Assembly (NCBI GenBank): GCA_014695255.1
Contig: JACJNX010000028.1
Span: 62,001-126,000, forward strand
Length of the DNA stretch: 64,000 bases
Source: Cyanobacteria bacterium FACHB-63
GTDB taxonomy: Bacteria > Cyanobacteriota > Cyanobacteriia > Leptolyngbyales > Leptolyngbyaceae
Reading direction: 5' to 3'
In this document: positions 1 through 64,000 of the stretch, piece by piece
Layout: each line of letters starts with the position of its first letter
Position numbering within the stretch: the stretch's first letter is position 1
Translations under genes and position numbers: made by a program
Notes under the pieces: generated by a model
Told to the model about the DNA's origin: nothing
The model's input: the letters and a program-made list of their open reading frames with translations, nothing else
Databases searched by the model: none

Positions 1-32
1 AATTTTACTTATCTAGCAGAAGTAACCAAGGT

Positions 33-461
33 TTAGACTGTCCAATCCTCGATAGATAATGCTGGTACTTTCTGAAAATCTCTTGTATTTCGAGTGAGTA
101 CCGCTAAGTTTCTTGAAAGTGCTATGGATGCGATCCGCAAATCCATCGTGGAGACTCGAATTTTCTGGTTTTGCAGTTGCTCGAAGACTGCCAATGCTGG
201 TGCATCAAACGGTAAAACTATAGCTTGCGAGAACCCCTGGAGTATTTCGGATAACAGGGTGTATCCACGAATCAAATCAGATTTGGTCTTAGCTCGATTA
301 ACGAAATCATGAGCGCCGATCGCTTGTTCGTGAAAACTAATAATTGAGAGCGCAAAGTCAACCGGCGGGAATCGGCTCATCCTGCTTAGCAAGGCTGCGA
401 ATTCTGGACTTGAACGGCGCTGAAGAAGACTAATATGATCGGTATCCAGCAAATACTTCAT
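33..461 (-). CDS. VapC-like PIN-domain toxin
   Basis: This 142-aa protein matches the PIN-domain ribonuclease fold used by VapC toxins, which cleave RNA until blocked by a partner antitoxin. The N-terminus carries the LLDTDH motif with Asp6. Glu45 (FHEQ), Asp107 (TMDLRIA) and the NTRDF block around Asp128 complete the usual acidic metal-binding set. Its start overlaps the stop of the upstream small gene by 4 bp, the typical antitoxin-then-toxin arrangement. The RNA target cannot be read from sequence. Confidence 0.85.
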   Translation of the reverse strand: MKYLLDTDHISLLQRRSSPEFAALLSRMSRFPPVDFALSIISFHEQAIGAHDFVNRAKTKSDLIRGYTLLSEILQGFSQAIVLPFDAPALAVFEQLQNQKIRVSTMDLRIASIALSRNLAVLTRNTRDFQKVPALSIEDWTV

Positions 462-688
462 CTAGAGCCATCATATTCATCTACAGGTTTGTCGGAGTCG
501 CGAAATTCCTGCCCATACTTCAAGGCTTGTAAGAAAGCATCTTCATCCGAGATTGAGCCGATGAGATTCTGCAGCCAGTTCGTAGAAGCAGATTCAGCAG
601 CGGATTTCTGCTTGAGGGCAGCAACTTCTTGCTCAAGTTTCGCTAAACGTTGCTCGATCGCGGTTTCGTCTAACATAGTTTTACGCAT
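458..688 (-). CDS. Small coiled-coil protein, probable VapC partner/antitoxin
   Basis: A small acidic protein of about 76 aa. Its N-terminal half is a heptad-rich helix (EQRLAKLEQEVAALKQK) followed by an acidic tail. I do not recognise a named antitoxin DNA-binding domain. The antitoxin role is inferred from size, co-direction and the 4-bp overlap with the PIN toxin gene. The start is uncertain: a GTG at 721 gives 87 aa, while ATG codons at 688 or 676 are alternatives. I chose 688 because GAAGAG lies just upstream. Confidence 0.65.
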   Translation of the reverse strand: MRKTMLDETAIEQRLAKLEQEVAALKQKSAAESASTNWLQNLIGSISDEDAFLQALKYGQEFRDSDKPVDEYDGSR

Positions 689-833
689 ACGCTCTTCGTT
701 AATTCCAAGAATAGCGCACACAGAAGGGATCGAGACCTTGAGCGTTAGCCTTACTACACGTGTAGGCGATCGCGAATGCCTTTGCCCACTACAATCACTT
801 CAATTTCGCTAATCTCAACGCTCAGAAGAAATT

Positions 834-1076
834 CTACTGATTGATACTCTGAGCGGTCATTATCGCGTTAATATGCGTGAAAATTCGATCGAGTTCTGCG
901 ATCGCATCCAATTCACCAATCTCTTCAATTGCCAGTTGATCCGCTTTCTTTTTCTCTAGTAATTCTTCCATCCGAAGCTGTAGCGCATCGCTGAACTTGA
1001 ACAAATTCCATCCACCAATTTTTTCAATTTGGATTTCATGCACGAAAGAAGATGGCTTGGTAAGGATTGCGTCCAT
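834..1076 (-). CDS. Conserved small protein, unknown function
   Basis: An 80-aa protein that I cannot assign to a named family. It has an N-terminal beta-like stretch, a Lys/Glu-rich helix (MEELLEKKKADQLAIEEIGE) and a C-terminal helix. An AGGA ribosome-binding site sits about 7 bases before the ATG. It lies 31 bp downstream of the HEPN gene on the same strand, so the two are probably co-transcribed; a partner or antitoxin role is possible but unproven. Past its stop, another frame stays open to 754-756 and encodes VEFLLSVEISEIEVIVVGKG, which looks protein-like and may be a decayed neighbour or a frameshifted extension. Confidence 0.55.
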   Translation of the reverse strand: MDAILTKPSSFVHEIQIEKIGGWNLFKFSDALQLRMEELLEKKKADQLAIEEIGELDAIAELDRIFTHINAIMTAQSINQ

Positions 1077-1107
1077 TTTAGTTCCTGTCGATCTCTAGAA
1101 CATCGTT

Positions 1108-2691
1108 TTACTGCGTGGACAGAAGTGCTTCTTCTACAGATTTGGGAAGCTCGATCACATAAAAGCGATCGCTCGAAACCGCATAATTCTCTCCGCTCTC
1201 ATCAATCACTCGAATCAAACCATTACTTGCAGCTTGCTCATCGGGTATCGCTCGATAGAGCTTACCAACTTCGAGTGACGCTGGATGACCTTTGTTACTA
1301 AGACAGATAGCGAATTGGGTTCGGGCTGATGCTGGCTTTAACCTCGTACTCAATCTGCTAATTTGACTATCAACCTCGTTCATTGTTGTATACCGTGTCC
1401 GTAAGCTAAACAAGCTCAAAATGCTCCAGGCTGTGTACTTACAAATCTCAGCAACATCAGCTTCATCAATGACTTGATTTGCTAAGTAGTTCATACCGCG
1501 ATGAATAATATCTGACCGCTTGCCATAGAGTCCTTTTATTCTGCTGTGTATGCTTTCTATATCTTCAATGTCAACAAAGCCGTATTCGCTAAAAGTATTA
1601 ATCACAGTGACTCCTTTAGCTAAAGCTTCTGTAGGATTTTTAGAGTGAGTAAAAATGCACTCCAGTGCAGTCCAATATTTCAAGAACGCTACATCTAAGT
1701 CTGGTTCGTTCTGTGCTTCACCTATCCAATAAATTGCCGTTAAAATTCGCCCTTCTAGCTCGGTCTGCGAGGAAGCATTAATAATTTCAACAAAATCTTC
1801 TAGAAAGCCGTTAGATGTCAAGTCTTGAAATAAATTCACATCTATCGTGAGCTTTTGCAATGGCTTTCTTCCACGACCAGAGACTAGAATAATAGCACTG
1901 TCTCTATCTCTGTTGATTATAGTTCTCTCATTGTTGCTATAAGATTCGGATGAAATATTAATCCTCACAATTTGCTGTGTGATTCTAGTATGTGCAAATA
2001 CACAGACTATGAATCTGAAATAGTTAATTACCTCTTTTACCTGCTTATAAGCTCGTCTACCTGCAATCTCGGAGTCACCATAAGCGCTAGATTTTACGCA
2101 TACACGATCCAGAAAATTCTCATCAAAGAAGTCTTGAACACGCTGTATTCTTGTCGAGTCCTGGTTAGTAGTCTCCTTGAGGTGAAGCTTAATTAATTGA
2201 TCATGCAGTTGTTTTTTGAAAGAGAATAATTCAACCTTGCCGCAGTTAATCAATTCATGATCTTTCAAATCTATTCCATCAATAGCAAAGAAAAAATCAA
2301 AAGAACTAATCTTAGAATTAATAGTATTCTGAACAATCTCCAAGACCTGAGCAAAATCTCTTTTGTTACTTGGATCTATTTCCCTATTACCTAGTTCTAT
2401 CTGTAATTGCTCCTTGATAGCTGTGTAAACTGTTTGATAAGAGGCTACTCCTAGTACGTCAGGAGATAAGTGAATTTTTTCAACAATTTTATTAAAAGCT
2501 TGTTCTGCCTCGTCCAATAAAAACCAAGCTCTAGAGTTAACTTGCAGTTCTATTCTATGTTGGTCATACTGACTAAATTCTTCTATAGTAGTGGGAATTC
2601 GATAATACTTAAAGCGATGTTTGGCACTTGATAACTTGTCCCAATTCAGGCTAGAGGTTCTGTGATTTTTTTTAGGTAATCGGATTTCCAT
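1108..2691 (-). CDS. Large HEPN (Apea-like) domain protein
   Basis: A 527-aa protein whose C-terminal third resembles the Apea-like HEPN family. A helical block (YWTALECIF, residues 339-347) precedes the R-x4-H signature RSDIIH at residues 392-397. HEPN proteins with this motif are often metal-independent RNases in toxin-antitoxin, abortive infection or restriction systems. The N-terminal 330 residues are mixed alpha/beta and unassigned. The ATG at 2691 has no clear ribosome-binding site. Base composition is more AT-rich than the ribosomal genes beside it, consistent with acquired DNA. Together with the 80-aa gene and the VapC pair it forms a minus-strand accessory block. The RNase activity is inferred from the motif only. 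Confidence 0.7.
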   Translation of the reverse strand: MEIRLPKKNHRTSSLNWDKLSSAKHRFKYYRIPTTIEEFSQYDQHRIELQVNSRAWFLLDEAEQAFNKIVEKIHLSPDVLGVASYQTVYTAIKEQLQIELGNREIDPSNKRDFAQVLEIVQNTINSKISSFDFFFAIDGIDLKDHELINCGKVELFSFKKQLHDQLIKLHLKETTNQDSTRIQRVQDFFDENFLDRVCVKSSAYGDSEIAGRRAYKQVKEVINYFRFIVCVFAHTRITQQIVRINISSESYSNNERTIINRDRDSAIILVSGRGRKPLQKLTIDVNLFQDLTSNGFLEDFVEIINASSQTELEGRILTAIYWIGEAQNEPDLDVAFLKYWTALECIFTHSKNPTEALAKGVTVINTFSEYGFVDIEDIESIHSRIKGLYGKRSDIIHRGMNYLANQVIDEADVAEICKYTAWSILSLFSLRTRYTTMNEVDSQISRLSTRLKPASARTQFAICLSNKGHPASLEVGKLYRAIPDEQAASNGLIRVIDESGENYAVSSDRFYVIELPKSVEEALLSTQ

Positions 2692-2714
2692 ATATTTTCT
2701 AAATCAAAAATAAA

Positions 2715-2740
2715 AAACCTACACTAAACAGTGCAGGTTT
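2715..2740 (-). terminator. Rho-independent terminator of the ribosomal operon
   Basis: An 11-bp stem with one mismatch (AAACCTACACT at 2715-2725 against AGTGCAGGTTT at 2730-2740) and a 4-base loop. On the minus strand it is followed by a T-rich run (TTTTTTATTTTT). It lies 24 bp after the rplO stop, so it ends the S10/spc transcript before the HEPN gene. Confidence 0.85.
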
Positions 2741-2763
2741 CCTTAATTTAACAAACAAAGAAC

Positions 2764-3207
2764 TTAAACAATCTCGCAAGTTCCGCCAGCCGCTTCGATC
2801 TTCGACTTAGCGCCCTCAGTAAACGCTGCTGCTTTCACAGTCAGCTTCACCGCCAACTCACCATTGCCCAAAATCTTCAACGGACCATCATCCTGAGTCA
2901 CAATCCCCGCATCCATCAGCGAAGACAACGACACTTCAGAATTCGCATCCAACTCAGCCAAATCGCCCACATTGATCACCGTAAAATACTTCCGATTGAT
3001 CACCGTGAAGTATTTCAACTTCGGCAAGCGACGATACAGAGGCGTTTGACCCCCTTCAAACCCCGGACGAGTCGGACGACCCGATCGAGACTTTTGACCC
3101 CGCATTCCAAAACCACCACTCGCACCTTGACCCGCAGAAATCCCGCGACCAATGCGACGCTTGCGCTTGGTTGAACCGGGTTGGGGCACAGCATCTTCTA
3201 ATCTCAT
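2764..3207 (-). CDS. rplO: 50S ribosomal protein L15
   Basis: L15 of the large subunit, 147 aa. The basic Gly-rich N-terminus ([16 protein letters not shown], then [10 protein letters not shown]) and the LPKLK block are characteristic. The start at 3207 is supported by a GGAGG site and by the conserved MRLEDAVPQ opening; a longer upstream reading runs into rpsE. A near-perfect 24-bp tandem repeat (2971-3018) encodes the double KYFTVIN segment. This is the last gene of the operon here; rpmD is absent, as usual in cyanobacteria, and secY does not follow. Confidence 0.97.
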
Positions 3208-3217
3208 AACTCGCCTC

Positions 3218-3745
3218 CTAAACGCCGTAAAGTTGTTCAACCGGAATGCCACGCTCTTCAGCGACATCCGATAGGGTGCGAAGTTCTGACAACGCATTGA
3301 CCGCAGCACGCGCATTGTTCAACGGGTTGCCTGAGCCAAGCTGCTTCGCCAGAATGTTCTTCACACCAGCGAGTTCTAGCACTGTCCGAACAGCCCCCCC
3401 GGCAATTACCCCAGTACCCGGAGCCGCAGGACGCATCATCACTTTAGCGCCGCCGCCCATTGCGGTTGCAGGATGCGGAATCGAGTTGGATTTGGTCAGG
3501 GGCACATCGATCAGATGCTTTTTACCATCTGCGACTCCCTTCTTCACCGCGCCGATGACATCGCTGGCTTTACCCACGCCGACACCGACTTGACCTTTCT
3601 CGTTTCCGACCACTACGATCGCTCGAAAACTGAGCTTTTTACCGCCCTTTACGACCTTCGTCACCCGGCGGATTTGCACCACGCGCTCTTGGAAATCAGA
3701 TTCCTTCTCGCGCGATTTCTTCTCTTTTCCTTTTGCCTTAGCCAT
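3218..3745 (-). CDS. rpsE: 30S ribosomal protein S5
   Basis: S5, 175 aa, with the double-stranded RNA-binding block ([20 protein letters not shown]) and the central glycine loops. It contributes to decoding accuracy and the mRNA entry channel. It sits 10 bp before rplO and 12 bp after rplR in the operon. The length is normal for cyanobacteria. Confidence 0.98.
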
Positions 3746-3757
3746 TTGTGTTTGCTC

Positions 3758-4123
3758 CTAGAAGTTTAGACCTGCTTCGCGGGCAGCATCCGCTAAGGTC
3801 TGGACGCGACCATGATATAAGTTCCCTCCGCGATCGAACACCACTTGTTCGATGCCTTTGGCTTTCGCACGATCGGCAATCAACCGACCGACTTCAGCCG
3901 CAGCCGCGCAGTTTGCTCCGGATTCGATTTTTTCTTTCAGTTCCGGATCGACGGTGGAAGCAGCCGCGATCGTGGTTTGCGCCACATCATCGATCAGTTG
4001 AACATAGATATGATGATTCGATTTGAAGACCGCTAAGCGGGGACGCTCTGGAGTGCCAGACACACGACGGCGAATCCGAGCGTGACGCAGGCGTGTAGAT
4101 TCTCGACGACTTACTTTGCTCAT
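3758..4123 (-). CDS. rplR: 50S ribosomal protein L18
   Basis: L18, 121 aa, a 5S rRNA-binding protein. The basic N-terminus ([20 protein letters not shown]), the IYVQLIDD block and the C-terminal [13 protein letters not shown] motif are diagnostic. It begins 3 bp after rplF ends, indicating translational coupling. Confidence 0.98.
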
Positions 4124-4126
4124 GGC

Positions 4127-4675
4127 TTATTTCTTCCCTTTACCACCCGTCTTACCAACTTTGCGACGGACTGCTTCGCCCGCATAGCGAATTCCCTTAC
4201 CCTTATAAGGTTCCGGTGGACGTACCGCCCGCACTTTCGCCGCCGTGTTGCCGACGATTTCTTTATCAATTCCGGTCACAATCACGTTCGTGTTGTTTTC
4301 GACTTGGAATTGAATGCCGTCGGGCGGTTCGATTAGTACCGGATGGCTGTAGCCCATGTTGAGGTTCAGGTTTTTACCTTGAACCGCAGCCCGATAGCCG
4401 ACCCCTTGAATTTCTAAGCGGCGTTGAAATCCGTTTGCAACTCCTTCGACCATATTGGCAACCAGAGTCCGGCACAGACCATGACGTTCACGCGCCATCC
4501 GAGAATCGTTTACACGATTTACGGTGACAGTATCGCCCTCGGTTTCGATCGTAACTCCCGCAGGCAGAACTCTTGACAGTTCTCCTTTCGGTCCCTTCAC
4601 CACGACTTCTTGACCGTTAATTGCGACGGTCACTTTCGCAGGGAGGGTAATCGGACGTTTTCCAATTCGAGACAT
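4127..4675 (-). CDS. rplF: 50S ribosomal protein L6
   Basis: L6, 182 aa, built from two related domains. It starts MSRIGKRPI and ends with the conserved [14 protein letters not shown] block and a basic tail. It binds 23S rRNA near the factor-binding site. It lies 19 bp after rpsH. Confidence 0.98.
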
Positions 4676-4694
4676 AATTTATTCCTCCAACTGC

Positions 4695-5096
4695 TTACCA
4701 GACGTAGCAAAGGACTTCACCGCCAACACCCGTTTTACGAGCTTCGCGATCGGTCATGATGCCGCTTGAAGTGGAAACGATCGCAATCCCGATCCCGCCC
4801 AAAACACGCGGTAGGTCTTTGCGATTCTTGTACACCCGCAAACCCGGACGGCTCACCCGCTTCAGCGCGGTGATAATCGGTTTGCGATTTTTGCCTTTGT
4901 ACTTGAGACCCAAGACTAAGTTTTTCTTGGGAATTTCACCCACTTCTTCGACTGAAGCGATAAAGCCTTCAGCGACTAAGACCTCAGCAATACTGCGAGT
5001 CATGCGGGTGGATGGAACTTCGGTCGTTTGGTGACGCGCTAGACTAGCGTTCCGAATGCGCGTCAGCATATCTGAAATGGTGTCGTTTGCTGCCAT
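4695..5096 (-). CDS. rpsH: 30S ribosomal protein S8
   Basis: S8, 133 aa, a primary 16S rRNA-binding protein. The start [17 protein letters not shown] and the C-terminal [13 protein letters not shown] block are diagnostic. It follows rplE directly; rpsN, which sits between these genes in many bacteria, is not here, as expected for cyanobacteria. Confidence 0.98.
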
Positions 5097-5120
5097 AGTT
5101 GCCTCTGTGATTTGACTGCG

Positions 5121-5666
5121 TTAGTTATCTCGGAACGGCATACCCAGTTCTTTCAGCAGGGCACGTCCTTCTTCGTCGGTGCTTGCAGTCGTAATAATCG
5201 AGATGTCCATCCCCCGAATTTGATCGATGCTGTCGTATTCGATTTCGGGGAAGATCAGTTGCTCTCTCAGACCGAGGGTGTAATTACCGCGTCCGTCAAA
5301 GCTTTTCGGGCTGATGCCGCGAAAGTCCCGAATCCGAGGCAAGGCTAGATTCATCAAACGATCCAAGAAGTTATACATTCGATCGGCTCTCAGCGTCACC
5401 ATCACCCCAACTGGCATTCCTTGACGAATTTTAAATCCGGCGATCGCTTTTTTAGCGCGAGTGACGACGGGTTTTTGACCAGTGATGATTGCGAGTTCGT
5501 TGACAGATGCTTCAAGCGCTTTCGCATTCTGTGACGCTTCGCCCAGACCCCGGTTGACGGTGATCTTGACGACTTTGGGAACTTCGTGGATGTTCTTGTA
5601 GCTAAACTGCTCGGTTAACTTGGGAACAACTTTTTCGGCGTACGAGGTTTTCAGTCTGTTGGACAT
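5121..5666 (-). CDS. rplE: 50S ribosomal protein L5
   Basis: L5, 181 aa, a 5S rRNA-binding protein of the central protuberance. It has the [16 protein letters not shown] block, the [17 protein letters not shown] segment and the [10 protein letters not shown] motif. It lies 49 bp after rplX, one of the longer gaps in the operon. Confidence 0.98.
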
Positions 5667-5715
5667 AGTTTAGATTCCTCCCTGGGCTTGGTCAGGGGCT
5701 AAATGAATGCAAGGC

Positions 5716-6066
5716 TTAATCGATGATTTCGCCGGTTTTGACGAGCTTTCTCACTTTGCGTCCATCTTCGGTGAAGGTGTAACAAATGCGAGATGCAACT
5801 TTTTGCTTTTCGGAATACAGCATCACGTTCGAGCTGTGGATGGGATATTCGATCGTTTCAATCCGACCGGATTCACCTTCTTGTTTCGGCTTAACGTGTT
5901 TGGTTTTGATGTTCACGCCTCTCACAATCACTTTGCTGAGTTTAGGAAATGCGCGAACAATCTCACCGACTTTGCCCTTATCGTTTCCGGCAATTACTTG
6001 TACCGTGTCACCCGCCTTGACGTGCATTTTTAGGGCAACGGGGGACTTTTTCTTTTTCAATGCCAT
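5716..6066 (-). CDS. rplX: 50S ribosomal protein L24
   Basis: L24, 116 aa, an early assembly protein. The KOW motif region ([19 protein letters not shown]) is clear near the N-terminus. Its ATG abuts the rplN stop with no intervening base, so the two are probably translationally coupled. Confidence 0.97.
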
Positions 6067-6432
6067 TTACAGCACCTCCGGCGCTAGAGAAACAATCTTG
6101 GTGAAGTTCTTTTCGCGGAGTTCACGCGCAACCGGACCAAACACACGGGTTCCTCTGGGGTTGCCGTCTGCGTTGATAATCACGGCTGCATTGTCATCAA
6201 ACCGAATGCTCATACCACTGTCGCGACGCAAAGTTTTGCGAGTGCGAACAATCACGGCTTTCACCACATCCGATTTCTTTACTGCCATGTTCGGGATTGC
6301 ATCCTTCACGACAGCAACAATCACATCGCCAACTCCGGCATAACGACGGTTGCCGCCCAGTACACGAATGCACATGAGCTTCCGAGCGCCGCTGTTGTCT
6401 GCCACATTGAGATAGCTTTCCTGCTGAATCAT
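6067..6432 (-). CDS. rplN: 50S ribosomal protein L14
   Basis: L14, 121 aa, positioned in the ribosome at the subunit interface. It starts [18 protein letters not shown] and contains VIVRTRK and [10 protein letters not shown], all conserved. It is 17 bp after rpsQ. Confidence 0.98.
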
Positions 6433-6449
6433 GTCCGTCTCCTGATAGG

Positions 6450-6695
6450 TTAGGCTTTGGTACTCAGGATCTCAAGCACAGACCAGCGTTTGGTGCGGCT
6501 TAAGGGGCGAGTTTCCTGAATCCGGACGCGATCGCCTTGTTTGCACTTGTTTTCTTCATCATGTGCTTTGTAGCGCTTCGTCCGGACGACGATTTTTCCG
6601 TATTTTGGGTGTGCGGTGCGGTTTTCCACAGCAACGACCACCGTTTTGTCCATTTTGTCGCTGACAACTAAGCCAACTCTTTCTTTAACTGCCAT
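6450..6695 (-). CDS. rpsQ: 30S ribosomal protein S17
   Basis: S17, 81 aa, an OB-fold 16S rRNA-binding protein. The [17 protein letters not shown] block, HPKYGK and the PLSRTKRW motif are diagnostic. The gap to rpmC is 5 bp. Confidence 0.98.
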
Positions 6696-6700
6696 TGGAC

Positions 6701-6907
6701 TTATTCACCTTTCAACTGTCTTTCACGTTCCACCGTCAGGAGCTGCGCGAGGCGATGCTTGAGGTGTTTGAATTGATGCGGTTTTTCGAGTTGACGAGTT
6801 CCTTGCTGCATTCGGAGTTGGAATAACTCTTTCTTGACAGAGAGGATCTGATCCGAAAGTTCTTCGTCGTTTAGCGATCGAGCCTCTGCAATTTTCGGAA
6901 GTGCCAT
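6701..6907 (-). CDS. rpmC: 50S ribosomal protein L29
   Basis: L29, 68 aa, a two-helix protein at the peptide exit tunnel. The [12 protein letters not shown]-type helix (here [18 protein letters not shown]) identifies it. It begins 2 bp after rplP ends, so coupled translation is likely. Confidence 0.97.
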
Positions 6908-6909
6908 GG

Positions 6910-7338
6910 TTATGATTCCTCCTCAACGACTTGCTGACGGGTGATGAATTTCGTTTTGATCGGGAGTTTGTACTGAGCGAGACGCATGGCTTCACGAGCA
7001 GTTTCTTCCGGGACTCCAGCGATTTCAAACATGATCCGACCGGGTTTTACGACGGCAACCCAGTACTCGGGCGCACCTTTACCAGAACCCATCCGGGTTT
7101 CTGCGGCGCGAGCGGTGACGGGCTTGTCGGGGAAAATCCGAATCCAGATTTGTCCACCCCGGCGAATGTAGCGCGTCATGGCACGACGGCTGGCTTCGAT
7201 TTGGCGCGATGTGATCCAGGTTGGCTCTAAGGCTTGTAAGCCAAAGTCACCGAAGTTCAGTTGACTTCCGCGTGTCGCCAATCCTCGCATCCGACCGCGC
7301 TGTTGCTTACGGAATTTTGTTCTTCTTGGGCTTAACAT
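6910..7338 (-). CDS. rplP: 50S ribosomal protein L16
   Basis: L16, 142 aa, located near the tRNA A-site elbow. The start [19 protein letters not shown] and the [19 protein letters not shown] block are diagnostic. It is separated from rpsC by an unusual 86-bp G/C-tract spacer, unlike the tight spacing elsewhere in the operon. Confidence 0.98.
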
Positions 7339-7424
7339 TGGTCGATACCTGTATGGGGGGAGTGGGGAGGTGGGGAGTGGGGGCGAGATTCGATGTTCTC
7401 TTATCCCTCTACTCCCTACTTTTC
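7339..7424 (-). repeat. G-tract spacer between rpsC and rplP
   Basis: An 86-bp spacer made largely of degenerate purine/pyrimidine heptads. The plus strand has four runs of four or more G separated by 3-4 bases (about 7354-7384). A second set of CCCTAC/CTCCCTAC-like units follows on the plus strand. The plus strand is the template for this operon, so the mRNA would be C-rich here. Similar GGGAGTA-type tracts are known between cyanobacterial genes. A G-quadruplex on the template strand is possible from the pattern. Confidence 0.6.
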
Positions 7425-8177
7425 CTACCCTTCGTTCGATCGATCTTCAAATCGCTGACGACGCTGTTGACGACGACGCGGTTGTTGGTTCGGCGCGACA
7501 ACTTCAGCTTCACGCTCTTGTCCGGGCAGGATTTCTCCTTTGAACACCCAAACTTTGATGCCTAACGTTCCGTAGATCGTTTGGGCAGTCGTGTAAGCGT
7601 AATCGATGTCGGCTCTGAGCGTGTGTAGGGGAACACGACCTTCGCGAGTCCACTCTGGGCGGGCAATTTCAGCTCCGTTCAGACGACCGCTCACTTGGAT
7701 TTTGATGCCTTCGATGCCTGCGCGTTGAGCACGTTGGATCGCTTGACGCACGACGCGCCGGAAGGAAACCCGACGCTCTAGCTGTTCTGCGATGTACTCA
7801 CCAATCAGCATGGCATCAGCATCCACACGAGCAACTTCCACCACGTTAATGCGGATTTGTCGATCGTTGGCTCCTAATGCTTGCTGAAGGTTCGTTCTCA
7901 GCACTTCGATTCCAGCACCACCGCGACCGACGACAACGCCAGGGCGAGAGGTGCGGATTTCTAAATCAATCTGGTCGGCTTTGCGCTCGATGCGAATTTC
8001 CGAAATCCCTGGCTTTTTCAGGTTATCCAAGTTTTTCGGGTTCTTGGTGAAGAAATGCCGAATCTTGTGGTCTTCCTGAAGCAGATCGGGATAACGATCG
8101 GCATCAGCAAACCAGCGCGATCGATGTTCTTTGATCACACCGAGCCGAAAACCATTGGGGTTAATCTTCTGTCCCAT
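7425..8177 (-). CDS. rpsC: 30S ribosomal protein S3
   Basis: S3, 250 aa. It has the conserved start [14 protein letters not shown], a KH domain with the [11 protein letters not shown] loop, and a C-terminal domain with [17 protein letters not shown]. It ends in an Arg/Gln-rich tail. The start at 8177 is preceded by GGGAGA; an 18-residue upstream extension has no family support. The protein contributes to the mRNA entry helicase. Confidence 0.97.
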
Positions 8178-8188
8178 GTTGTTCTCCC

Positions 8189-8548
8189 TTATGAATCTGC
8201 GCCTGGAGCAACGCCGATCGTGATGTGGCACGTCGGTTTGCGAATTTGATAGGCTCGCCCTTGCGCTCTCGGTCTAAACCGCTTCAGAACAGGTCCTTGG
8301 TCAGCATACGCTTGACTGACGACGAGACTGGCGCGATTTAAGCCTTCGTTGTGTTCCGCGTTTGCGGCTGCCGATCGTAGAACCTTTAGAACAGGTTCGC
8401 AGGCACGATACGGCATGAATTCGAGGATAATCAGCGCTTCCCGATAGGAACGTCCACGAATTTGATCCAGCACTCGGCGCACCTTAAACGGTGACATCCG
8501 AATGTAGCGGGCTACCGCTTTCACTTCTCCTGGTGTTTGTGTCGCCAT
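8189..8548 (-). CDS. rplV: 50S ribosomal protein L22
   Basis: L22, 119 aa, lining the exit tunnel. The [20 protein letters not shown] block and the C-terminal [15 protein letters not shown] hairpin are diagnostic. It lies 5 bp after rpsS. Confidence 0.98.
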
Positions 8549-8553
8549 TGTTC

Positions 8554-8832
8554 CTACCTCCGCGATTTCTTATCGCCGCCGCCATGTCCCCGGTAAGTCC
8601 GGGTGGGCGCAAATTCACCCAGCTTATGACCGACCATTTGTTCGCTCACATAGACGGGAACATGAACTTTCCCGTTATGAACTCCAAACGTCATGCCGAT
8701 CATTTGCGGCAGAATGGTGGATGCGCGTGACCAGGTTTTGATTACCTGAGTGTCGCCTTTCGATCTTGCGTTTTCCACTTTTTTCATCAAGTGGTCAGCA
8801 ATGAAAGGTCCTTTTTTCAATGAACGTGCCAT
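8554..8832 (-). CDS. rpsS: 30S ribosomal protein S19
   Basis: S19, 92 aa, in the small-subunit head. It starts [11 protein letters not shown] and carries the TWSRAS and [16 protein letters not shown] motifs. It lies 17 bp after rplB. Confidence 0.98.
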
Positions 8833-8849
8833 CTTTCGTCCTCTCTAAC

Positions 8850-9713
8850 TTACGATTCGCGTCCGCCACGTCCGCGCTTGGAAGTCTTACGACGACGACG
8901 CACGATCAAGGCGCTACTGAGTTTCTTCTTGTTGCGAGTCTTCGCACCCAACGTAGGTTTACCCCACGGTGTCACAGGTCCCGATCGACCGATCGGTGCC
9001 CGTCCTTCACCCCCACCATGCGGGTGATCCACTGGGTTCATCACACTACCCCGCACTTCTGGACGACGACCCAAATGGCGTTTGCGTCCAGCTTTTCCAA
9101 GCGTTTGGTTACGGTGATCGGTGTTGCCGACTTGTCCGATCGTGGCGTAACACTCTTTCCGCACCATCCGAACTTCAGTCGAAGGGAGCTTCAGGGTGAC
9201 GTAATCGCCTTCTTTTGCAGCAACCTGCGCGGCGGCTCCAGCAGCTCGAACGATTTGACCGCCTTTACCCGCTTGCAGTTCGACGTTGTGAACGATCGTA
9301 CCAAGTGGGATCTTTTCGAGCGGTAAAGCGTTACCGACTTCGATCGGCGCGTCATCGCCTGCCTGCACCTTTGTGCCAACCGTCAATCCAACTGGATGCA
9401 GGATATAACGCTTTTCACCGTCGGTATAAAACAGCAGTGCAATCCGGGCGTTGCGGTTGGGATCGTATTCGATCGCTGCCACAGTCGCCACAACATTGCG
9501 CTTATCACGCTTGAAATCAACGATTCGGTACAGTTTCTTGTGACCGCCGCCCCGGTGACGACAGGTGACAACACCCCGATTATTCCGTCCTTTATTGCGG
9601 TGTTTGTACACCACCAAAGACTTTTCGGGTTCCGACTTGGTGATTTCTGCGAAATCAGGGACACTGCGTTGACGAGTGCCAGGGGTATAAGGTCGAAAAT
9701 TTCGGATGCCCAT
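8850..9713 (-). CDS. rplB: 50S ribosomal protein L2
   Basis: L2, 287 aa, essential for subunit association and the peptidyl transferase region. It has the start [15 protein letters not shown], the [19 protein letters not shown] block and the conserved [14 protein letters not shown] loop. The length is normal. Confidence 0.99.
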
Positions 9714-9731
9714 AGTTTGCTCTCTGGGTGG

Positions 9732-10031
9732 TTATACTTCGGGGAACAGAGTGATCGTGTCGCCTTCAGCCAGGGTGACGATCGCTTTTTTGTACTGCGG
9801 CTTGAAGCCAATGAACTTACCGACACGCTTCTTCTTGCGAGGAAGGTTCATCGTGCTGATGCCCGTGACTTTGACGTCGAACAGGTACTCGATCGCGGCT
9901 CTGATTTCGGGCTTGGAGGCTTTCGGCTGAACTTCAAAGGTGTATTGGTTCAGTTCGAGCAACCGGGTCGCTTTTTCGGTAATCAATGGGCGACGGATGA
10001 TATCAGCTAAGTTGCGGGGATCAGTCTTCAC
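9732..10031 (-). CDS. rplW: 50S ribosomal protein L23
   Basis: L23, 99 aa, at the exit tunnel and chaperone docking site. The [10 protein letters not shown] block is diagnostic. I place the start at a GTG (10031) because a strong GAGGAGG site lies 5 bases upstream and the protein length is then normal; an upstream ATG at 10106 would add 25 residues with no family support. It overlaps the rplD end by 11 bp. Confidence 0.94.
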
Positions 10032-10656
10032 CGTACACCTCCTGGATTTTCTCAAGTGCTGCGGAAGTCGCAACAATATGATCTGCGTGGAGCAAATCAT
10101 AAACATTGAGGTTGTTTGCTGAAATCAGTCTCAGTCGCTCCACGTTCCGAGCCGAGAGATAAACGTTCTCGTCGCGCTCAGCCACGATCATCAAAACTCT
10201 CGATCCCGCTTCAACGCCCCAACGCGATAATGCTTGAACAAGCTCTTTGGTCTTCGGGCGAGGTAGCTTATCTGCAAAATCCTGCACCACGATCAAATCT
10301 TCTGCTCGTCCTTGGAAAGCGGTTCTCAGTGCGAGTCTCCGCTCTTTGCGGTTCATCTTGATCGAATAATCTCTGGGTTTCGGTCCAAAGATTACACCGC
10401 CACCTCTCCACAACGGAGAACGGTTTGAACCTGCACGAGCGCGTCCGGTTCCTTTTTGTCTCCAAGGCTTGCGACCACCGCCTCGAACTTCTGCACGGGT
10501 TTTAGTCGAAGCATTGCCCTGACGAGCGTTCGCCATTTGACGAATCACGGCGCGATGCAAAATACCAGCAGCGCTTTCGGGTCTTGCGGTTTTAAGGTCG
10601 ATCGCTGCGGTTCCCGCTTCAGTCCCGTCCCAATCTTTTACTGTAAAGTCTGCCAT
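10021..10656 (-). CDS. rplD: 50S ribosomal protein L4
   Basis: L4, 211 aa, with a tunnel-reaching loop ([20 protein letters not shown]) and the [12 protein letters not shown] motif. In enterobacteria L4 represses its own S10 operon; whether that occurs here is unknown, though the operon does have a hairpin-rich leader. Its 3' end overlaps rplW. Confidence 0.98.
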
Positions 10657-10659
10657 GTC

Positions 10660-11298
10660 TTACTTACCCCCAACGGTCTTAGCGGGCAGGATTTGCACAA
10701 GCGCTCCGGGTTTTCCGGGCACTGCCCCTTTAATCAGAATGACGTTGCGCTCTGTGTCCACCCGCACAACGGTCAGCTTCCGAACCGTCGTCTGAGTCCC
10801 ACCTAAGCGACCTGCCATCCGCTTTCCTGGGTAAACCCGTCCGGGAGTCGTTCCCGCTCCGGTTGAACCGGGTTCGCGGTGGTTTTTAGAACCGTGAGAC
10901 ATCGGACCTCGTGCAAAGTTGTTGCGCTTTTGATAACCCGCGAAACCGCGTCCGATGCTGGTTCCGATCACATCCACGCTCTGACCTGCCTCAAACAAGT
11001 CAGCATTCAACTGTTGACCGAGGGTGTATTCCCCGGCATTGTCTACTCGATACTCGATCAAGTGTCGTAGAGGCGGCGAATCTGATTTTTTCAGATGACC
11101 CAGTTCAGGTCTGTTCAATGCCTTTTCGGTGCATTCGCCATATCCAATCTGGATGGCGGAATAACCGTCTGTTTCCTTTGTTTTAACCTGGGTTACGGGG
11201 CAGGGTCCGACTTGAATGACGGTGACAGGGATTGCTCTCCGTTGCTCGTCAAACACTTGAGTCATGCCCAGCTTCGTGCCGATAATGCCGACAGCCAC
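10660..11298 (-). CDS. rplC: 50S ribosomal protein L3
   Basis: L3, 212 aa, the first gene of the operon. The start [18 protein letters not shown], the [11 protein letters not shown] block and [20 protein letters not shown] are diagnostic. As usual in cyanobacteria the cluster begins with rplC, and rpsJ is not at its head. Transcription must start in the 550-bp region upstream. Confidence 0.98.
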
Positions 11299-11846
11299 TG
11301 TTTTTCTCCTTGTTTACACATCATGACAAATACAGCGAACAGGCTGCGCCTCGATCGCCGATTTGTGTCTCAGTCACTCCAACGGAGTCCACGGTCGGAA
11401 GACCAGAAGAATCTTACCTCTAGGAGATTAGAGGCAGCGGATTCCGCGTGTTTCGTTGTACTTCAGGCATTCATGAAAAAGCTGAGGTTGAGTCATGCTC
11501 TGGAATGCGAATTCCGATCGGACTTAAGTAGGGTGCTACTCAGTTTCCGGGAGTCGGAATACAGTTCGCGAAAAGAACTGAAGTCTAATGGTTTCAGCTT
11601 TCTCGCCTGAAGGTTGCGATTCTGAGGGTTTTAGAAATGCGATACTTGCGCGTCTAAAAGCTTATCTGCAAAGAATATCCGCAGAGGTTCCTCAAAATTC
11701 GCCCAACTGAATTTTAGCGACAATTAAACAGTGTAGAACAAGATTAGTAAAACTGTCTACAAATTCTTCAAATGAGGATTTCGGTCCTTACTGCGATAAT
11801 AATCAAGATAAAACTCTCGTACTATTCCTTTATTCTCGCAAAACTA
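11299..11846 (-). promoter_or_regulatory. Upstream region and hairpin-rich leader of the rplC operon
   Basis: A 548-bp stretch with no convincing gene. It should hold the promoter of the ribosomal operon (minus strand) and perhaps that of the plus-strand HEPN gene. Several short perfect hairpins cluster here: 11417-11422/11429-11434, 11502-11506/11511-11515, 11527-11531/11536-11540, 11545-11549/11555-11559 and 11562-11567/11575-11580. If transcribed they would form a structured 5' leader. I could not place -10/-35 boxes with confidence. Confidence 0.45.
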
Positions 11847-12614
11847 ATGGATCAGAGTCTTTACAAGGATGTTTCCAAGAACATGAGAAGAACGGGAATG
11901 CTTCTTTTTCGCGACGCATTTTTAGAAGCCTTGCAAGGTGAGAGGCGGATGTGTGTAGTTCACGCAGCCCACGCAGCAGAGATCCTGTTGAAAGCGCGTG
12001 TAGCACAAGAACACTTTCTACTTATTTTTTCAAGGCTGCCTAAATCAGATCCTAATAAGGACGCTTTAACCCTAGCTGCTCTGCTTGAAAACGGACGAAC
12101 TTTCTCCTATGAAGAGTTACCAGATCAACTGTGGGCAACTACAGGAATTAGGATCGAGAGACTTAATCAGTATCGAGAATTTGGCAGATTGAGAAATCAG
12201 ATTATTCACTTCTCAACAGCAAACGCAAAAGAACTAAATTTATTGACACTGCGCTACAGTCTCGAAGTCCTAGATCCTCTAGTTGAGAGCTTTTGGGGAA
12301 GGTCAGTTATTGATTTTATAGAAAATGACCCCTTTATTTATCTTCCTGCTGAACGGCTTGAAAATCTAATCAGACAAAGCGGGTGTGCTATAGATGAACG
12401 ATTGAGGCGGATCTTGGGAGAAAATAGCAGAGAAGCTTGGGAAAGTATGCAGGCATACTTTAAAGAATTACGAGAGCACGATGAATCACTACCAAGCGAA
12501 TATTGGGAAGCAGCAGAAGAGGCTAAGCAGTATGAAGATCCTCTCGCTGACGAGAATTACAGTGCTCAACTGAAAGCACATGAGAATTGGAAAGTCTTGC
12601 TCGATTCTTTCTAA
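11847..12614 (+). CDS. HEPN-like domain protein
   Basis: A 255-aa, largely helical protein. The segment RLRNQIIHFS carries an R-x4-H signature (Arg116 to His121) typical of HEPN RNase domains, preceded by a helix (VVHAAHAAEILLKARVA) like the first HEPN helix. The C-terminal half is acidic and Glu-rich. I chose the ATG at 11847 because the protein-like sequence begins MDQSLYKDVS; an ATG at 11772 adds 25 hydrophobic residues. It has no obvious nucleotidyltransferase partner. A DUF433/DUF5615 toxin-antitoxin pair follows 115 bp downstream on the same strand. Confidence 0.65.
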   Translation: MDQSLYKDVSKNMRRTGMLLFRDAFLEALQGERRMCVVHAAHAAEILLKARVAQEHFLLIFSRLPKSDPNKDALTLAALLENGRTFSYEELPDQLWATTGIRIERLNQYREFGRLRNQIIHFSTANAKELNLLTLRYSLEVLDPLVESFWGRSVIDFIENDPFIYLPAERLENLIRQSGCAIDERLRRILGENSREAWESMQAYFKELREHDESLPSEYWEAAEEAKQYEDPLADENYSAQLKAHENWKVLLDSF

Positions 12615-12728
12615 ATAGTCATCTGCATCTAGCGAAACTTTCTTCATGCATCTATTAAGCGGGCTTGGGATGTCAGCGTAATATATTAGTCTAAAATAGT
12701 AATACATTATGCCTAGCTGAACCTTCCT

Positions 12729-13067
12729 ATGACTTACATTCCAGTACTCGCAGAACATATTGAAATTACTCCTGGTGTCTGTGGTGGCAAGCCTCGTATT
12801 GCAGGGCATCGTATTCGCGTTGAAGATATTGCAATTTGGCATGAACGGATGGGGTTATCTCCAGAAGAAATCGTCGGTCGCTATCCGATCACCCTCTCTG
12901 ATGTTTACGCAGCACTTGCGTACTATCATGATCATCTCGAAGAAATTCGGCAACAGATTCGAGAAGACGAAGCGATCGTGCAACAAATGCAAGCAAGCAC
13001 ACCCTCCTTGTTACAAGAAAAGCTCAGACAACAGAATGCCGCAAACGATTCGATTCCACCTAGATGA
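12729..13067 (+). CDS. DUF433 antitoxin
   Basis: A 112-aa protein of the DUF433 family, the usual antitoxin partner of DUF5615 PIN-like toxins. The GKPRIAGHRIRVEDIAI segment and the helix-turn-helix after it (LSPEEIVGRYPITLSDVYAA) define the domain at residues 20-70. A Glu/Gln-rich C-terminal tail probably contacts the toxin. Its end overlaps the toxin gene by 32 bp, which indicates co-expression. Confidence 0.88.
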   Translation: MTYIPVLAEHIEITPGVCGGKPRIAGHRIRVEDIAIWHERMGLSPEEIVGRYPITLSDVYAALAYYHDHLEEIRQQIREDEAIVQQMQASTPSLLQEKLRQQNAANDSIPPR

Positions 13068-13371
13068 AAATGTTGATCCTGCGATCTCTAGAGGATTGAG
13101 ATTACGCGCCATTGATGTCACAACCACACCCGAAGTGAACCTTTTAACCACCTCGGATCAAGAGCAGTTAGATTTTGCTCTAAGTGAAAACAGGGTCATC
13201 TTTACTCAAGATCGTGATTTCCTGCGACTGCATGAGAGTGGTGCAAACCATGCAGGAATTGTGTACTATGCCAAAAGTAGTCGATCGATTGGCGGTATCA
13301 TCAGAAGCCTGACACTGATCTGGGAAGTGCTTGAACCAGAAGAAATACGTGGACGAGTTGAGTTTATCTAG
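13036..13371 (+). CDS. DUF5615 PIN-like toxin
   Basis: A 111-aa protein of the DUF5615 PIN-like family, a predicted RNase toxin. It opens with the IRFHLDENVD motif and carries VIFTQDRDF around residues 55-62, giving the acidic residues Asp10, Glu11, Asp59 and Asp61. The ATG at 13036 gives the family-length protein; reading further upstream only follows another frame through the antitoxin gene. It is co-transcribed with the overlapping DUF433 gene. Confidence 0.88.
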   Translation: MPQTIRFHLDENVDPAISRGLRLRAIDVTTTPEVNLLTTSDQEQLDFALSENRVIFTQDRDFLRLHESGANHAGIVYYAKSSRSIGGIIRSLTLIWEVLEPEEIRGRVEFI

Positions 13372-13420
13372 AGTGATCGATCGCTCATGTCGTTTGTAGC
13401 GTTTGGGGTTGGGGGAGCGA

Positions 13421-13523
13421 TCAACCTTCAGCTTGATAACTCTCAATCAGGAGTTCTAAAACCTCCTGAGCATTGCTTAGTGCCTCCTCGTAAGTTTCGC
13501 CATTGGTGAAATAGCGTTGAATT
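13421..13523 (-). pseudogene. C-terminal remnant of a HicB-family antitoxin
   Basis: About 30 codons read YFTNGETYEEALSNAQEVLE and continue LLIESYQAEG to a stop at 13421. This matches the helix region after the central beta-sheet in HicB-type proteins (GETYEEAL..A.E.L). The expected N-terminal strand motif with a Pro-Gly turn is missing; upstream the frame becomes unrelated sequence. No HicA gene is adjacent. I read it as a decayed toxin-antitoxin remnant at the edge of the accessory patch. Confidence 0.5.
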
Positions 13524-13611
13524 TTGCTAATCTTGGAGAATTCTGAAGCAGTGATCGGTGATCCAGGGTTGCCCCGACTTGTCCTACAAGTAGCAAAAGC
13601 TTGGTAAGTTG

Positions 13612-14544
13612 CTACTTTCCGGGCTGTAGTGCAACTTGATTGTTTTGCTGAAACTCGTACCACGATCGCTTCAAGTCCTCTGGTGCAGAAAAGCGCGAAT
13701 CATACACAGTAATCACATTCGTTAACTCACGTCCCGGAGATTGCATAATACGATCGCCGACTGCTAATGCAACTGAAGTCCCACCATCGAGATTCATCGC
13801 TTCGTAAGCACCAATCGATCGCATTATTGCTGCTTCTTTTTCCAATGTAATCGGCTGGTGGAATGTGACGAGATAGAGGCGATTAGTGTCTTTGGGAAAG
13901 CCGATCGCCGATCGTACTGCAACACCAGAAACCGCCGGATCAGTAAAGCCTTCTTGCTGAGGGTTGATCGCAATCTTGCCTTGTCTCAGCAATCGAGGAC
14001 CCGCAGTGAGTGAGAACCAATGTTGTTTCCATTGTGGTTTACCTTCAGTGCGAGCTGTGATCATCTCAGGACGATTACCGCGACGAATGCCTAATGTTGT
14101 GCCATAGTTCTCCCAAGGACTGAACTTCAAGAAGCGCCCGCCTGCAACCATGTTTCCCATCACGCGCTTTTGGTTATCCATACTGAAGAATGTTCCATTG
14201 ATAGTTAGTGCAGCTTTGTTACGGTGTACCATGGCTTGAAAGGCTTCGTCTCCACGAGTCGATCGTGCACTATTCGCCTGTGTTGCTTGATTTGCAAGTC
14301 CAATGCTGATAAAAGTTTTAGGGTCAGTTAGCTCGATCGTTGCAAGTCGAATCGGAACCCCTTTGATTGTGCCTTCGATGAATGAAATCGGGCGAGCAAT
14401 CCGAGGACGTTCAGACTGTGCGATCGCAACAGTCTGGTTTGGTGCTTGCGGAGTTGTCGAGACCTTGGGAAAGATAACTGTAAATAGCGCACAGATTGCA
14501 GCAATTGAGATGCTACCGGGAAACGAGGATAATCGACGGATCAT
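13612..14544 (-). CDS. Phosphodiester glycosidase (NAGPA-domain) exported protein
   Basis: A 310-aa protein of the phosphodiester glycosidase/NAGPA family. Residues 1-42 hold a signal-anchor or signal peptide. The family blocks NGTFFS (116-121), AGPRLL (181-186) and NLDGGTS (251-257) are present. Members cleave sugar-phosphate diester bonds or act in exopolysaccharide metabolism; the substrate here is unknown. It is separated from the EamA gene by 128 bp. Confidence 0.82.
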   Translation of the reverse strand: MIRRLSSFPGSISIAAICALFTVIFPKVSTTPQAPNQTVAIAQSERPRIARPISFIEGTIKGVPIRLATIELTDPKTFISIGLANQATQANSARSTRGDEAFQAMVHRNKAALTINGTFFSMDNQKRVMGNMVAGGRFLKFSPWENYGTTLGIRRGNRPEMITARTEGKPQWKQHWFSLTAGPRLLRQGKIAINPQQEGFTDPAVSGVAVRSAIGFPKDTNRLYLVTFHQPITLEKEAAIMRSIGAYEAMNLDGGTSVALAVGDRIMQSPGRELTNVITVYDSRFSAPEDLKRSWYEFQQNNQVALQPGK

Positions 14545-14672
14545 GAAGCGCTTGCATGAGAAACTTTGACGATCATGCCTTGTGTATCATTTTTTCAGCA
14601 GATACTTAAAAATATGTAATTTCTTTGAGTGCAGATAGCCGCAGAGACAGCTCGTAAAAGATTCAAGTGAGT

Positions 14673-15536
14673 TTAGAAGAGAGTGATAACAATTACACCA
14701 GATACCATGATTGCGGCTCCGGTCAGGCGTTCTTCTAATCCTCTTTCGTGAAATAGAAAATAACCGAACAATACACTGATTAGAGCGCTCATGCGTTTCA
14801 CTGCGATGACTTGTGTTACCAGGGTGTATGTTACTGCGATCATCTGAAAGGTAATGGCGATCGCATGAAACAATCCAATGATCATCAATGGTTTGAGGTT
14901 TGGCAGAATTTGATTAAACTTATGTCGAGAATTAAACCATGCGATCGGGAACATTCCCACAGCTAAGTAACTATACAAAGCAGTTGACCAGAACAATGGC
15001 GAAGAATGTACTACGCCCACTTTATCGAAGTTAGAAGTAATGCTCCAGATGAAAGCAACCATCAACATAAAGCGGCTACCTCGATTGCGAAACAAAGCTT
15101 TCAAAGGTGCAAAGTAACCATGCTGACGTTCACGTAAGTTCAGAACGTAAGAGCCAACAACAATCAGCAAGATACCGATCGCATCTGCAACAGTTGGATT
15201 CTCATGCACAATCAACGGCGACGTAACTAGGAGAAACAGAGGTGTCAAGGTGACTAAGGGAACTGTTAGAGATAAATCGGCAATTTTAAGAGCGCGGATG
15301 TAGAGCGTGAAGGAAATGACATTCAAGCTGCCCCCAATGAACAGAGCTATCCAAAACTGAGGCTCAATTTTCGGGATTCCAGAAATTAGTAACAACGGGA
15401 TCAGAAAGATAACAGCAAAAATATTAGCGACCCAAGCAACAATATAAGCATCTAGACTTCTGAGACTGTGTTTGCTGGAAACATCCTTCAAAGACTCAAA
15501 GAAAGCCGTTAAAATTGCAAATACTAACCAAATCAT
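14673..15536 (-). CDS. EamA/DMT-family transporter
   Basis: A 287-aa membrane protein with about ten hydrophobic segments in two repeats, each resembling the EamA domain. The first begins WLVFAILTAFFESLKDVSSK. The second contains IAVKRMSALISVLFGYFLFH, a typical EamA closing segment. It is an exporter or permease of unknown small molecule. Its start is only 9 bp from the divergent miaE start, so the promoters of both genes must overlap the opposite coding sequences. Confidence 0.87.
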   Translation of the reverse strand: MIWLVFAILTAFFESLKDVSSKHSLRSLDAYIVAWVANIFAVIFLIPLLLISGIPKIEPQFWIALFIGGSLNVISFTLYIRALKIADLSLTVPLVTLTPLFLLVTSPLIVHENPTVADAIGILLIVVGSYVLNLRERQHGYFAPLKALFRNRGSRFMLMVAFIWSITSNFDKVGVVHSSPLFWSTALYSYLAVGMFPIAWFNSRHKFNQILPNLKPLMIIGLFHAIAITFQMIAVTYTLVTQVIAVKRMSALISVLFGYFLFHERGLEERLTGAAIMVSGVIVITLF

Positions 15537-15545
15537 GAGGGTTCC

Positions 15546-16142
15546 GTGGTTTCTTCTTTTCCGACGATTCGCTTTCTACAGCAGCCAACTTCTGAGGCTT
15601 GGGTCAATCAAGCGATCGCTAACTTAGACACAATTCTGCTTGATCATTCTCACTGTGAGCGAAAAGCCGCAGGAGTCGCATTAAATCTCATGTTCCGTTA
15701 TCCTTCTAGTGCAAAATTAGTGCGAATGTTAACCGCGATCGCGCAAGAAGAGCTAGAACACTTTGAGCAAGTAAACCAAATTTTGGAGCGCCGCGCTATC
15801 CCTCTTGCGCCACTTGCCCCACCACCGTATGGTGCTAGTTTAAATAAACAGATTCGGCGTGAAGAACCCGATAGAATGTTAGATGCGCTATTAGTATCAG
15901 GACTAATCGAGGCTCGAAGTCATGAGCGTTTAGGATTGTTAGCGCAGCATTGTGGGGATCAGGAACTAGCAAAATTTTATCGTGCATTGATGGCATCGGA
16001 AGCGCGGCATTATGGGGTGTATTGGACATTAGCGGATACTTATTTTGAGCGATCGCAGATCAACCAGCGACTAGAGGAATTGGGCGCGATCGAAAGTGAA
16101 ATCCTATCAACGTTACATCCTGAACCAAGAATTCACAGTTAA
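15546..16142 (+). CDS. miaE: tRNA-(ms2io6A37)-hydroxylase
   Basis: A 198-aa diiron monooxygenase that hydroxylates 2-methylthio-isopentenyl-adenosine at tRNA position 37. Ligands of the four-helix diiron site are visible: Glu38 (HCERKAAG), Glu69 and His72 (QEELEHF), Glu122 (IEARSHER), Glu152 and His155 (SEARHY). It starts at a GTG preceded by GAGGG; no closer ATG exists. The downstream GNAT gene starts inside the miaE stop codon (TAATG), indicating coupling. Confidence 0.93.
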   Translation: MVSSFPTIRFLQQPTSEAWVNQAIANLDTILLDHSHCERKAAGVALNLMFRYPSSAKLVRMLTAIAQEELEHFEQVNQILERRAIPLAPLAPPPYGASLNKQIRREEPDRMLDALLVSGLIEARSHERLGLLAQHCGDQELAKFYRALMASEARHYGVYWTLADTYFERSQINQRLEELGAIESEILSTLHPEPRIHS

Positions 16143-16612
16143 TGCAATATCAAGACTTTCTAATTCGAGCTTGGCAACCATCAGATCGAATCAGTGCATT
16201 TAACTTGATTGGTTCTGTGCTGGCAGAGTATGGATTGACGCAAGAACCAGAGGGAGCCGATCGCGATGTGCTAGAAGTCGAGAATTTCTATCAGAACGGT
16301 GAATTTTGGGCGATTGAGCGACAAGGGAAATTAGTTGGAACTGGGGCTTACTATCCAATTTCACGCGGACAGAATGCCGTTGAAATTCGCAAAATGTATC
16401 TATTGCCCGAAGTGCGAGGCATTGGGTTAGGAAAGTTTTTGTTAACTGAATTGGAGAGTGCGATCGCCAAAAAAGGATTCGACCAAATTTGGATAGAGAC
16501 TGCCAGCGTCTTGAAAGAAGCAGTTCAACTATATGAACGGAATGGCTATGAGCCAAGTACTGGAGTTGAGACTTTGCGGTGCGATCGTGTCTACGTCAAG
16601 TATTTAAGATAG
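16142..16612 (+). CDS. GNAT-family N-acetyltransferase
   Basis: A 156-aa GNAT protein. The acetyl-CoA-binding signature VRGIGLGKFLLTELE is at about residues 97-111, and the KMYLLPE strand precedes it. The substrate is not predictable. It is translationally coupled to miaE and transcription ends at the strong hairpin that follows. Confidence 0.9.
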   Translation: MQYQDFLIRAWQPSDRISAFNLIGSVLAEYGLTQEPEGADRDVLEVENFYQNGEFWAIERQGKLVGTGAYYPISRGQNAVEIRKMYLLPEVRGIGLGKFLLTELESAIAKKGFDQIWIETASVLKEAVQLYERNGYEPSTGVETLRCDRVYVKYLR

Positions 16613-16645
16613 CGCCTTGTAATCGTAAAATTTGCAATTCAAGTG

Positions 16646-16686
16646 TAAAGAAGCCCTCGATCGCACAGAACGATCGAGGGCTTCTT
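16646..16686. terminator. Bidirectional hairpin terminator between the GNAT gene and apcE
   Basis: A perfect 17-bp inverted repeat (arms 16646-16662 and 16670-16686, loop CACAGAA). The arms start AAAGAAGCCC and end GGGCTTCTTT, so both strands finish with a T-rich tail. It lies between the convergent ends of the GNAT gene and apcE and probably terminates both. Confidence 0.88.
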
Positions 16687-16704
16687 TCATTCAATCAAAT
16701 TAAC

Positions 16705-20659
<3,955 letters not shown>

Positions 20660-21742
20660 ATGAAAAAAGCCCGTCGTCAAAACCGTCGTCAAAACCATTG
20701 TCGTCCCAATCGCAGGGATTTTTGCCCGATTTGTCATATTGTGCCGCCGCATGTCACCGATCGCATTATCGTTAACGGCAACGAAGCTCAGCGTGAGTGG
20801 GCATTACAGAATTTGCGGGCTTCAGAGCAGTTTCGAGGACGACGAGAAGCCGTGGGAGCCGTTCATTTCATGGCTGCCGCTAACGAAAAACGTCGCACGA
20901 TTTACACCGCAGAAAACGATACTGACTTGCCGGGGAAAATTGTGCGCGGTGAAGGTGCGGCAGCAGTCGAGGATGTTGCCGTGAATGAAGCGTATGACGG
21001 ATCAGGAGCGACTTACGATTTCTTTGAGGAAATCTTCCAGCGAAACTCGATCGATGGTTTTGGAATGCGCTTAGATTCTACGGTTCATTATGGAGAGCGA
21101 TACAATAACGCCTTCTGGAACGGCAGCCAGATGGTTTACGGCGATGGAGATGGTGAACTTTTTAATCGGTTTACGATTTCGATCGATGTAATCGGGCATG
21201 AACTGACGCATGGCGTGACCCAAAGCGAAGCCGCATTGATCTACAGAGGACAATCGGGCGCATTGAACGAGTCTTTTTCCGATGTGTTTGGCAGTTTGAT
21301 TAAACAGAGAGTTTTGAATCAGACGGCTGATCAGGCAGATTGGTTAATCGGCGAAGGGTTGCTAACGTCAAAGGTGAATGGTCAAGCGCTGCGATCGATG
21401 AAGGCTCCCGGAACCGCTTACGACGATCCGGTACTGGGGAAAGATCCGCAACCTGGGGACATGAGTAAGATCTACACAGGCAGAGCGGATAACGGGGGTG
21501 TGCATATCAATTCCGGCATTCCCAATCGAGCGTTCTATTTGACTGCAACGGCGATCGGCGGTTACGCGTGGGAAAAAGCCGGAAAGATTTGGTATGTCGC
21601 GCTTACAGAGCGGTTACGTCCCTCGTCTAATTTCCGTACTGCTGCACGAGTCACTTCAACGATCGCGGCTGAGCTATACGGTGCAAACAGTGCTGAACAA
21701 AAAGCGGTTCAGAACGCCTGGAAAACAGTTGGTGTTAGCTAA
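20660..21742 (+). CDS. Protealysin-like M4 (thermolysin-family) metalloprotease
   Basis: A 360-aa zinc protease of family M4 with a short precursor of the protealysin type. HELTH (180-184) holds two zinc ligands and the catalytic Glu, and the third ligand is Glu204 in GALNESFSD. The catalytic His282 lies in HINSG. The N-terminus is very basic (KKARRQNRRQNHC), followed by a Cys-x2-Cys and an IVPPH motif (27-31) typical of the short propeptide in this group. There is no classical signal peptide. The ATG at 20660 has GGAG 6 bases upstream; an upstream GTG at 20576 is less likely. The inhibitor-like gene follows by 22 bp. Confidence 0.92.
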   Translation: MKKARRQNRRQNHCRPNRRDFCPICHIVPPHVTDRIIVNGNEAQREWALQNLRASEQFRGRREAVGAVHFMAAANEKRRTIYTAENDTDLPGKIVRGEGAAAVEDVAVNEAYDGSGATYDFFEEIFQRNSIDGFGMRLDSTVHYGERYNNAFWNGSQMVYGDGDGELFNRFTISIDVIGHELTHGVTQSEAALIYRGQSGALNESFSDVFGSLIKQRVLNQTADQADWLIGEGLLTSKVNGQALRSMKAPGTAYDDPVLGKDPQPGDMSKIYTGRADNGGVHINSGIPNRAFYLTATAIGGYAWEKAGKIWYVALTERLRPSSNFRTAARVTSTIAAELYGANSAEQKAVQNAWKTVGVS

Positions 21743-21764
21743 TTAAAGAAAGGGGGAGAGATCG

Positions 21765-22055
21765 ATGCGCGTCACGCTTGAACAAAGTGGAGGCTTTGCG
21801 GGATTGATGATCACAAAAACGATCGATACTCAAAATCTCTCCTCATCCGAAGCCAAAGAGTTAGAAGAGATGATTCAATCCTCCAATTTCTTTCAAGTAA
21901 CCTCGGTCGTGGAGGCTTTTCCGCAGCCCGATCGATTTGGGTATGTGCTGACGGTCGAGATGGAGGGGCGGACGCATTCGATCGAGATGAGCGAAACGAA
22001 TATGCCCGAATCGGTGCGATCGATTGTGAAGTGGGTGCAGGCGCGATCGCGTTAA
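21765..22055 (+). CDS. Emfourin-like protease inhibitor
   Basis: A 96-aa protein matching the small partner encoded beside protealysin-like proteases, for which emfourin is the characterised example. It begins with the MRVTLEQSGGFAGL strand, has a helical LSSSEAKELEEMIQ segment and an FGYVLTVEMEGRTHSIEM hairpin, and ends in a short helix. It has a GGGGGAGA-like ribosome-binding site and no signal peptide. Gene order, 22-bp spacing and sequence pattern support inhibition of the upstream protease; the inhibition itself is inferred. Confidence 0.8.
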   Translation: MRVTLEQSGGFAGLMITKTIDTQNLSSSEAKELEEMIQSSNFFQVTSVVEAFPQPDRFGYVLTVEMEGRTHSIEMSETNMPESVRSIVKWVQARSR

Positions 22056-22116
22056 TTGGCGATGAATTTAGAGAAAGCGATCGCGGTGGTGTTGAAGCAC
22101 GATCGTTTTGTCGCTG

Positions 22117-22389
22117 TTGAGTGTTTAGGATTCGCCGTTGAGTGTTTAGGATTCGCCGTTGAGTATTTGTGACTCGTCGTTGAGTATTTGTGACTCACCG
22201 TCGAGTGTTTAGGATTCGCCGTTGAGTATTTGTGACTCGCCGTTGAGTATTTGTGACTCGCCGTTGAGTATTTGTGACTCACCGTCGAGTGTTTAGGATT
22301 CGCCGTTGAGTATTTGTGACTCGTCGTTGAGTGTTTGTGACTCATCGTTGAGTATTTGTGACTCACCGTCGAGTGTTTGTGACTCATCG
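22117..22389. repeat. 21-bp minisatellite, 13 units
   Basis: Thirteen contiguous 21-bp units, each close to TTGAGTATTTGTGACTCGCC plus G, with two alternating internal forms (GTGTTTAGGATTCGC and GTATTTGTGACTC). Unit boundaries fall every 21 bp from 22117. Because 21 is a multiple of three, open frames run through it on the minus strand, but two different frames are open and neither looks like a real protein. A degenerate fourteenth unit follows. Confidence 0.92.
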
Positions 22390-22438
22390 CTGAATGTTGC
22401 TGGTTGAGAGGGTGTTTGCAAAGTATCGTTTATTGCGC

Positions 22439-22590
22439 TCACTCGCCCCGAATTCCATTCCGGGGCTAACCGAACGAAGTCCACTGAAGGGGACTAACAA
22501 GCCCGTCTACTCAAGTCTTTAGTCCTTTTCAAAGGACTTCGCACCGATAGCCCCGAATTCCATTCCGGGGCGAAATCGAACGGAGCGAGG
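22439..22590. repeat. Compound multi-hairpin interspersed repeat
   Basis: A 150-bp element with four hairpins. A 22-bp GC-flanked palindrome-like unit (GCCCCGAATT then CATTCCGGGGC-type arm) occurs twice, at 22445-22466 and 22550-22571. Between them lie AGTCC/GGACT (22478-22495) and the perfect 8-bp AGTCCTTT/AAAGGACT (22521-22538). The motifs GAACGAAGTCC and AACAAGCCCGTCTAC resemble the dispersed repeat families of filamentous cyanobacteria. It has no coding content. Confidence 0.7.
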
Positions 22591-22661
22591 AAGTTTTTAT
22601 ACTTTTCAAACATCCTCTGCCCCTAATCTCCCACTTCTTGCATCAGTATTGCGGTCGCCCC

Positions 22662-23474
22662 TCAAACCGACTTGAATTGCAGCACTTGATTCAATTTGCC
22701 GCTCCGATAGCCTTCTAAATCCAGCGTCACATAGAGAAATCCATAAGACTGAAACGCCTCAGTTAACTTCGGTAGATCCGCCTGAATCACAAACTCTTTC
22801 ACTTGTTCCGGGAGTACCTCAATTCGAGCCGTGTCACCCTCCGATCGCACCCGAATATTCTGCCAGCCAAGCTTTCTCAAGTAGACTTCAGCCCGTCCGA
22901 CTCGCTGAAGCTTTGCGATCGTAATCTCTTCGCCATACGGAAAGCGCGAACTCAAACAAGGCTGAGCAGGTTTATCCCAATACGACAACCCTAAATGCTT
23001 CGCGATCGCCCGCACTTCCGCTTTGGTAATCCCAATCTCGGCTAACGGCGATCGTGCTCCCCGCTCTTTTGCTGCTTGAATTCCCGGTCGATAATCGTGC
23101 AAATCATCGGCATTCACGCCGTCAATCACATAGGGATAACCCCACGCCTGAGCCAGTGGTTTGAGCGTGTCATGCAGTTCACTCTTGCAAAAATAACAAC
23201 GATTCACCGGATTCGAGGCATAGTTCGGGTTATCGAGTTCATGCGTCTGCACGACCTTGTGGACAATCCCAATCTCAGCCGCCTGAATTTTGGCATCTTC
23301 GAGATCTTCAGGCAGTAACGAAGGCGATTCAGCCGTCACCGCCACCGCACGATCTCCCAACACATCAAACGCGACCTTTGCGATTAAGGTGCTATCAATC
23401 CCGCCGGAATAAGCGATTAAGGCGCGATCGAGGTCTACAAATAAGCCTTTTAACTGGTCTAATTTCTCATACAT
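22662..23474 (-). CDS. larE: LarE-type ATP-dependent sacrificial sulfur transferase
   Basis: A 270-aa PP-loop protein. The SGGIDST loop at 23-29 binds and adenylylates the substrate, and Cys173 in PCLSSRFPYG corresponds to the sulfur-donating Cys of LarE. LarE makes the nickel-pincer cofactor by thiolating a pyridinium carboxylate. LarB and LarC are not in the window, so the role is inferred from family. I start at ATG 23474 (MYEKLDQLKG), since the longer reading runs into the cp12 terminator. Confidence 0.87.
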   Translation of the reverse strand: MYEKLDQLKGLFVDLDRALIAYSGGIDSTLIAKVAFDVLGDRAVAVTAESPSLLPEDLEDAKIQAAEIGIVHKVVQTHELDNPNYASNPVNRCYFCKSELHDTLKPLAQAWGYPYVIDGVNADDLHDYRPGIQAAKERGARSPLAEIGITKAEVRAIAKHLGLSYWDKPAQPCLSSRFPYGEEITIAKLQRVGRAEVYLRKLGWQNIRVRSEGDTARIEVLPEQVKEFVIQADLPKLTEAFQSYGFLYVTLDLEGYRSGKLNQVLQFKSV

Positions 23475-23517
23475 TGCAGGGAACCGGGAATCAGGGGTAA
23501 TCTCCGTTATGACACAA

Positions 23518-23547
23518 AAAAGCAAGCAGCGATCGCTGCTTGCTTTT
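23518..23547 (-). terminator. cp12 terminator, palindrome centred on HIP1
   Basis: A perfect 30-bp palindrome beginning AAAAGCAAGCAGC and centred on GCGATCGC. On the minus strand it is followed by six T residues, which suits a rho-independent terminator for cp12. A HIP1 octamer forms the loop end of the stem. Confidence 0.83.
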
Positions 23548-23574
23548 ACTCTAGAGATGAGACGTTTTCAATGC

Positions 23575-23805
23575 TTACTCGTCGTAAACGCGGCACTCTA
23601 GCGCGTCGGGGTTGTCATCACAATACTGTTCAAGCGAGTTTTTCGGCTTCATGGTTTGGCGTTGGTGAGCCGCTTCTGCCTGCAACTCTTCCACGGCATC
23701 CCATGCCGCAGCACACTCGCCCGAATTCGACCCGCTAACATCACAGGCTTTGCGAGCATTCTCACGCTCGACTTCGATTTGCTTTTGAATATCGCTCATT
23801 GCCAT
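23575..23805 (-). CDS. Calvin cycle regulator CP12
   Basis: A 76-aa redox-controlled linker that binds GAPDH and phosphoribulokinase in the dark and switches off the Calvin cycle. Both disulfide pairs are present: Cys21/Cys31 at the N-terminal side and Cys62/Cys71 near the C-terminus. The conserved AWDAVEELQAEAAHQ core and the CDDNPDALECRVYDE tail are intact. An AAGGA site lies 8 bases before the ATG at 23805. It is monocistronic and followed by its own terminator. Confidence 0.96.
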   Translation of the reverse strand: MAMSDIQKQIEVERENARKACDVSGSNSGECAAAWDAVEELQAEAAHQRQTMKPKNSLEQYCDDNPDALECRVYDE

Positions 23806-24125
23806 AGGATTCGTCCTTAATTTTCAAAACAGAATTCTGTGCGAGAGAGTAGAACCGATCGTCTGTCTGGGCTAAACACGAAGACCGACAGAACTACCAA
23901 CATATCAGCTTAGGACATTGATCCTATTTAATTCTGCTAGCTGGAAGACAGTCCAGAGAGTGCTGACTCAGTTTTTGTATATCTATATTAATCGGTGACG
24001 AACGATTCTGGCGACTCTACCGCAGGTGCGGTCTTCCGATCCCTCTTTCTTCGGATCTACAACCGTGTTCTACACTGGATCTACTGCGAAGTTTCTTTCG
24101 AGTCTTTACACAGGAGCGATCGCAC
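23806..24125. promoter_or_regulatory. Divergent promoter region of cp12 and the FIST gene
   Basis: A 320-bp intergenic region with no gene. On the plus strand a TATATT box at 23984-23989 sits in an AT-rich stretch about 140 bp before the FIST gene. The stretch after it has a hairpin ACCGC/GCGGT (24019-24032) and a direct repeat GGATCTAC at about 24055 and 24078, so the FIST mRNA may have a structured leader. The cp12 promoter must also lie here. Confidence 0.4.
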
Positions 24126-25388
24126 ATGACAAAACCCTTAAATTCAATGCGGTGGGCAAGTGCACTCTCAACTCGCCCATTTTTAGAAGCAGCGGTCGAG
24201 GAAGTGGTGACGCAGGCGCAAACGACGCTGCAAGCTTCGCCGGATCTGGGGTTTGTGTTCATCTCGTCGGCGTTCGCGAGTGAGTATTCTCGATTGTTGC
24301 CGTTGCTGCGGGACAAGCTTCCGGGGGTGTCGATCGTCGGGTGCAGCGGTGGCGGAATTGTGGGCATGACGGCACGTGGCAAGGTGCGAGAGGTCGAAGA
24401 AGAACCGGCGCTGAGTCTGGTGTTGGCACATTTGCCAGGGGTGAAAGTCGCTCCGTTTTACGCCTCTGCGAGCGATTTGCCCGATTTAGACAGTGCGCCG
24501 AATACCTGGACAGATTTAATCGGAGTTGCGCCCTCAGACTCGCCAAATTTTGTCTTATTAGCCGACTTGCCTCGCATTAATGATTTACTGCAAGGCTTAG
24601 ATTTTGCCTATCCAGGAGCGGCGAAAGTTGGAGGGTTGGCAAGCTCTGGGATGCTGGGCGGCGGCGCGACTGGGCTATTTTGTGACGATCGCTTCTATCG
24701 AGAGGGAGCAGTGGGAGTAGCGCTGAGCGGCAATATTGTTCTGGATACGATCGTGGCTCAAGGCTGTCGTCCCATTGGTCAGCCGTACTGGGTCATAGAG
24801 GGAGAGAGAAACATCTTGCTGGCGATGCAGGAAGATGATGGCTCCGGTTTACCCTCCGATCGCTGCGCCGTGAAGCTCTCTCCCTTAGAGCAATTACAAG
24901 AGCTAGTTCAAGGCTTGAACGAAGACGATCGGCTCTTGGCGCAGCAGAATCACATCTTCATTGGAGTGGCGCAGAACGGCTTTAAGCAGACTTTGGAACC
25001 AGGCGATTTCTTGATTCGGAATTTGTTGGGAGTTGATCCGCGAGTCGGGGCAATCGCGATCGGCGATCTGATTCGTCCGGGGCAGCGCATTCAATTTCAC
25101 CTCAGAGATGCGGAAACTTCTGCGGAAGATTTAGACTTGTTGCTACGACGATACGTGCAGGCGAGTCAAGAGAATCCGTCTGCGATCGGGGCACTGATGT
25201 TTTCCTGCTTGGGACGGGGCGAAGGGCTGTATGGAGAGCCGAATTTTGATTCGCAGTTGGTGAACGAATATTTGAAAGATTTGCCGATCGCAGGCTTTTT
25301 CTGCAACGGTGAAATTGGGCCTGTAGGTGGCAGCACGTTTTTGCACGGCTACACCTCAGTTTTTGGAATTTGTCGAGAGAAGGAATAA
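24126..25388 (+). CDS. FIST-domain protein
   Basis: A 420-aa protein with FIST N-terminal and C-terminal sensory domains. The N-terminal part has GFVFISSAFASEYSRLLPLL and the IVGCSGGGIVG turn; the C-terminal part has PSAIGALMFSCLGRGEGLYG and PIAGFFCNGEIGPVGG, all family hallmarks. FIST domains are thought to bind small ligands such as amino acids. No kinase or output domain is fused. The next gene, trmB, begins 5 bp after its stop, so they probably share a transcript. Confidence 0.93.
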   Translation: MTKPLNSMRWASALSTRPFLEAAVEEVVTQAQTTLQASPDLGFVFISSAFASEYSRLLPLLRDKLPGVSIVGCSGGGIVGMTARGKVREVEEEPALSLVLAHLPGVKVAPFYASASDLPDLDSAPNTWTDLIGVAPSDSPNFVLLADLPRINDLLQGLDFAYPGAAKVGGLASSGMLGGGATGLFCDDRFYREGAVGVALSGNIVLDTIVAQGCRPIGQPYWVIEGERNILLAMQEDDGSGLPSDRCAVKLSPLEQLQELVQGLNEDDRLLAQQNHIFIGVAQNGFKQTLEPGDFLIRNLLGVDPRVGAIAIGDLIRPGQRIQFHLRDAETSAEDLDLLLRRYVQASQENPSAIGALMFSCLGRGEGLYGEPNFDSQLVNEYLKDLPIAGFFCNGEIGPVGGSTFLHGYTSVFGICREKE

Positions 25389-25393
25389 GGTTT

Positions 25394-26029
25394 GTGGCGA
25401 TCGTTCGAGTTCGAGAACACGTTAATCCACTGAGTCGAAAATATCAAACTCCCACGGCTCCACCGGATTGGGATCAGGTGTTTGCTGATCCATCACGTCC
25501 GTTACACCTAGATATTGGTTGCGGTCGGGGGGTCTTTTTGCTGAAGATGGCGCAAGCCGAGCCAGAGTGGAATTATTTGGGCTTAGAAATTCGAGAACTG
25601 ATCGTCGATCAAGCGCTGGAATGGCGCAACAAAGCAGGCTTAAAGAATTTACATTACATTTTTTGCAATGTCAGCAACTCGCTACAGCCCATTTTGGCAT
25701 CGTTGAAACCGGGTACTTTAGCGCGAGTGAGCATTCAGTTTCCTGATCCCTGGTTTAAGCGCAAACACCAAAAGCGGCGGGTGGTGCAGCCAGAAGTGGT
25801 CGCAACGCTGGCAGAGTTTATGAATCCGGGGGCGATCGTCTTTCTGCAATCCGACATTCTGGATGTGGCGAAGAAGATGGTCGATCGCTTTGCTGAATCC
25901 CCTAGGTTTGTGCGGGAAGGCACAGACTGGCTGCCCAATAATCCGCTGCCCATTCCAACCGAGCGCGAACTCATGGTCGCATCATTTGGCGACCCGATTT
26001 ATCGAGCGACTTTCCGCAAGTCAGAGTAA
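25394..26029 (+). CDS. trmB: tRNA (guanine-N7)-methyltransferase
   Basis: TrmB makes m7G46 in tRNA using S-adenosylmethionine. The SAM motif LHLDIGCGRGVFL and the substrate block QFPDPWFKRKHQKRR are diagnostic, as is the PTERE segment near the C-terminus. I choose the GTG at 25394 (211 aa) because an AAGG site precedes it; a start at 25370 would overlap the FIST gene. Confidence 0.94.
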   Translation: MAIVRVREHVNPLSRKYQTPTAPPDWDQVFADPSRPLHLDIGCGRGVFLLKMAQAEPEWNYLGLEIRELIVDQALEWRNKAGLKNLHYIFCNVSNSLQPILASLKPGTLARVSIQFPDPWFKRKHQKRRVVQPEVVATLAEFMNPGAIVFLQSDILDVAKKMVDRFAESPRFVREGTDWLPNNPLPIPTERELMVASFGDPIYRATFRKSE

Positions 26030-26257
26030 ATCTGTCGTTTGAAAAGTTAACAAATCGAATTGGCAACCTTTCTAACATTAAAGCGAGAAGGCGCAGAATC
26101 GACGCGATCGCCCTGCTTTGTCTTTAACTTGCAACGATTGATTACAGGGCTCGTGGAACAGAGCGCAGTAACAATCCCATCAGCTAAGCTAAGTGAATTA
26201 CACATGTTGCGACCTACGACCCTTTACGAACCTTATTAGCTTTGCCAGAATCTCGAC

Positions 26258-26518
26258 ATGGGAAAAGCAGGAAAGGCACTCAAACAGGTACTCTCCACCT
26301 ATGGAATCAGCCAAAATCGTCTGGCTGTGACAATGGGAATCAATCGATCGACCGTGCATCAATGGGTAAATGAGATTAGCGATCCCCTTGCCGAAGCCGT
26401 CACGCACATGATCAAGGCGCTGCGGGAGATTAACAGCACCGCAGCCGAAGACTTTATCGATTTGTATCTAGAACGTCAACCGCCGCAACCTTCAACTGAG
26501 CCTGAAGATAATCTGTAA
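26258..26518 (+). CDS. Small Xre-type helix-turn-helix protein
   Basis: An 86-aa DNA-binding protein. Residues 8-60 form an Xre-type HTH (LKQVLSTYGISQNRLAVTMG, then INRSTVHQWVNE as recognition helix). No effector domain is present. Its targets are unknown. It stands alone between trmB and the glucan phosphorylase gene, 228 bp after trmB. Confidence 0.85.
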   Translation: MGKAGKALKQVLSTYGISQNRLAVTMGINRSTVHQWVNEISDPLAEAVTHMIKALREINSTAAEDFIDLYLERQPPQPSTEPEDNL

Positions 26519-26731
26519 TTCTGCGTTGTCGCCCATCAAATAGTGCTAGAAAACGATAGAACAGGACTAAAGTGAAACGAGTTAAAATCCGAATCTATCG
26601 ATCGTGGTTTGAACCTTAGGCTACGCTCTGTCCACTTGTGGATTCGGAATTTTTGGAAATCAGACAAGCTGCAAGACCCATTTCCAAAGTTCAGAGTTCA
26701 TCGTTTAAGAAAGCAAAGAGATCTCCAACCT

Positions 26732-28951
26732 ATGACCTATATTTCAACTGTCAATCCGGCTGACAGACTGAGTGCACGTTTACCTCAAGCCTTGAAGCCG
26801 CTGGCTGAGATTGCATATAACTACTGGTGGTGTTGGACACCGGATATGATTTCGCTGTTTCAGTCGATCAATCCCGATGAATGGGAACGCTGCGGACATA
26901 ATCCGATCGCACTACTTGAAACCATTAGCTACGATCGCTTGACTCAACTGGCTTCTGAACCGAACTACATGGAGCGACTCAAGCGCCTGTCAGAACAGTT
27001 CGCCCAATATGTCAATTCAACCGATACTTGGTCGAGCCGCGTTGCCCCCCAGATTACACCAGAGCATCCGATCGCGTATTTCTGCGCCGAGTTTGGTCTG
27101 CACGAATCGCTGCAAATCTATTCGGGTGGTCTAGGAATTTTAGCTGGGGATCACTTGAAGTCTGCTTCAGATTTGGGTGTTCCTTTGGTCGCGGTGGGTT
27201 TGCTTTATCGCCAAGGCTATTTCCGTCAGCGCTTAAATCAAAGTGGCTGGCAAGAAGACTACTACATCAACAATCCGTTCGAGCGTTTGCCGCTGCAATT
27301 GTTGACCGATGCAGATGGACAGCCTTTGGTGTTTGAAGTGCTGGTGCGGCATCGGAACGTCAAAGTGCAAGTCTGGAAGGCTCAAGTCGGACGAGTCAGC
27401 TTGTTCCTGATGGATACCAATCGCGAAGACAATGATCCCATCGATCGCTGGCTCACAGGTCACTTGTATGGCGGCAACCAAGAAACCCGCATCGCTCAAG
27501 AAGTGATTTTAGGAATCGGTGGCGTTCGGGCACTCAAAACCGTCGGAATTGAACCTTCTGTTTATCATTTGAACGAAGGACACGCGGCATTCTGTCTACT
27601 TGAAGTCTGTCGTCAAGAGATTGAGAAAACCGGCAAATCGTTCTACGACATTGAGAAGTCTGTGCGCGATCGCTGTGTGTTCACAACTCATACCCCGGTT
27701 CCTGCCGGACATGATGTGTTCTCCGCCGATTTGATGGATTCGTTCTTCGCTAAATACTGGGGAGAGTTGGGACTATCTCGCGAACAGTTCCTTGCCTTGG
27801 GCGCGCGTCGATTGGGTGATCCTTGGGAGCCGTTTGGCATGACGGTGCTGGCGCTGCGGTTGTGTCGATCGGCAAACGGAGTCAGCGAACTCCACGGAGA
27901 AGTCTCGCGCAAAATGTGGACAGTTCTCTATCCTGAAAAGAGCGAAGAGAATGTGCCGATCGGCTATATCACTAATGGCGTTCATGCTGGCACCTGGACT
28001 TCTGCAATGATGGCGGATCTATACCGCAAGTATCTGGGTGAAGACTGGACAACTAAAGTGCTTGATCCCCAGACTTGGGCGAAGATCGACAACGCACCGG
28101 ATGAGGAAATTTGGTGGCGGCATCAAATTCTTAAAGAACGGTTAGTGGCTCACACCCGCCAGAAGGTGAAGACTGCACGACAAAATCGTGGGGAAGATTG
28201 GAGCTTGATCGAAGCAAGCGATCACCTGCTTGATCCAAAGATTTTGACGATCGGGTTTGCCCGTCGATTCAGTCCTTACAAACGCGGCGATCTGCTGCTG
28301 AGAGATGCTGAAAAAGCACTAAAAATCTTCAGCAATGATGAGCGCCCTGTTCAAATCATCTTCTCTGGCAAGGCTCACCCTGCCGACGAAGAAGGCAAGC
28401 GGATTATCCAACGCATCATGGAATGGTGTAAAACCAATCCGCATGTGCGCGATCGCGTTGCCTTTGTCGAAGATTACGATATGCACACCGCTCGTAAGCT
28501 TGTTCAAGGAGTCGATGTGTGGCTGAACAATCCCCGTCGTCCTTTAGAGGCTTCGGGAACGAGTGGTCAGAAGGTCTGCTTTAATGGTGGTCTTAATTGC
28601 AGCGTTCTCGATGGCTGGTGGTGCGAAGGCTACAAAACCGATGCCAACGGTAAAGCGCTGAATGGTTGGGCGATCGGTGAAGATGCTCACACCAGCGATC
28701 AGGCACTTCAAGACAAGATCGATTCCGATTCACTGTATGACCTGCTAGAAAACCAAATCATTCCGCTCTACTACGAACAGGATGAGAACGGCATTCCTCA
28801 CGGTTGGATTCAGATGATGAAGGCATCGATTAAGACGAACTGCCCAGCATTTAATACTCACCGCATGATCGCGGATTATGTGGCGCAGGTGTATGCTCCG
28901 GGTATTCAGGCAGATGTGCCGCTAACATTGGCGAAAGTGCCGCAAAGTTAG
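26732..28951 (+). CDS. glgP: Alpha-glucan (glycogen) phosphorylase
   Basis: A GT35-family phosphorylase of about 739 aa that releases glucose-1-phosphate from glycogen. It is the shorter type with an N-terminal NYWWCWTPD region, a YFCAEFGLHESLQIYSGGLG block and the pyridoxal phosphate lysine in EASGTSGQKVCFNGG. I start at ATG 26732 (MTYISTVNP); an upstream reading from 26609 adds 41 residues without family support. It probably supplies sugar phosphate in the dark. A very strong hairpin terminates it. Confidence 0.93.
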   Translation: MTYISTVNPADRLSARLPQALKPLAEIAYNYWWCWTPDMISLFQSINPDEWERCGHNPIALLETISYDRLTQLASEPNYMERLKRLSEQFAQYVNSTDTWSSRVAPQITPEHPIAYFCAEFGLHESLQIYSGGLGILAGDHLKSASDLGVPLVAVGLLYRQGYFRQRLNQSGWQEDYYINNPFERLPLQLLTDADGQPLVFEVLVRHRNVKVQVWKAQVGRVSLFLMDTNREDNDPIDRWLTGHLYGGNQETRIAQEVILGIGGVRALKTVGIEPSVYHLNEGHAAFCLLEVCRQEIEKTGKSFYDIEKSVRDRCVFTTHTPVPAGHDVFSADLMDSFFAKYWGELGLSREQFLALGARRLGDPWEPFGMTVLALRLCRSANGVSELHGEVSRKMWTVLYPEKSEENVPIGYITNGVHAGTWTSAMMADLYRKYLGEDWTTKVLDPQTWAKIDNAPDEEIWWRHQILKERLVAHTRQKVKTARQNRGEDWSLIEASDHLLDPKILTIGFARRFSPYKRGDLLLRDAEKALKIFSNDERPVQIIFSGKAHPADEEGKRIIQRIMEWCKTNPHVRDRVAFVEDYDMHTARKLVQGVDVWLNNPRRPLEASGTSGQKVCFNGGLNCSVLDGWWCEGYKTDANGKALNGWAIGEDAHTSDQALQDKIDSDSLYDLLENQIIPLYYEQDENGIPHGWIQMMKASIKTNCPAFNTHRMIADYVAQVYAPGIQADVPLTLAKVPQS

Positions 28952-28964
28952 TCGATCGTCTCTA

Positions 28965-29015
28965 AACATAAATCCGCTCAGTTCCAAGTTTGTTGGAACT
29001 GAGCGGATTTATGTT
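28965..29015 (+). terminator. Terminator of the glucan phosphorylase gene
   Basis: A perfect 23-bp stem (28965-28987 against 28993-29015) with a 5-base loop. The core is AAATCCGCTCAGTTCCAA. The closing arm ends GGATTTATGTT, which lacks a long T-run, so it may act as a strong processing or attenuation hairpin as well as a terminator. Confidence 0.8.
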
Positions 29016-29099
29016 GAAACAGATTGAGCAGACAGAGGAAGTAGAAGCGATCTCATTAAGTCAAGTGGTACCATTTGACAAAAGAGTGTAACGGCTTCA

Positions 29100-30236
29100 A
29101 TGCTAAAGAGTCTAGAGCTTATTAATTTTAAGAGTCATCGATCGACACATCTAGATTTAGATGACTCACGTTTACACGCATTAGTAGGACAGAATAGTTC
29201 TGGAAAAACGTCTATTCTGCAAGCCTTGCATTATCTTAGCCTGCTCACTGATTCTGATCTTACCAGTATCTTCGCAAATCCTAAATCGCCCGAAACTATT
29301 GTGACAGTAGGGCAAGACAAGATTTCTGTCTCTGGAAGTGGTTTTTGGAAACATCAAAACAAAAAGCCAATCTGGGAAGCTTCTTATGAACTTCAAAAAC
29401 GAAGTGTTGATTTCTGGTCGCCAAAAGTGTCGTGGAAAATTGATCAAGAGCCAATAACAATCGACGGATGGAGCGCGTCATTTAAAAATGCTCCAAAACC
29501 AATACACCAAGAATTAGGACAGACAGTTTATCTGAAGCTTGTAGTAGCTAATCTTGCAAGAGCAGACTATAGCGAAGCAATTACGCCACGAGTTAAATCT
29601 GACGGATCAGAATTAGCACCAACTTTAGACTATCTTCGTAACGAGACTCCGGAACAATTTCAATCTCTACAGGAAATGCTAAAGCAGGTTGTTCCAGGAG
29701 TTCAAAAAATAGGTGTAAGGCGAGCTAAGGTAAGAATTAAGCGTCCAAAGTTTAGTCAAGCTGATGGAAAAATATTCTCATACGAAGAAAGTCAGGAAAT
29801 CGTAGGACAAGAAGTAGTATTAGATATGAATACGGGTGATCGCATTCCCGCCCATGCAGTTAGCGAAGGTACAATGTTAGCGCTAGGATTGCTAACTGTC
29901 TTAATGAGTCCCGAACAACCAAATTTAGTATTACTAGATGATGTTGAACAAGGACTTCATCCAAAAGCACAACGAGAATTAATGACAGTTTTTAAGCAAA
30001 TTATCCAAGCTAATCCAAACTTACAAATTATCTTCTCTACTCACTCTCCATACATTGTGGATGAGTTAATGCCTTCACAAGTTCACGTTTTGAGCAACAC
30101 AAACTCAGGCTTTACTCGCTGTAAACGATTAGATGAACATCCCGATATCGAATGGGCAAAGCAGACCCTAACAACTGGAGAATTTTGGGATGCTGAGGGA
30201 GAAGATTGGGTGACGGCTGGAGAGGTGAATGCTTGA
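29100..30236 (+). CDS. OLD-like AAA/ABC-type ATPase
   Basis: A 378-aa ATPase of the AAA_15/OLD-like group. Walker A is GQNSSGKTS (30-38). An ABC-like signature region is VSEGTMLALGLL (254-265), Walker B is NLVLLDDVEQGLHP (275-288), and the switch His lies in STHSP (313-317). These features match the ATPase half of OLD nucleases and of the AriA, PtuA and Gabija-type defence proteins. The C-terminal TOPRIM nuclease of true OLD proteins is missing; the next gene supplies a TOPRIM-like protein with an 8-bp overlap. It is AT-rich and preceded by the glgP terminator, so it is an independent unit. Confidence 0.85.
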   Translation: MLKSLELINFKSHRSTHLDLDDSRLHALVGQNSSGKTSILQALHYLSLLTDSDLTSIFANPKSPETIVTVGQDKISVSGSGFWKHQNKKPIWEASYELQKRSVDFWSPKVSWKIDQEPITIDGWSASFKNAPKPIHQELGQTVYLKLVVANLARADYSEAITPRVKSDGSELAPTLDYLRNETPEQFQSLQEMLKQVVPGVQKIGVRRAKVRIKRPKFSQADGKIFSYEESQEIVGQEVVLDMNTGDRIPAHAVSEGTMLALGLLTVLMSPEQPNLVLLDDVEQGLHPKAQRELMTVFKQIIQANPNLQIIFSTHSPYIVDELMPSQVHVLSNTNSGFTRCKRLDEHPDIEWAKQTLTTGEFWDAEGEDWVTAGEVNA

Positions 30237-30993
30237 GTTTGTTGTGATTGTTGAGAGTAGTGCAGATGCCCGAACTGCAACGAAGTTGGCTGAGCGTGTG
30301 TTAGTTGAGCGAATAGAGTGGTTAGAATCTGAGCTTCTACAAAATTTATTTCAATGGAGCGGATTAGAAGCAGGAACTGAGCATTCGTGTTGGAAAGATA
30401 TTAGTGTGATTGTCGATCGCGCAAAACAAGCAGGTCTTCGGATTCCGAAGTTTTTAGGACATACCAAGACCGGAGCATTAAAAGCTGACGGTGCAGCAGC
30501 AATGAAAATTCTGAATCTAATCAGAGTTTTGCAAAAGACCCGACCAATTAGAGCAATTCTTTTTATTCGTGACCTAGATAACCAGTCGGAACGACGAGAA
30601 GGAATTGAGCAAGCACGATCTGAACATTTCGATCGACAACCCAAGCTAGAAATTGTTATCGGTGCAGCGAATCGAATGAGAGAAGCCTGGGTCTTAAATG
30701 GATTCGTTGCATCTCACGAAGAAACACGACTTTTAGAAGAAATCAAAGCTCGATTGACTTTTGATCCTTGTGAAGAGCCACACAAATTACGCTCTAACTC
30801 ATGGGAAGAACCCGATCGACACAGAAATCCTAAAGTTGTGCTTGAAAGTCTGACAAGTGGTAATTATTTACGTGAACAGCAATGTTGGGAAGAAACCAGC
30901 TTAGAGATTTTGCAAGCAAGGGGAATACATACAGGACTGAGCGCATATCTTCAGGAAGTTGAAAAACGGTTGGTCTCAATAATTCTTGAGTAA
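30229..30993 (+). CDS. TOPRIM-like protein, partner of the ATPase
   Basis: A 254-aa protein I cannot place in a named family with certainty. The N-terminus FVVIVESSADARTA has a TOPRIM-type Glu9 and the segment ILFIRDLDNQ supplies a DxD pair (Asp115, Asp117). A REAWVLNGF motif at 151-159 resembles the E-A-W-L pattern in DUF4276-like TOPRIM proteins. This suggests a metal-dependent nuclease or nuclease-like effector. It starts inside the end of the ATPase gene (ATGCTTGA), so the two are coupled. The arrangement resembles PARIS (AriA/AriB) or a split OLD system, but I cannot match the second gene to DUF4435. Confidence 0.65.
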   Translation: MLEFVVIVESSADARTATKLAERVLVERIEWLESELLQNLFQWSGLEAGTEHSCWKDISVIVDRAKQAGLRIPKFLGHTKTGALKADGAAAMKILNLIRVLQKTRPIRAILFIRDLDNQSERREGIEQARSEHFDRQPKLEIVIGAANRMREAWVLNGFVASHEETRLLEEIKARLTFDPCEEPHKLRSNSWEEPDRHRNPKVVLESLTSGNYLREQQCWEETSLEILQARGIHTGLSAYLQEVEKRLVSIILE

Positions 30994-31069
30994 TCCCGAT
31001 CGCATCTCCGTTTCGTTCGGTGCGATCGCACAACGATAAAATGAAATTTGTTCTGCATTCTGCTAATTT

Positions 31070-31546
31070 ATGCGAAATCCTCCTCAGCCGTTGCCCGAAA
31101 ATTTGTGGGGAGAACAATGGCGATTTGCATCGCTACGATCGGGTGATTTAGTGGATACGATCGCTAATCGTACAATCCCGATCGTCGAAATGCCCGAAGC
31201 TTTATATCCCGTTAACTTAGGCCTTGCCTCGACCGTTCAGATTCCGGGAGTCGTGATTGATGGGGGACGGCGATCGATGCAATTAGCCCGATGGTTAAAG
31301 GCAAGCCAACCTGTATCGCTTGACGCGATCGCAGGTGCGCCCGATGGATTGATTTTGAATGCGGGAGAGGTCGATCGCTGGATTGTTGCAACATTTGAAG
31401 ATCCAGAAGTGCGAAGCGCTGCCCAACTATTTGAACAGCGCAAGAAAGAGAGCGATCGATTACATTTTCTATTAATTCAACCTGATGATTCAGGAATGAC
31501 TTACACCGGATTTTGGTTGCTGAGAAGTCAAGGATTGAAGGCGTGA
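31070..31546 (+). pseudogene. C-terminal half of a Tab2/Atab2-family protein (N-terminus missing)
   Basis: This 158-aa frame matches the C-terminal domain of the cyanobacterial/plastid Tab2 (DUF1092) family, which aids translation of photosystem mRNAs. Family blocks LPENLWGEQWRFA, NLGLASTVQIPGVVI, ARWLKASQPVSL, WIVATFEDPEV and LHFLLIQPDDSGMTYTGFWL are present. Full-length Tab2 is about 275-290 aa with an N-terminal WELDF-type domain. That half is absent here and was not found in the 76 bp upstream, in any frame. It could be a truncated remnant or a short free-standing version. It follows the ATPase/TOPRIM pair. Confidence 0.75.
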
Positions 31547-32085
31547 AAATCTTTTTTGGTGAAGGTGTGGGGCGGTAGACAACCTCGATACCGTTTGCAC
31601 CAAAATAGTAAGTTTCTTGCGTGAATCAAGAACTGTGAGCCAGTTCAAGATGAAGGGTGCGTGGGCACAACGCGGCACGTAAACAAGCGGTTCTCACGGA
31701 TCGAGTCTGCCGCAATCAAGTTGAAGCGTAAGCCAAATCGTCTGCAATTTCGATGTATTTTCTTTTGAACAGTTATGGCAAAGCTTGAAGTACGAATTAA
31801 TCTATCTTAAGTTATTTGAAAATGGATAGCGCGTGAAACACAAAGTAAAACAATCAGTTGATTGGTACGATGAAAAGCGATCGCATCAAGCATTAAAACA
31901 AAATAAGATGTATCGTAATACACTAGGAGAGTCAAATGCGAGTCAAGCCAGAAAAGTAGCTGATCTCAACCAACAGTGCGATTCAGTGAGTTAATCTAGA
32001 TTTGGAGCTTATTTCCTTCTGCATTTTCTTTGGAGTTTACCTCCGCCGCGCTCATTCTAGGTTTGGTGTTTTGGAGATCTAACAC
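31547..32085. other. 539-bp region, mostly without a recognisable gene
   Basis: No RNA gene or confident protein is seen. It has a lower coding look than its surroundings, a run of decayed-looking sequence and one 53-codon open frame listed separately. There is no tRNA cloverleaf and no terminator-like hairpin that I could confirm. It lies between the Tab2 remnant and the radical-SAM gene, so it may be a degraded accessory stretch. Confidence 0.4.
31833..31994 (+). CDS. Small open frame, unknown (possible transposase remnant)
   Basis: A 53-codon frame from GTG to TAA. It includes DWYDEKRSHQAL, which is weakly like the end of DDE integrase domains (W-Y-x-x-x-R-x-H-x-A-L), and a basic/polar tail. 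The start has no good ribosome-binding site. It may be a chance frame or the end of a decayed insertion sequence. I would not assign a function. Confidence 0.25.
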   Translation: MKHKVKQSVDWYDEKRSHQALKQNKMYRNTLGESNASQARKVADLNQQCDSVS

Positions 32086-33666
32086 ATGAACGTTTTGCTC
32101 CTGTATCCTCTGTTTCCTAAGAGCTTCTGGTCTTTTGAAAAGACGTTAGCCCTTCTCGATCGCAAAGTGATGCTGCCCCCTTTGGGACTCGCTACCGTTG
32201 CCGCAATTTTGCCGCAGGAGTGGAACTACAAACTCGTCGATCGCAATGTGCGATCGGTCACTGAAGCAGAATGGGAATGGGCTGATCTGGTGATTCTGTC
32301 CGCCATGATTGTGCAGAAAGAGGACTTGCTGGAGCAAATTCGAGAAGCGAAACGGCGCGGTAAGCGTGTGGCGGTGGGTGGACCCTATGCAACAGCACTG
32401 CCTCATGAGGTGAACCATGTCGGAGCTGATTATTTAATTTTGGATGAGGGTGAAATCACGCTGCCAATGTTTGTCAACGCGATCGCGCAGGGTGAACAGA
32501 GCGGTACATTTCGCGCCCCAGTCGGAGAACGTCCCGATGTGACCGGAACACCGATTCCCCGATTTGACCTGCTGGAATTTGATGCCTATGCGGAAATGTC
32601 GGTGCAGTTCTCTCGCGGTTGCCCGTTTCAGTGTGAGTTCTGCGACATCATTGTGCTTTACGGTCGCAAGCCGCGCACCAAAACACCAGAGCAACTCTTA
32701 AAAGAACTCGATCGGCTCTACGAGTTAGGTTGGCGACGCAGCATCTTTATGGTGGATGACAATTTCATCGGCAACAAACGCAATGTCAAACTGCTGCTGA
32801 AGCAACTGTTACCCTGGATGATTGAACATCAATATCCCTTTTCCTTCGCAACTGAGGCATCGGTCGATTTGGCGCAGGATCAGGAATTGATGGATCTGAT
32901 GGTGCAGTGCAATTTTGGTTCAGTCTTCTTGGGCATTGAAACCCCCGATGAGGCGAGTTTGACCCTCACTCAAAAACACCAGAACACTCGCGATTCTCTC
33001 AGTGAGGCTGTTTTGAAGATTACGCGCAGTGGGCTGCGGGTGATGGCTGGGTTTATTATCGGGTTTGATGGTGAAAAATCGGGAGCGGGTGCGCGGATTG
33101 TGAAATTTGTGGAGCAGACTGCGATTCCGACAGCACTGTTTAGTATGCTGCAAGCGTTGCCGGACACAGCGCTGTGGCATCGCTTGGAAAAGGAAGGCAG
33201 GCTGCGGCAGAAGTCTGCGAATATCAACCAGACCACATTAATGAACTTTGTGCCAACGCGACCGCTAGAAGACATTGCACACGAGTATGTTGAGGCGTTC
33301 TGCCAATTGTATGATCCGGAGAAGTTTCTCGATCGTGCTTATCGCCATTACCTGCTCTTGGGTGAAGCGACTTATCCCAAGAAAGGCAGGCGCAAGAAGC
33401 AGGTGAGTTGGGTGGTGCTACGCGCCCTGCTGACGATTTGTTGGCGGCAAGGCGTGGTACGCAAGACTCGTTGGCAGTTTTGGCGCAATTTGGCGGGTAT
33501 GCTGCAACATAATCCGGGCGGAATCGGTCCTTATCTTTCTGTTTGTGCCCAGATTGAGCACTTTATTGAGTATCGCCAGATTGTTCGGACTCAGATTGAG
33601 GGACAGGTGGCTGAGTATTTGGCGGCTGAACGGCAACTGGCTGAATGCACTTCCCAGGTTGCCTGA
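32086..33666 (+). CDS. B12-binding radical SAM protein (DUF4070, HpnP-like)
   Basis: A 526-aa enzyme with an N-terminal cobalamin-binding-type domain (about 1-150), a radical SAM core with Cys179, Cys183 and Cys186 (RGCPFQCEFCD), and a C-terminal DUF4070-type region. This architecture is shared by the hopanoid C-2 methylase HpnP and its many cyanobacterial paralogues, so the reaction could be methylation of hopanoids or another lipid. The opening LLYPLFPKSFWSFEKTL is typical of that subgroup. No hopanoid gene is adjacent. I would call the family with confidence and the substrate with little. Confidence 0.87.
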   Translation: MNVLLLYPLFPKSFWSFEKTLALLDRKVMLPPLGLATVAAILPQEWNYKLVDRNVRSVTEAEWEWADLVILSAMIVQKEDLLEQIREAKRRGKRVAVGGPYATALPHEVNHVGADYLILDEGEITLPMFVNAIAQGEQSGTFRAPVGERPDVTGTPIPRFDLLEFDAYAEMSVQFSRGCPFQCEFCDIIVLYGRKPRTKTPEQLLKELDRLYELGWRRSIFMVDDNFIGNKRNVKLLLKQLLPWMIEHQYPFSFATEASVDLAQDQELMDLMVQCNFGSVFLGIETPDEASLTLTQKHQNTRDSLSEAVLKITRSGLRVMAGFIIGFDGEKSGAGARIVKFVEQTAIPTALFSMLQALPDTALWHRLEKEGRLRQKSANINQTTLMNFVPTRPLEDIAHEYVEAFCQLYDPEKFLDRAYRHYLLLGEATYPKKGRRKKQVSWVVLRALLTICWRQGVVRKTRWQFWRNLAGMLQHNPGGIGPYLSVCAQIEHFIEYRQIVRTQIEGQVAEYLAAERQLAECTSQVA

Positions 33667-33719
33667 AGCGGTACGGTACCAATTGAGGCAATCATTGCCT
33701 TTGAGTTTTGCATTCAAGG

Positions 33720-35360
33720 TCATTCCAGGTTGCTTCTGAAAAGTGCTTCTAGTGCGATCGCTTGTGCCGCTTGCATTTGTCCGTAGCTGAACACATAAGG
33801 GACATCTGGCAGCAGGCTGGGGATAAAGCGATCGAGGACATAAGGACTGCCGTAAACCGCGATCGCATAAAGTTGATTGGTATTTAATAAAAACGCAAAC
33901 CAATCTTCTGCCGCTTGAGTTAATCCAGCGATTCCACGAAAGGGATTACCCCGGATAAATAGTTGCAATACAGTTGGAGACTGAACGCGATTACTTGGAT
34001 CAATGTGAGGGGTATGACGATCGATAATCTGAGTTTCCGTAAATCCGAATTGAGCGGGAAGTGCGATCGCAGGAGCAGTACGACCCAGAAAATCACAATC
34101 GAGAATGCTATCGACAATGACTAGGTTGCGACCCACACCAGAAAGCGAATCTAAGCGAGAAGGGTTTGGGTGATACGATCGCATCGAGTGACGCAGCAAT
34201 TCAGCATTGATTGAAAGTGCATCTGGCTGGGCGATGTTCGAGATCAATTCAATTGTTTCTAAAATGGGTTCGGGTGGATTTTCCCAAGCGTGACCTTCTT
34301 CGGATGGAATTGTGATTGCACAAGCTTTCTGTTTCGCTCTCCAGAGTCTTTCAACTGAAGATTGAATGCGATCGTGACTAATGCGTCCACTTTCCACCGC
34401 TTCACAAACAGCTGTAATTGCCTTCTCTGGCTCTAATGGCATCAATAAAATATCCGCCCCTGCTTCGACTGCCAGAACACAGGCTTCCTCAGTTCCATAC
34501 CGATTGGCGATCGCGCCCATCACCAAAGCATCCGTGACAATCAAGCCTTCAAATCCAAGATTCTGTCTCAATTCATTTGTAAGAACTTTTGGAGAGAGCG
34601 TTGCAGGATAGTTCGGATCAAGCGCGGGAATTTGAAGGTGAGCGCTCATCACCACATCGACCCCTGCTGAAATCGCAGCCTTAAAGGGTGGAAGTTCGAT
34701 TTGTTCTAAGCGATCGCGGCTATGCGGAATCACAGGTAATTCGAGGTGAGAATCGATCGCAGTATCGCCATGACCCGGAAAATGTTTTGCAGTCGTTAAA
34801 ATCGGGTGCTGATGTGCGCCTCGGATAAAAGCTTTTGCCAGTTCGCCAACAATCTCTGGAGTTTCGCCAAAAGCCCGGACATTGATTACCGGATTGTCAG
34901 AATTATTATTGACATCGACCGTAGGAGAAAGCAGCCAATTTAAGCCGATCGCTAAACTCTCCTGAGCTGTAATTCGCCCCATTTGCTCAGCATAGTGACA
35001 CGCAAGCGTGAGATCTCGTTTGGCAACTTCAGCGATCGCCATAGGTGGCGGAAACCAAGTTGCCCCCGAAAACCGTTGCCCCACTCCTTCTTCAACATCC
35101 GCACAAATCAGAAGCGGAACCGATGCCCAAGTTTGAAGCTGTTGAGTTCTGAGGGCAATTTCTCCTGCACTTGCACCGAGGAGAATCACACCCCCCACAC
35201 CCAAATCTTGAACCCAATGCTGTAACGTTGCCGCAGGTGGCTCCCAGACTGGATACTGAATCTCATGGTCAAACAGAAAGCCCGAAGCCCTCACGACCAC
35301 CATTTGAGCCACTTGCTGCCGCAGCGTCAACTCATCAAGATTCGGGAGAAACGTCTTCAT
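33720..35360 (-). CDS. Glycoside hydrolase family 3 (NagZ-like) protein
   Basis: A 546-aa GH3 enzyme. The NagZ-type signature [14 protein letters not shown] (192-205) is complete and the likely nucleophile is Asp277 in [10 protein letters not shown]. Family members remove beta-N-acetylglucosamine from muropeptides or act on other beta-glucosides. The C-terminal 200 residues form a second domain. It overlaps the 3' end of rbfA by 26 bp, which suggests co-transcription. There is no signal peptide, so a cytoplasmic role is likely. Confidence 0.87.
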
Positions 35361-35727
35361 CGGGGAACTCTTTGCGCTCTTGGCTGAGGCGATTGATTAA
35401 CCCTAGAACTTTATCACCCCGCTCTAGCGATCGATCCTCAATGAACACAACTTCCGGAGTCCGGCGCAGCCGAATCCGCTGTCCTAATTCGCTACGAACA
35501 TAGCCTGTTGCAGACTTTAAGCCTGCCATCGTTTCGGCTTTGGCTTCTTCGTCACCGTAGATGCTGACGAAGATTTTGGCGTGCTGTAAATCGCCGGATA
35601 CATCAACATCAGTGACGCTCACCATTCCGGTTCCTACGCGATCGTCTTTAATGCCATTTAACAGCATTTGACTCACTTCGCGCCGGATGGATTCTGCGAC
35701 ACGAGCCATTCTTCGATCTGTCGCCAT
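35335..35727 (-). CDS. rbfA: Ribosome-binding factor A
   Basis: RbfA, 130 aa, a KH-fold factor for 30S maturation and cold adaptation. The [17 protein letters not shown] start, [20 protein letters not shown] strand and [12 protein letters not shown] block are diagnostic. It is the first gene of an operon with the GH3 gene. Confidence 0.96.
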
Positions 35728-35760
35728 ACAATTCCTTCCTACCTACAAAATTTCATTCTA

Positions 35761-35967
35761 TTAAAGCGGATCTAAACCGAGCATGGCTTTTAGGGTGAAA
35801 GAAACAAAGGCAAGCCCACCGACGAGAACGCCAACCAGCGCGATCGCAGTCACCGGACGTTTGAATAAGGGCATGAGCGGCGCAAAAGCATTCAGGAGTA
35901 CACCGAGAATGACACCGATTACAAACTTAGGGTATTTAGAAACGGTATTCCAAAGGTCTTGAATCAT
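35761..35967 (-). CDS. DUF751 (Ycf33-like) membrane protein
   Basis: A 68-aa protein of the DUF751/Ycf33 family, found in cyanobacteria and red-lineage plastids. Two hydrophobic segments (FVIGVILGVLLNAFAPL and TAIALVGVLVGGLAFVSFTL) make it a small membrane protein. Its function is unknown. It lies 33 bp upstream of rbfA on the same strand and may be the first gene of that transcript. Confidence 0.88.
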   Translation of the reverse strand: MIQDLWNTVSKYPKFVIGVILGVLLNAFAPLMPLFKRPVTAIALVGVLVGGLAFVSFTLKAMLGLDPL

Positions 35968-36003
35968 AAGGCTTATTTTCCAAACTCCATTCCATCATAT
36001 CGA

Positions 36004-36068
36004 GATCAGAGATCAATTACGAAACCTGATCAGAGTGCCATTTTTATAATACGAATACTGATCAGATC
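36004..36068 (+). promoter_or_regulatory. GATC-rich promoter region of the Dam-type methylase gene
   Basis: Five GATC sites lie in 65 bp (starting at 36004, 36011, 36028, 36060 and 36065), two of them inside TGATCAGA repeats. A consensus TATAAT box is at 36045-36050. GATC is the expected target of the methylase encoded downstream, so methylation-sensitive expression is plausible. No clear -35 box is visible. Confidence 0.55.
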
Positions 36069-36096
36069 AAATGTATTTTAGGTGTTAAATAAAAAC

Positions 36097-36948
36097 ATGA
36101 TTACTCAAGTACAGTCCCCAGGGTTACCACGCCCGTTTATTAAGTGGGCAGGTGGAAAAAGTCAGTTAATTTCGCAGTACGTTTCCTATTTCCCGAAACG
36201 TTACCAGAATTACTACGAGCCGTTTGTCGGAGGTGGAGCAATCTTCTTTCACCTCCAACCCGCAAAATCATTATTGATTGATATTAATCTTGAGCTAGTC
36301 AATGTCTATCGATGTGTGCGCGATCAGGTGGAAGAGTTGATCGATCGCTTAGAGCAACATCATCAGCAACATTCCCCAGAGCATTACTACCAAGTTCGTG
36401 CCCAGATCGCCACCTCGGATGATTGGTTTGATGCCGGAAATAATGTCGATCGTGCTGCAAGATTGATTTATCTGAATAAAACTTGCTTTAACGGGCTGTA
36501 TCGCGAGAATTCTAAAGGGCATTTTAATGTGCCGATTGGCAGTTACAAAAAACCTGGAATTTATGATCCAGGGGTGCTTCGAGCGGACTCGATCGCGCTC
36601 TCGACGGCTGAAATTAAGCCGGGATCATTTGATCAAGTGCTGGAATCTGCTCATAGTTCAGACGACTTTGTTTACTTTGATCCGCCTTACTATCCGATCA
36701 GTTCAACTAGCAATTTCACCGCCTACAATCGCTACTCATTCAGCGAAGACCAGCAGGTGCAACTGCGAGATGTTGTGACGGAGTTGAACGATCGAGGCGT
36801 AAAGGTGATGCTCTCAAACTCTGATTGTCCGTTTGTTCGTGAGTTGTACAAAGAATTCAACACTCACACGATTTACGCAACCCGCAATATTAACTGTAAT
36901 GCAGAAAAACGCGGCAAAATCACAGAAGTATTGGTGACAAATTACTGA
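36097..36948 (+). CDS. Dam-family (D12 class) DNA adenine methyltransferase
   Basis: A 283-aa N6-adenine methylase. The D12-class motifs are clear: FIKWAGGKSQL (SAM-binding motif I), YYEPFVGGGAIFFHL, and the catalytic DPPY. The family methylates GATC in most cases, which here is the core of HIP1. I use ATG 36097; a GTG at 36082 would add 5 residues. No restriction endonuclease is adjacent, so it is likely an orphan housekeeping methylase. Confidence 0.9.
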   Translation: MITQVQSPGLPRPFIKWAGGKSQLISQYVSYFPKRYQNYYEPFVGGGAIFFHLQPAKSLLIDINLELVNVYRCVRDQVEELIDRLEQHHQQHSPEHYYQVRAQIATSDDWFDAGNNVDRAARLIYLNKTCFNGLYRENSKGHFNVPIGSYKKPGIYDPGVLRADSIALSTAEIKPGSFDQVLESAHSSDDFVYFDPPYYPISSTSNFTAYNRYSFSEDQQVQLRDVVTELNDRGVKVMLSNSDCPFVRELYKEFNTHTIYATRNINCNAEKRGKITEVLVTNY

Positions 36949-37022
36949 TCTCCCATTGGAAAGACGGAATTCGATCGCAATCTCTCTAGCATTCACATAG
37001 TCGATCGCACCAGAGAACCGCT

Positions 37023-37868
37023 ATGCGAATTCATCATCTAAACTGTGGCTGTATGTGTCCGGTGGGTGGAGCCTTATTCGATGGCTTCAGTCGAGGTTTG
37101 ACCTCCCACCTTGTCTGTCACTGTTTGCTGATTGAAACAGATCAAGGACTTGTTCTAGTTGATACGGGCTTCGGACTGCGCGATATTCAAGCTCCCTCAC
37201 ATCGGCTGAGTCCGTTTTTTATTGCATTTAATAACATTCAGTTCGATCGAAAATACAGCGCGATCAACCAAATTGAAAAGCTGGGATTTTCGTCTCAAGA
37301 TGTCCGTCACATTGTCCTGACTCATCTTGACTTTGATCATGCCGGAGGTCTAGAAGATTTTCCCAACGCAACGGTTCATGTCATGCAGAGTGAGATTGAT
37401 GCGGTACGGAATCGGGAAGGCTTTATTGCGCGTCGCCGCTATCGTCCGGAACAATGGGATGAGGTCAAATCCTGGAAGTTTTACACGGCAAACGGTGAAC
37501 CGTGGTTTGGATTTGAAGCAGTGCGAGAGTTAGAAGGACTGCCACCAGAAATTTTGTTTATTCCGTTAATTGGACATACGAGTGGTCACGCAGGAGTTGC
37601 GATCGAGACTTCCGAAGGCTGGCTCTTACACGCCGGAGATGCTTACTTCTATCGCGACGAGATGAAGCCGAATCCGAAGTGCACACCCGGATTAAAAGCG
37701 TATCAATGGATGATGGAAGTCGATCGCAATGCCAGATTGCTTAATCAAGACCGTCTTCGTAAACTATCGCTCAATCATGGTAACGAGGTTCGGCTGTTTT
37801 GTAGTCATGATGCGATCGAGTACAAAACCTTTGCAGAACAACGGTCGCTAAACGTCAGCCGGAACTAA
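37023..37868 (+). CDS. MBL-fold metallo-hydrolase
   Basis: A 281-aa metallo-beta-lactamase-fold hydrolase. The metal motif THLDFDHAGG (100-109) is complete, the later His ligand is in HTSGHAG, and the bridging Asp is in LLHAGDAYF. The overall pattern resembles N-acyl homoserine lactonases and related lactone hydrolases. The Cys-rich N-terminus (HHLNCGCMCPVGG) is typical of this subgroup. The true substrate is unknown. Its 3' end overlaps the convergent rarA-like gene by 14 bp. Confidence 0.87.
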   Translation: MRIHHLNCGCMCPVGGALFDGFSRGLTSHLVCHCLLIETDQGLVLVDTGFGLRDIQAPSHRLSPFFIAFNNIQFDRKYSAINQIEKLGFSSQDVRHIVLTHLDFDHAGGLEDFPNATVHVMQSEIDAVRNREGFIARRRYRPEQWDEVKSWKFYTANGEPWFGFEAVRELEGLPPEILFIPLIGHTSGHAGVAIETSEGWLLHAGDAYFYRDEMKPNPKCTPGLKAYQWMMEVDRNARLLNQDRLRKLSLNHGNEVRLFCSHDAIEYKTFAEQRSLNVSRN

Positions 37869-40047
37869 GTTCATTCAAGCGGGCTTGAATCCATAGGGTA
37901 CTACTCTTCCAGGCAACAGTCTGATCCAGTAGGTGAGTCAAGAAAAGCTGTTGAATTTGGCGAACTTCGGCGGCTGTCAAACACTGAGCTAAATGCTCTG
38001 CATAAGTCGGTTGATCAGAGTTAGTCGTAAACCATCGATCAAACAATGAGCGGGATAGATACATCTCCGTTTGACTTGGCTCAATCTGCATCTCAACCTC
38101 GAAACCCGCTTGCTCAAAATCCAGTTGTAGGTCTTGAACTGTCCAATTAAGCTTTGGATCTTCTGAAGACTGATAAATGGCTTCCTCTGCTTGTTGCCAG
38201 CGATCGTATAACTTAGGCTTTAACCACGCTGGATTAGCCAGTTGATACAATCGTTGTGCTGCAATCGGCATCGACTCTGCTAGTACAATTCGACCCTCTG
38301 AGGCAATTAATTTAGATAGAGCTACAATCAGGCTGGCTTTATCAGGTTCAGCATAAAGTGCATTTCGACCAACAATACGATCGAACTTAATCGACTGTGG
38401 TAAAGCTTGCACTAGCACCGGACGAGACAATTCTGGTAAGGATTGAATTCGTTCATTCAAAGCTGCAAACTCTGCCTCAATTCGCGCATAGCTATACACA
38501 CCGCCTTCAGGGGCTTGGCGAATTGCTTCCCAAGTCAAGAGTCCACTGCCTGCATTCAAATCAAGAATCAGATGATGTCGTTGGGGTTGTGCGAGTTCAA
38601 AGATGCGATCGCGAATTGCCCCAAATCTTTCTCCAGCTTGACTGAGCGATCGTGCTAACCATCGATCTAAGCTTGAATTCGTTGGACTGAGCGTAAGTCT
38701 TTCAGGCAGTTCTTCAACCAAAGCAGCAAGCTGCGCTTCACGATCGCGCTCCACTTTGTCTCGAATCGTCGCTTCAAACCCTTGATCTGACGGTTGATAA
38801 AAGACTTGCCCTTGCAAGCTGCTCGGTAAGTATTGCTGTGCCACCCAGTGTTCTCGATAGGCGTGGGGATAGAGATAGTTTGAGCCATGCCCAAACCCTT
38901 CTCGATCGCGATTCGGATCTCTCAGATGTAGAGGCACTTCTGCTTCACGTTCTCGCTCTACCATCGACAACGCATCAAAGAAACCCATCACACTATTCGA
39001 TTTTGAAGCAGTTGCTAGATAAAGCGTTGCTTGTGCTAACGGATAACGTCCCTCAGGCATTCCGACGCGATCGAATGCTTGAGCGCAAGCATTCACAACA
39101 ACAACTGCATTAGGGTCAGCCAGTCCTACATCTTCACTCGCTAAAATCAACAAGCGCCGAAAGATAAATCGCGGATCTTCTCCGGCATAAACCATTCGAG
39201 CTAACCAATAGAGTGCAGCATCCGCATCAGAACCACGCAAGCTTTTAATAAAAGCACTAATAATATCGAAATGGACATCGCCTTCCTTGTCATATAGCAC
39301 TGCCCGTTGTTGAATCGATTCTTCAGAGATCGCCAAAGTAATGTGAATGATACCGTCCTGATTTGCGGGTGTGGTTTCAACCGCAAGTTCTAAAGCATTT
39401 AGCAGCGATCGTGCATCACCATTCGCAACATTCACCAGATGATCTAGCGCCTCTGAGTCAAGCTGAATGTTCCGGGTTCCATAGCCTCGCTCCGGATCGC
39501 TCAAAGCTTGCTGAACAACCTGCTTCAAATCTGCCGAAGTGAGTGGTTTAAGTTGGAATAGGCGCGATCGACTGACTAACGCTTTATTCACTTCAAAATA
39601 GGGATTTTCGGTCGTTGCACCGATCAAGATCACAGTTCCATTCTCAACCCAGGGTAAGAGTGCATCTTGTTGCGCTTTGTTAAATCGATGCACTTCATCG
39701 ACAAACAAAATTGTGCGTTGCTTAAATTGTTTGTGGCGGTCTTGCGCGATCGCAATTGCATCTCGAATATCTTTGATTCCGGCAAGAACAGCGTTAATTG
39801 CGATGAAATGAGCTTGCGTTGTATTGGCAATAATTTGCGCTAAGGTCGTCTTTCCAGTTCCAGGTGGCCCATAAAAGATCAGCGAAGACAGTTGATCCGC
39901 TTGAATGGCGCGACGCAGTAATCGCCCTTGACCCACGATCGCACCCTGCCCGACAAATTCGTCGATCGTTCTGGGACGCATCCGAGCCGCTAGCGGAGTT
40001 TCGCTATTCAGCGAGCGTCGAGAGTGAGGGAGTTTAGAATCTGCCAT
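37855..40047 (-). CDS. rarA: RarA/MgsA AAA ATPase fused to a methyltransferase-like domain
   Basis: A 730-aa fusion. Residues 1-450 are RarA/MgsA: Walker A GPPGTGKT (60-67), Walker B FVDEVHRFN (115-123), the GATTENPYF sensor and the YLPSSLQG tail. This clamp-loader-like ATPase acts at stalled replication forks. Residues about 500-640 look like a SAM-dependent methyltransferase with LDLNAGSGLLTWEA as motif I. This fusion is known in cyanobacteria; the activity of the second domain is not. The 3' end overlaps the MBL gene convergently. Confidence 0.87.
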   Translation of the reverse strand: MADSKLPHSRRSLNSETPLAARMRPRTIDEFVGQGAIVGQGRLLRRAIQADQLSSLIFYGPPGTGKTTLAQIIANTTQAHFIAINAVLAGIKDIRDAIAIAQDRHKQFKQRTILFVDEVHRFNKAQQDALLPWVENGTVILIGATTENPYFEVNKALVSRSRLFQLKPLTSADLKQVVQQALSDPERGYGTRNIQLDSEALDHLVNVANGDARSLLNALELAVETTPANQDGIIHITLAISEESIQQRAVLYDKEGDVHFDIISAFIKSLRGSDADAALYWLARMVYAGEDPRFIFRRLLILASEDVGLADPNAVVVVNACAQAFDRVGMPEGRYPLAQATLYLATASKSNSVMGFFDALSMVEREREAEVPLHLRDPNRDREGFGHGSNYLYPHAYREHWVAQQYLPSSLQGQVFYQPSDQGFEATIRDKVERDREAQLAALVEELPERLTLSPTNSSLDRWLARSLSQAGERFGAIRDRIFELAQPQRHHLILDLNAGSGLLTWEAIRQAPEGGVYSYARIEAEFAALNERIQSLPELSRPVLVQALPQSIKFDRIVGRNALYAEPDKASLIVALSKLIASEGRIVLAESMPIAAQRLYQLANPAWLKPKLYDRWQQAEEAIYQSSEDPKLNWTVQDLQLDFEQAGFEVEMQIEPSQTEMYLSRSLFDRWFTTNSDQPTYAEHLAQCLTAAEVRQIQQLFLTHLLDQTVAWKSSTLWIQARLNELSSG

Positions 40048-40125
40048 ACTGTACAGATCCTAGCATTCCGCCAGTCCGACAAGATTTTCGCTTTCTTCTG
40101 CCTCGCCAAAAAAACGACACTACTG

Positions 40126-40737
40126 CTAACTTTCTCGCATAGGATTCGCCTGAAATTCTCTTAAATACTGCGATCGACAAGGAGATCCCCAGCAAACCGA
40201 TTGAGCAGGCATCGACTTCAACACGGTACTCCGCGCTCCGATCACTGTGTTTGAACCAATCTGCACCCCAGGCGCGATAAAGCAATCTGTCGCAATCCAA
40301 GCCCCATGACCGATCTCGATCGAACAGGTTTCTAGCTTAAACGCTGGATCACTGATATTGTGACTTCCGGTACATAGATAGCTTTTTTGGGAAATAACAC
40401 AGTGATTCCCAATTGAAATACGATCGAGGCTGTAAAGTACAACATCATCACCAATCCAACTGTAATCACCGATTTCAACTTTCCAAGGATAAGTGAACCG
40501 CGCAGTGGGACGAATCAAAACGCCTTGACCGATCTTGGCCCCAAACCATCGCAGCACCCAACATCGAAGCGAATTGAGCGGGTGGGGAGTCATGGGAAAG
40601 ACGATCGCTTGCACCAGCCACCAGAGCAAAACATACCAGCCTGGACGACCTCGATCAAACCAGGACTGATCATACTGGCGCAGATCCACGAGTGAGGGAG
40701 CGTGAATGTCGATCGGAGAGGATCGAATCTGCGTCAT
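40126..40737 (-). CDS. WcaF/HpsU-like hexapeptide acetyltransferase
   Basis: A 203-aa left-handed beta-helix acyltransferase related to WcaF of colanic acid synthesis and to the hormogonium polysaccharide acetyltransferase HpsU. The I-G-x-x hexapeptide rungs (WKVEIGDYSWIGDDVVLYSL, VQIGSNTVIGARSTV) and the SHNISDP segment are visible. It overlaps the upstream GT2 gene by 4 bp (ATGA). It probably acetylates an exopolysaccharide sugar. Confidence 0.82.
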   Translation of the reverse strand: MTQIRSSPIDIHAPSLVDLRQYDQSWFDRGRPGWYVLLWWLVQAIVFPMTPHPLNSLRCWVLRWFGAKIGQGVLIRPTARFTYPWKVEIGDYSWIGDDVVLYSLDRISIGNHCVISQKSYLCTGSHNISDPAFKLETCSIEIGHGAWIATDCFIAPGVQIGSNTVIGARSTVLKSMPAQSVCWGSPCRSQYLREFQANPMRES

Positions 40738-41666
40738 GATTCTGGCTGCACGATCGAAGGTTTAACTGGCTGTGGAGTGTTCAGCGTCCCGCCAAACTGC
40801 TGCAACTCAAACAACTTTACACCAATTTGAAACTCATACTGGCTGAGTAGCCGCGCATAGATATATCCCGCTTTTCCATCCAAAAATCCCAGCCGAAACA
40901 CATAAGCCAATAAAAACCGCAATGTCGGCTTAAACGGTAATCTCACCCAAATCCGCTTTAAAAAGCGCTTACGCTGCACCGAATTTCCAAACAGATTTGC
41001 CTCGATCGTGCCATCTTCCCCCTGACCTGTGAGCAAGTTGAGATACACTTTCGCTTCCCAGTTCGAGTAGCGATTATGCCGTTCTAGCCAGTGATAGAGA
41101 TCCTTGAAGTCGATGTGCAGCATATCGTTTTTCAGATAGCCAACTTTGCCGGGTAACACAACATGTTCATGAACCTCGTTATCTCCGGTGTTCCGAATTG
41201 CCTCGGTACTGAGATTTTCATAGCGACCTTTTTTATGTTGGAACAATCTCAGGTTCCAGTCTGGATACTTGCCACCATGCTGAATCCACTGCCCCAGAAA
41301 GAACACTTTGCGATTAAGGTAATATCCCGCAAACTCCGGATTCTGAATTGCTGCTGCAATCTCATCCCACAATTCCGGCGTGATCCGCTCATCACAATCG
41401 ACAATTAACACCCATTCGTTGCGAAACGGTAAGTTGTCTAACGACCAATTCTTCTTCTTGGGCCAGCGACCATTGAAGTGAAATTGCACAACCGTTGCCC
41501 CATAGCTTTCTGCAATTGCAACGGAGCGATCGCTACTTTGTGAATCAACAACGAAGACTTCATCTGCTCTCGCGACACTTTCAAGACATGCAGGCAAATT
41601 TGCTTCTTCATTACGAGCAGGAATCAGAACTGAAACGGGAAGTTTTGAGAGAGTCATAATCGGCAT
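40734..41666 (-). CDS. Family 2 glycosyltransferase (exopolysaccharide)
   Basis: A 310-aa GT2 enzyme. The GT-A opening VSVLIPARNEEANLPACL and the metal-binding VLIVDCDERIT (about 85-95) are present. The later PDWNLRLF block places it near the WaaE/HpsN-type cytoplasmic glycosyltransferases. It is translationally coupled to the acetyltransferase gene. The start may be at 41666 or at the ATG 9 bases downstream. Confidence 0.85.
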   Translation of the reverse strand: MPIMTLSKLPVSVLIPARNEEANLPACLESVARADEVFVVDSQSSDRSVAIAESYGATVVQFHFNGRWPKKKNWSLDNLPFRNEWVLIVDCDERITPELWDEIAAAIQNPEFAGYYLNRKVFFLGQWIQHGGKYPDWNLRLFQHKKGRYENLSTEAIRNTGDNEVHEHVVLPGKVGYLKNDMLHIDFKDLYHWLERHNRYSNWEAKVYLNLLTGQGEDGTIEANLFGNSVQRKRFLKRIWVRLPFKPTLRFLLAYVFRLGFLDGKAGYIYARLLSQYEFQIGVKLFELQQFGGTLNTPQPVKPSIVQPES

Positions 41667-41843
41667 CTAGGGAAGAAATGTCACAGCTATAATTTGCTAC
41701 GACTGCTTCAGTATTCCCATTCCGTTGAAGACCATACCGAAGGATTGAGCTTCTAGTAGACGATCGCACCCGTCAAACAACACAGAAGATCGGAGTCAGC
41801 TAAACCCCGATCATTCATCAAACAGATAGAGCTAAATAAAACT

Positions 41844-43121
41844 TTAGCTGCTCGACTTATCCACACTCAAACGGTAGTTAGCCTTGGGGAAGGGTACCTT
41901 CAAAACCTGCTCAAACAAAGCTTCATACTGAGTCAAAGCTTGCTCGAATGAATAGCGCTCGATCGCGTACTGTCGCCCTTGTCTTCCCAGTCGCGCCGCG
42001 AGTTCCGGATCGTGATACAGCGCTAAAATTTGCTCTGCTAAAGCTTCTGGATTTTCTGGCTCTACCACAACTCCACCCCGACTTTTCTCGATCGCGCTTG
42101 CCGCACTCCCTGTATGGGGAACGGAGGCAACGATCGCCCGTCCACTGGCAAGAAGTACCTGAGTTTTCGAGGGCATATTAAACGAAACCACATTGCGCTT
42201 TTGCACGATCAATCCCACATCCGCGGCTGCCAGCATTTCAGGCAGTTTCTCTCGCGGCTGAAACGGCAAGAGTTTCACATTATCGACCCCCTGTAGCTCA
42301 CAATGCTGCTTGAGTTGTTCGATCGCTTTTGGCTCTCCCACAATTGCAAAAGCAATGTCTGAAACATGGCGCAATTGGGCAGCGGCATCAATCACAGTCT
42401 CTAAACCCTGTGTTAATGCAATATTTCCGGCATACAAAACCACAAACTTTCCATCCAGTCTATGTTCTCGCCGAAAGGCATTATTGTTCTTAGGCAGGGG
42501 ACGAATAAAGCTAGTATCAACCCAATTCGGAATGCAGGTCAGCTTACTGGATGGGACTCCTTTGTTTTCTAAATTTTCAACAAATCCATCCGCAATCACA
42601 CTAATAGTGTGGGCGGTGCGATAAGCAAACTTCTCTAAAGCTTCAAATACCCGAATCATCGTTTTATTTTTCAATAGCCCGACCTGTACCGCCGCCTCCG
42701 GCAAAATGTCTTGCACATTGAGGACAATCGGGCAGTTATGGAGCCAGCTCAAAAGCGCTGCCGGCACACAGACCGGAAGTGGCGGAACTGTGAGCAGAAT
42801 CACATCCGGTCGCCAGCCTCGCAGCGCTTGCAGAAAGCTAGTCAAGACAAAGCTACTATCAAGCAGCAGTCGATCGAGCAAGTTTGGCTTGGGTTTAACC
42901 CACATATAGCTGCGCTGAATCACCACTCCGTTGCGTTCTTCTGTCGTGTAGAGCTTGCCTCGATAGCCCTCATAAATCTGACGTTGCGGATAGTTCGGCA
43001 TCCCGGTAATCACTCGGACTTGATGCCCTCTAATGACCAATCCTTCAGCCAGCTCGGTCATTAGAGGTGCAATTCCAATCGGTTCAGGATGATAGTTATA
43101 GGAATAGATCAAAACACGCAT
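41844..43121 (-). CDS. Family 4 glycosyltransferase, WcaI-like
   Basis: A 425-aa GT-B enzyme with a GT4 Rossmann N-terminal domain opening VLIYSYNYHPEPIGIAPLMT and the donor-binding VVLYAGNIALTQGLETVI region. It is closest by pattern to WcaI-like colanic/exopolysaccharide enzymes. It is on the same strand and upstream of the GT2 and acetyltransferase genes, with a 177-bp gap. Together they suggest an exopolysaccharide or hormogonium-slime module. Confidence 0.86.
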   Translation of the reverse strand: MRVLIYSYNYHPEPIGIAPLMTELAEGLVIRGHQVRVITGMPNYPQRQIYEGYRGKLYTTEERNGVVIQRSYMWVKPKPNLLDRLLLDSSFVLTSFLQALRGWRPDVILLTVPPLPVCVPAALLSWLHNCPIVLNVQDILPEAAVQVGLLKNKTMIRVFEALEKFAYRTAHTISVIADGFVENLENKGVPSSKLTCIPNWVDTSFIRPLPKNNNAFRREHRLDGKFVVLYAGNIALTQGLETVIDAAAQLRHVSDIAFAIVGEPKAIEQLKQHCELQGVDNVKLLPFQPREKLPEMLAAADVGLIVQKRNVVSFNMPSKTQVLLASGRAIVASVPHTGSAASAIEKSRGGVVVEPENPEALAEQILALYHDPELAARLGRQGRQYAIERYSFEQALTQYEALFEQVLKVPFPKANYRLSVDKSSS

Positions 43122-43409
43122 AGCTTAGTGAACCCAAACGGCAATTTGCGGTGAAGAACTCAGCCGTCAAGCGTTCAGAAGCCACAGATGACTTGAACCT
43201 GTTCGATATTGAGGATGTGCTAGGGGTCACATGCAGGAAGCCCTGCGATCGAGGTCAGGAAACCGAGTCCTGTGAGTTCTGGGCTGAACGTTTGTAGCAA
43301 ATCAGGGACGCTAGGTCTAGGTTGCCCAGAAAACAATCGTCTCTACATTACTTTGCTGGAAAATGCTAAATTTCGCTTTTCTGGTCGATGTCGTCGAAAT
43401 AACAAGCTT

Positions 43410-44297
43410 CTATCCCAGATCTTCCACGGACTGATCATTCTGGGATTCTGGTGGACAAACAATCGAAAATAAAGCAGCATAATCAAGTTCAGATAGATTT
43501 TGGTCGATCGCACCTTGCAAAATCTCTCGAACTCCCTCAACAGAAGCAACATTCAGGTCTGCCGATCGTGCCGCTTCAATAAACAGATTGATGTCTTTTT
43601 GCAAATGCTTGGTAGGGAAATTGGGGTTTTCAAAGTCCCGATCAAGCATTCGTTGTAGCTTCTTATCGAAAGTCGGCGCGTACAAAGCACTCTGCCGCAG
43701 AATTTGCATAAGCGCTTCGACCTCGACATTCTGCCGCAGGACTAAACCTAGACTCACAGCAAAAGCACTGGTTAATGATCCGATGAGTTGATTTAAGGCA
43801 AGCTTCACTGTCGAAGCCGAACCCACCGACCCCAGTAAAACCGGATTTTCGCCAAACGTTTGCAGCAGCGATCGCCATTGTTCAAACTGCTCGACTTCCG
43901 CACCCACCATCACAATCAACTTGCCCGATCGTGCTTCTGGAATACTGCCAAGAACCGGCGCTTCCAGGTAACTTCCACCCGCAGCGACCACTCGATCGCG
44001 AATCGCTTGACTCTCATCGGGCGCGATCGTACTCATTTGAATCACAGTACGACCTTGCAGAGCCGCTTGATCCGACAGCAAAGTTTGTGCGATCGCTTGG
44101 GCATTCGTCAGCATCAAAATTACACAGTCAGAAGCTGCGATTGCCTGCGAACTAGAAGTGGCGATCGTCGCTCCCGTCAAGGATTCTAATTTTGCAGCAG
44201 TGCGATTGTAGGCAGTGACAGAATGACCTGCGGTAATTAACCGCTGTGCCATCGGTAAACCCATTAACCCTGTGCCAATAAATCCGATCTTCGCCAT
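43410..44297 (-). CDS. NAD(P)-dependent beta-hydroxyacid dehydrogenase
   Basis: A 295-aa member of the 3-hydroxyisobutyrate dehydrogenase family. The Rossmann motif KIGFIGTGLMGLPMAQRL is at the start, and the catalytic KLALNQLIGSLTSAF helix contains the conserved Lys. It probably acts on succinic semialdehyde, glyoxylate or a related acid; which one is unclear. The start at 44297 has GGAGCGGAGC just upstream. Confidence 0.87.
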   Translation of the reverse strand: MAKIGFIGTGLMGLPMAQRLITAGHSVTAYNRTAAKLESLTGATIATSSSQAIAASDCVILMLTNAQAIAQTLLSDQAALQGRTVIQMSTIAPDESQAIRDRVVAAGGSYLEAPVLGSIPEARSGKLIVMVGAEVEQFEQWRSLLQTFGENPVLLGSVGSASTVKLALNQLIGSLTSAFAVSLGLVLRQNVEVEALMQILRQSALYAPTFDKKLQRMLDRDFENPNFPTKHLQKDINLFIEAARSADLNVASVEGVREILQGAIDQNLSELDYAALFSIVCPPESQNDQSVEDLG

Positions 44298-44342
44298 TGC
44301 TCCGCTCCAGACAATCCTTTTCACAGTCTAGAGGGAAACGAT

Positions 44343-45269
44343 CTATTGGATCGTTTTCATAATGAACTCTGCGATTTCAAGCAGTTCTGCTTTGTTGAAT
44401 GACTCTACTAACGATCGAGCAGCGGCTCTCGGCTCTAATGAAATTGTGATTTGGGGCTTTGCGGCGGGCAGAACCGGCAGAGGGGGCTTTTCAGGTTGGG
44501 TCGGCGGGCTGACTAAATTCTTCAGGTTTGGACTGATTGCAATGCGGTTAGCGCTGCCGGTGAGCAGAAAATCGCTCGCTTGCTTCAGATTCTTGATCAC
44601 CACTGGAGCGAGCGTGGCGTAGCTATTCTTGGGGTTTGCGATCGCCCGTTGAGCCATCTGCAACAACAGTACCCAGGCTGGAGTCGTGCTGCTCACTTGG
44701 ATTAAGCGGTTGCATAAAGCGATTAACTGCTGCCGACTCTTCTGAGAATCGCCTTGCTTAAACAGTTGCAGCATCGCCTTGAGGACTGCGGTAACTTGGG
44801 CTGCAACGCCTTGCGGGAAAGCTGAGACTTTCGGCGTAGCGCTTCTCCCGGCAATTAGGGTGCTGAGATAGGTTTGGAGTTCTCGAAACGTGGGTTCTGA
44901 GGCGGAAACGGCTTGCTGTGCCTCTTCTTCTCGCAGTCCAAACGGACTTTGGAGCGCTTCGATCAGTTCTTTGAGCGTGTCAAATCCTTTGAGAAACAAA
45001 TCTTCAAGGCGCTGATCGATTTTAACGGGATGCTCTTTGAGAATTTTGAAGCAATCCTCGAAATGGTGAGCGGTTCTCTGGATACCATCAAAGCCCAGCA
45101 TTGCAGCCCCGCCTTTCACCGAGTGAGCCGCCCGAAATAGCTCATTCACCCGCTCTGAATCTGCCATTGTTGCAGCAAGATCGACCAAACCGTGTTCGAT
45201 CGTGTCTAAGTGTTCTTTTGCTTCTTCAATGAAATAGCCAAGAATCTGCTGTTGCTTAACCGTTTGCAC
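44343..45269 (-). CDS. Stand-alone Hpt-domain phosphotransfer protein
   Basis: A 308-aa protein with an N-terminal Hpt domain. The phosphorylatable His49 is in RAAHSVKGGAAMLGF, as in CheA. The remainder (about 110-300) is helical without any kinase, receiver or P-loop motif; it ends with a Pro-rich linker and a short helix. It could pass phosphate in a chemotaxis or pilus-motility relay, but the partners are not in the window. An 8-bp stem (44336-44343/44349-44356) surrounds its stop codon. Confidence 0.85.
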   Translation of the reverse strand: MQTVKQQQILGYFIEEAKEHLDTIEHGLVDLAATMADSERVNELFRAAHSVKGGAAMLGFDGIQRTAHHFEDCFKILKEHPVKIDQRLEDLFLKGFDTLKELIEALQSPFGLREEEAQQAVSASEPTFRELQTYLSTLIAGRSATPKVSAFPQGVAAQVTAVLKAMLQLFKQGDSQKSRQQLIALCNRLIQVSSTTPAWVLLLQMAQRAIANPKNSYATLAPVVIKNLKQASDFLLTGSANRIAISPNLKNLVSPPTQPEKPPLPVLPAAKPQITISLEPRAAARSLVESFNKAELLEIAEFIMKTIQ

Positions 45270-45590
45270 CGCCCTGCTCCTGAAGTGACAAATTCACAAG
45301 ACCGGGAAAGTTCGCCCTGTGTTCTGAGTGTTCCCAAAAGCGGTAAGAATTCACGGCAAAAATAGGCTAAATTGCTTTTAACACAAATCTTTGCTGCAAT
45401 TTCGTCAAAAGCTGCTTTAATATCAACTTTCCGCTTGCAGTATTGAAATGTTTTAACCGACGTGACTTTAATCCGTCACAACTCTGAGGTTATTCTCAGC
45501 GTTGAGGGGACAGTTAGACAAAACTGAGTTTTCGACGGTAAAGTAAAGCAACTTCAGCGGTCTAGAATTGAGAGTCAAGCAAGTGTTTCT
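45270..45590. promoter_or_regulatory. Divergent intergenic region of the Hpt and pilin-like genes
   Basis: A 321-bp region between divergent genes with no coding content seen. It contains an inverted repeat GTGAC-N8-GTCAC at 45462-45479, which could be an operator or a leader hairpin. Its spacing does not fit a CRP site. Promoters for both genes should be here. Confidence 0.35.
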
Positions 45591-46667
45591 ATGCAACAGC
45601 CGAATCTGTTAGAACTCGCAAAGCAAGGTGAACCCGATGCGATCGCAGCGTTGATGAATGCGGTATTGTCTCCAAAAGGCATCACAGCGCAGGCGGGTTT
45701 GGATGAGGACTGTTTATGGGTGTGTTTGGAGTCGCAGAAGCCACTCAATCAAGAAACACTCGTCACCTTTATTCAAAAGGGGCTATTAGAGTTAGGGAAT
45801 GATTCAATCCGATCGGTACGGGCACAAGCTAAAAAGATCGGAGAAGATCACTTGGCTTGGACACGGGAGTTTTCGCTGCGATCGTCTGAGCTGTCTGCTC
45901 CGGTTGTAACGACTCCGACCCCGATCTCAATTCCTCCGGATACTGAACTAGAGGCTTCTGTGGCGACGCTAGAGACTCCGACTAAATCGCAATCTCTAGT
46001 TGAAGAAGCAACTCCTGAAGTCGAACCTCCAGTTGCAGAGGCGATCGCTGAAATTCAACTCCCGGTTGTAGATGCCACCCCTGAAGCTCAACCGATGATT
46101 GCAGAAGCGATCGCAGAAGAGGAAGAACTCGAAGAGCCGTTCTCATTACAGGGCTGGCTAAAAACGCGGTGGCGAGTGTACGCGATTCCGGTTGCGCTAG
46201 TCGTGATCACGGGATTTGTCGCAGGCGGGACGACAGCATTTTGGTCAACCGCAAAAAGCCAGTCTCAAGGCTCACAAGGAACCGTCAGCAAGCCGCGTAA
46301 CGATGCTGCACTGGAGCGGCAAAAGGAAGCGGAAAGCTATCTCAAAGCGATGATCGCCGCACAGGAGAAATTTTATCAACGGAACAACCGATTTGCTCGC
46401 AGCTTGGAGGAGCTAGAGCGATCTGCAAATGTGATTTCTCAGAGTTACAGCTATGCGTATCGCCTGCGCGTCGGCACTGATTCTGTAATCACGGCTGTAC
46501 CCCGCGAAGCCGATTTACAGAGCTATATCGGCGTTGTCAGGGTAACAGCATCAGGAGCTGAGAGTTTAATCTGTCAATCACTCAAACCGTCGGTGCAGGC
46601 TCCTGAAAAGCCAGCCGTGATCAAAGGCAAAAAACCGACCTGTGCTGCACGATCGCAGAAACTCTAA
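45591..46667 (+). CDS. Type IV pilin-like G/H-family protein
   Basis: A 358-aa protein with an N-terminal cyanobacterial cytosolic domain (1-100), an acidic Pro/Glu-rich linker with repeated VAEAIAE-type units (120-180), a membrane segment at about 195-218 and a C-terminal pilin-G/H-like domain. The pilin part has ESYLKAMIAAQEKFYQRNNR and FARSLEELE. Unlike a true pilin it lacks an N-terminal prepilin leader. Its 3' end overlaps the convergent DUF456 gene by 4 bp. The function is unknown. Confidence 0.78.
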   Translation: MQQPNLLELAKQGEPDAIAALMNAVLSPKGITAQAGLDEDCLWVCLESQKPLNQETLVTFIQKGLLELGNDSIRSVRAQAKKIGEDHLAWTREFSLRSSELSAPVVTTPTPISIPPDTELEASVATLETPTKSQSLVEEATPEVEPPVAEAIAEIQLPVVDATPEAQPMIAEAIAEEEELEEPFSLQGWLKTRWRVYAIPVALVVITGFVAGGTTAFWSTAKSQSQGSQGTVSKPRNDAALERQKEAESYLKAMIAAQEKFYQRNNRFARSLEELERSANVISQSYSYAYRLRVGTDSVITAVPREADLQSYIGVVRVTASGAESLICQSLKPSVQAPEKPAVIKGKKPTCAARSQKL

Positions 46668-47209
46668 TTTATCAGCGCTTGGGCTTGTGGAAACGTAGTG
46701 AAAATAAACACTGCAACGGTCAACACTGCCAAAACGCCTTGAGCTAAGTTACCTACCACAGAACCCACGACAATGCCGAGACCCGCTTTAATTGCGGTCG
46801 TAGCATCTTTGCAATAGAGAAACTCACCGACGATCGCCCCCACAAGCGGGCCAAAAAACAGACCTACCACTAACCCCGGAAGTCCACCGATCGGTAAAGC
46901 GGGCAGAAATCCAAGAATTCCGAGGATAAATCCGACGATCGAGCCGATTTGCCCCCAGTTGCTGGCTCCCGCTTTTTTGGCTCCCCAGTACGTTGCCAGA
47001 AAATCAATTCCAAAGCTCAGTAAGAAGACGACACTCCCGATAATGAGAGCGACTGTCACATCTGAAAATCCTCGAACTGCACCCCAGATGACGATCGCGA
47101 CGAGAATTAAGCTGGTTCCCGGAATACCCGGCACGACTGCGCCAACGATTCCAACCAGCATAGCGATCACCAAAACACAATACAGAGCAAACATATACAG
47201 AGCAGGCAT
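46664..47209 (-). CDS. DUF456 membrane protein
   Basis: A 181-aa protein of the DUF456 family, with about five hydrophobic segments and Gly-rich turns (VPGIPGTSLIL, PIGGLPGLVVGLFFGPLVGA). I start at 47209, where AAGGACG precedes an ATG; an upstream frame from 47299 adds 30 residues. Function unknown. Confidence 0.85.
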   Translation of the reverse strand: MPALYMFALYCVLVIAMLVGIVGAVVPGIPGTSLILVAIVIWGAVRGFSDVTVALIIGSVVFLLSFGIDFLATYWGAKKAGASNWGQIGSIVGFILGILGFLPALPIGGLPGLVVGLFFGPLVGAIVGEFLYCKDATTAIKAGLGIVVGSVVGNLAQGVLAVLTVAVFIFTTFPQAQALIN

Positions 47210-47271
47210 TCCAGCGTCCTTTAAATGTAAGTGAAGGGTTGTCACTAAGGTAGCGTATCGTGAGGGGTGAA

Positions 47272-47694
47272 TTATCGCCAGTAGGGTTTTCCTTTCCAAA
47301 ATAGACCGATGATCATCCCCATTGCCGAATTAAAGTTCACGCCAGGCGTAAGCAGTTGTGGGAAAACCGCATCGGGTAACAACGATCGCAGCCACAACCC
47401 GAACAGCAAACAAGGAACCAATGCCCACAGAATCGCATTGGTAATCACAATTCGACGGAACCACCGTTCTGTAATCGCGACTGCCAGCGCTCCGACTCCC
47501 ACAGCCACCCCTAAGAAAACGATCACGGCAAACGGGGACTCCAGCAGTTGAACAATCATCGAGCGCAACGCTGGAATTGCAGCCAGTTGGAACAATAGCC
47601 AATCCAGCAAAATCGTAAAGCCGATCGTAATCAGCGCCACTTGCAGCAATTCAGTCCAAGGTAAGTATTTTAGGGGACGCAAAGGATTGAACAT
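47272..47694 (-). CDS. Uncharacterised membrane protein
   Basis: A 140-aa protein with three or four hydrophobic segments (LLQVALITIGFTILLDWLLF, FAVIVFLGVAVGVGALAVAI, ILWALVPCLLFGLWL). No family is recognised. It is co-directional with, and 62 bp upstream of, the DUF456 gene, so it may be in the same operon. Confidence 0.65.
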   Translation of the reverse strand: MFNPLRPLKYLPWTELLQVALITIGFTILLDWLLFQLAAIPALRSMIVQLLESPFAVIVFLGVAVGVGALAVAITERWFRRIVITNAILWALVPCLLFGLWLRSLLPDAVFPQLLTPGVNFNSAMGMIIGLFWKGKPYWR

Positions 47695-47787
47695 CGGGTT
47701 TTAATTTAGAGGAAGGTAGACTACAACAGACAGTAGGCGCTCTTGACTCAAGTTAGCGTCATTCGATTAGAGTTGCTCGAACCCACT

Positions 47788-48399
47788 ATGCCATATCCCT
47801 CTGTGATTCCAAACTCGATTCTATCTGCGCTAAGTCATGCCGTCCGGGCAAGCATTATTGTCGGGGTGGTGACTCAAAGCGCCTTGGCAAAACCAGAGCT
47901 TGCACCTTCGACCGCTCCGTTTAAGCCAGAGATGGTTCAAAAGGGAATGTGTACTCCAACGATCGCGGGTATCACCGATACAACGATTCAACAGTCCGGT
48001 TTGACCAAGCCAAGTCTGTGGTGGATTCGCGATCAGATTGCGGCACAGAATAAGTACGGGCGGCGATTGATTGATAGCTGGTTGGCGTGTGAGGAAACGG
48101 GTGAAACCAATCGAGTCGATGTGATGGTGAATGCTCAGATTTGGAGTTTGTTGGATTTGCTCGATCGCTATGAGTTCATCAAACGGTTTGGCAATGCAGC
48201 GAGCGACTACGGCTACAATTTGCGAGTGTTTGATCCGCAAGGAGAGATCTTAGGTGCTTATACGTGCAACTTTAATTCAGATGTCGCAGCCCAAGTAAAG
48301 CAGAACTCGACCGCAGATGAAGCAATCAAGTGTTCGGCGTTTGATACGTTAGCGCGAACGAATTTCTGGTCGCCGTCTAGACAGCCCCTCGGATTTTAG
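47788..48399 (+). CDS. Exported hypothetical protein
   Basis: About 203 aa. A signal-like N-terminus (hydrophobic 20-35, then SALAKP as a likely cleavage site) precedes a mature domain with five Cys residues, in MCTPT, LACEETG, YTCNF and KCSAF contexts among others. That fits a periplasmic, possibly disulfide-bonded protein. The family is unknown to me. I use ATG 47788; a longer frame starts at 47743. Its 3' end overlaps the convergent solute-binding gene by 23 bp. Confidence 0.65.
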   Translation: MPYPSVIPNSILSALSHAVRASIIVGVVTQSALAKPELAPSTAPFKPEMVQKGMCTPTIAGITDTTIQQSGLTKPSLWWIRDQIAAQNKYGRRLIDSWLACEETGETNRVDVMVNAQIWSLLDLLDRYEFIKRFGNAASDYGYNLRVFDPQGEILGAYTCNFNSDVAAQVKQNSTADEAIKCSAFDTLARTNFWSPSRQPLGF

Positions 48400-49546
48400 C
48401 CCAGAGGGTGCGATATTGATTGAGCGTGGTATCGCTAAGCGGGTTGAGGAACTCGCTGCGATCGAGCGATTCCGAAGGTGGCACTAATAGGGAGTTTTGC
48501 CGCAGTGCTTCGGGAAACTCAGCAGGATTTAAGGTCGATAAGATCGGAGACGCAGCTTGACTCAGGAGCGAGAGTTGCGGCGCGATCGTCGGTTGCCAGC
48601 AGAAGCTAATCCACTGTGCGAGTAAAGATTGCACAGCTTTATCTGAGTTGGGAACGGTCGCCGGACGCACCCAAAGATCGGTGAATAGTGCAGTCCCCGA
48701 ACTGGGGAAAACAGCGGCGATCGTCGGATTGCGTTTCATCGCTTGCAAAATATCGGTAGACCAAGCAACCGACATCCAGACATCATCGATTAACAGCGAT
48801 TGCAGCACAGCATCGGAGCTATAGAACCGAGTTTGGCGATTGAGTGCCGCGAGTTCTGCTTCGAGCGTTGGGACTTTGGTGAGATCCGGTGTGTTGTAGG
48901 ATTGACCGAGTTTTTTCAGCGTGAGACCGATCGTTTCGCGGGGTTGATCGAGTAGGGCAATGCGTCCGCGCAAGTCTTCACGCCAAAGATCTGCCCAGTC
49001 TTGCGGTGGCTTGAGATTACGATCGCGAAAGATATCGGTGCGATAGGCGATCGCGGTTGCACCCCAGCGATAGGGTGCGCCCCAGACTTGAGCCGAATTG
49101 CGCGTTAGATTGCCTTGATTATCGCGGGTGACGATTTGCTTGAAGCGATCGGGAAGTTGCTGCCAAAGCTGCCAGGTGTTCGGGTCGAGGGGTTGAATCA
49201 GTTGTTGGCGAATGGCAACTGAAAGCCAATAATCGCCCATTGTGATCAGATCTGGAATTGCGTCTTGCTTTGGCAGGAACGGCAGACCGAGAGAACGATC
49301 CGGTGCTTTACCCGGTTGTTTCCAGGCTTGCAGAGCGGTAAACAGCGTTTGTAGCTGATTTTCGGGTTTGAAATCGATCGGTGTGTCTTTGAACTCGGTT
49401 AGCTGTTTGCGAAATTGACTCGGCAGTTGAACCGGAATCGAATTTTTTAGCAAACGAATTCGGAACGCTGCCTGATTGGGATTACTACATCCGCTAACCG
49501 TTGTGCTGAGTGCTGCGATTCCGAGTAAGAAACTGCGTCGATCCAT
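48377..49546 (-). CDS. PotD-like solute-binding lipoprotein
   Basis: A 389-aa substrate-binding protein of the spermidine/putrescine PotD type. The N-terminus MDRRSFLLG resembles a Tat signal, and Cys20 in LSTTVSGC is a lipobox Cys, so it is probably a Tat-exported lipoprotein. The PDLITMGDYWLSVAIRQ and WGAPYRWGATAIAYRTDIF blocks match the family. No permease or ATPase gene is adjacent, so it may work with a distant transporter or serve another role. Confidence 0.83.
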   Translation of the reverse strand: MDRRSFLLGIAALSTTVSGCSNPNQAAFRIRLLKNSIPVQLPSQFRKQLTEFKDTPIDFKPENQLQTLFTALQAWKQPGKAPDRSLGLPFLPKQDAIPDLITMGDYWLSVAIRQQLIQPLDPNTWQLWQQLPDRFKQIVTRDNQGNLTRNSAQVWGAPYRWGATAIAYRTDIFRDRNLKPPQDWADLWREDLRGRIALLDQPRETIGLTLKKLGQSYNTPDLTKVPTLEAELAALNRQTRFYSSDAVLQSLLIDDVWMSVAWSTDILQAMKRNPTIAAVFPSSGTALFTDLWVRPATVPNSDKAVQSLLAQWISFCWQPTIAPQLSLLSQAASPILSTLNPAEFPEALRQNSLLVPPSESLDRSEFLNPLSDTTLNQYRTLWAKIRGAV

Positions 49547-49964
49547 CTTGATATCCTGTTACCTCTTTCGTTCTACCCCAAAACGGATCAAAGTGGTGAC
49601 GATCGGAGCAAGCAACCTCCGCGAAACGTCCATACATTATGAGTGCAATGGCTGATGTTTTTTGAGATTCAAAATTTGGGATAAAACATAAAGATTCTGA
49701 AGCGATCGTGCCATTCCGAAGCGAATGAATCTTCTAGTTTTCTATCAAAAATTTCAATACATTTTTGCTTTAGATTGGAGTCAATTTTTTCTTTATTTTA
49801 GATTTTGTTCACGTTTCGAGACTTAAATTGAGCTAATGCTCATTCGTTTATTTCAGCAAGTTTTGGTCCGCCACAAAACGTTAAATGATTCAGGAATAAG
49901 CCCACAAAATTGAATTTCGTGAATTACCATAAGACCTTAGAAAAGTAGGGGTAAAGGTTAACTA
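49547..49964. promoter_or_regulatory. 418-bp AT-rich intergenic region
   Basis: No gene or RNA recognised. It separates divergent genes and is unusually rich in T and A runs (49650-49850). A weak ribosome-binding site (AAAGG) lies near its right end. Promoters for the lipoprotein gene and the coiled-coil gene should be here but cannot be placed. Confidence 0.35.
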
Positions 49965-50333
49965 ATGGATACCATCCAGACCCAGATCAACGCTCTCAAC
50001 AGCAAGGTAGATTCGCTACACCAGACCATTGAACATCTAGGAGCAAATCTGGTGCAAGCCTTGACCGAAATTCAGACTGGCTCTCAGTCTGGAATTAGTC
50101 GATCGACCTTCGGAACTACGAACGGACGCTATGCCTATTCGCGATCGTCCGATACTTCAATGGAACACAAAGACGTTTTATTGGATAATCATACGATTGA
50201 TTCGTCTGCTCACAGCGGCGAAAGAACGCTGGCTCCAGAAATCCAAATTCAACGCCTCACCGCCCAATTGACTGCTGCTTACAATCGAATTGCAGCGCTA
50301 GAAGAACAACTTTTGGCGCAGCGCGTTCACTAA
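49965..50333 (+). CDS. Coiled-coil hypothetical protein
   Basis: A 122-aa protein with a heptad-like N-terminal helix (TQINALNSKVDSLHQTIEHL), a Ser/Thr-rich middle (Gly, Tyr, Ser) and a C-terminal helix (LTAQLTAAYNRIAALEEQLL). Both ends could form coiled coils. No known domain. It converges on the UPF0284 gene with 5 bp between the stops. Confidence 0.6.
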   Translation: MDTIQTQINALNSKVDSLHQTIEHLGANLVQALTEIQTGSQSGISRSTFGTTNGRYAYSRSSDTSMEHKDVLLDNHTIDSSAHSGERTLAPEIQIQRLTAQLTAAYNRIAALEEQLLAQRVH

Positions 50334-50338
50334 ATTAA

Positions 50339-51433
50339 TTAAATAAATCGGGATGAGCGATCAAGTAACTGTTCGATCGCGCCTAATAATTCAATCTGCC
50401 CCCAGTTCTGAAAGACCGAAGCCGCGATCGCGCATCCTCCCGCTCCCACACCTTCTTTGACGAATCCTTGTTCGTAGGCTCGAAGCTGATTCCAGCGCGA
50501 ATCAGTAAAGCTTAATCGAGTTGCCATTAGGGTTGCATCGCTCAACGTTGTCGCAAGTCCAACGGTGTCTCCGGTCGAATCTTCTGCCACCCAGCGCGTT
50601 GTGCCAATGAGGATTTGATCAGCGTCCCAAAGTAAAGTTTGCACACGGGCGATCGCCCGAATCAGCGCGTATACCGCCAGCATTTGTGTTCCACCTGCCA
50701 GTAAAACGCCGCTCGATCGGCTCGCTGCGATCGCCATTCCCGCTACGGTGATTTGCATCGGATCGCCAACGGCAGCCACGATCGAGAACGGATCTTCAGG
50801 GTAATTGGCTAAGCCTTGCTGCACAAGCTCCCATTTCTGAGCGTGATTGCAGATTGCATGGCTACTATTCACTTTTCCGGCGGCATCAATTCCAAGCCCA
50901 GTCAGAACCGAGAGCGCAGTTGTAGTTCCGCCGACCACACATTCCCCCAAAATTAGATACTCTGCTTCCTGAGCAAGCTTCTCACCCCATTTCAAGCCTT
51001 GATTAAACAGGTGATGCACGATTGCTAAATCTAACGCTGCGCCCGTACTCACACATCGAGCCGGACTGCCGTGTAAATCAATTGCGCCAATTGCAGGCAA
51101 TCGAGGTAATCCCGCATTAAAGACTGTTACCGGAATTTGTAGCGCTTCAATCACAGCGCGAGAAATATAAACCGGAGACGCGCCCACATGAAGCGGCGGT
51201 AGCGGAAATTGTGGATTGGGCTGAACGCCGTTTACGAGAAATTCTGCGTCGGCGATCGCGGTAAATTGTCGATCGTTGGGAGTTGCTCCTGCGGCAGAAA
51301 TTCCTGGGATTAATCCGGTTTCTGTAAATCCTAAAACACAAGCAAAATGAGGCTTTTTTCCTCGGTATCGATCCAGCCAGAGACGCGCTTGGTTTTCCCT
51401 GGTGTAGATGGAGATCGCGCTACTCATTGTCAA
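50339..51433 (-). CDS. UPF0284 / CobT-like phosphoribosyltransferase-family protein
   Basis: A 364-aa protein of the UPF0284 (TIGR00303) group, related to the CobT nicotinate-nucleotide phosphoribosyltransferase fold. The blocks LGECVVGGTTTALSVLTGLG, AAVGDPMQITVAGMAIAASR and LLAGGTQMLAVYAL are typical. A role in the lower-ligand base of cobalamin or a related cofactor is possible by homology. It overlaps the DUF2232 gene by 14 bp, so the two are in one transcript. Confidence 0.85.
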   Translation of the reverse strand: MTMSSAISIYTRENQARLWLDRYRGKKPHFACVLGFTETGLIPGISAAGATPNDRQFTAIADAEFLVNGVQPNPQFPLPPLHVGASPVYISRAVIEALQIPVTVFNAGLPRLPAIGAIDLHGSPARCVSTGAALDLAIVHHLFNQGLKWGEKLAQEAEYLILGECVVGGTTTALSVLTGLGIDAAGKVNSSHAICNHAQKWELVQQGLANYPEDPFSIVAAVGDPMQITVAGMAIAASRSSGVLLAGGTQMLAVYALIRAIARVQTLLWDADQILIGTTRWVAEDSTGDTVGLATTLSDATLMATRLSFTDSRWNQLRAYEQGFVKEGVGAGGCAIAASVFQNWGQIELLGAIEQLLDRSSRFI

Positions 51434-52169
51434 AAATTACTTGCACCCAATGCGGCGGACGGGGAATTGGATTGTTTAAGCGATCGAATAGAAACCAAGC
51501 CACTAAATGCACTACAAACAGATACACCGTATTAGCCGCAATAATAGACAAAAATATAAACAGTTGCACCAATGCAAGCGAGGGTTGAATTAATAATCCT
51601 AACAGCGAGAAAATCCAATCTAGAAAGTTTGTCACCTGAATGGTGCCATACTGCCACAAATCATCACCCAGTAAGAGCGAAACTAACCACACGCGGAAGA
51701 ACGCACCCAACACGCCGAGCAGCATACCGATCGGAATGGAGACAAACCATTTCACGCGGCGATACCACAACGCTCCTAGCAATACGCCCATCAATCCGTA
51801 AGGAATGACATATTGAATGCTGCGAACCGGAGCCATCAACACCGAAAGCAGCAATCCCGCGATCACGCATCCCATCCACGCCGCTCGACTACCCCAACGC
51901 AGATAAATTAACGCGATCGGAATTGGAAAAAAGATTTGCAGAAACGGCCCCATTGGGAAATAAGTATTCACCAGCCAAACTAAGCTGGCAGCACTCGCTA
52001 AAAATGCCGTTTCCACCATGACGATCGGGCTATCTGGATCAACGCGACGACGAACGGGCGGCTGATCAGCAAAATCCGGCTCCGGATCGACATCGGGAAT
52101 CCACTCTTCGTCGAGGTCGATCGAGTTTACAGATTGATTGGAGCGATCGTCGTTCGGCAATTCAGTCAT
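51420..52169 (-). CDS. DUF2232 membrane protein
   Basis: A 249-aa membrane protein of the DUF2232 family. An acidic 50-residue cytoplasmic N-terminus leads into about six hydrophobic segments, beginning with VETAFLASAASLVWLVNTYF. Related proteins are widely conserved next to S18-type genes in firmicutes, but the function is unclear. It overlaps the UPF0284 gene downstream. Confidence 0.82.
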   Translation of the reverse strand: MTELPNDDRSNQSVNSIDLDEEWIPDVDPEPDFADQPPVRRRVDPDSPIVMVETAFLASAASLVWLVNTYFPMGPFLQIFFPIPIALIYLRWGSRAAWMGCVIAGLLLSVLMAPVRSIQYVIPYGLMGVLLGALWYRRVKWFVSIPIGMLLGVLGAFFRVWLVSLLLGDDLWQYGTIQVTNFLDWIFSLLGLLIQPSLALVQLFIFLSIIAANTVYLFVVHLVAWFLFDRLNNPIPRPPHWVQVIFDNE

Positions 52170-52198
52170 TGAAGTTGATTCTGATTAGCACATCTACT

Positions 52199-52558
52199 CT
52201 AGTGCAAATTCTCCTCAAACGTTGCACCAAAAAGCTGTACAAGTGCCCGTAACAATCCTCTAATTTGTTCTGGTCGGAAAAATGCAACCAGGTTCGTTGC
52301 TAAACACAAACTGCCCAAACCCAGCAAAATAAAAGTCGGCGGCATCACAACCCCGATCAAAAACCAGGTGAGAACGTGCAGCACCATGATGCCGGAAAAC
52401 AGCGATGCCACCCCTGCTGCGACAAAAACTTGATTGCGCGATCGTCCTAAACCTGTCAGCGCCAAGGTTAGAGAAGTCGTCAGCAGATTCGTAGGAACAA
52501 GAAACGCGCAAATTCCCACACAATTTGTCCGCGAAAATTCAAACAGTGAATCCAGCAT
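52199..52558 (-). CDS. Uncharacterised membrane protein
   Basis: A 119-aa protein with about three hydrophobic segments (GICAFLVPTNLLTTSLTLAL, VFVAAGVASLFSGIMVLHVL, FILLGLGSLCLATNLVAFF). I do not recognise the family. It is 29 bp upstream of DUF2232, on the same strand. Confidence 0.62.
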   Translation of the reverse strand: MLDSLFEFSRTNCVGICAFLVPTNLLTTSLTLALTGLGRSRNQVFVAAGVASLFSGIMVLHVLTWFLIGVVMPPTFILLGLGSLCLATNLVAFFRPEQIRGLLRALVQLFGATFEENLH

Positions 52559-52654
52559 TCTTAACGCTCACCACGATCGACAGTCTCCTCATATGGTCGC
52601 ACTGTGTTTTTGATCGGGCTGAAATTGTCAATCAAACTTCACGAAGATCCGCAA

Positions 52655-52978
52655 TCAAAGGTACTCTTTCAGGAAATTTAGGTCGAGGTCTTCTTCCCAG
52701 GGTGGCTCTGGGTGCAGGAGCGACAATTGATGATTAATTTCCTGCTCGATTTCAAGCATATCTGGACGATCGAACCATCTCGCCATAATCTCTAGATCAC
52801 GGCGGCGGAGCGGAGACAAAGGTGCCGCATGATCAAACGGCTCAACACGATTGAGGCGACGGACAATCTTAAGATGTCGCCACGGGTTGATGAGCGGCGG
52901 ATCTAGAGTGAGGCGATTGGGCGATCGGACTTTTGGCATCTCTTCAAAAGTTTGATTGCTAGGAGAATCATGCAGCAT
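52655..52978 (-). CDS. Conserved hypothetical protein
   Basis: A soluble protein of about 107 aa with no known domain. It is rich in Arg, Pro and Leu, with the segments LTLDPPLINPWRHLKIVRRL and LRRRDLEIMARWFDRPDML, and ends in an acidic tail. The start is uncertain; a TTG at 53029 and an ATG at 52939 are alternatives. Function unknown. Confidence 0.55.
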   Translation of the reverse strand: MLHDSPSNQTFEEMPKVRSPNRLTLDPPLINPWRHLKIVRRLNRVEPFDHAAPLSPLRRRDLEIMARWFDRPDMLEIEQEINHQLSLLHPEPPWEEDLDLNFLKEYL

Positions 52979-53058
52979 ACGATCGTCCAGTGGGGAATAA
53001 GCGATCCTTGAGGCATATTCTAGAACCAATTTCAGTTTCCCCGTACCATCAATAAAAA

Positions 53059-53086
53059 TCGGGCGACTCCTATCAGAATCACCCGA
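53059..53086 (-). terminator. Terminator of the SPL-family radical SAM gene
   Basis: A 10-bp stem (53060-53069 against 53076-53085) with two G.U wobbles on the minus-strand RNA and a 6-base loop. It is followed on that strand by ATTTTTATT. It lies 10 bp after the SPL-family stop. Confidence 0.8.
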
Positions 53087-53095
53087 ATCAAACGC

Positions 53096-54160
53096 TTAAG
53101 TCCAGTACAAAACCTTACCCTGCGGGAAGCGCTGCGCTAACTCACGCTCAAAGAACTGACGCAACTCGCGCATCGTCTTGGCATCGTACACATACTTCAT
53201 GCCGCCGAACTTATTGCGCTTCACCACCCGCGCCGACTCCTCCATGTCCAGCTTGGTATTCGGATACCAATTCATCAAGACCTGCTTCGAGCCAGGAGTA
53301 AAGCGGTGTGAAATCAACTCAAAGGTCAAGTCGCAATCAAAGTCGATCAACTCGGACATCCGATCGAGCAACTGCGTGTAATGCTCCTGCCAATTGTCGA
53401 TCGGCATAATCGGCGCGATCACAATGCCCAACGGATAGCCACCCTCTAAACCGAGTCGGCGCAACGCCTGAAGCCGCTCCTCGACTGAGGAAGTACCGCC
53501 CTCTAAGCGCTGACTCACCGGAGCTGCATTCACGCTGACGCGACAGCGAGTATGTCCATTGTGCGGCAAATCTAACAAGCCCTCGACATTGCTAAACTTC
53601 GACACCCAACGCAGATAACCATCCTCGCGTGTCCCAAAGTAGCGAATACTCTCAGCAAGGCTACCTGTAAGATGCTCGATGCCAAGCGGATCAGTGTAAC
53701 AACTCACTTCGTAACTGGTCTCGCTGCCGGGACGCTCATACCGCCCTAAGTTATCCAAAATCTGTGGCAGATTCGCGTAAACACGAATCACAGGAGGACC
53801 CGACAAGCTACCTGCGAGATAACAATACTGACAGTGACCCGGACAGCCCTCTGCAATGTGAAACTGCCAATCCGCAGACGGGGGAATTGGGCTGAGCTTG
53901 AACTGGCTCTGAGGAGCAGTGACGATCGCTAAAGTCCGCTTTGCAATGCTATAAGTCTCGCGCTCATCCTCGCCTCGTAACCCACTGAGGCGATTGCGCG
54001 GTAATTCTTCGACGGGTAAACCTAACTGCTGAACACGATCGACGATCTGCTGTCCCCACGGCTCATCCAATGCGGCGGGAGTGACAATCACACGATCGGG
54101 CATCCATAACTTCGATCCACTAGCTCCACGAACTGGTGCAGTAACTACCATGCGCCTCAA
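53096..54160 (-). CDS. Spore photoproduct lyase-family radical SAM protein
   Basis: A 354-aa radical SAM protein of the SPL family. The [4Fe-4S] motif is Cys106, Cys110 and Cys113 in AEGCPGHCQYCYL. SPL repairs the spore photoproduct in Bacillus; cyanobacteria do not make endospores, so this paralogue may act on other DNA or RNA lesions. The Arg/Lys-rich C-terminal third is typical. A hairpin terminator follows. The start could be one of several nearby Met codons. Confidence 0.85.
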   Translation of the reverse strand: MRRMVVTAPVRGASGSKLWMPDRVIVTPAALDEPWGQQIVDRVQQLGLPVEELPRNRLSGLRGEDERETYSIAKRTLAIVTAPQSQFKLSPIPPSADWQFHIAEGCPGHCQYCYLAGSLSGPPVIRVYANLPQILDNLGRYERPGSETSYEVSCYTDPLGIEHLTGSLAESIRYFGTREDGYLRWVSKFSNVEGLLDLPHNGHTRCRVSVNAAPVSQRLEGGTSSVEERLQALRRLGLEGGYPLGIVIAPIMPIDNWQEHYTQLLDRMSELIDFDCDLTFELISHRFTPGSKQVLMNWYPNTKLDMEESARVVKRNKFGGMKYVYDAKTMRELRQFFERELAQRFPQGKVLYWT

Positions 54161-54225
54161 TCATTGCCTTACTTCTCTATTATGGCAACGATCGAGGCGG
54201 CGCAATCAGTCTAGAGGAGCGGCTT

Positions 54226-54477
54226 TCACGCCATTTTGATGAGGCGATTCCACACTTGTTTGAGGGCACGATTAACGGCAATTTTTTCAGCGATCGAGGT
54301 GTCTTTTTTATCGAATAGGGGTGCAGTTTCTTTTGCTTCTGTTAGCTCAACGCCAAAACAGATTAATTGCTGTGTGTAAGATTGTTCCTGAAGTGGATTG
54401 CGTCCTTGCGCTAACAATTCAAGATATTCGATATCGGACATTTCTAAATCCACGACGATCGACTGAGAATTCCGCAC
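54226..54477 (-). CDS. Hypothetical protein
   Basis: An 83-aa soluble protein I do not recognise. It starts MRNSQSIVVDLEMSD and has a mix of short helices ending in ALKQVWNRLIKMA. It lies between the SPL-family gene and the helicase gene, on the same strand as both, but with gaps too large to prove one operon. Confidence 0.5.
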   Translation of the reverse strand: MRNSQSIVVDLEMSDIEYLELLAQGRNPLQEQSYTQQLICFGVELTEAKETAPLFDKKDTSIAEKIAVNRALKQVWNRLIKMA

Positions 54478-54561
54478 GGTGCTGTTTCTCCTAAAGGTTT
54501 CAGGACAGCATAACAGGTTGAGGGATAATTGATCAAAAAAGTCATCCTCCTTGCGGACGAT

Positions 54562-56754
54562 TTACCAGTTCTTGAGTAAAGTTTGCACTTCTGCAAGATC
54601 CAGGTAGTCGTGGGTCAACGCTTTTTCGAGCAGTTCGATCGGAATGTAAGCATCGTATTTATTGAAGGTCAATGTTTCGTCTGGCTTGATCAGATCTGAT
54701 ACGCTAATTGCCCGATCGCTTAAGGACTGAATTTCTGTATATAAATTCTCAAGCTTGCATTTTCCCAGCCGCACGATTAGAAAATATGGCGATCGAGCTT
54801 TGATGCTTTTCAGTCCCAAGACATCCTTGGCATAAAAGCGCAGAAATCGTTCGAACGTGCGAAACGCGACTGTTCCCATCCACGGGAAAATACAGCAAAC
54901 TTCCTCATCAATTAATTGAATCGGATTGTGTAAGAGTCCGGTTGATTTTGCCAATTCTCGCGCATCTTGTAGGCGTTGTTTTGCTCCAGGTTGCAGATAT
55001 GAATAGAGCGTTGTTTCTTGCAATATCTGTTTCATTCGCTGTAGCACTTTGGAATGAATCTCACCCGTATTACCGCGCCATGAACTTGATGTGACTGATT
55101 TTTTGCTTAGCTCAGCCGCGATCGTCTTTTTCTTTGCGTTCACTTCGATCACTTCCCAGGTTTTTCCAGCAAGCGAAAAACGATCTCCCTCCATAGGTGG
55201 AACAATAATACTGCCGATCGCTTTGCCGTTGTATTTGACTAAATATTCCTCGGTGTCCGGGAAGATTGCGTAAAACTTGAAATTGTTGATTAACTTTTCT
55301 GCAGCAATTCCAACAATCAAACCGCCCGCCGGAGTGCGTTCTAAATGATCAATAGCTAACAAGTGACGCAGAAACAATCGGAAGTCATCTTGAGAAATCG
55401 ATCGGAACGGAGGTAACTTCAACACAGTTTGAGCGATCGCACTGGGTGACAGTTCTCCTAGCGATGCCAATGTACTCATCGTTTGGTGATACAGCAAGCT
55501 AAAAGGATAATGCAGGATTCGAGCAGGTTCGATCCATTGTTCTTCTAAATAGAGTTGAATAATGGCGATCGACTGAAGCAACTGCCACGGAATTTGTTCG
55601 GGCAGGATCTCTTCACCTGTTGGCTTATCTTCCGCACAGATAAACCGCATTTCTGCCGTATCTCCTCTGCGTCCTGATCGTCCCAACCGTTGCAGAAAAC
55701 TCGCGACCGATGCAGGCGCTTCTAATTGCAACACGCGATCGAGATGTCCTAAATCAATCCCCATTTCAAAGGTCACAGTCGCCGCCGTCACCGCCATTTT
55801 CTCCGGATCGCGCATGGCTTCTTCTGCCGTTTCTCGCAGCGCTGCCGAAATACTGCCGTGGTGCACGTGATAAACATCCGGTGCGCCTTTTGCTTGGGCA
55901 ATCTCTCGCAGTGCTGCGATCGCTTCTTCGGTTGCCGTTCGCCCATTGGCAAAAATCAAACTCTTGCGCCCTTCAGTTTGCCGAAACAAATACAGATGAT
56001 AAGGATTGAAAACTCGATCGCGGCTGTCTCCTTTAGCGCGAACCACCAAGCCCGGATCATAGAAATGCTCGATCGATAATTGAATTTTTCTTGAAGCTCC
56101 AGAAATGTTTGGAGTAATGACAGTTTGTGAAGTGTCCGCCTGCAACCACGATTCTGCCAGAGAATAATCTCCCAGTGTTGCAGACAGTCCAATCCTCCGG
56201 GGTTGGTTGCTAGTAAGCTTTGCAAGCCGTGATAGCTGACACAAAATCTGGCAACCCCGATCGCTCCCAATAAAAGCATGAACTTCATCGATAATCACAA
56301 AGCGTAAGTCACCAAAGATACGATCGATTTCCGCGCTTTTGTTGATTAGCAAACTTTCGAGGGATTCCGGGGTAATTTGCAGAATGCCACGTGGATTAGC
56401 GAGCAGTTTTTTCTTGTGGCTTTGCGCCACATCACCATGCCACGCCCAAACGGGAAGATCTGCGTACTGTAAGAGTTCTGTTAATCGATCGAACTGATCA
56501 TTAATCAGCGCTTTGATTGGACTAATATAGATTGCGCCAACGCTACGGGAAGGATTTTCATGCAATAGCGTCAACACGGGAAGAAATGCTGCTTCAGTTT
56601 TCCCAGATGCCGTACCCGCAGCAATTAGCAAGTGATTGTCCGTCTCAAACAAAATTTGACAAGCTTCTGCTTGAATGGGTCGTAAACTCGCCCAGCCCTG
56701 TTGGTAAATATACTCCTGGATGAAAGGCGCTAGTCGGTAATACGGGTTCTGCAT
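54562..56754 (-). CDS. Lhr-like DEAD/DEAH-box helicase
   Basis: A 730-aa superfamily 2 helicase. Walker A is GTASGKTE (47-54), motif II is DEVH (156-159), and SATLGD and LQRLGRSGRRGD complete the core. A C-terminal region of about 300 residues matches the Lhr-like extension. Lhr-type helicases act on DNA repair substrates or RNA. I start at ATG 56754 because AAGGAGAAGGA lies just upstream; a longer reading has no such site. The substrate is unknown. Confidence 0.85.
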   Translation of the reverse strand: MQNPYYRLAPFIQEYIYQQGWASLRPIQAEACQILFETDNHLLIAAGTASGKTEAAFLPVLTLLHENPSRSVGAIYISPIKALINDQFDRLTELLQYADLPVWAWHGDVAQSHKKKLLANPRGILQITPESLESLLINKSAEIDRIFGDLRFVIIDEVHAFIGSDRGCQILCQLSRLAKLTSNQPRRIGLSATLGDYSLAESWLQADTSQTVITPNISGASRKIQLSIEHFYDPGLVVRAKGDSRDRVFNPYHLYLFRQTEGRKSLIFANGRTATEEAIAALREIAQAKGAPDVYHVHHGSISAALRETAEEAMRDPEKMAVTAATVTFEMGIDLGHLDRVLQLEAPASVASFLQRLGRSGRRGDTAEMRFICAEDKPTGEEILPEQIPWQLLQSIAIIQLYLEEQWIEPARILHYPFSLLYHQTMSTLASLGELSPSAIAQTVLKLPPFRSISQDDFRLFLRHLLAIDHLERTPAGGLIVGIAAEKLINNFKFYAIFPDTEEYLVKYNGKAIGSIIVPPMEGDRFSLAGKTWEVIEVNAKKKTIAAELSKKSVTSSSWRGNTGEIHSKVLQRMKQILQETTLYSYLQPGAKQRLQDARELAKSTGLLHNPIQLIDEEVCCIFPWMGTVAFRTFERFLRFYAKDVLGLKSIKARSPYFLIVRLGKCKLENLYTEIQSLSDRAISVSDLIKPDETLTFNKYDAYIPIELLEKALTHDYLDLAEVQTLLKNW

Positions 56755-57023
56755 TCCTTCTCCTTGACCGTCGATCAAATCCCTTGCCTCGCCTTACTCT
56801 AATGCGAATTTCTGCAATTTAAGCGCCAGTTTTTTGAGCGAGATCACCAAGGCTTGTGCCAATCTACAATCTGTCCTCGTTGGGTTGAGTCGATCACGAT
56901 CGCTTCGGTACGGTTTGGCTGTCGAGCGCTGACCTATATTACTTTCCAAATACACAGACGTTCGGCAAATCATCTCGGTGCGTTCACAACGTGCGAAATC
57001 ATTGACCTTTAGCAAATTCGGAG

Positions 57024-58010
57024 ATGAACGTGAGCAAACTGAAACAGATTGCCGCTATTGGCGTAGCCGCAGTGCTTGCAGGATACACTATTCCCACAAT
57101 CGCTCAGTCGGACAAAAAGCCTGCAAAAACCACTCCGACTGAACCCACGATGAGTACCCCCGCAACTCCGGGACTTTCTCCGATCTCGAAGCCAGAAACT
57201 ACTCCTCTGAGTTATCCAGCCAATTCAGCCCCTAGTGCTCCAGAAGCAAGTCCGTCCGGTTTAACTCAAACGCCTTCGGTTGCCCCAGCTTCGAGTCCAA
57301 CCACTCCGGATAGTTCGACGACTTCTGATCCGGCAAAACCCACCCCAACAGACTCCACACCCGGAACGGCTCCGATCTCGCCTTCATCCGATTCACCCAC
57401 ACAAACGGCTCCGGACACGACCACTCCAAATCCTGGCCTCAGTCCAGCCGCTCCTTTGAACACCACTCCGGGAACACCGACGGCTCCGCCCGATGCGACC
57501 ACTCCCTCAAACTCAACTCCGGGAGCACCTTCTACACCGCCCGATGCGACCACTCCCTCAAACTCAACTCCGGAAGCACCTTCTACGCCGCCTGACTCAA
57601 CCACCCCGGCAGCGCCGACGGCTCCCACAACTGCACCAGTCCCAACCACTCCGGCTGAGCAGTCCACTGCCCCCAATGCTCAGACGAATGCAAAAACGAT
57701 GGTGCTTGAAGGTGAATCCATCACAGGAATCAAAGAAACAAGCTTGCCCTCGATCGGGAATGCTCCTGCCAGATTCACGCTGCCCATTCAACTTGCGGTG
57801 ACGCAAGAAGCATCCGTGACCAGCGATACGCCGATCACCGATAAGTTGTCGAAAGATTTAACGGCTTGGGGTGCAGCAGTAGGCGCTTGTTTGCAAGATA
57901 AGCCTGCGTTTGTGCGCGTGGTTGAAGACCAGAAAGTTCCATTTATGATCAATGGAACAGAGGGTAAGATCCGCCTGAATGCTAGTGGCAAGCCTGTCTG
58001 TGCAGGATAA
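57024..58010 (+). CDS. Pro/Thr/Ser-rich exported protein
   Basis: A 328-aa protein with an N-terminal signal peptide (hydrophobic 8-20, then a likely cut after PTIAQ). Residues 30-225 are a Pro/Thr/Ser repeat region, including a 17-codon tandem repeat (DNA unit 51 bp at 57486-57536 and 57537-57587). The C-terminal 100 residues form a small folded domain with two Cys residues (GACLQDK, GKPVCAG). It looks like a cell-envelope linker protein. Function unknown. Confidence 0.72.
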   Translation: MNVSKLKQIAAIGVAAVLAGYTIPTIAQSDKKPAKTTPTEPTMSTPATPGLSPISKPETTPLSYPANSAPSAPEASPSGLTQTPSVAPASSPTTPDSSTTSDPAKPTPTDSTPGTAPISPSSDSPTQTAPDTTTPNPGLSPAAPLNTTPGTPTAPPDATTPSNSTPGAPSTPPDATTPSNSTPEAPSTPPDSTTPAAPTAPTTAPVPTTPAEQSTAPNAQTNAKTMVLEGESITGIKETSLPSIGNAPARFTLPIQLAVTQEASVTSDTPITDKLSKDLTAWGAAVGACLQDKPAFVRVVEDQKVPFMINGTEGKIRLNASGKPVCAG

Positions 58011-58041
58011 ATTAGCGGTCTGAATCGTCTTAAAGGTGTTG

Positions 58042-58065
58042 TGGGTCAGGAGTTTGCCTGACCCA
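58042..58065. terminator. Bidirectional terminator between converging genes
   Basis: A perfect 9-bp stem TGGGTCAGG/CCTGACCCA with loop AGTTTG, followed on the plus strand by TCTTTTTG. It terminates the Pro-rich gene and lies 8 bp beyond the stop of the convergent beta-lactamase-like gene. Confidence 0.85.
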
Positions 58066-58073
58066 TCTTTTTG

Positions 58074-59498
58074 TTAGGGTTGCGCGATCGTCGATCGTGA
58101 AGGCTCTGCTCCTTGAGATCCAGAGGCTGGACTCGGTGATGCGGTCGGACTCGGCGGCGCTGTGTTCAATTGATTGAAGTATTGATACGTCAGCTTTGAC
58201 ATCTGCCGAATCAAATCACCTGCGCGATCGTCGTTGTGCGGACGCTTAACCAGGGCTGCCATAAAGTAGCGCTTGCCATTCGGTAAATCGACCATGCCGA
58301 CATCCCCCAGAACGGTGCCGATGTCTCCAGTTTTATGAGCGATCATTGCATCTTGTCCCAAGCCTTGCGGAATTAAGGAATTATTTCTCACTCTCCGCAT
58401 AATGTTGAGCATTCGATCTTGCGATCGGGGCGATACCATTTTCCCGCGATGCAGGGCATCCAGAAGCGCTACCATATCATGCGGCGTAGTCAGGTTGGTT
58501 CCCTGCAAATCAGGCAGCAGATTTTGAATTTTGGTATGGGTCAGACCCCAGGTTTGAAAGCGCTGATTCACCGCATCCTTACCACCTAAACGATCGAGGA
58601 TCATATTGGTGGCGGTATTGTCGCTGACTTCGATCATTTTGGCGGCAACTTCGATCGCGGGAATCTGAGAGCCAACGGGTAAATCTTGCAGATCACCGGA
58701 TTCTGGGGCGACCAATTCTTTTCGCATCGTCAGCGGTTCATCGAGCCGAACTTTACCTTCGTCTACCGCTTGGAAAAACGCAACGAGAAGCGGGAATTTA
58801 ATCGTACTGGCAGCCGCGATTGGTGTAGAGCCGTTAATGTCAATTTGAGCGCGAGTGTCAGCATCGACAAGCATGACCCCCGGAGTGAGTTGAGTCTGGG
58901 GTGCGATCGCGCTTTGAAGTTGGGGTTTGAGCGTGGTGATTTCCTGACCGAGTTCGAGTTGGACAATAGGCGGAGGCGGCGAGGGTGCAACTTGTTGGGG
59001 TTTTTCAGATTGAGATGAGGCGCTGAATCGGTTGGCTGGGTCAAGGATGGATAAGCTTGTACCTGCAATCACGCCGATTCCTACGCCCAGAATTAACAAC
59101 CGAGCGCCATAGAGAACTGCTAATGCCGATCGGCTTTTGGGAGCTTGGACGATCGGTTTTCGTGGGGACTGTGGGCGACGTGGTTCTGGAGACGGCACTA
59201 CTTCCAGCCGACGACGCTCGGCTCTAGCGGGGCGTTCTGGAGGGGTGCGAAACGATCGCACCGTTGTTGGAAACTCGCGGGATTTACCGATCGGGCGTTC
59301 TGGTGCAGCTTTATGCGGCGATTTCGCTTCCCTTAGAGTGCGCTCCCGACGACGATCGCCACTCCGACGCGAGGACAGCGGGATCGGGGGTTGGGGAGAA
59401 CGTAACGACTCTGGGGGGCGGCGACGTGAACGAGAGGGTGTTGATCGTTCGCTGCGGTTAAGATTTGATGCGGCTGACTCGTCAGTTTCATCCCACAT
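58074..59498 (-). CDS. Membrane-anchored class A beta-lactamase-like serine hydrolase
   Basis: A 474-aa protein. Residues 1-120 are a very Arg/Pro/Ser-rich cytoplasmic stretch, 126-150 is a membrane segment, and the rest is a periplasmic serine-hydrolase domain. The penicillin-binding motifs SxxK (Ser231-Lys234), SDN (292-294) and KTG (389-391) are present. The E-x-x-L-N (Glu166) motif needed by class A beta-lactamases is not clear, so it may be a PBP-like enzyme or an inactive homologue. A resistance function is not supported by sequence alone. Confidence 0.85.
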   Translation of the reverse strand: MWDETDESAASNLNRSERSTPSRSRRRPPESLRSPQPPIPLSSRRSGDRRRERTLREAKSPHKAAPERPIGKSREFPTTVRSFRTPPERPARAERRRLEVVPSPEPRRPQSPRKPIVQAPKSRSALAVLYGARLLILGVGIGVIAGTSLSILDPANRFSASSQSEKPQQVAPSPPPPIVQLELGQEITTLKPQLQSAIAPQTQLTPGVMLVDADTRAQIDINGSTPIAAASTIKFPLLVAFFQAVDEGKVRLDEPLTMRKELVAPESGDLQDLPVGSQIPAIEVAAKMIEVSDNTATNMILDRLGGKDAVNQRFQTWGLTHTKIQNLLPDLQGTNLTTPHDMVALLDALHRGKMVSPRSQDRMLNIMRRVRNNSLIPQGLGQDAMIAHKTGDIGTVLGDVGMVDLPNGKRYFMAALVKRPHNDDRAGDLIRQMSKLTYQYFNQLNTAPPSPTASPSPASGSQGAEPSRSTIAQP

Positions 59499-59647
59499 TT
59501 ACGCTTTTCTCCGTTGGTCAAACAAGGTTAGATTTCAGCGACATTCTACCGACATTCGAGCAAACGATCGGTTTGAAGTTGAGGACGCTTGATTTACTGT
59601 TTTAGGGATTTTACATTGACTTCGGAGAAGTGATCCGTCCGGATTGA

Positions 59648-60370
59648 TCAATCTTTAGCCTTCCGATCGCGGGCTGCCCATTCAACCTGTCTTAGAATGC
59701 CCCGCAGCAGGGCAAGTTCAGCTTCTGATAAATTGGCACGATCGAACACATAGCGAAGCTTCTCCATTCGACTGGCTGCCGTATGCGGTTGCAGATATCC
59801 AATGTCGAGCAGAACAGATTCGAGATGTTGATAGGTGCGATCGAGCGCATCGAGCGAACAGGGAATCGTTTGGGGTCGGGGGGGTGGCGGTGCTTGGAAC
59901 AGTTCATAACAGCAGATTGCGACAGCTTGAGCGAGATTGAGCGAGCGATACTGATCGCTCGTTGGGATATACACAAATCGCTGCGCGTATTTCAGTTCAT
60001 CGTTACTCAGTCCCCGATCTTCTGAGCCGAAGAGTAGAGCTGTATTGAGTCCAGGTTCCAGTAACCAAGGCAGGGCATCACGGGGATGTTCTAGAGGGGC
60101 ATCAACTCGCGATCGAACGGCGGTGGCGATCGCTCGATGACAGCCGATTAAGGCTTCTGGAATCGAATTGACAATCTGTGCTGCTTCTAAAACATCGATC
60201 GCCCGCATTGCCATTTTTCGCGCATCATCGGATTGCAGATCGCATTGGGGATTCACCAGCACCAACTGGCTCAATCCCATATTTTTCATCACGCGAGCGA
60301 TCGACCCGACATTCAGCGCTCCCGCAGGCTCGACGAGAACAATCCGGACTTGAGCAGGCATCTCTGACAT
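59648..60370 (-). CDS. trmJ: tRNA (cytidine/uridine-2'-O)-methyltransferase TrmJ
   Basis: A 240-aa SPOUT-fold methyltransferase. The N-terminal VRIVLVEPAGALNVGSIARV strand, the LLFGSEDRGLSNDEL motif and the knotted NLAQAVAI C-terminal segment are diagnostic. TrmJ methylates the 2'-hydroxyl at tRNA position 32. A plus-strand DUF2256 gene is divergent from it by 38 bp. Confidence 0.91.
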   Translation of the reverse strand: MSEMPAQVRIVLVEPAGALNVGSIARVMKNMGLSQLVLVNPQCDLQSDDARKMAMRAIDVLEAAQIVNSIPEALIGCHRAIATAVRSRVDAPLEHPRDALPWLLEPGLNTALLFGSEDRGLSNDELKYAQRFVYIPTSDQYRSLNLAQAVAICCYELFQAPPPPRPQTIPCSLDALDRTYQHLESVLLDIGYLQPHTAASRMEKLRYVFDRANLSEAELALLRGILRQVEWAARDRKAKD

Positions 60371-60408
60371 AGGCTCTAAAATAAACTATCTTACGTCTCG
60401 AATCCGTT

Positions 60409-60573
60409 ATGCCGCGTCATCGTGCCAAATCTGATTTACCGACCAAAGTTTGTCCTGTCTGTGGCTTGCCGTTTACCTGGCGAAAAAAATGGGAGGACTG
60501 TTGGGACGAAGTGAAATACTGTAGCGATCGCTGCCGTAAACGCAAGTCGCAAGCTAAACCTGAATCCCTGTGA
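60409..60573 (+). CDS. DUF2256 zinc-ribbon-like small protein
   Basis: A 54-aa basic protein of the DUF2256 family, below the usual size cut-off for gene finding. It has the pattern [18 protein letters not shown], then [10 protein letters not shown], giving five Cys residues that could bind zinc. It is widely conserved in bacteria and unassigned. The gene lies 61 bp before the isoaspartyl peptidase gene. Confidence 0.88.
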
Positions 60574-60634
60574 TTGCGATGTGAGTGAGACATGATAAGC
60601 TTTTGTGCTATCTGTCTTGTGCGAGGTCTCTTTC

Positions 60635-61588
60635 ATGTCTGTCGATCGCGTTCAGCCCAAACTGATCATTCATGGGGGTGCAGGAAGTTCGCTCAAGGGA
60701 AAAGGCGGTGCTGAATCGGTTCGGCGATCGCTCTACAAAGTGGTAGAAGAAGTCTACGCGCTTCTACTGGCAGGAGCAACGGCAACCGAAGCGGTTGTCA
60801 CCGGATGCCAACTTCTCGAAGATGATCCACGATTTAACGCGGGAACCGGGTCAGTGCTGCAATCCGATGGACAAATCCGCATGAGTGCGGCGTTAATGGA
60901 TGGAACGCAGCAGCGATTCAGCGGCGTGATTAATACATCACGAGTCAAAAACCCGATCGAGCTTGCTTTATTTCTGCAAACTTCAGACGATCGCGTGTTG
61001 TCCGACATTGGCTCTGCGGAACTCTTGCGAGAACTGCAACTGCCGCTTTACGATCCGATGACCGAATTGCGCTTACAGGAATGGATTCAAGAGCGCGAAG
61101 GCAACTTTAATCGAGCAATGGCAGGCGTGGTCGCGGAAAAAGAATTGATTTCCGAATCAGCGGGACGAGGCACGATCGGGGTTGTGGTGCTGGATGCTCA
61201 AGGACAGATTGCAGTCGGGACATCAACCGGAGGTAAAGGCTTTGAGCGGATCGGACGAGTCAGTGATTCTGCGATGCCTGCAGGGAATTACGCAACCGCA
61301 GATGCGGCAGTGAGTTGTACTGGCATCGGAGAAGACATCATTGATGAATGTTTAGCGGCTCGAATTGTGATTCGGGTGACGGATGGGCAATCCTTAGCAA
61401 ACTCGTTGGCAAAATCATTCGGTGAAGCCTATCGAAATCGTCGAGACTTAGGCGCGATCGCGCTTGCCGCAGACGGGACGATTGGCTGGGGCAAAACGAG
61501 CGAAGTGCTGCTGGCGGCGTATCATACCGGCGATCGTATCGGTGACACTTTAGATTTACCAACTGACCTACAAACCGGAACTGTGTAG
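60635..61588 (+). CDS. Isoaspartyl peptidase / L-asparaginase
   Basis: A 317-aa N-terminal-nucleophile hydrolase of the plant-type asparaginase group. The KLIIHGGAGSSL start, the FNAGTGSVLQ block and the autocleavage Thr180 in SAGRGTIGVVVLD are clear; the precursor is expected to split there into two chains. It recycles isoaspartyl dipeptides or cyanophycin breakdown products. The ATG at 60635 has GAGGT 7 bases upstream. Confidence 0.93.
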   Translation: MSVDRVQPKLIIHGGAGSSLKGKGGAESVRRSLYKVVEEVYALLLAGATATEAVVTGCQLLEDDPRFNAGTGSVLQSDGQIRMSAALMDGTQQRFSGVINTSRVKNPIELALFLQTSDDRVLSDIGSAELLRELQLPLYDPMTELRLQEWIQEREGNFNRAMAGVVAEKELISESAGRGTIGVVVLDAQGQIAVGTSTGGKGFERIGRVSDSAMPAGNYATADAAVSCTGIGEDIIDECLAARIVIRVTDGQSLANSLAKSFGEAYRNRRDLGAIALAADGTIGWGKTSEVLLAAYHTGDRIGDTLDLPTDLQTGTV

Positions 61589-61884
61589 TTTCGCGGAACA
61601 CTAAGCCAAAAATCACTAAACTTGTGCAGATCTACGGATGCAATGAGGAAAATGCGTAAGTATGCTCTTACGTAGTTTGGCAGTCTACCTAGTAGGGTCG
61701 CTTTTTTGGTCTTGCAGTTCCCCCCTAAATGCAAGACAGACGAATCACAGTTGCAAGCTCTCAAGCCCCTGAGAGTCTTGCTCAGGTTTTTCAAAATCTA
61801 TGGAATGAATTGCAGCAAAAATTAATGCACGATCGCGCCCATTGATCGGTAGCATCAAGATTGCTCTAAATTTTACGGTTTGTG

Positions 61885-63153
61885 ATGAATCCTGCGCTGA
61901 GTCAACTTGGAACCGAAATGTCTCGCCTGTCTGGTGTACGGGCGATTATGAAAGACATTATTGAGACGCTTCGTGCAGGAGCCGGACAGAGCTTTATTAA
62001 TCTCAGTGCAGGAAATCCGGTGATTTTGCCGGAAGTTGAGCAGCTTTGGCGCGACTGTACCACAGAATTACTAGCTAGTCCTGAATATGGCGATGTCGTC
62101 TGTCGCTATGGAGCAAGCCAGGGATATCAGCCTTTAATCGATGCGATCGTTCAAGATTTTAATCAGCGCTACGGATTGAATTTGAGCGATCGTCATGTTT
62201 TGATCACTCCCGGAAGTCAAAGCCTTTATTTCTATGCGGCGAATGCGTTCGGCGGATATACCGCAAGCGGAGAACTCCGAAAAATTGTGCTGCCGTTGAG
62301 TCCTGATTACACCGGATATGGCGGCGTTACACTGACTCCAGAAGCGCTGATCGCCTACAAACCAGAATTAGAAATCGATCACGAAAATCATCGATTTAAG
62401 TATCGTCCGAACTTCAATCAGCTACAGATTGATGAACAGACTGGATGTGTAATCTTCTCGCGTCCCTGCAATCCAACTGGAAACGTTTTAAGCAACGATG
62501 AAGTGAATAAAATTACTTCACTTGCAGCAATTCATGATGCTCCCGTTCTGATTGATTCTGCCTACGCGCCACCTTTCCCAGCTTTGAACTTTACAGAAAT
62601 GTCGCCCGTGTTTGGGGGCAATGTAGTTCACTGCATGAGTTTATCGAAAGCAGGACTCCCCGGAGAGCGCATTGGCATTGCGATCGGAGAACCTGAGATC
62701 ATTCATACGCTCGAATGCTTCCAAACCAATCTCTGCATTCACTCGCCGCGATACGGACAAGCGATCGCCGCCCGCGCCATTCAATCCGGTCAACTGGCAG
62801 ACATTTCCGTAAACGTGATTCGTCCGTTTTACCAACGCAAAATCGCTATCGTCGAAGCAACGCTCGATCGCACGATGCCGCGATCGCTGCCTTGGTTTCT
62901 GCATCGAGGTGAGGGGGCAATCTTTGCGTGGCTTTGGCTAGATGAGTTGCCTGTAACCGATTGGGAATTTTACCAAGAACTCAAAAAAGTCGGCGTGATC
63001 GTCGTTCCCGGCAGTACGTTCTTCCCAGGCTTGCAAGAAGAGTGGCAGCACAAGCAGCAATGCCTCAGAATTAGCCTTACTGGAACAGATGCCGAACTAG
63101 AAACGGCAATGGAACGACTTGCACAAGTCGCACAGCAAGTTTATGGATCATAG
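61885..63153 (+). CDS. avtA: Valine-pyruvate aminotransferase
   Basis: A 422-aa fold-type I PLP aminotransferase. The LSAGNP block, the [10 protein letters not shown] motif and the PLP-binding lysine in [13 protein letters not shown] match AvtA. It converts valine and pyruvate to 2-ketoisovalerate and alanine. A GTG 3 bases upstream (61882) is a possible start. The next gene, rimM, begins 5 bp after the stop, and both may be in one transcript. Confidence 0.87.
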
Positions 63154-63158
63154 AACGC

Positions 63159-63692
63159 ATGGGTTACTTAGAAATCGGTAAAATTGTTGCGGCTCAAGGA
63201 CTCAAAGGCGAATTGCGCGTTTATCCCAATACGGACTTTCCGGAGCGCTTTGAGGAACCGGGACGGCGCTGGCTTTTGCGCCCGAACCAGAGTGAACCCG
63301 AACCGATCGAACTTGTCTCCGGGCGTTACCTTGACGGCAAAGGACTCTATGTGATTCAACTGAAAGGAATTCACGATCGCAACGCGGCTGAAGCGCTGCG
63401 AGATTGCAAGCTGCTCGTTCCAGACACCGATCGACTCGAACTCGAAGAGGGTGAATTTCACGTTGCAGATCTAATCGGTTTACCCGTTTATGAGCAAGTG
63501 ACTCAAGAATTGATTGGGACAGTGAGCGATGTAATTCCAGCAGGACATGACTTACTGCAAGTCGCTAAGACAACGGAAGACGGAAAAACTCAGCAAATTT
63601 TGATTCCCTTTGTCGAAGCGATCGTCCCGATTGTTGACCTCGATCGACAGCGAATCGAAATCACCCCCCCGCCCGGATTACTCGACTTATGA
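63159..63692 (+). CDS. rimM: Ribosome maturation factor RimM
   Basis: RimM, 177 aa, a 16S rRNA processing factor. The [20 protein letters not shown] start, the [23 protein letters not shown] core and the [14 protein letters not shown] segment are diagnostic. A 16-bp tandem duplication crosses its stop codon. Confidence 0.95.
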
Positions 63693-63708
63693 ATTACTCG
63701 ACTTATAA
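63677..63708 (+). repeat. 16-bp tandem duplication over the rimM stop codon
   Basis: ATTACTCGACTTATGA at 63677-63692 is followed by ATTACTCGACTTATAA, a direct repeat with one difference. The first copy carries the rimM stop; the second is non-coding. It looks like a recent small duplication. Confidence 0.9.
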
Positions 63709-63830
63709 GTAGTCTCTAAAAGCACAAAGTAGATAGACCCCTACGACCGGTGAACTAAAACCCTTAACCGCCTACCATATGATGGATATAAGTTCGCTTT
63801 TGCCTGATACTTAACTTATTCCGGCTCTTC

Positions 63831-64000
63831 ATGACTTCGCAACCTTTTCGATCCCTCAGCGAACACCAGCGGCTACCGCAACCCCAAACGGACACTCAAT
63901 ACTATAAGCAGTATTTAGAAACAGTCTGTAATAATGCAACTTTGGCGCTGTTTGTCATGGATGAGCATCAACAGTGTGTTTACATGAATCCGGCGGCTGA
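63831..64000 (+). CDS. PAS-domain protein, 5' end only
   Basis: The gene runs off the window edge after about 56 codons. After a short N-terminus, the sequence ATLALFVMDEHQQCVYMNPAAE is a PAS-domain opening, as found in sensor kinases. The rest cannot be judged. No ribosome-binding site of high quality precedes ATG 63831; the stretch just upstream contains TTAACTTATT. Confidence 0.6.
   Translation, partial: MTSQPFRSLSEHQRLPQPQTDTQYYKQYLETVCNNATLALFVMDEHQQCVYMNPAA

Follow-up and report, generated by a model that had tools for sequence, protein, structure and literature searches.

The window analysed here, a stretch of 64,000 nucleotides from the genome of Cyanobacteria bacterium FACHB-63, carries two neighbouring genes on its forward strand, and both reading frames were recovered where the initial annotation had placed them (20660-21742 and 21765-22055). 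The first encodes a protealysin-like M4 metalloprotease precursor of 360 aa, as judged from Pfam, the best solved relative and the model of a homologue. The second encodes a 96-aa emfourin-family protein, a likely inhibitor, recognised by Pfam and by a match of the family profile to the solved emfourin 6zyg. Direct reading of the intergenic gap of 22 bp (21743..21764, forward strand) revealed a ribosome-binding-like GGGGGAG stretch at 21752-21758. Scans of the locus for promoters, terminators and Rfam families returned nothing above chance. The divergent neighbour on the reverse strand (16705..20109) is apcE, the gene of the phycobilisome core-membrane linker, which probably does not belong to the module. 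Shortly after the emfourin gene, positions 22111-22385 hold thirteen copies of a 21-bp tandem repeat with a higher-order period of 84.

The protease frame opens with an ATG at 20660, and its product begins MKKARRQNRRQNHCRPNRRDFCPICHIVPPH. Its description as protealysin-like is borne out by the Pfam domains Peptidase_M4 (E=2.5e-32) and Peptidase_M4_C (E=2.1e-59) and by its best solved relative, the protealysin precursor 2vqx, which matches residues 26-359 with E=8.2e-124. The propeptide spans approximately residues 27-66 (20738..20857, forward strand), with a C-terminal limit that is approximate; it was placed by alignment to 2vqx and by a PLN_propep match over residues 25-52 (E=6.4e-6), which at 26.3 bits lies 1.8 bits under the cut-off of 28.1. 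This short propeptide contains the PP motif of PLN_propep. The HExxH motif and third-ligand glutamate of M4 catalytic domains are likewise present: the zinc-binding and catalytic HELTH motif occupies residues 180-184 (21197..21211, forward strand), followed on the same strand by Glu204 (21269..21271), which we take from thermolysin homology to be the third zinc ligand, and His282 (21503..21505), presumably, on the same homology, the equivalent of the thermolysin transition-state histidine. All these residues are intact, and their columns are invariant across 64 aligned sequences. Peptidase_M4_C and Emfourin each have a single match in the 7.23-Mb genome (179 contigs). In comparisons with four same-genus relatives, the protease gave dN/dS ratios of 0.094, 0.044, 0.044 and 0.066, and emfourin gave 0.181, 0.154, 0.132 and 0.196; these values are rough for three of the four relatives because dS is near or above 1 there. 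Both genes are intact and under purifying selection.

The initial annotation had also proposed an emfourin-like inhibitor next to the protease, and this putative assignment is upheld by a Pfam Emfourin match with E=2.5e-22 and 79.5 bits against a cut-off of 27. The emfourin family profile matched 6zyg with E=3.7e-4, and a single-sequence search with the window protein gave no 6zyg match; the protein is thus only distantly related to the Serratia emfourin. Its structural model reached a pLDDT of 90.6, and in a Foldseek search 6zyg was the sole match at E<=0.001 (8.6e-4, TM 0.52/0.46). When the model was compared by VIA with 6zyg, an NMR entry, we obtained a Z of 5.5 and an rmsd of 5.7 over 81 residues. 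Chains of Mago nashi from the exon junction complex ranked above 6zyg, with Z of 8.3-9.5 and, for the best (Z 9.5), an rmsd of 2.8 over 93 residues. Streptomyces subtilisin inhibitor and sermetstatin resemble the emfourin model weakly in structure (Z 4.0-4.4), score below Mago nashi, and showed no sequence kinship to emfourin in the searches made. Emfourin-like segments were also seen in longer proteins: a 712-aa frame (L028:1039-3174) has a Pfam emfourin match near its C-terminus and two such stretches by the profile built here, and 12 genomes of the family of genome G278 have similar weak emfourin matches under the cut-off, in frames of 185-900 aa.

No signal stretch was found in the protease, in keeping with the initial annotation: the highest 12-residue Kyte-Doolittle mean within residues 1-60 was 1.17. 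The same measure reached 2.05 and 2.10 in L050 and L051, two larger M4 proteins of cyanobacteria whose N-termini resemble signals; a third comparison protein, L054, scored 0.59 and therefore provides no positive control. The window protease has the catalytic fold and zinc site of the secreted M4 enzymes thermolysin, aureolysin and elastase. Thermolysin-like secreted M4 proteases carry signal peptides and long propeptides, whereas the window protease has neither. Starting instead at an in-frame GTG (20576) would lengthen the protein by 28 residues, so that a misplaced start codon could in principle have hidden the signal of a secreted protease. However, the extension brings no hydrophobic stretch, and no signal peptide was seen with either start codon; moreover, in the same-genus loci L170 and L175 the frame has no start codon ahead of the Met that corresponds to the ATG at 20660, and protealysin is itself intracellular. 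By these comparisons a GTG start is unlikely, and we regard secretion through an overlooked signal as extremely improbable.

The window pair belongs to a known kind, the protealysin-emfourin operon of Serratia. As in Serratia proteamaculans, where protealysin (Pln) and emfourin (M4in) are encoded in one operon, the protease has no signal peptide and a short propeptide with a PP motif. To compare the fold, we used a homologous pair (L033) modelled as one chain with stops read through, which gave a mean pLDDT of 86.2 and a pTM of 0.71, both domains being confident folds. The protease part including the propeptide superimposed on 2vqx with a Z of 49.8 and an rmsd of 1.3 over 321 residues, and the two share 56-59% identity where they align. 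The VIA matches listed for this chain were M4 and other zinc-peptidase chains, with no emfourin among them.

We next consider how widely the two genes travel together. A scan of genome contigs with the protease yielded at least 586 confirmed relatives, of which the best 80 were kept as loci; their record titles include Cyanobacteria, Chloroflexi, Acidobacteria, Proteobacteria, Bacteroidetes, Actinobacteria and archaea. The emfourin profile built for this analysis found the inhibitor gene in 73 of these best 80 loci. It follows the protease within 500 bp and in the same orientation in 57, precedes it at up to that distance and likewise on the same strand in 9, and is arranged otherwise in 7, distances being taken between matched regions. 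Among the seven loci lacking emfourin, the contig ends soon after the protease in L060, L086 and L124, and L063 and L075 have no emfourin in about 6 kb downstream of the protease. Several relatives occur in other settings. One protealysin-like frame (L114:2693-4900) continues for about 360 residues past the M4 domain with no Pfam match at E<=0.01, in a locus with no emfourin. Seven Streptomyces phage records encode a protealysin-like metalloprotease of 37-40% identity; in the one inspected (L225:2564-3463), no neighbour is annotated as an inhibitor, by record annotation rather than by the emfourin profile. A close relative with 66.5% identity (L226:2992-4071) is encoded by a plasmid typed as conjugative, pC052_A of Nostoc sp. 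C052.

In a phylum sample of 386 genomes, we found emfourin in 22 and Peptidase_M4_C in 26, and all 22 were among the 26 (Fisher 3.8e-32, a test that ignores relatedness). The four genomes with M4 and no emfourin (G097, G197, G237 and G308) have lower-scoring matches that are probably other M4 proteins. The two genes lie apart in G011, G118, G340 and G382. The pairing looks functional because every one of the 22 emfourin genomes has an M4 protease, four of them with the genes apart; this co-occurrence across the phylum, unlinked cases included, is good evidence that selection acts on the pairing itself. Of the 42 genomes in the window's own family, 25 have emfourin and 24 have M4, and only G413 is discordant. 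In G396-G399 the stretch around emfourin contains no protease, but one is encoded elsewhere in the genome. The module is thus patchy in Cyanobacteria (22/386) yet common in one large family, that of G278, where emfourin scores over the cut-off in 128 of 192 genomes. The initial annotation had called it rarely noted in cyanobacteria. That may hold for the literature, but as a statement about occurrence it does not fit the G278 family. The text of PMC7311988 makes no mention of cyanobacteria.

We consider it likely, with a probability of about 0.78, that the pair is a protealysin-emfourin module, with a cytoplasmic protease held under a double lock. Its zymogen processing, 1:1 inhibition and activation on lysis would follow the pattern of Serratia. 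Serratia protealysin is described in PMC6778150 as accumulating as an inactive precursor that is activated after lysis, its first cut taking place intracellularly, immediately before the PP motif. PMC9505478 reports that Serratia emfourin forms a 1:1 complex with protealysin at the active-site region, and that cultures without emfourin have 20-30% fewer viable cells at equal density. By analogy, the window protease, which lacks a signal peptide, would be synthesised as a zymogen held inactive by its short propeptide. A first self-clip after His26, at H|IVPPH, would shed the basic Cys-containing tip, and the remainder of the propeptide would be lost later. Emfourin, encoded 22 bp downstream, would bind the active-site region of any enzyme maturing inside the cell. 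Because propeptide and emfourin would both restrain it, the enzyme would work mainly when these locks fail, most probably on lysis, or where the inhibitor is diluted or outnumbered. On the Serratia analogy, release on lysis would be its likeliest use.

The N-terminal tip is where the cyanobacterial proteins depart from protealysin. The initial annotation had read this basic, Cys-containing N-terminus as replacing a secretion signal. We do not follow that reading, because the signal-less state is normal for this kind, protealysin itself accumulating in the cell as a precursor. Its second suggestion, autoprocessing at IVPPH, fares better: the site aligns with the known protealysin self-cut site, and a cut is predicted there. 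The tip (residues 1-26; 20660..20737, forward strand) lies upstream of the aligned position and is expected to be removed first. It holds nine Lys/Arg, one Asp/Glu, and Cys14, Cys22 and Cys25, so that a cut at His26|Ile27 would remove all three cysteines and most of the early positive charge. In the sequence CPICHIVPPH (20723..20752, forward strand), identified by pattern count and alignment, a CxxC is fused to the conserved PP motif, with the predicted cut after His26. The cyanobacterial form thus has a basic tip with CPxC(C/H) before the cut, unlike protealysin, which reads SVIPPY with Ser at the cut.

A CxxC immediately before the predicted cut was found in 60 of 76 distinct cyanobacterial protease sequences (64 of 76 when Cxx-Tyr is counted too) and in 0 of 42 others, in a pattern count over sequences of which many are related and hence not independent. 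Cys occupies the cut position in 66/76 cyanobacterial and 25/42 other sequences, and His does so in 5/76 cyanobacterial sequences, the window's among them. A short tip is common in non-cyanobacterial proteases, for example MHRHSIFCILPPH. Many members of the family thus have Cys at the cut; what marks the cyanobacterial form is the additional CxxC, which usually comes with a longer basic tip. As read from these alignments, the tip is a lineage-specific variation of the cyanobacterial members.

This cysteine cluster could provide a third latch in the cyanobacterial zymogen, an idea we hold to be rather doubtful. Here CPxC(C/H), at P5, P2 and P1, would bind zinc or form disulfides, clipping, and activation along with it, would become metal- or redox-dependent, and emfourin would act as a back-up. 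Residues 1-23 of the modelled homologue have a pLDDT below 50, so the model neither backs nor contradicts a cysteine lock, and a literature search on a cysteine switch in M4 peptidases found no paper. That zinc or a disulfide controls the first cut is at present a guess. If true, activation would follow cellular redox or metal conditions, as shaped by light, oxygen or lysis.

The adjacency of apcE raises a different possibility, that the enzyme is a housekeeping or stress protease degrading phycobilisome components under emfourin control. The divergent apcE-protease-emfourin order recurs in four genera (the window and L154, L155, L157, L160, L161 and L174), where most other neighbours differ between genera. 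Across the eight stretches compared, the further neighbours in common were those of the window and G405, of L155 and L160/L161, and of L160/L161 and L178; one 105-aa ORF also links L174 and L155. In G413, which has no M4_C match in its genome, an emfourin-like ORF (L178:9992-10261) still lies beside apcE, being either an inhibitor left without its enzyme or one kept for another target. Outside the family, Dendronalium phyllosphericum has a phycobilisome-linker-like match (L065:1184-1627; 35-37% identity to apcE repeats) at a distance of about 4.4 kb from its protease.

Despite this recurrence, apcE stands beside the pair in only 6 of the 24 protease-bearing genomes of the window's family (the window, G405, G185, G289, G394 and G412), a count in which some of the other genomes are on contigs too short to tell. 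The same-genus genomes G402, G403, G404 and G408 have another arrangement, and no apcE match turned up in fifteen stretches, each at most 20 kb long, taken from other families (L179-L193). We also considered co-regulation with apcE through a shared conserved promoter and rejected it. The conserved block upstream of apcE is kept in G402, G403, G404 and G408, where the protease lies elsewhere; hence this DNA is apcE's own and provides no evidence for the protease. The core 9-mer of the block had no exact match in the more distant G386, G397, G401 and G409. We take the apcE adjacency to be an old linkage and not proof of a shared role, and a function in phycobilisome turnover appears very unlikely.

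The initial annotation had further suggested that such proteases might be injected by contractile systems. Under this proposal, a contractile injection system would deliver the protease into neighbours, and emfourin would shield sister cells; a role in interbacterial competition has been put forward for the Serratia pair (PMC9505478). A search for injection genes in the genome, advised with the suggestion, did find four Phage_sheath_1 matches, but all of them lie on contigs C155, C6 and C83 and none on the window's contig, C101. At the phylum level, 16 of the 22 genomes with emfourin also had a sheath gene, compared with 56 of the 364 without emfourin (Fisher 1.4e-8). The corresponding figures in the G278 family were 107 of 130, two of the 130 having emfourin only under the cut-off, against 29 of 62 (Fisher 1.1e-6). 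Both comparisons use matches at E<=0.001, with overlaps counted by hand and relatedness ignored. However, emfourin genomes are larger: among those of at least 6 Mb in the G278 family, 106 of 126 have a sheath gene, and among the 20 of 62 emfourin-negative genomes listed for that family, sheath genes occurred in 7 of 8 of at least 6 Mb against 4 of 12 smaller ones. On this partial check, covering 20 of the 62 negatives, sheath co-occurrence may follow genome size.

The neighbourhood and the protein itself also speak against injection. No sheath-like ORF was found in 212 non-sheath loci (many of about 3 kb, several overlapping), in a search that used the genome's own four sheath proteins and could miss distant sheaths. 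Putative effectors of the Anabaena contractile system carry DUF4157 (PMC8894136). The window protease showed no DUF4157 domain, with none at E<=1, although effectors without DUF4157 may exist. Contractile injection is thus unsupported by neighbourhood or cargo domain, and its co-occurrence signal has been only partly checked against genome size; we consider it unlikely and set the delivery proposal aside in favour of the doubly locked cytoplasmic module.

That reading places a module studied mainly in Serratia in photosynthetic, often multicellular bacteria. There, an enzyme kept in reserve behind two locks and released by lysis might matter for cell death, the recycling of nutrients or defence, and the cysteine cluster at the activation site offers a lineage-specific, simple and testable difference.
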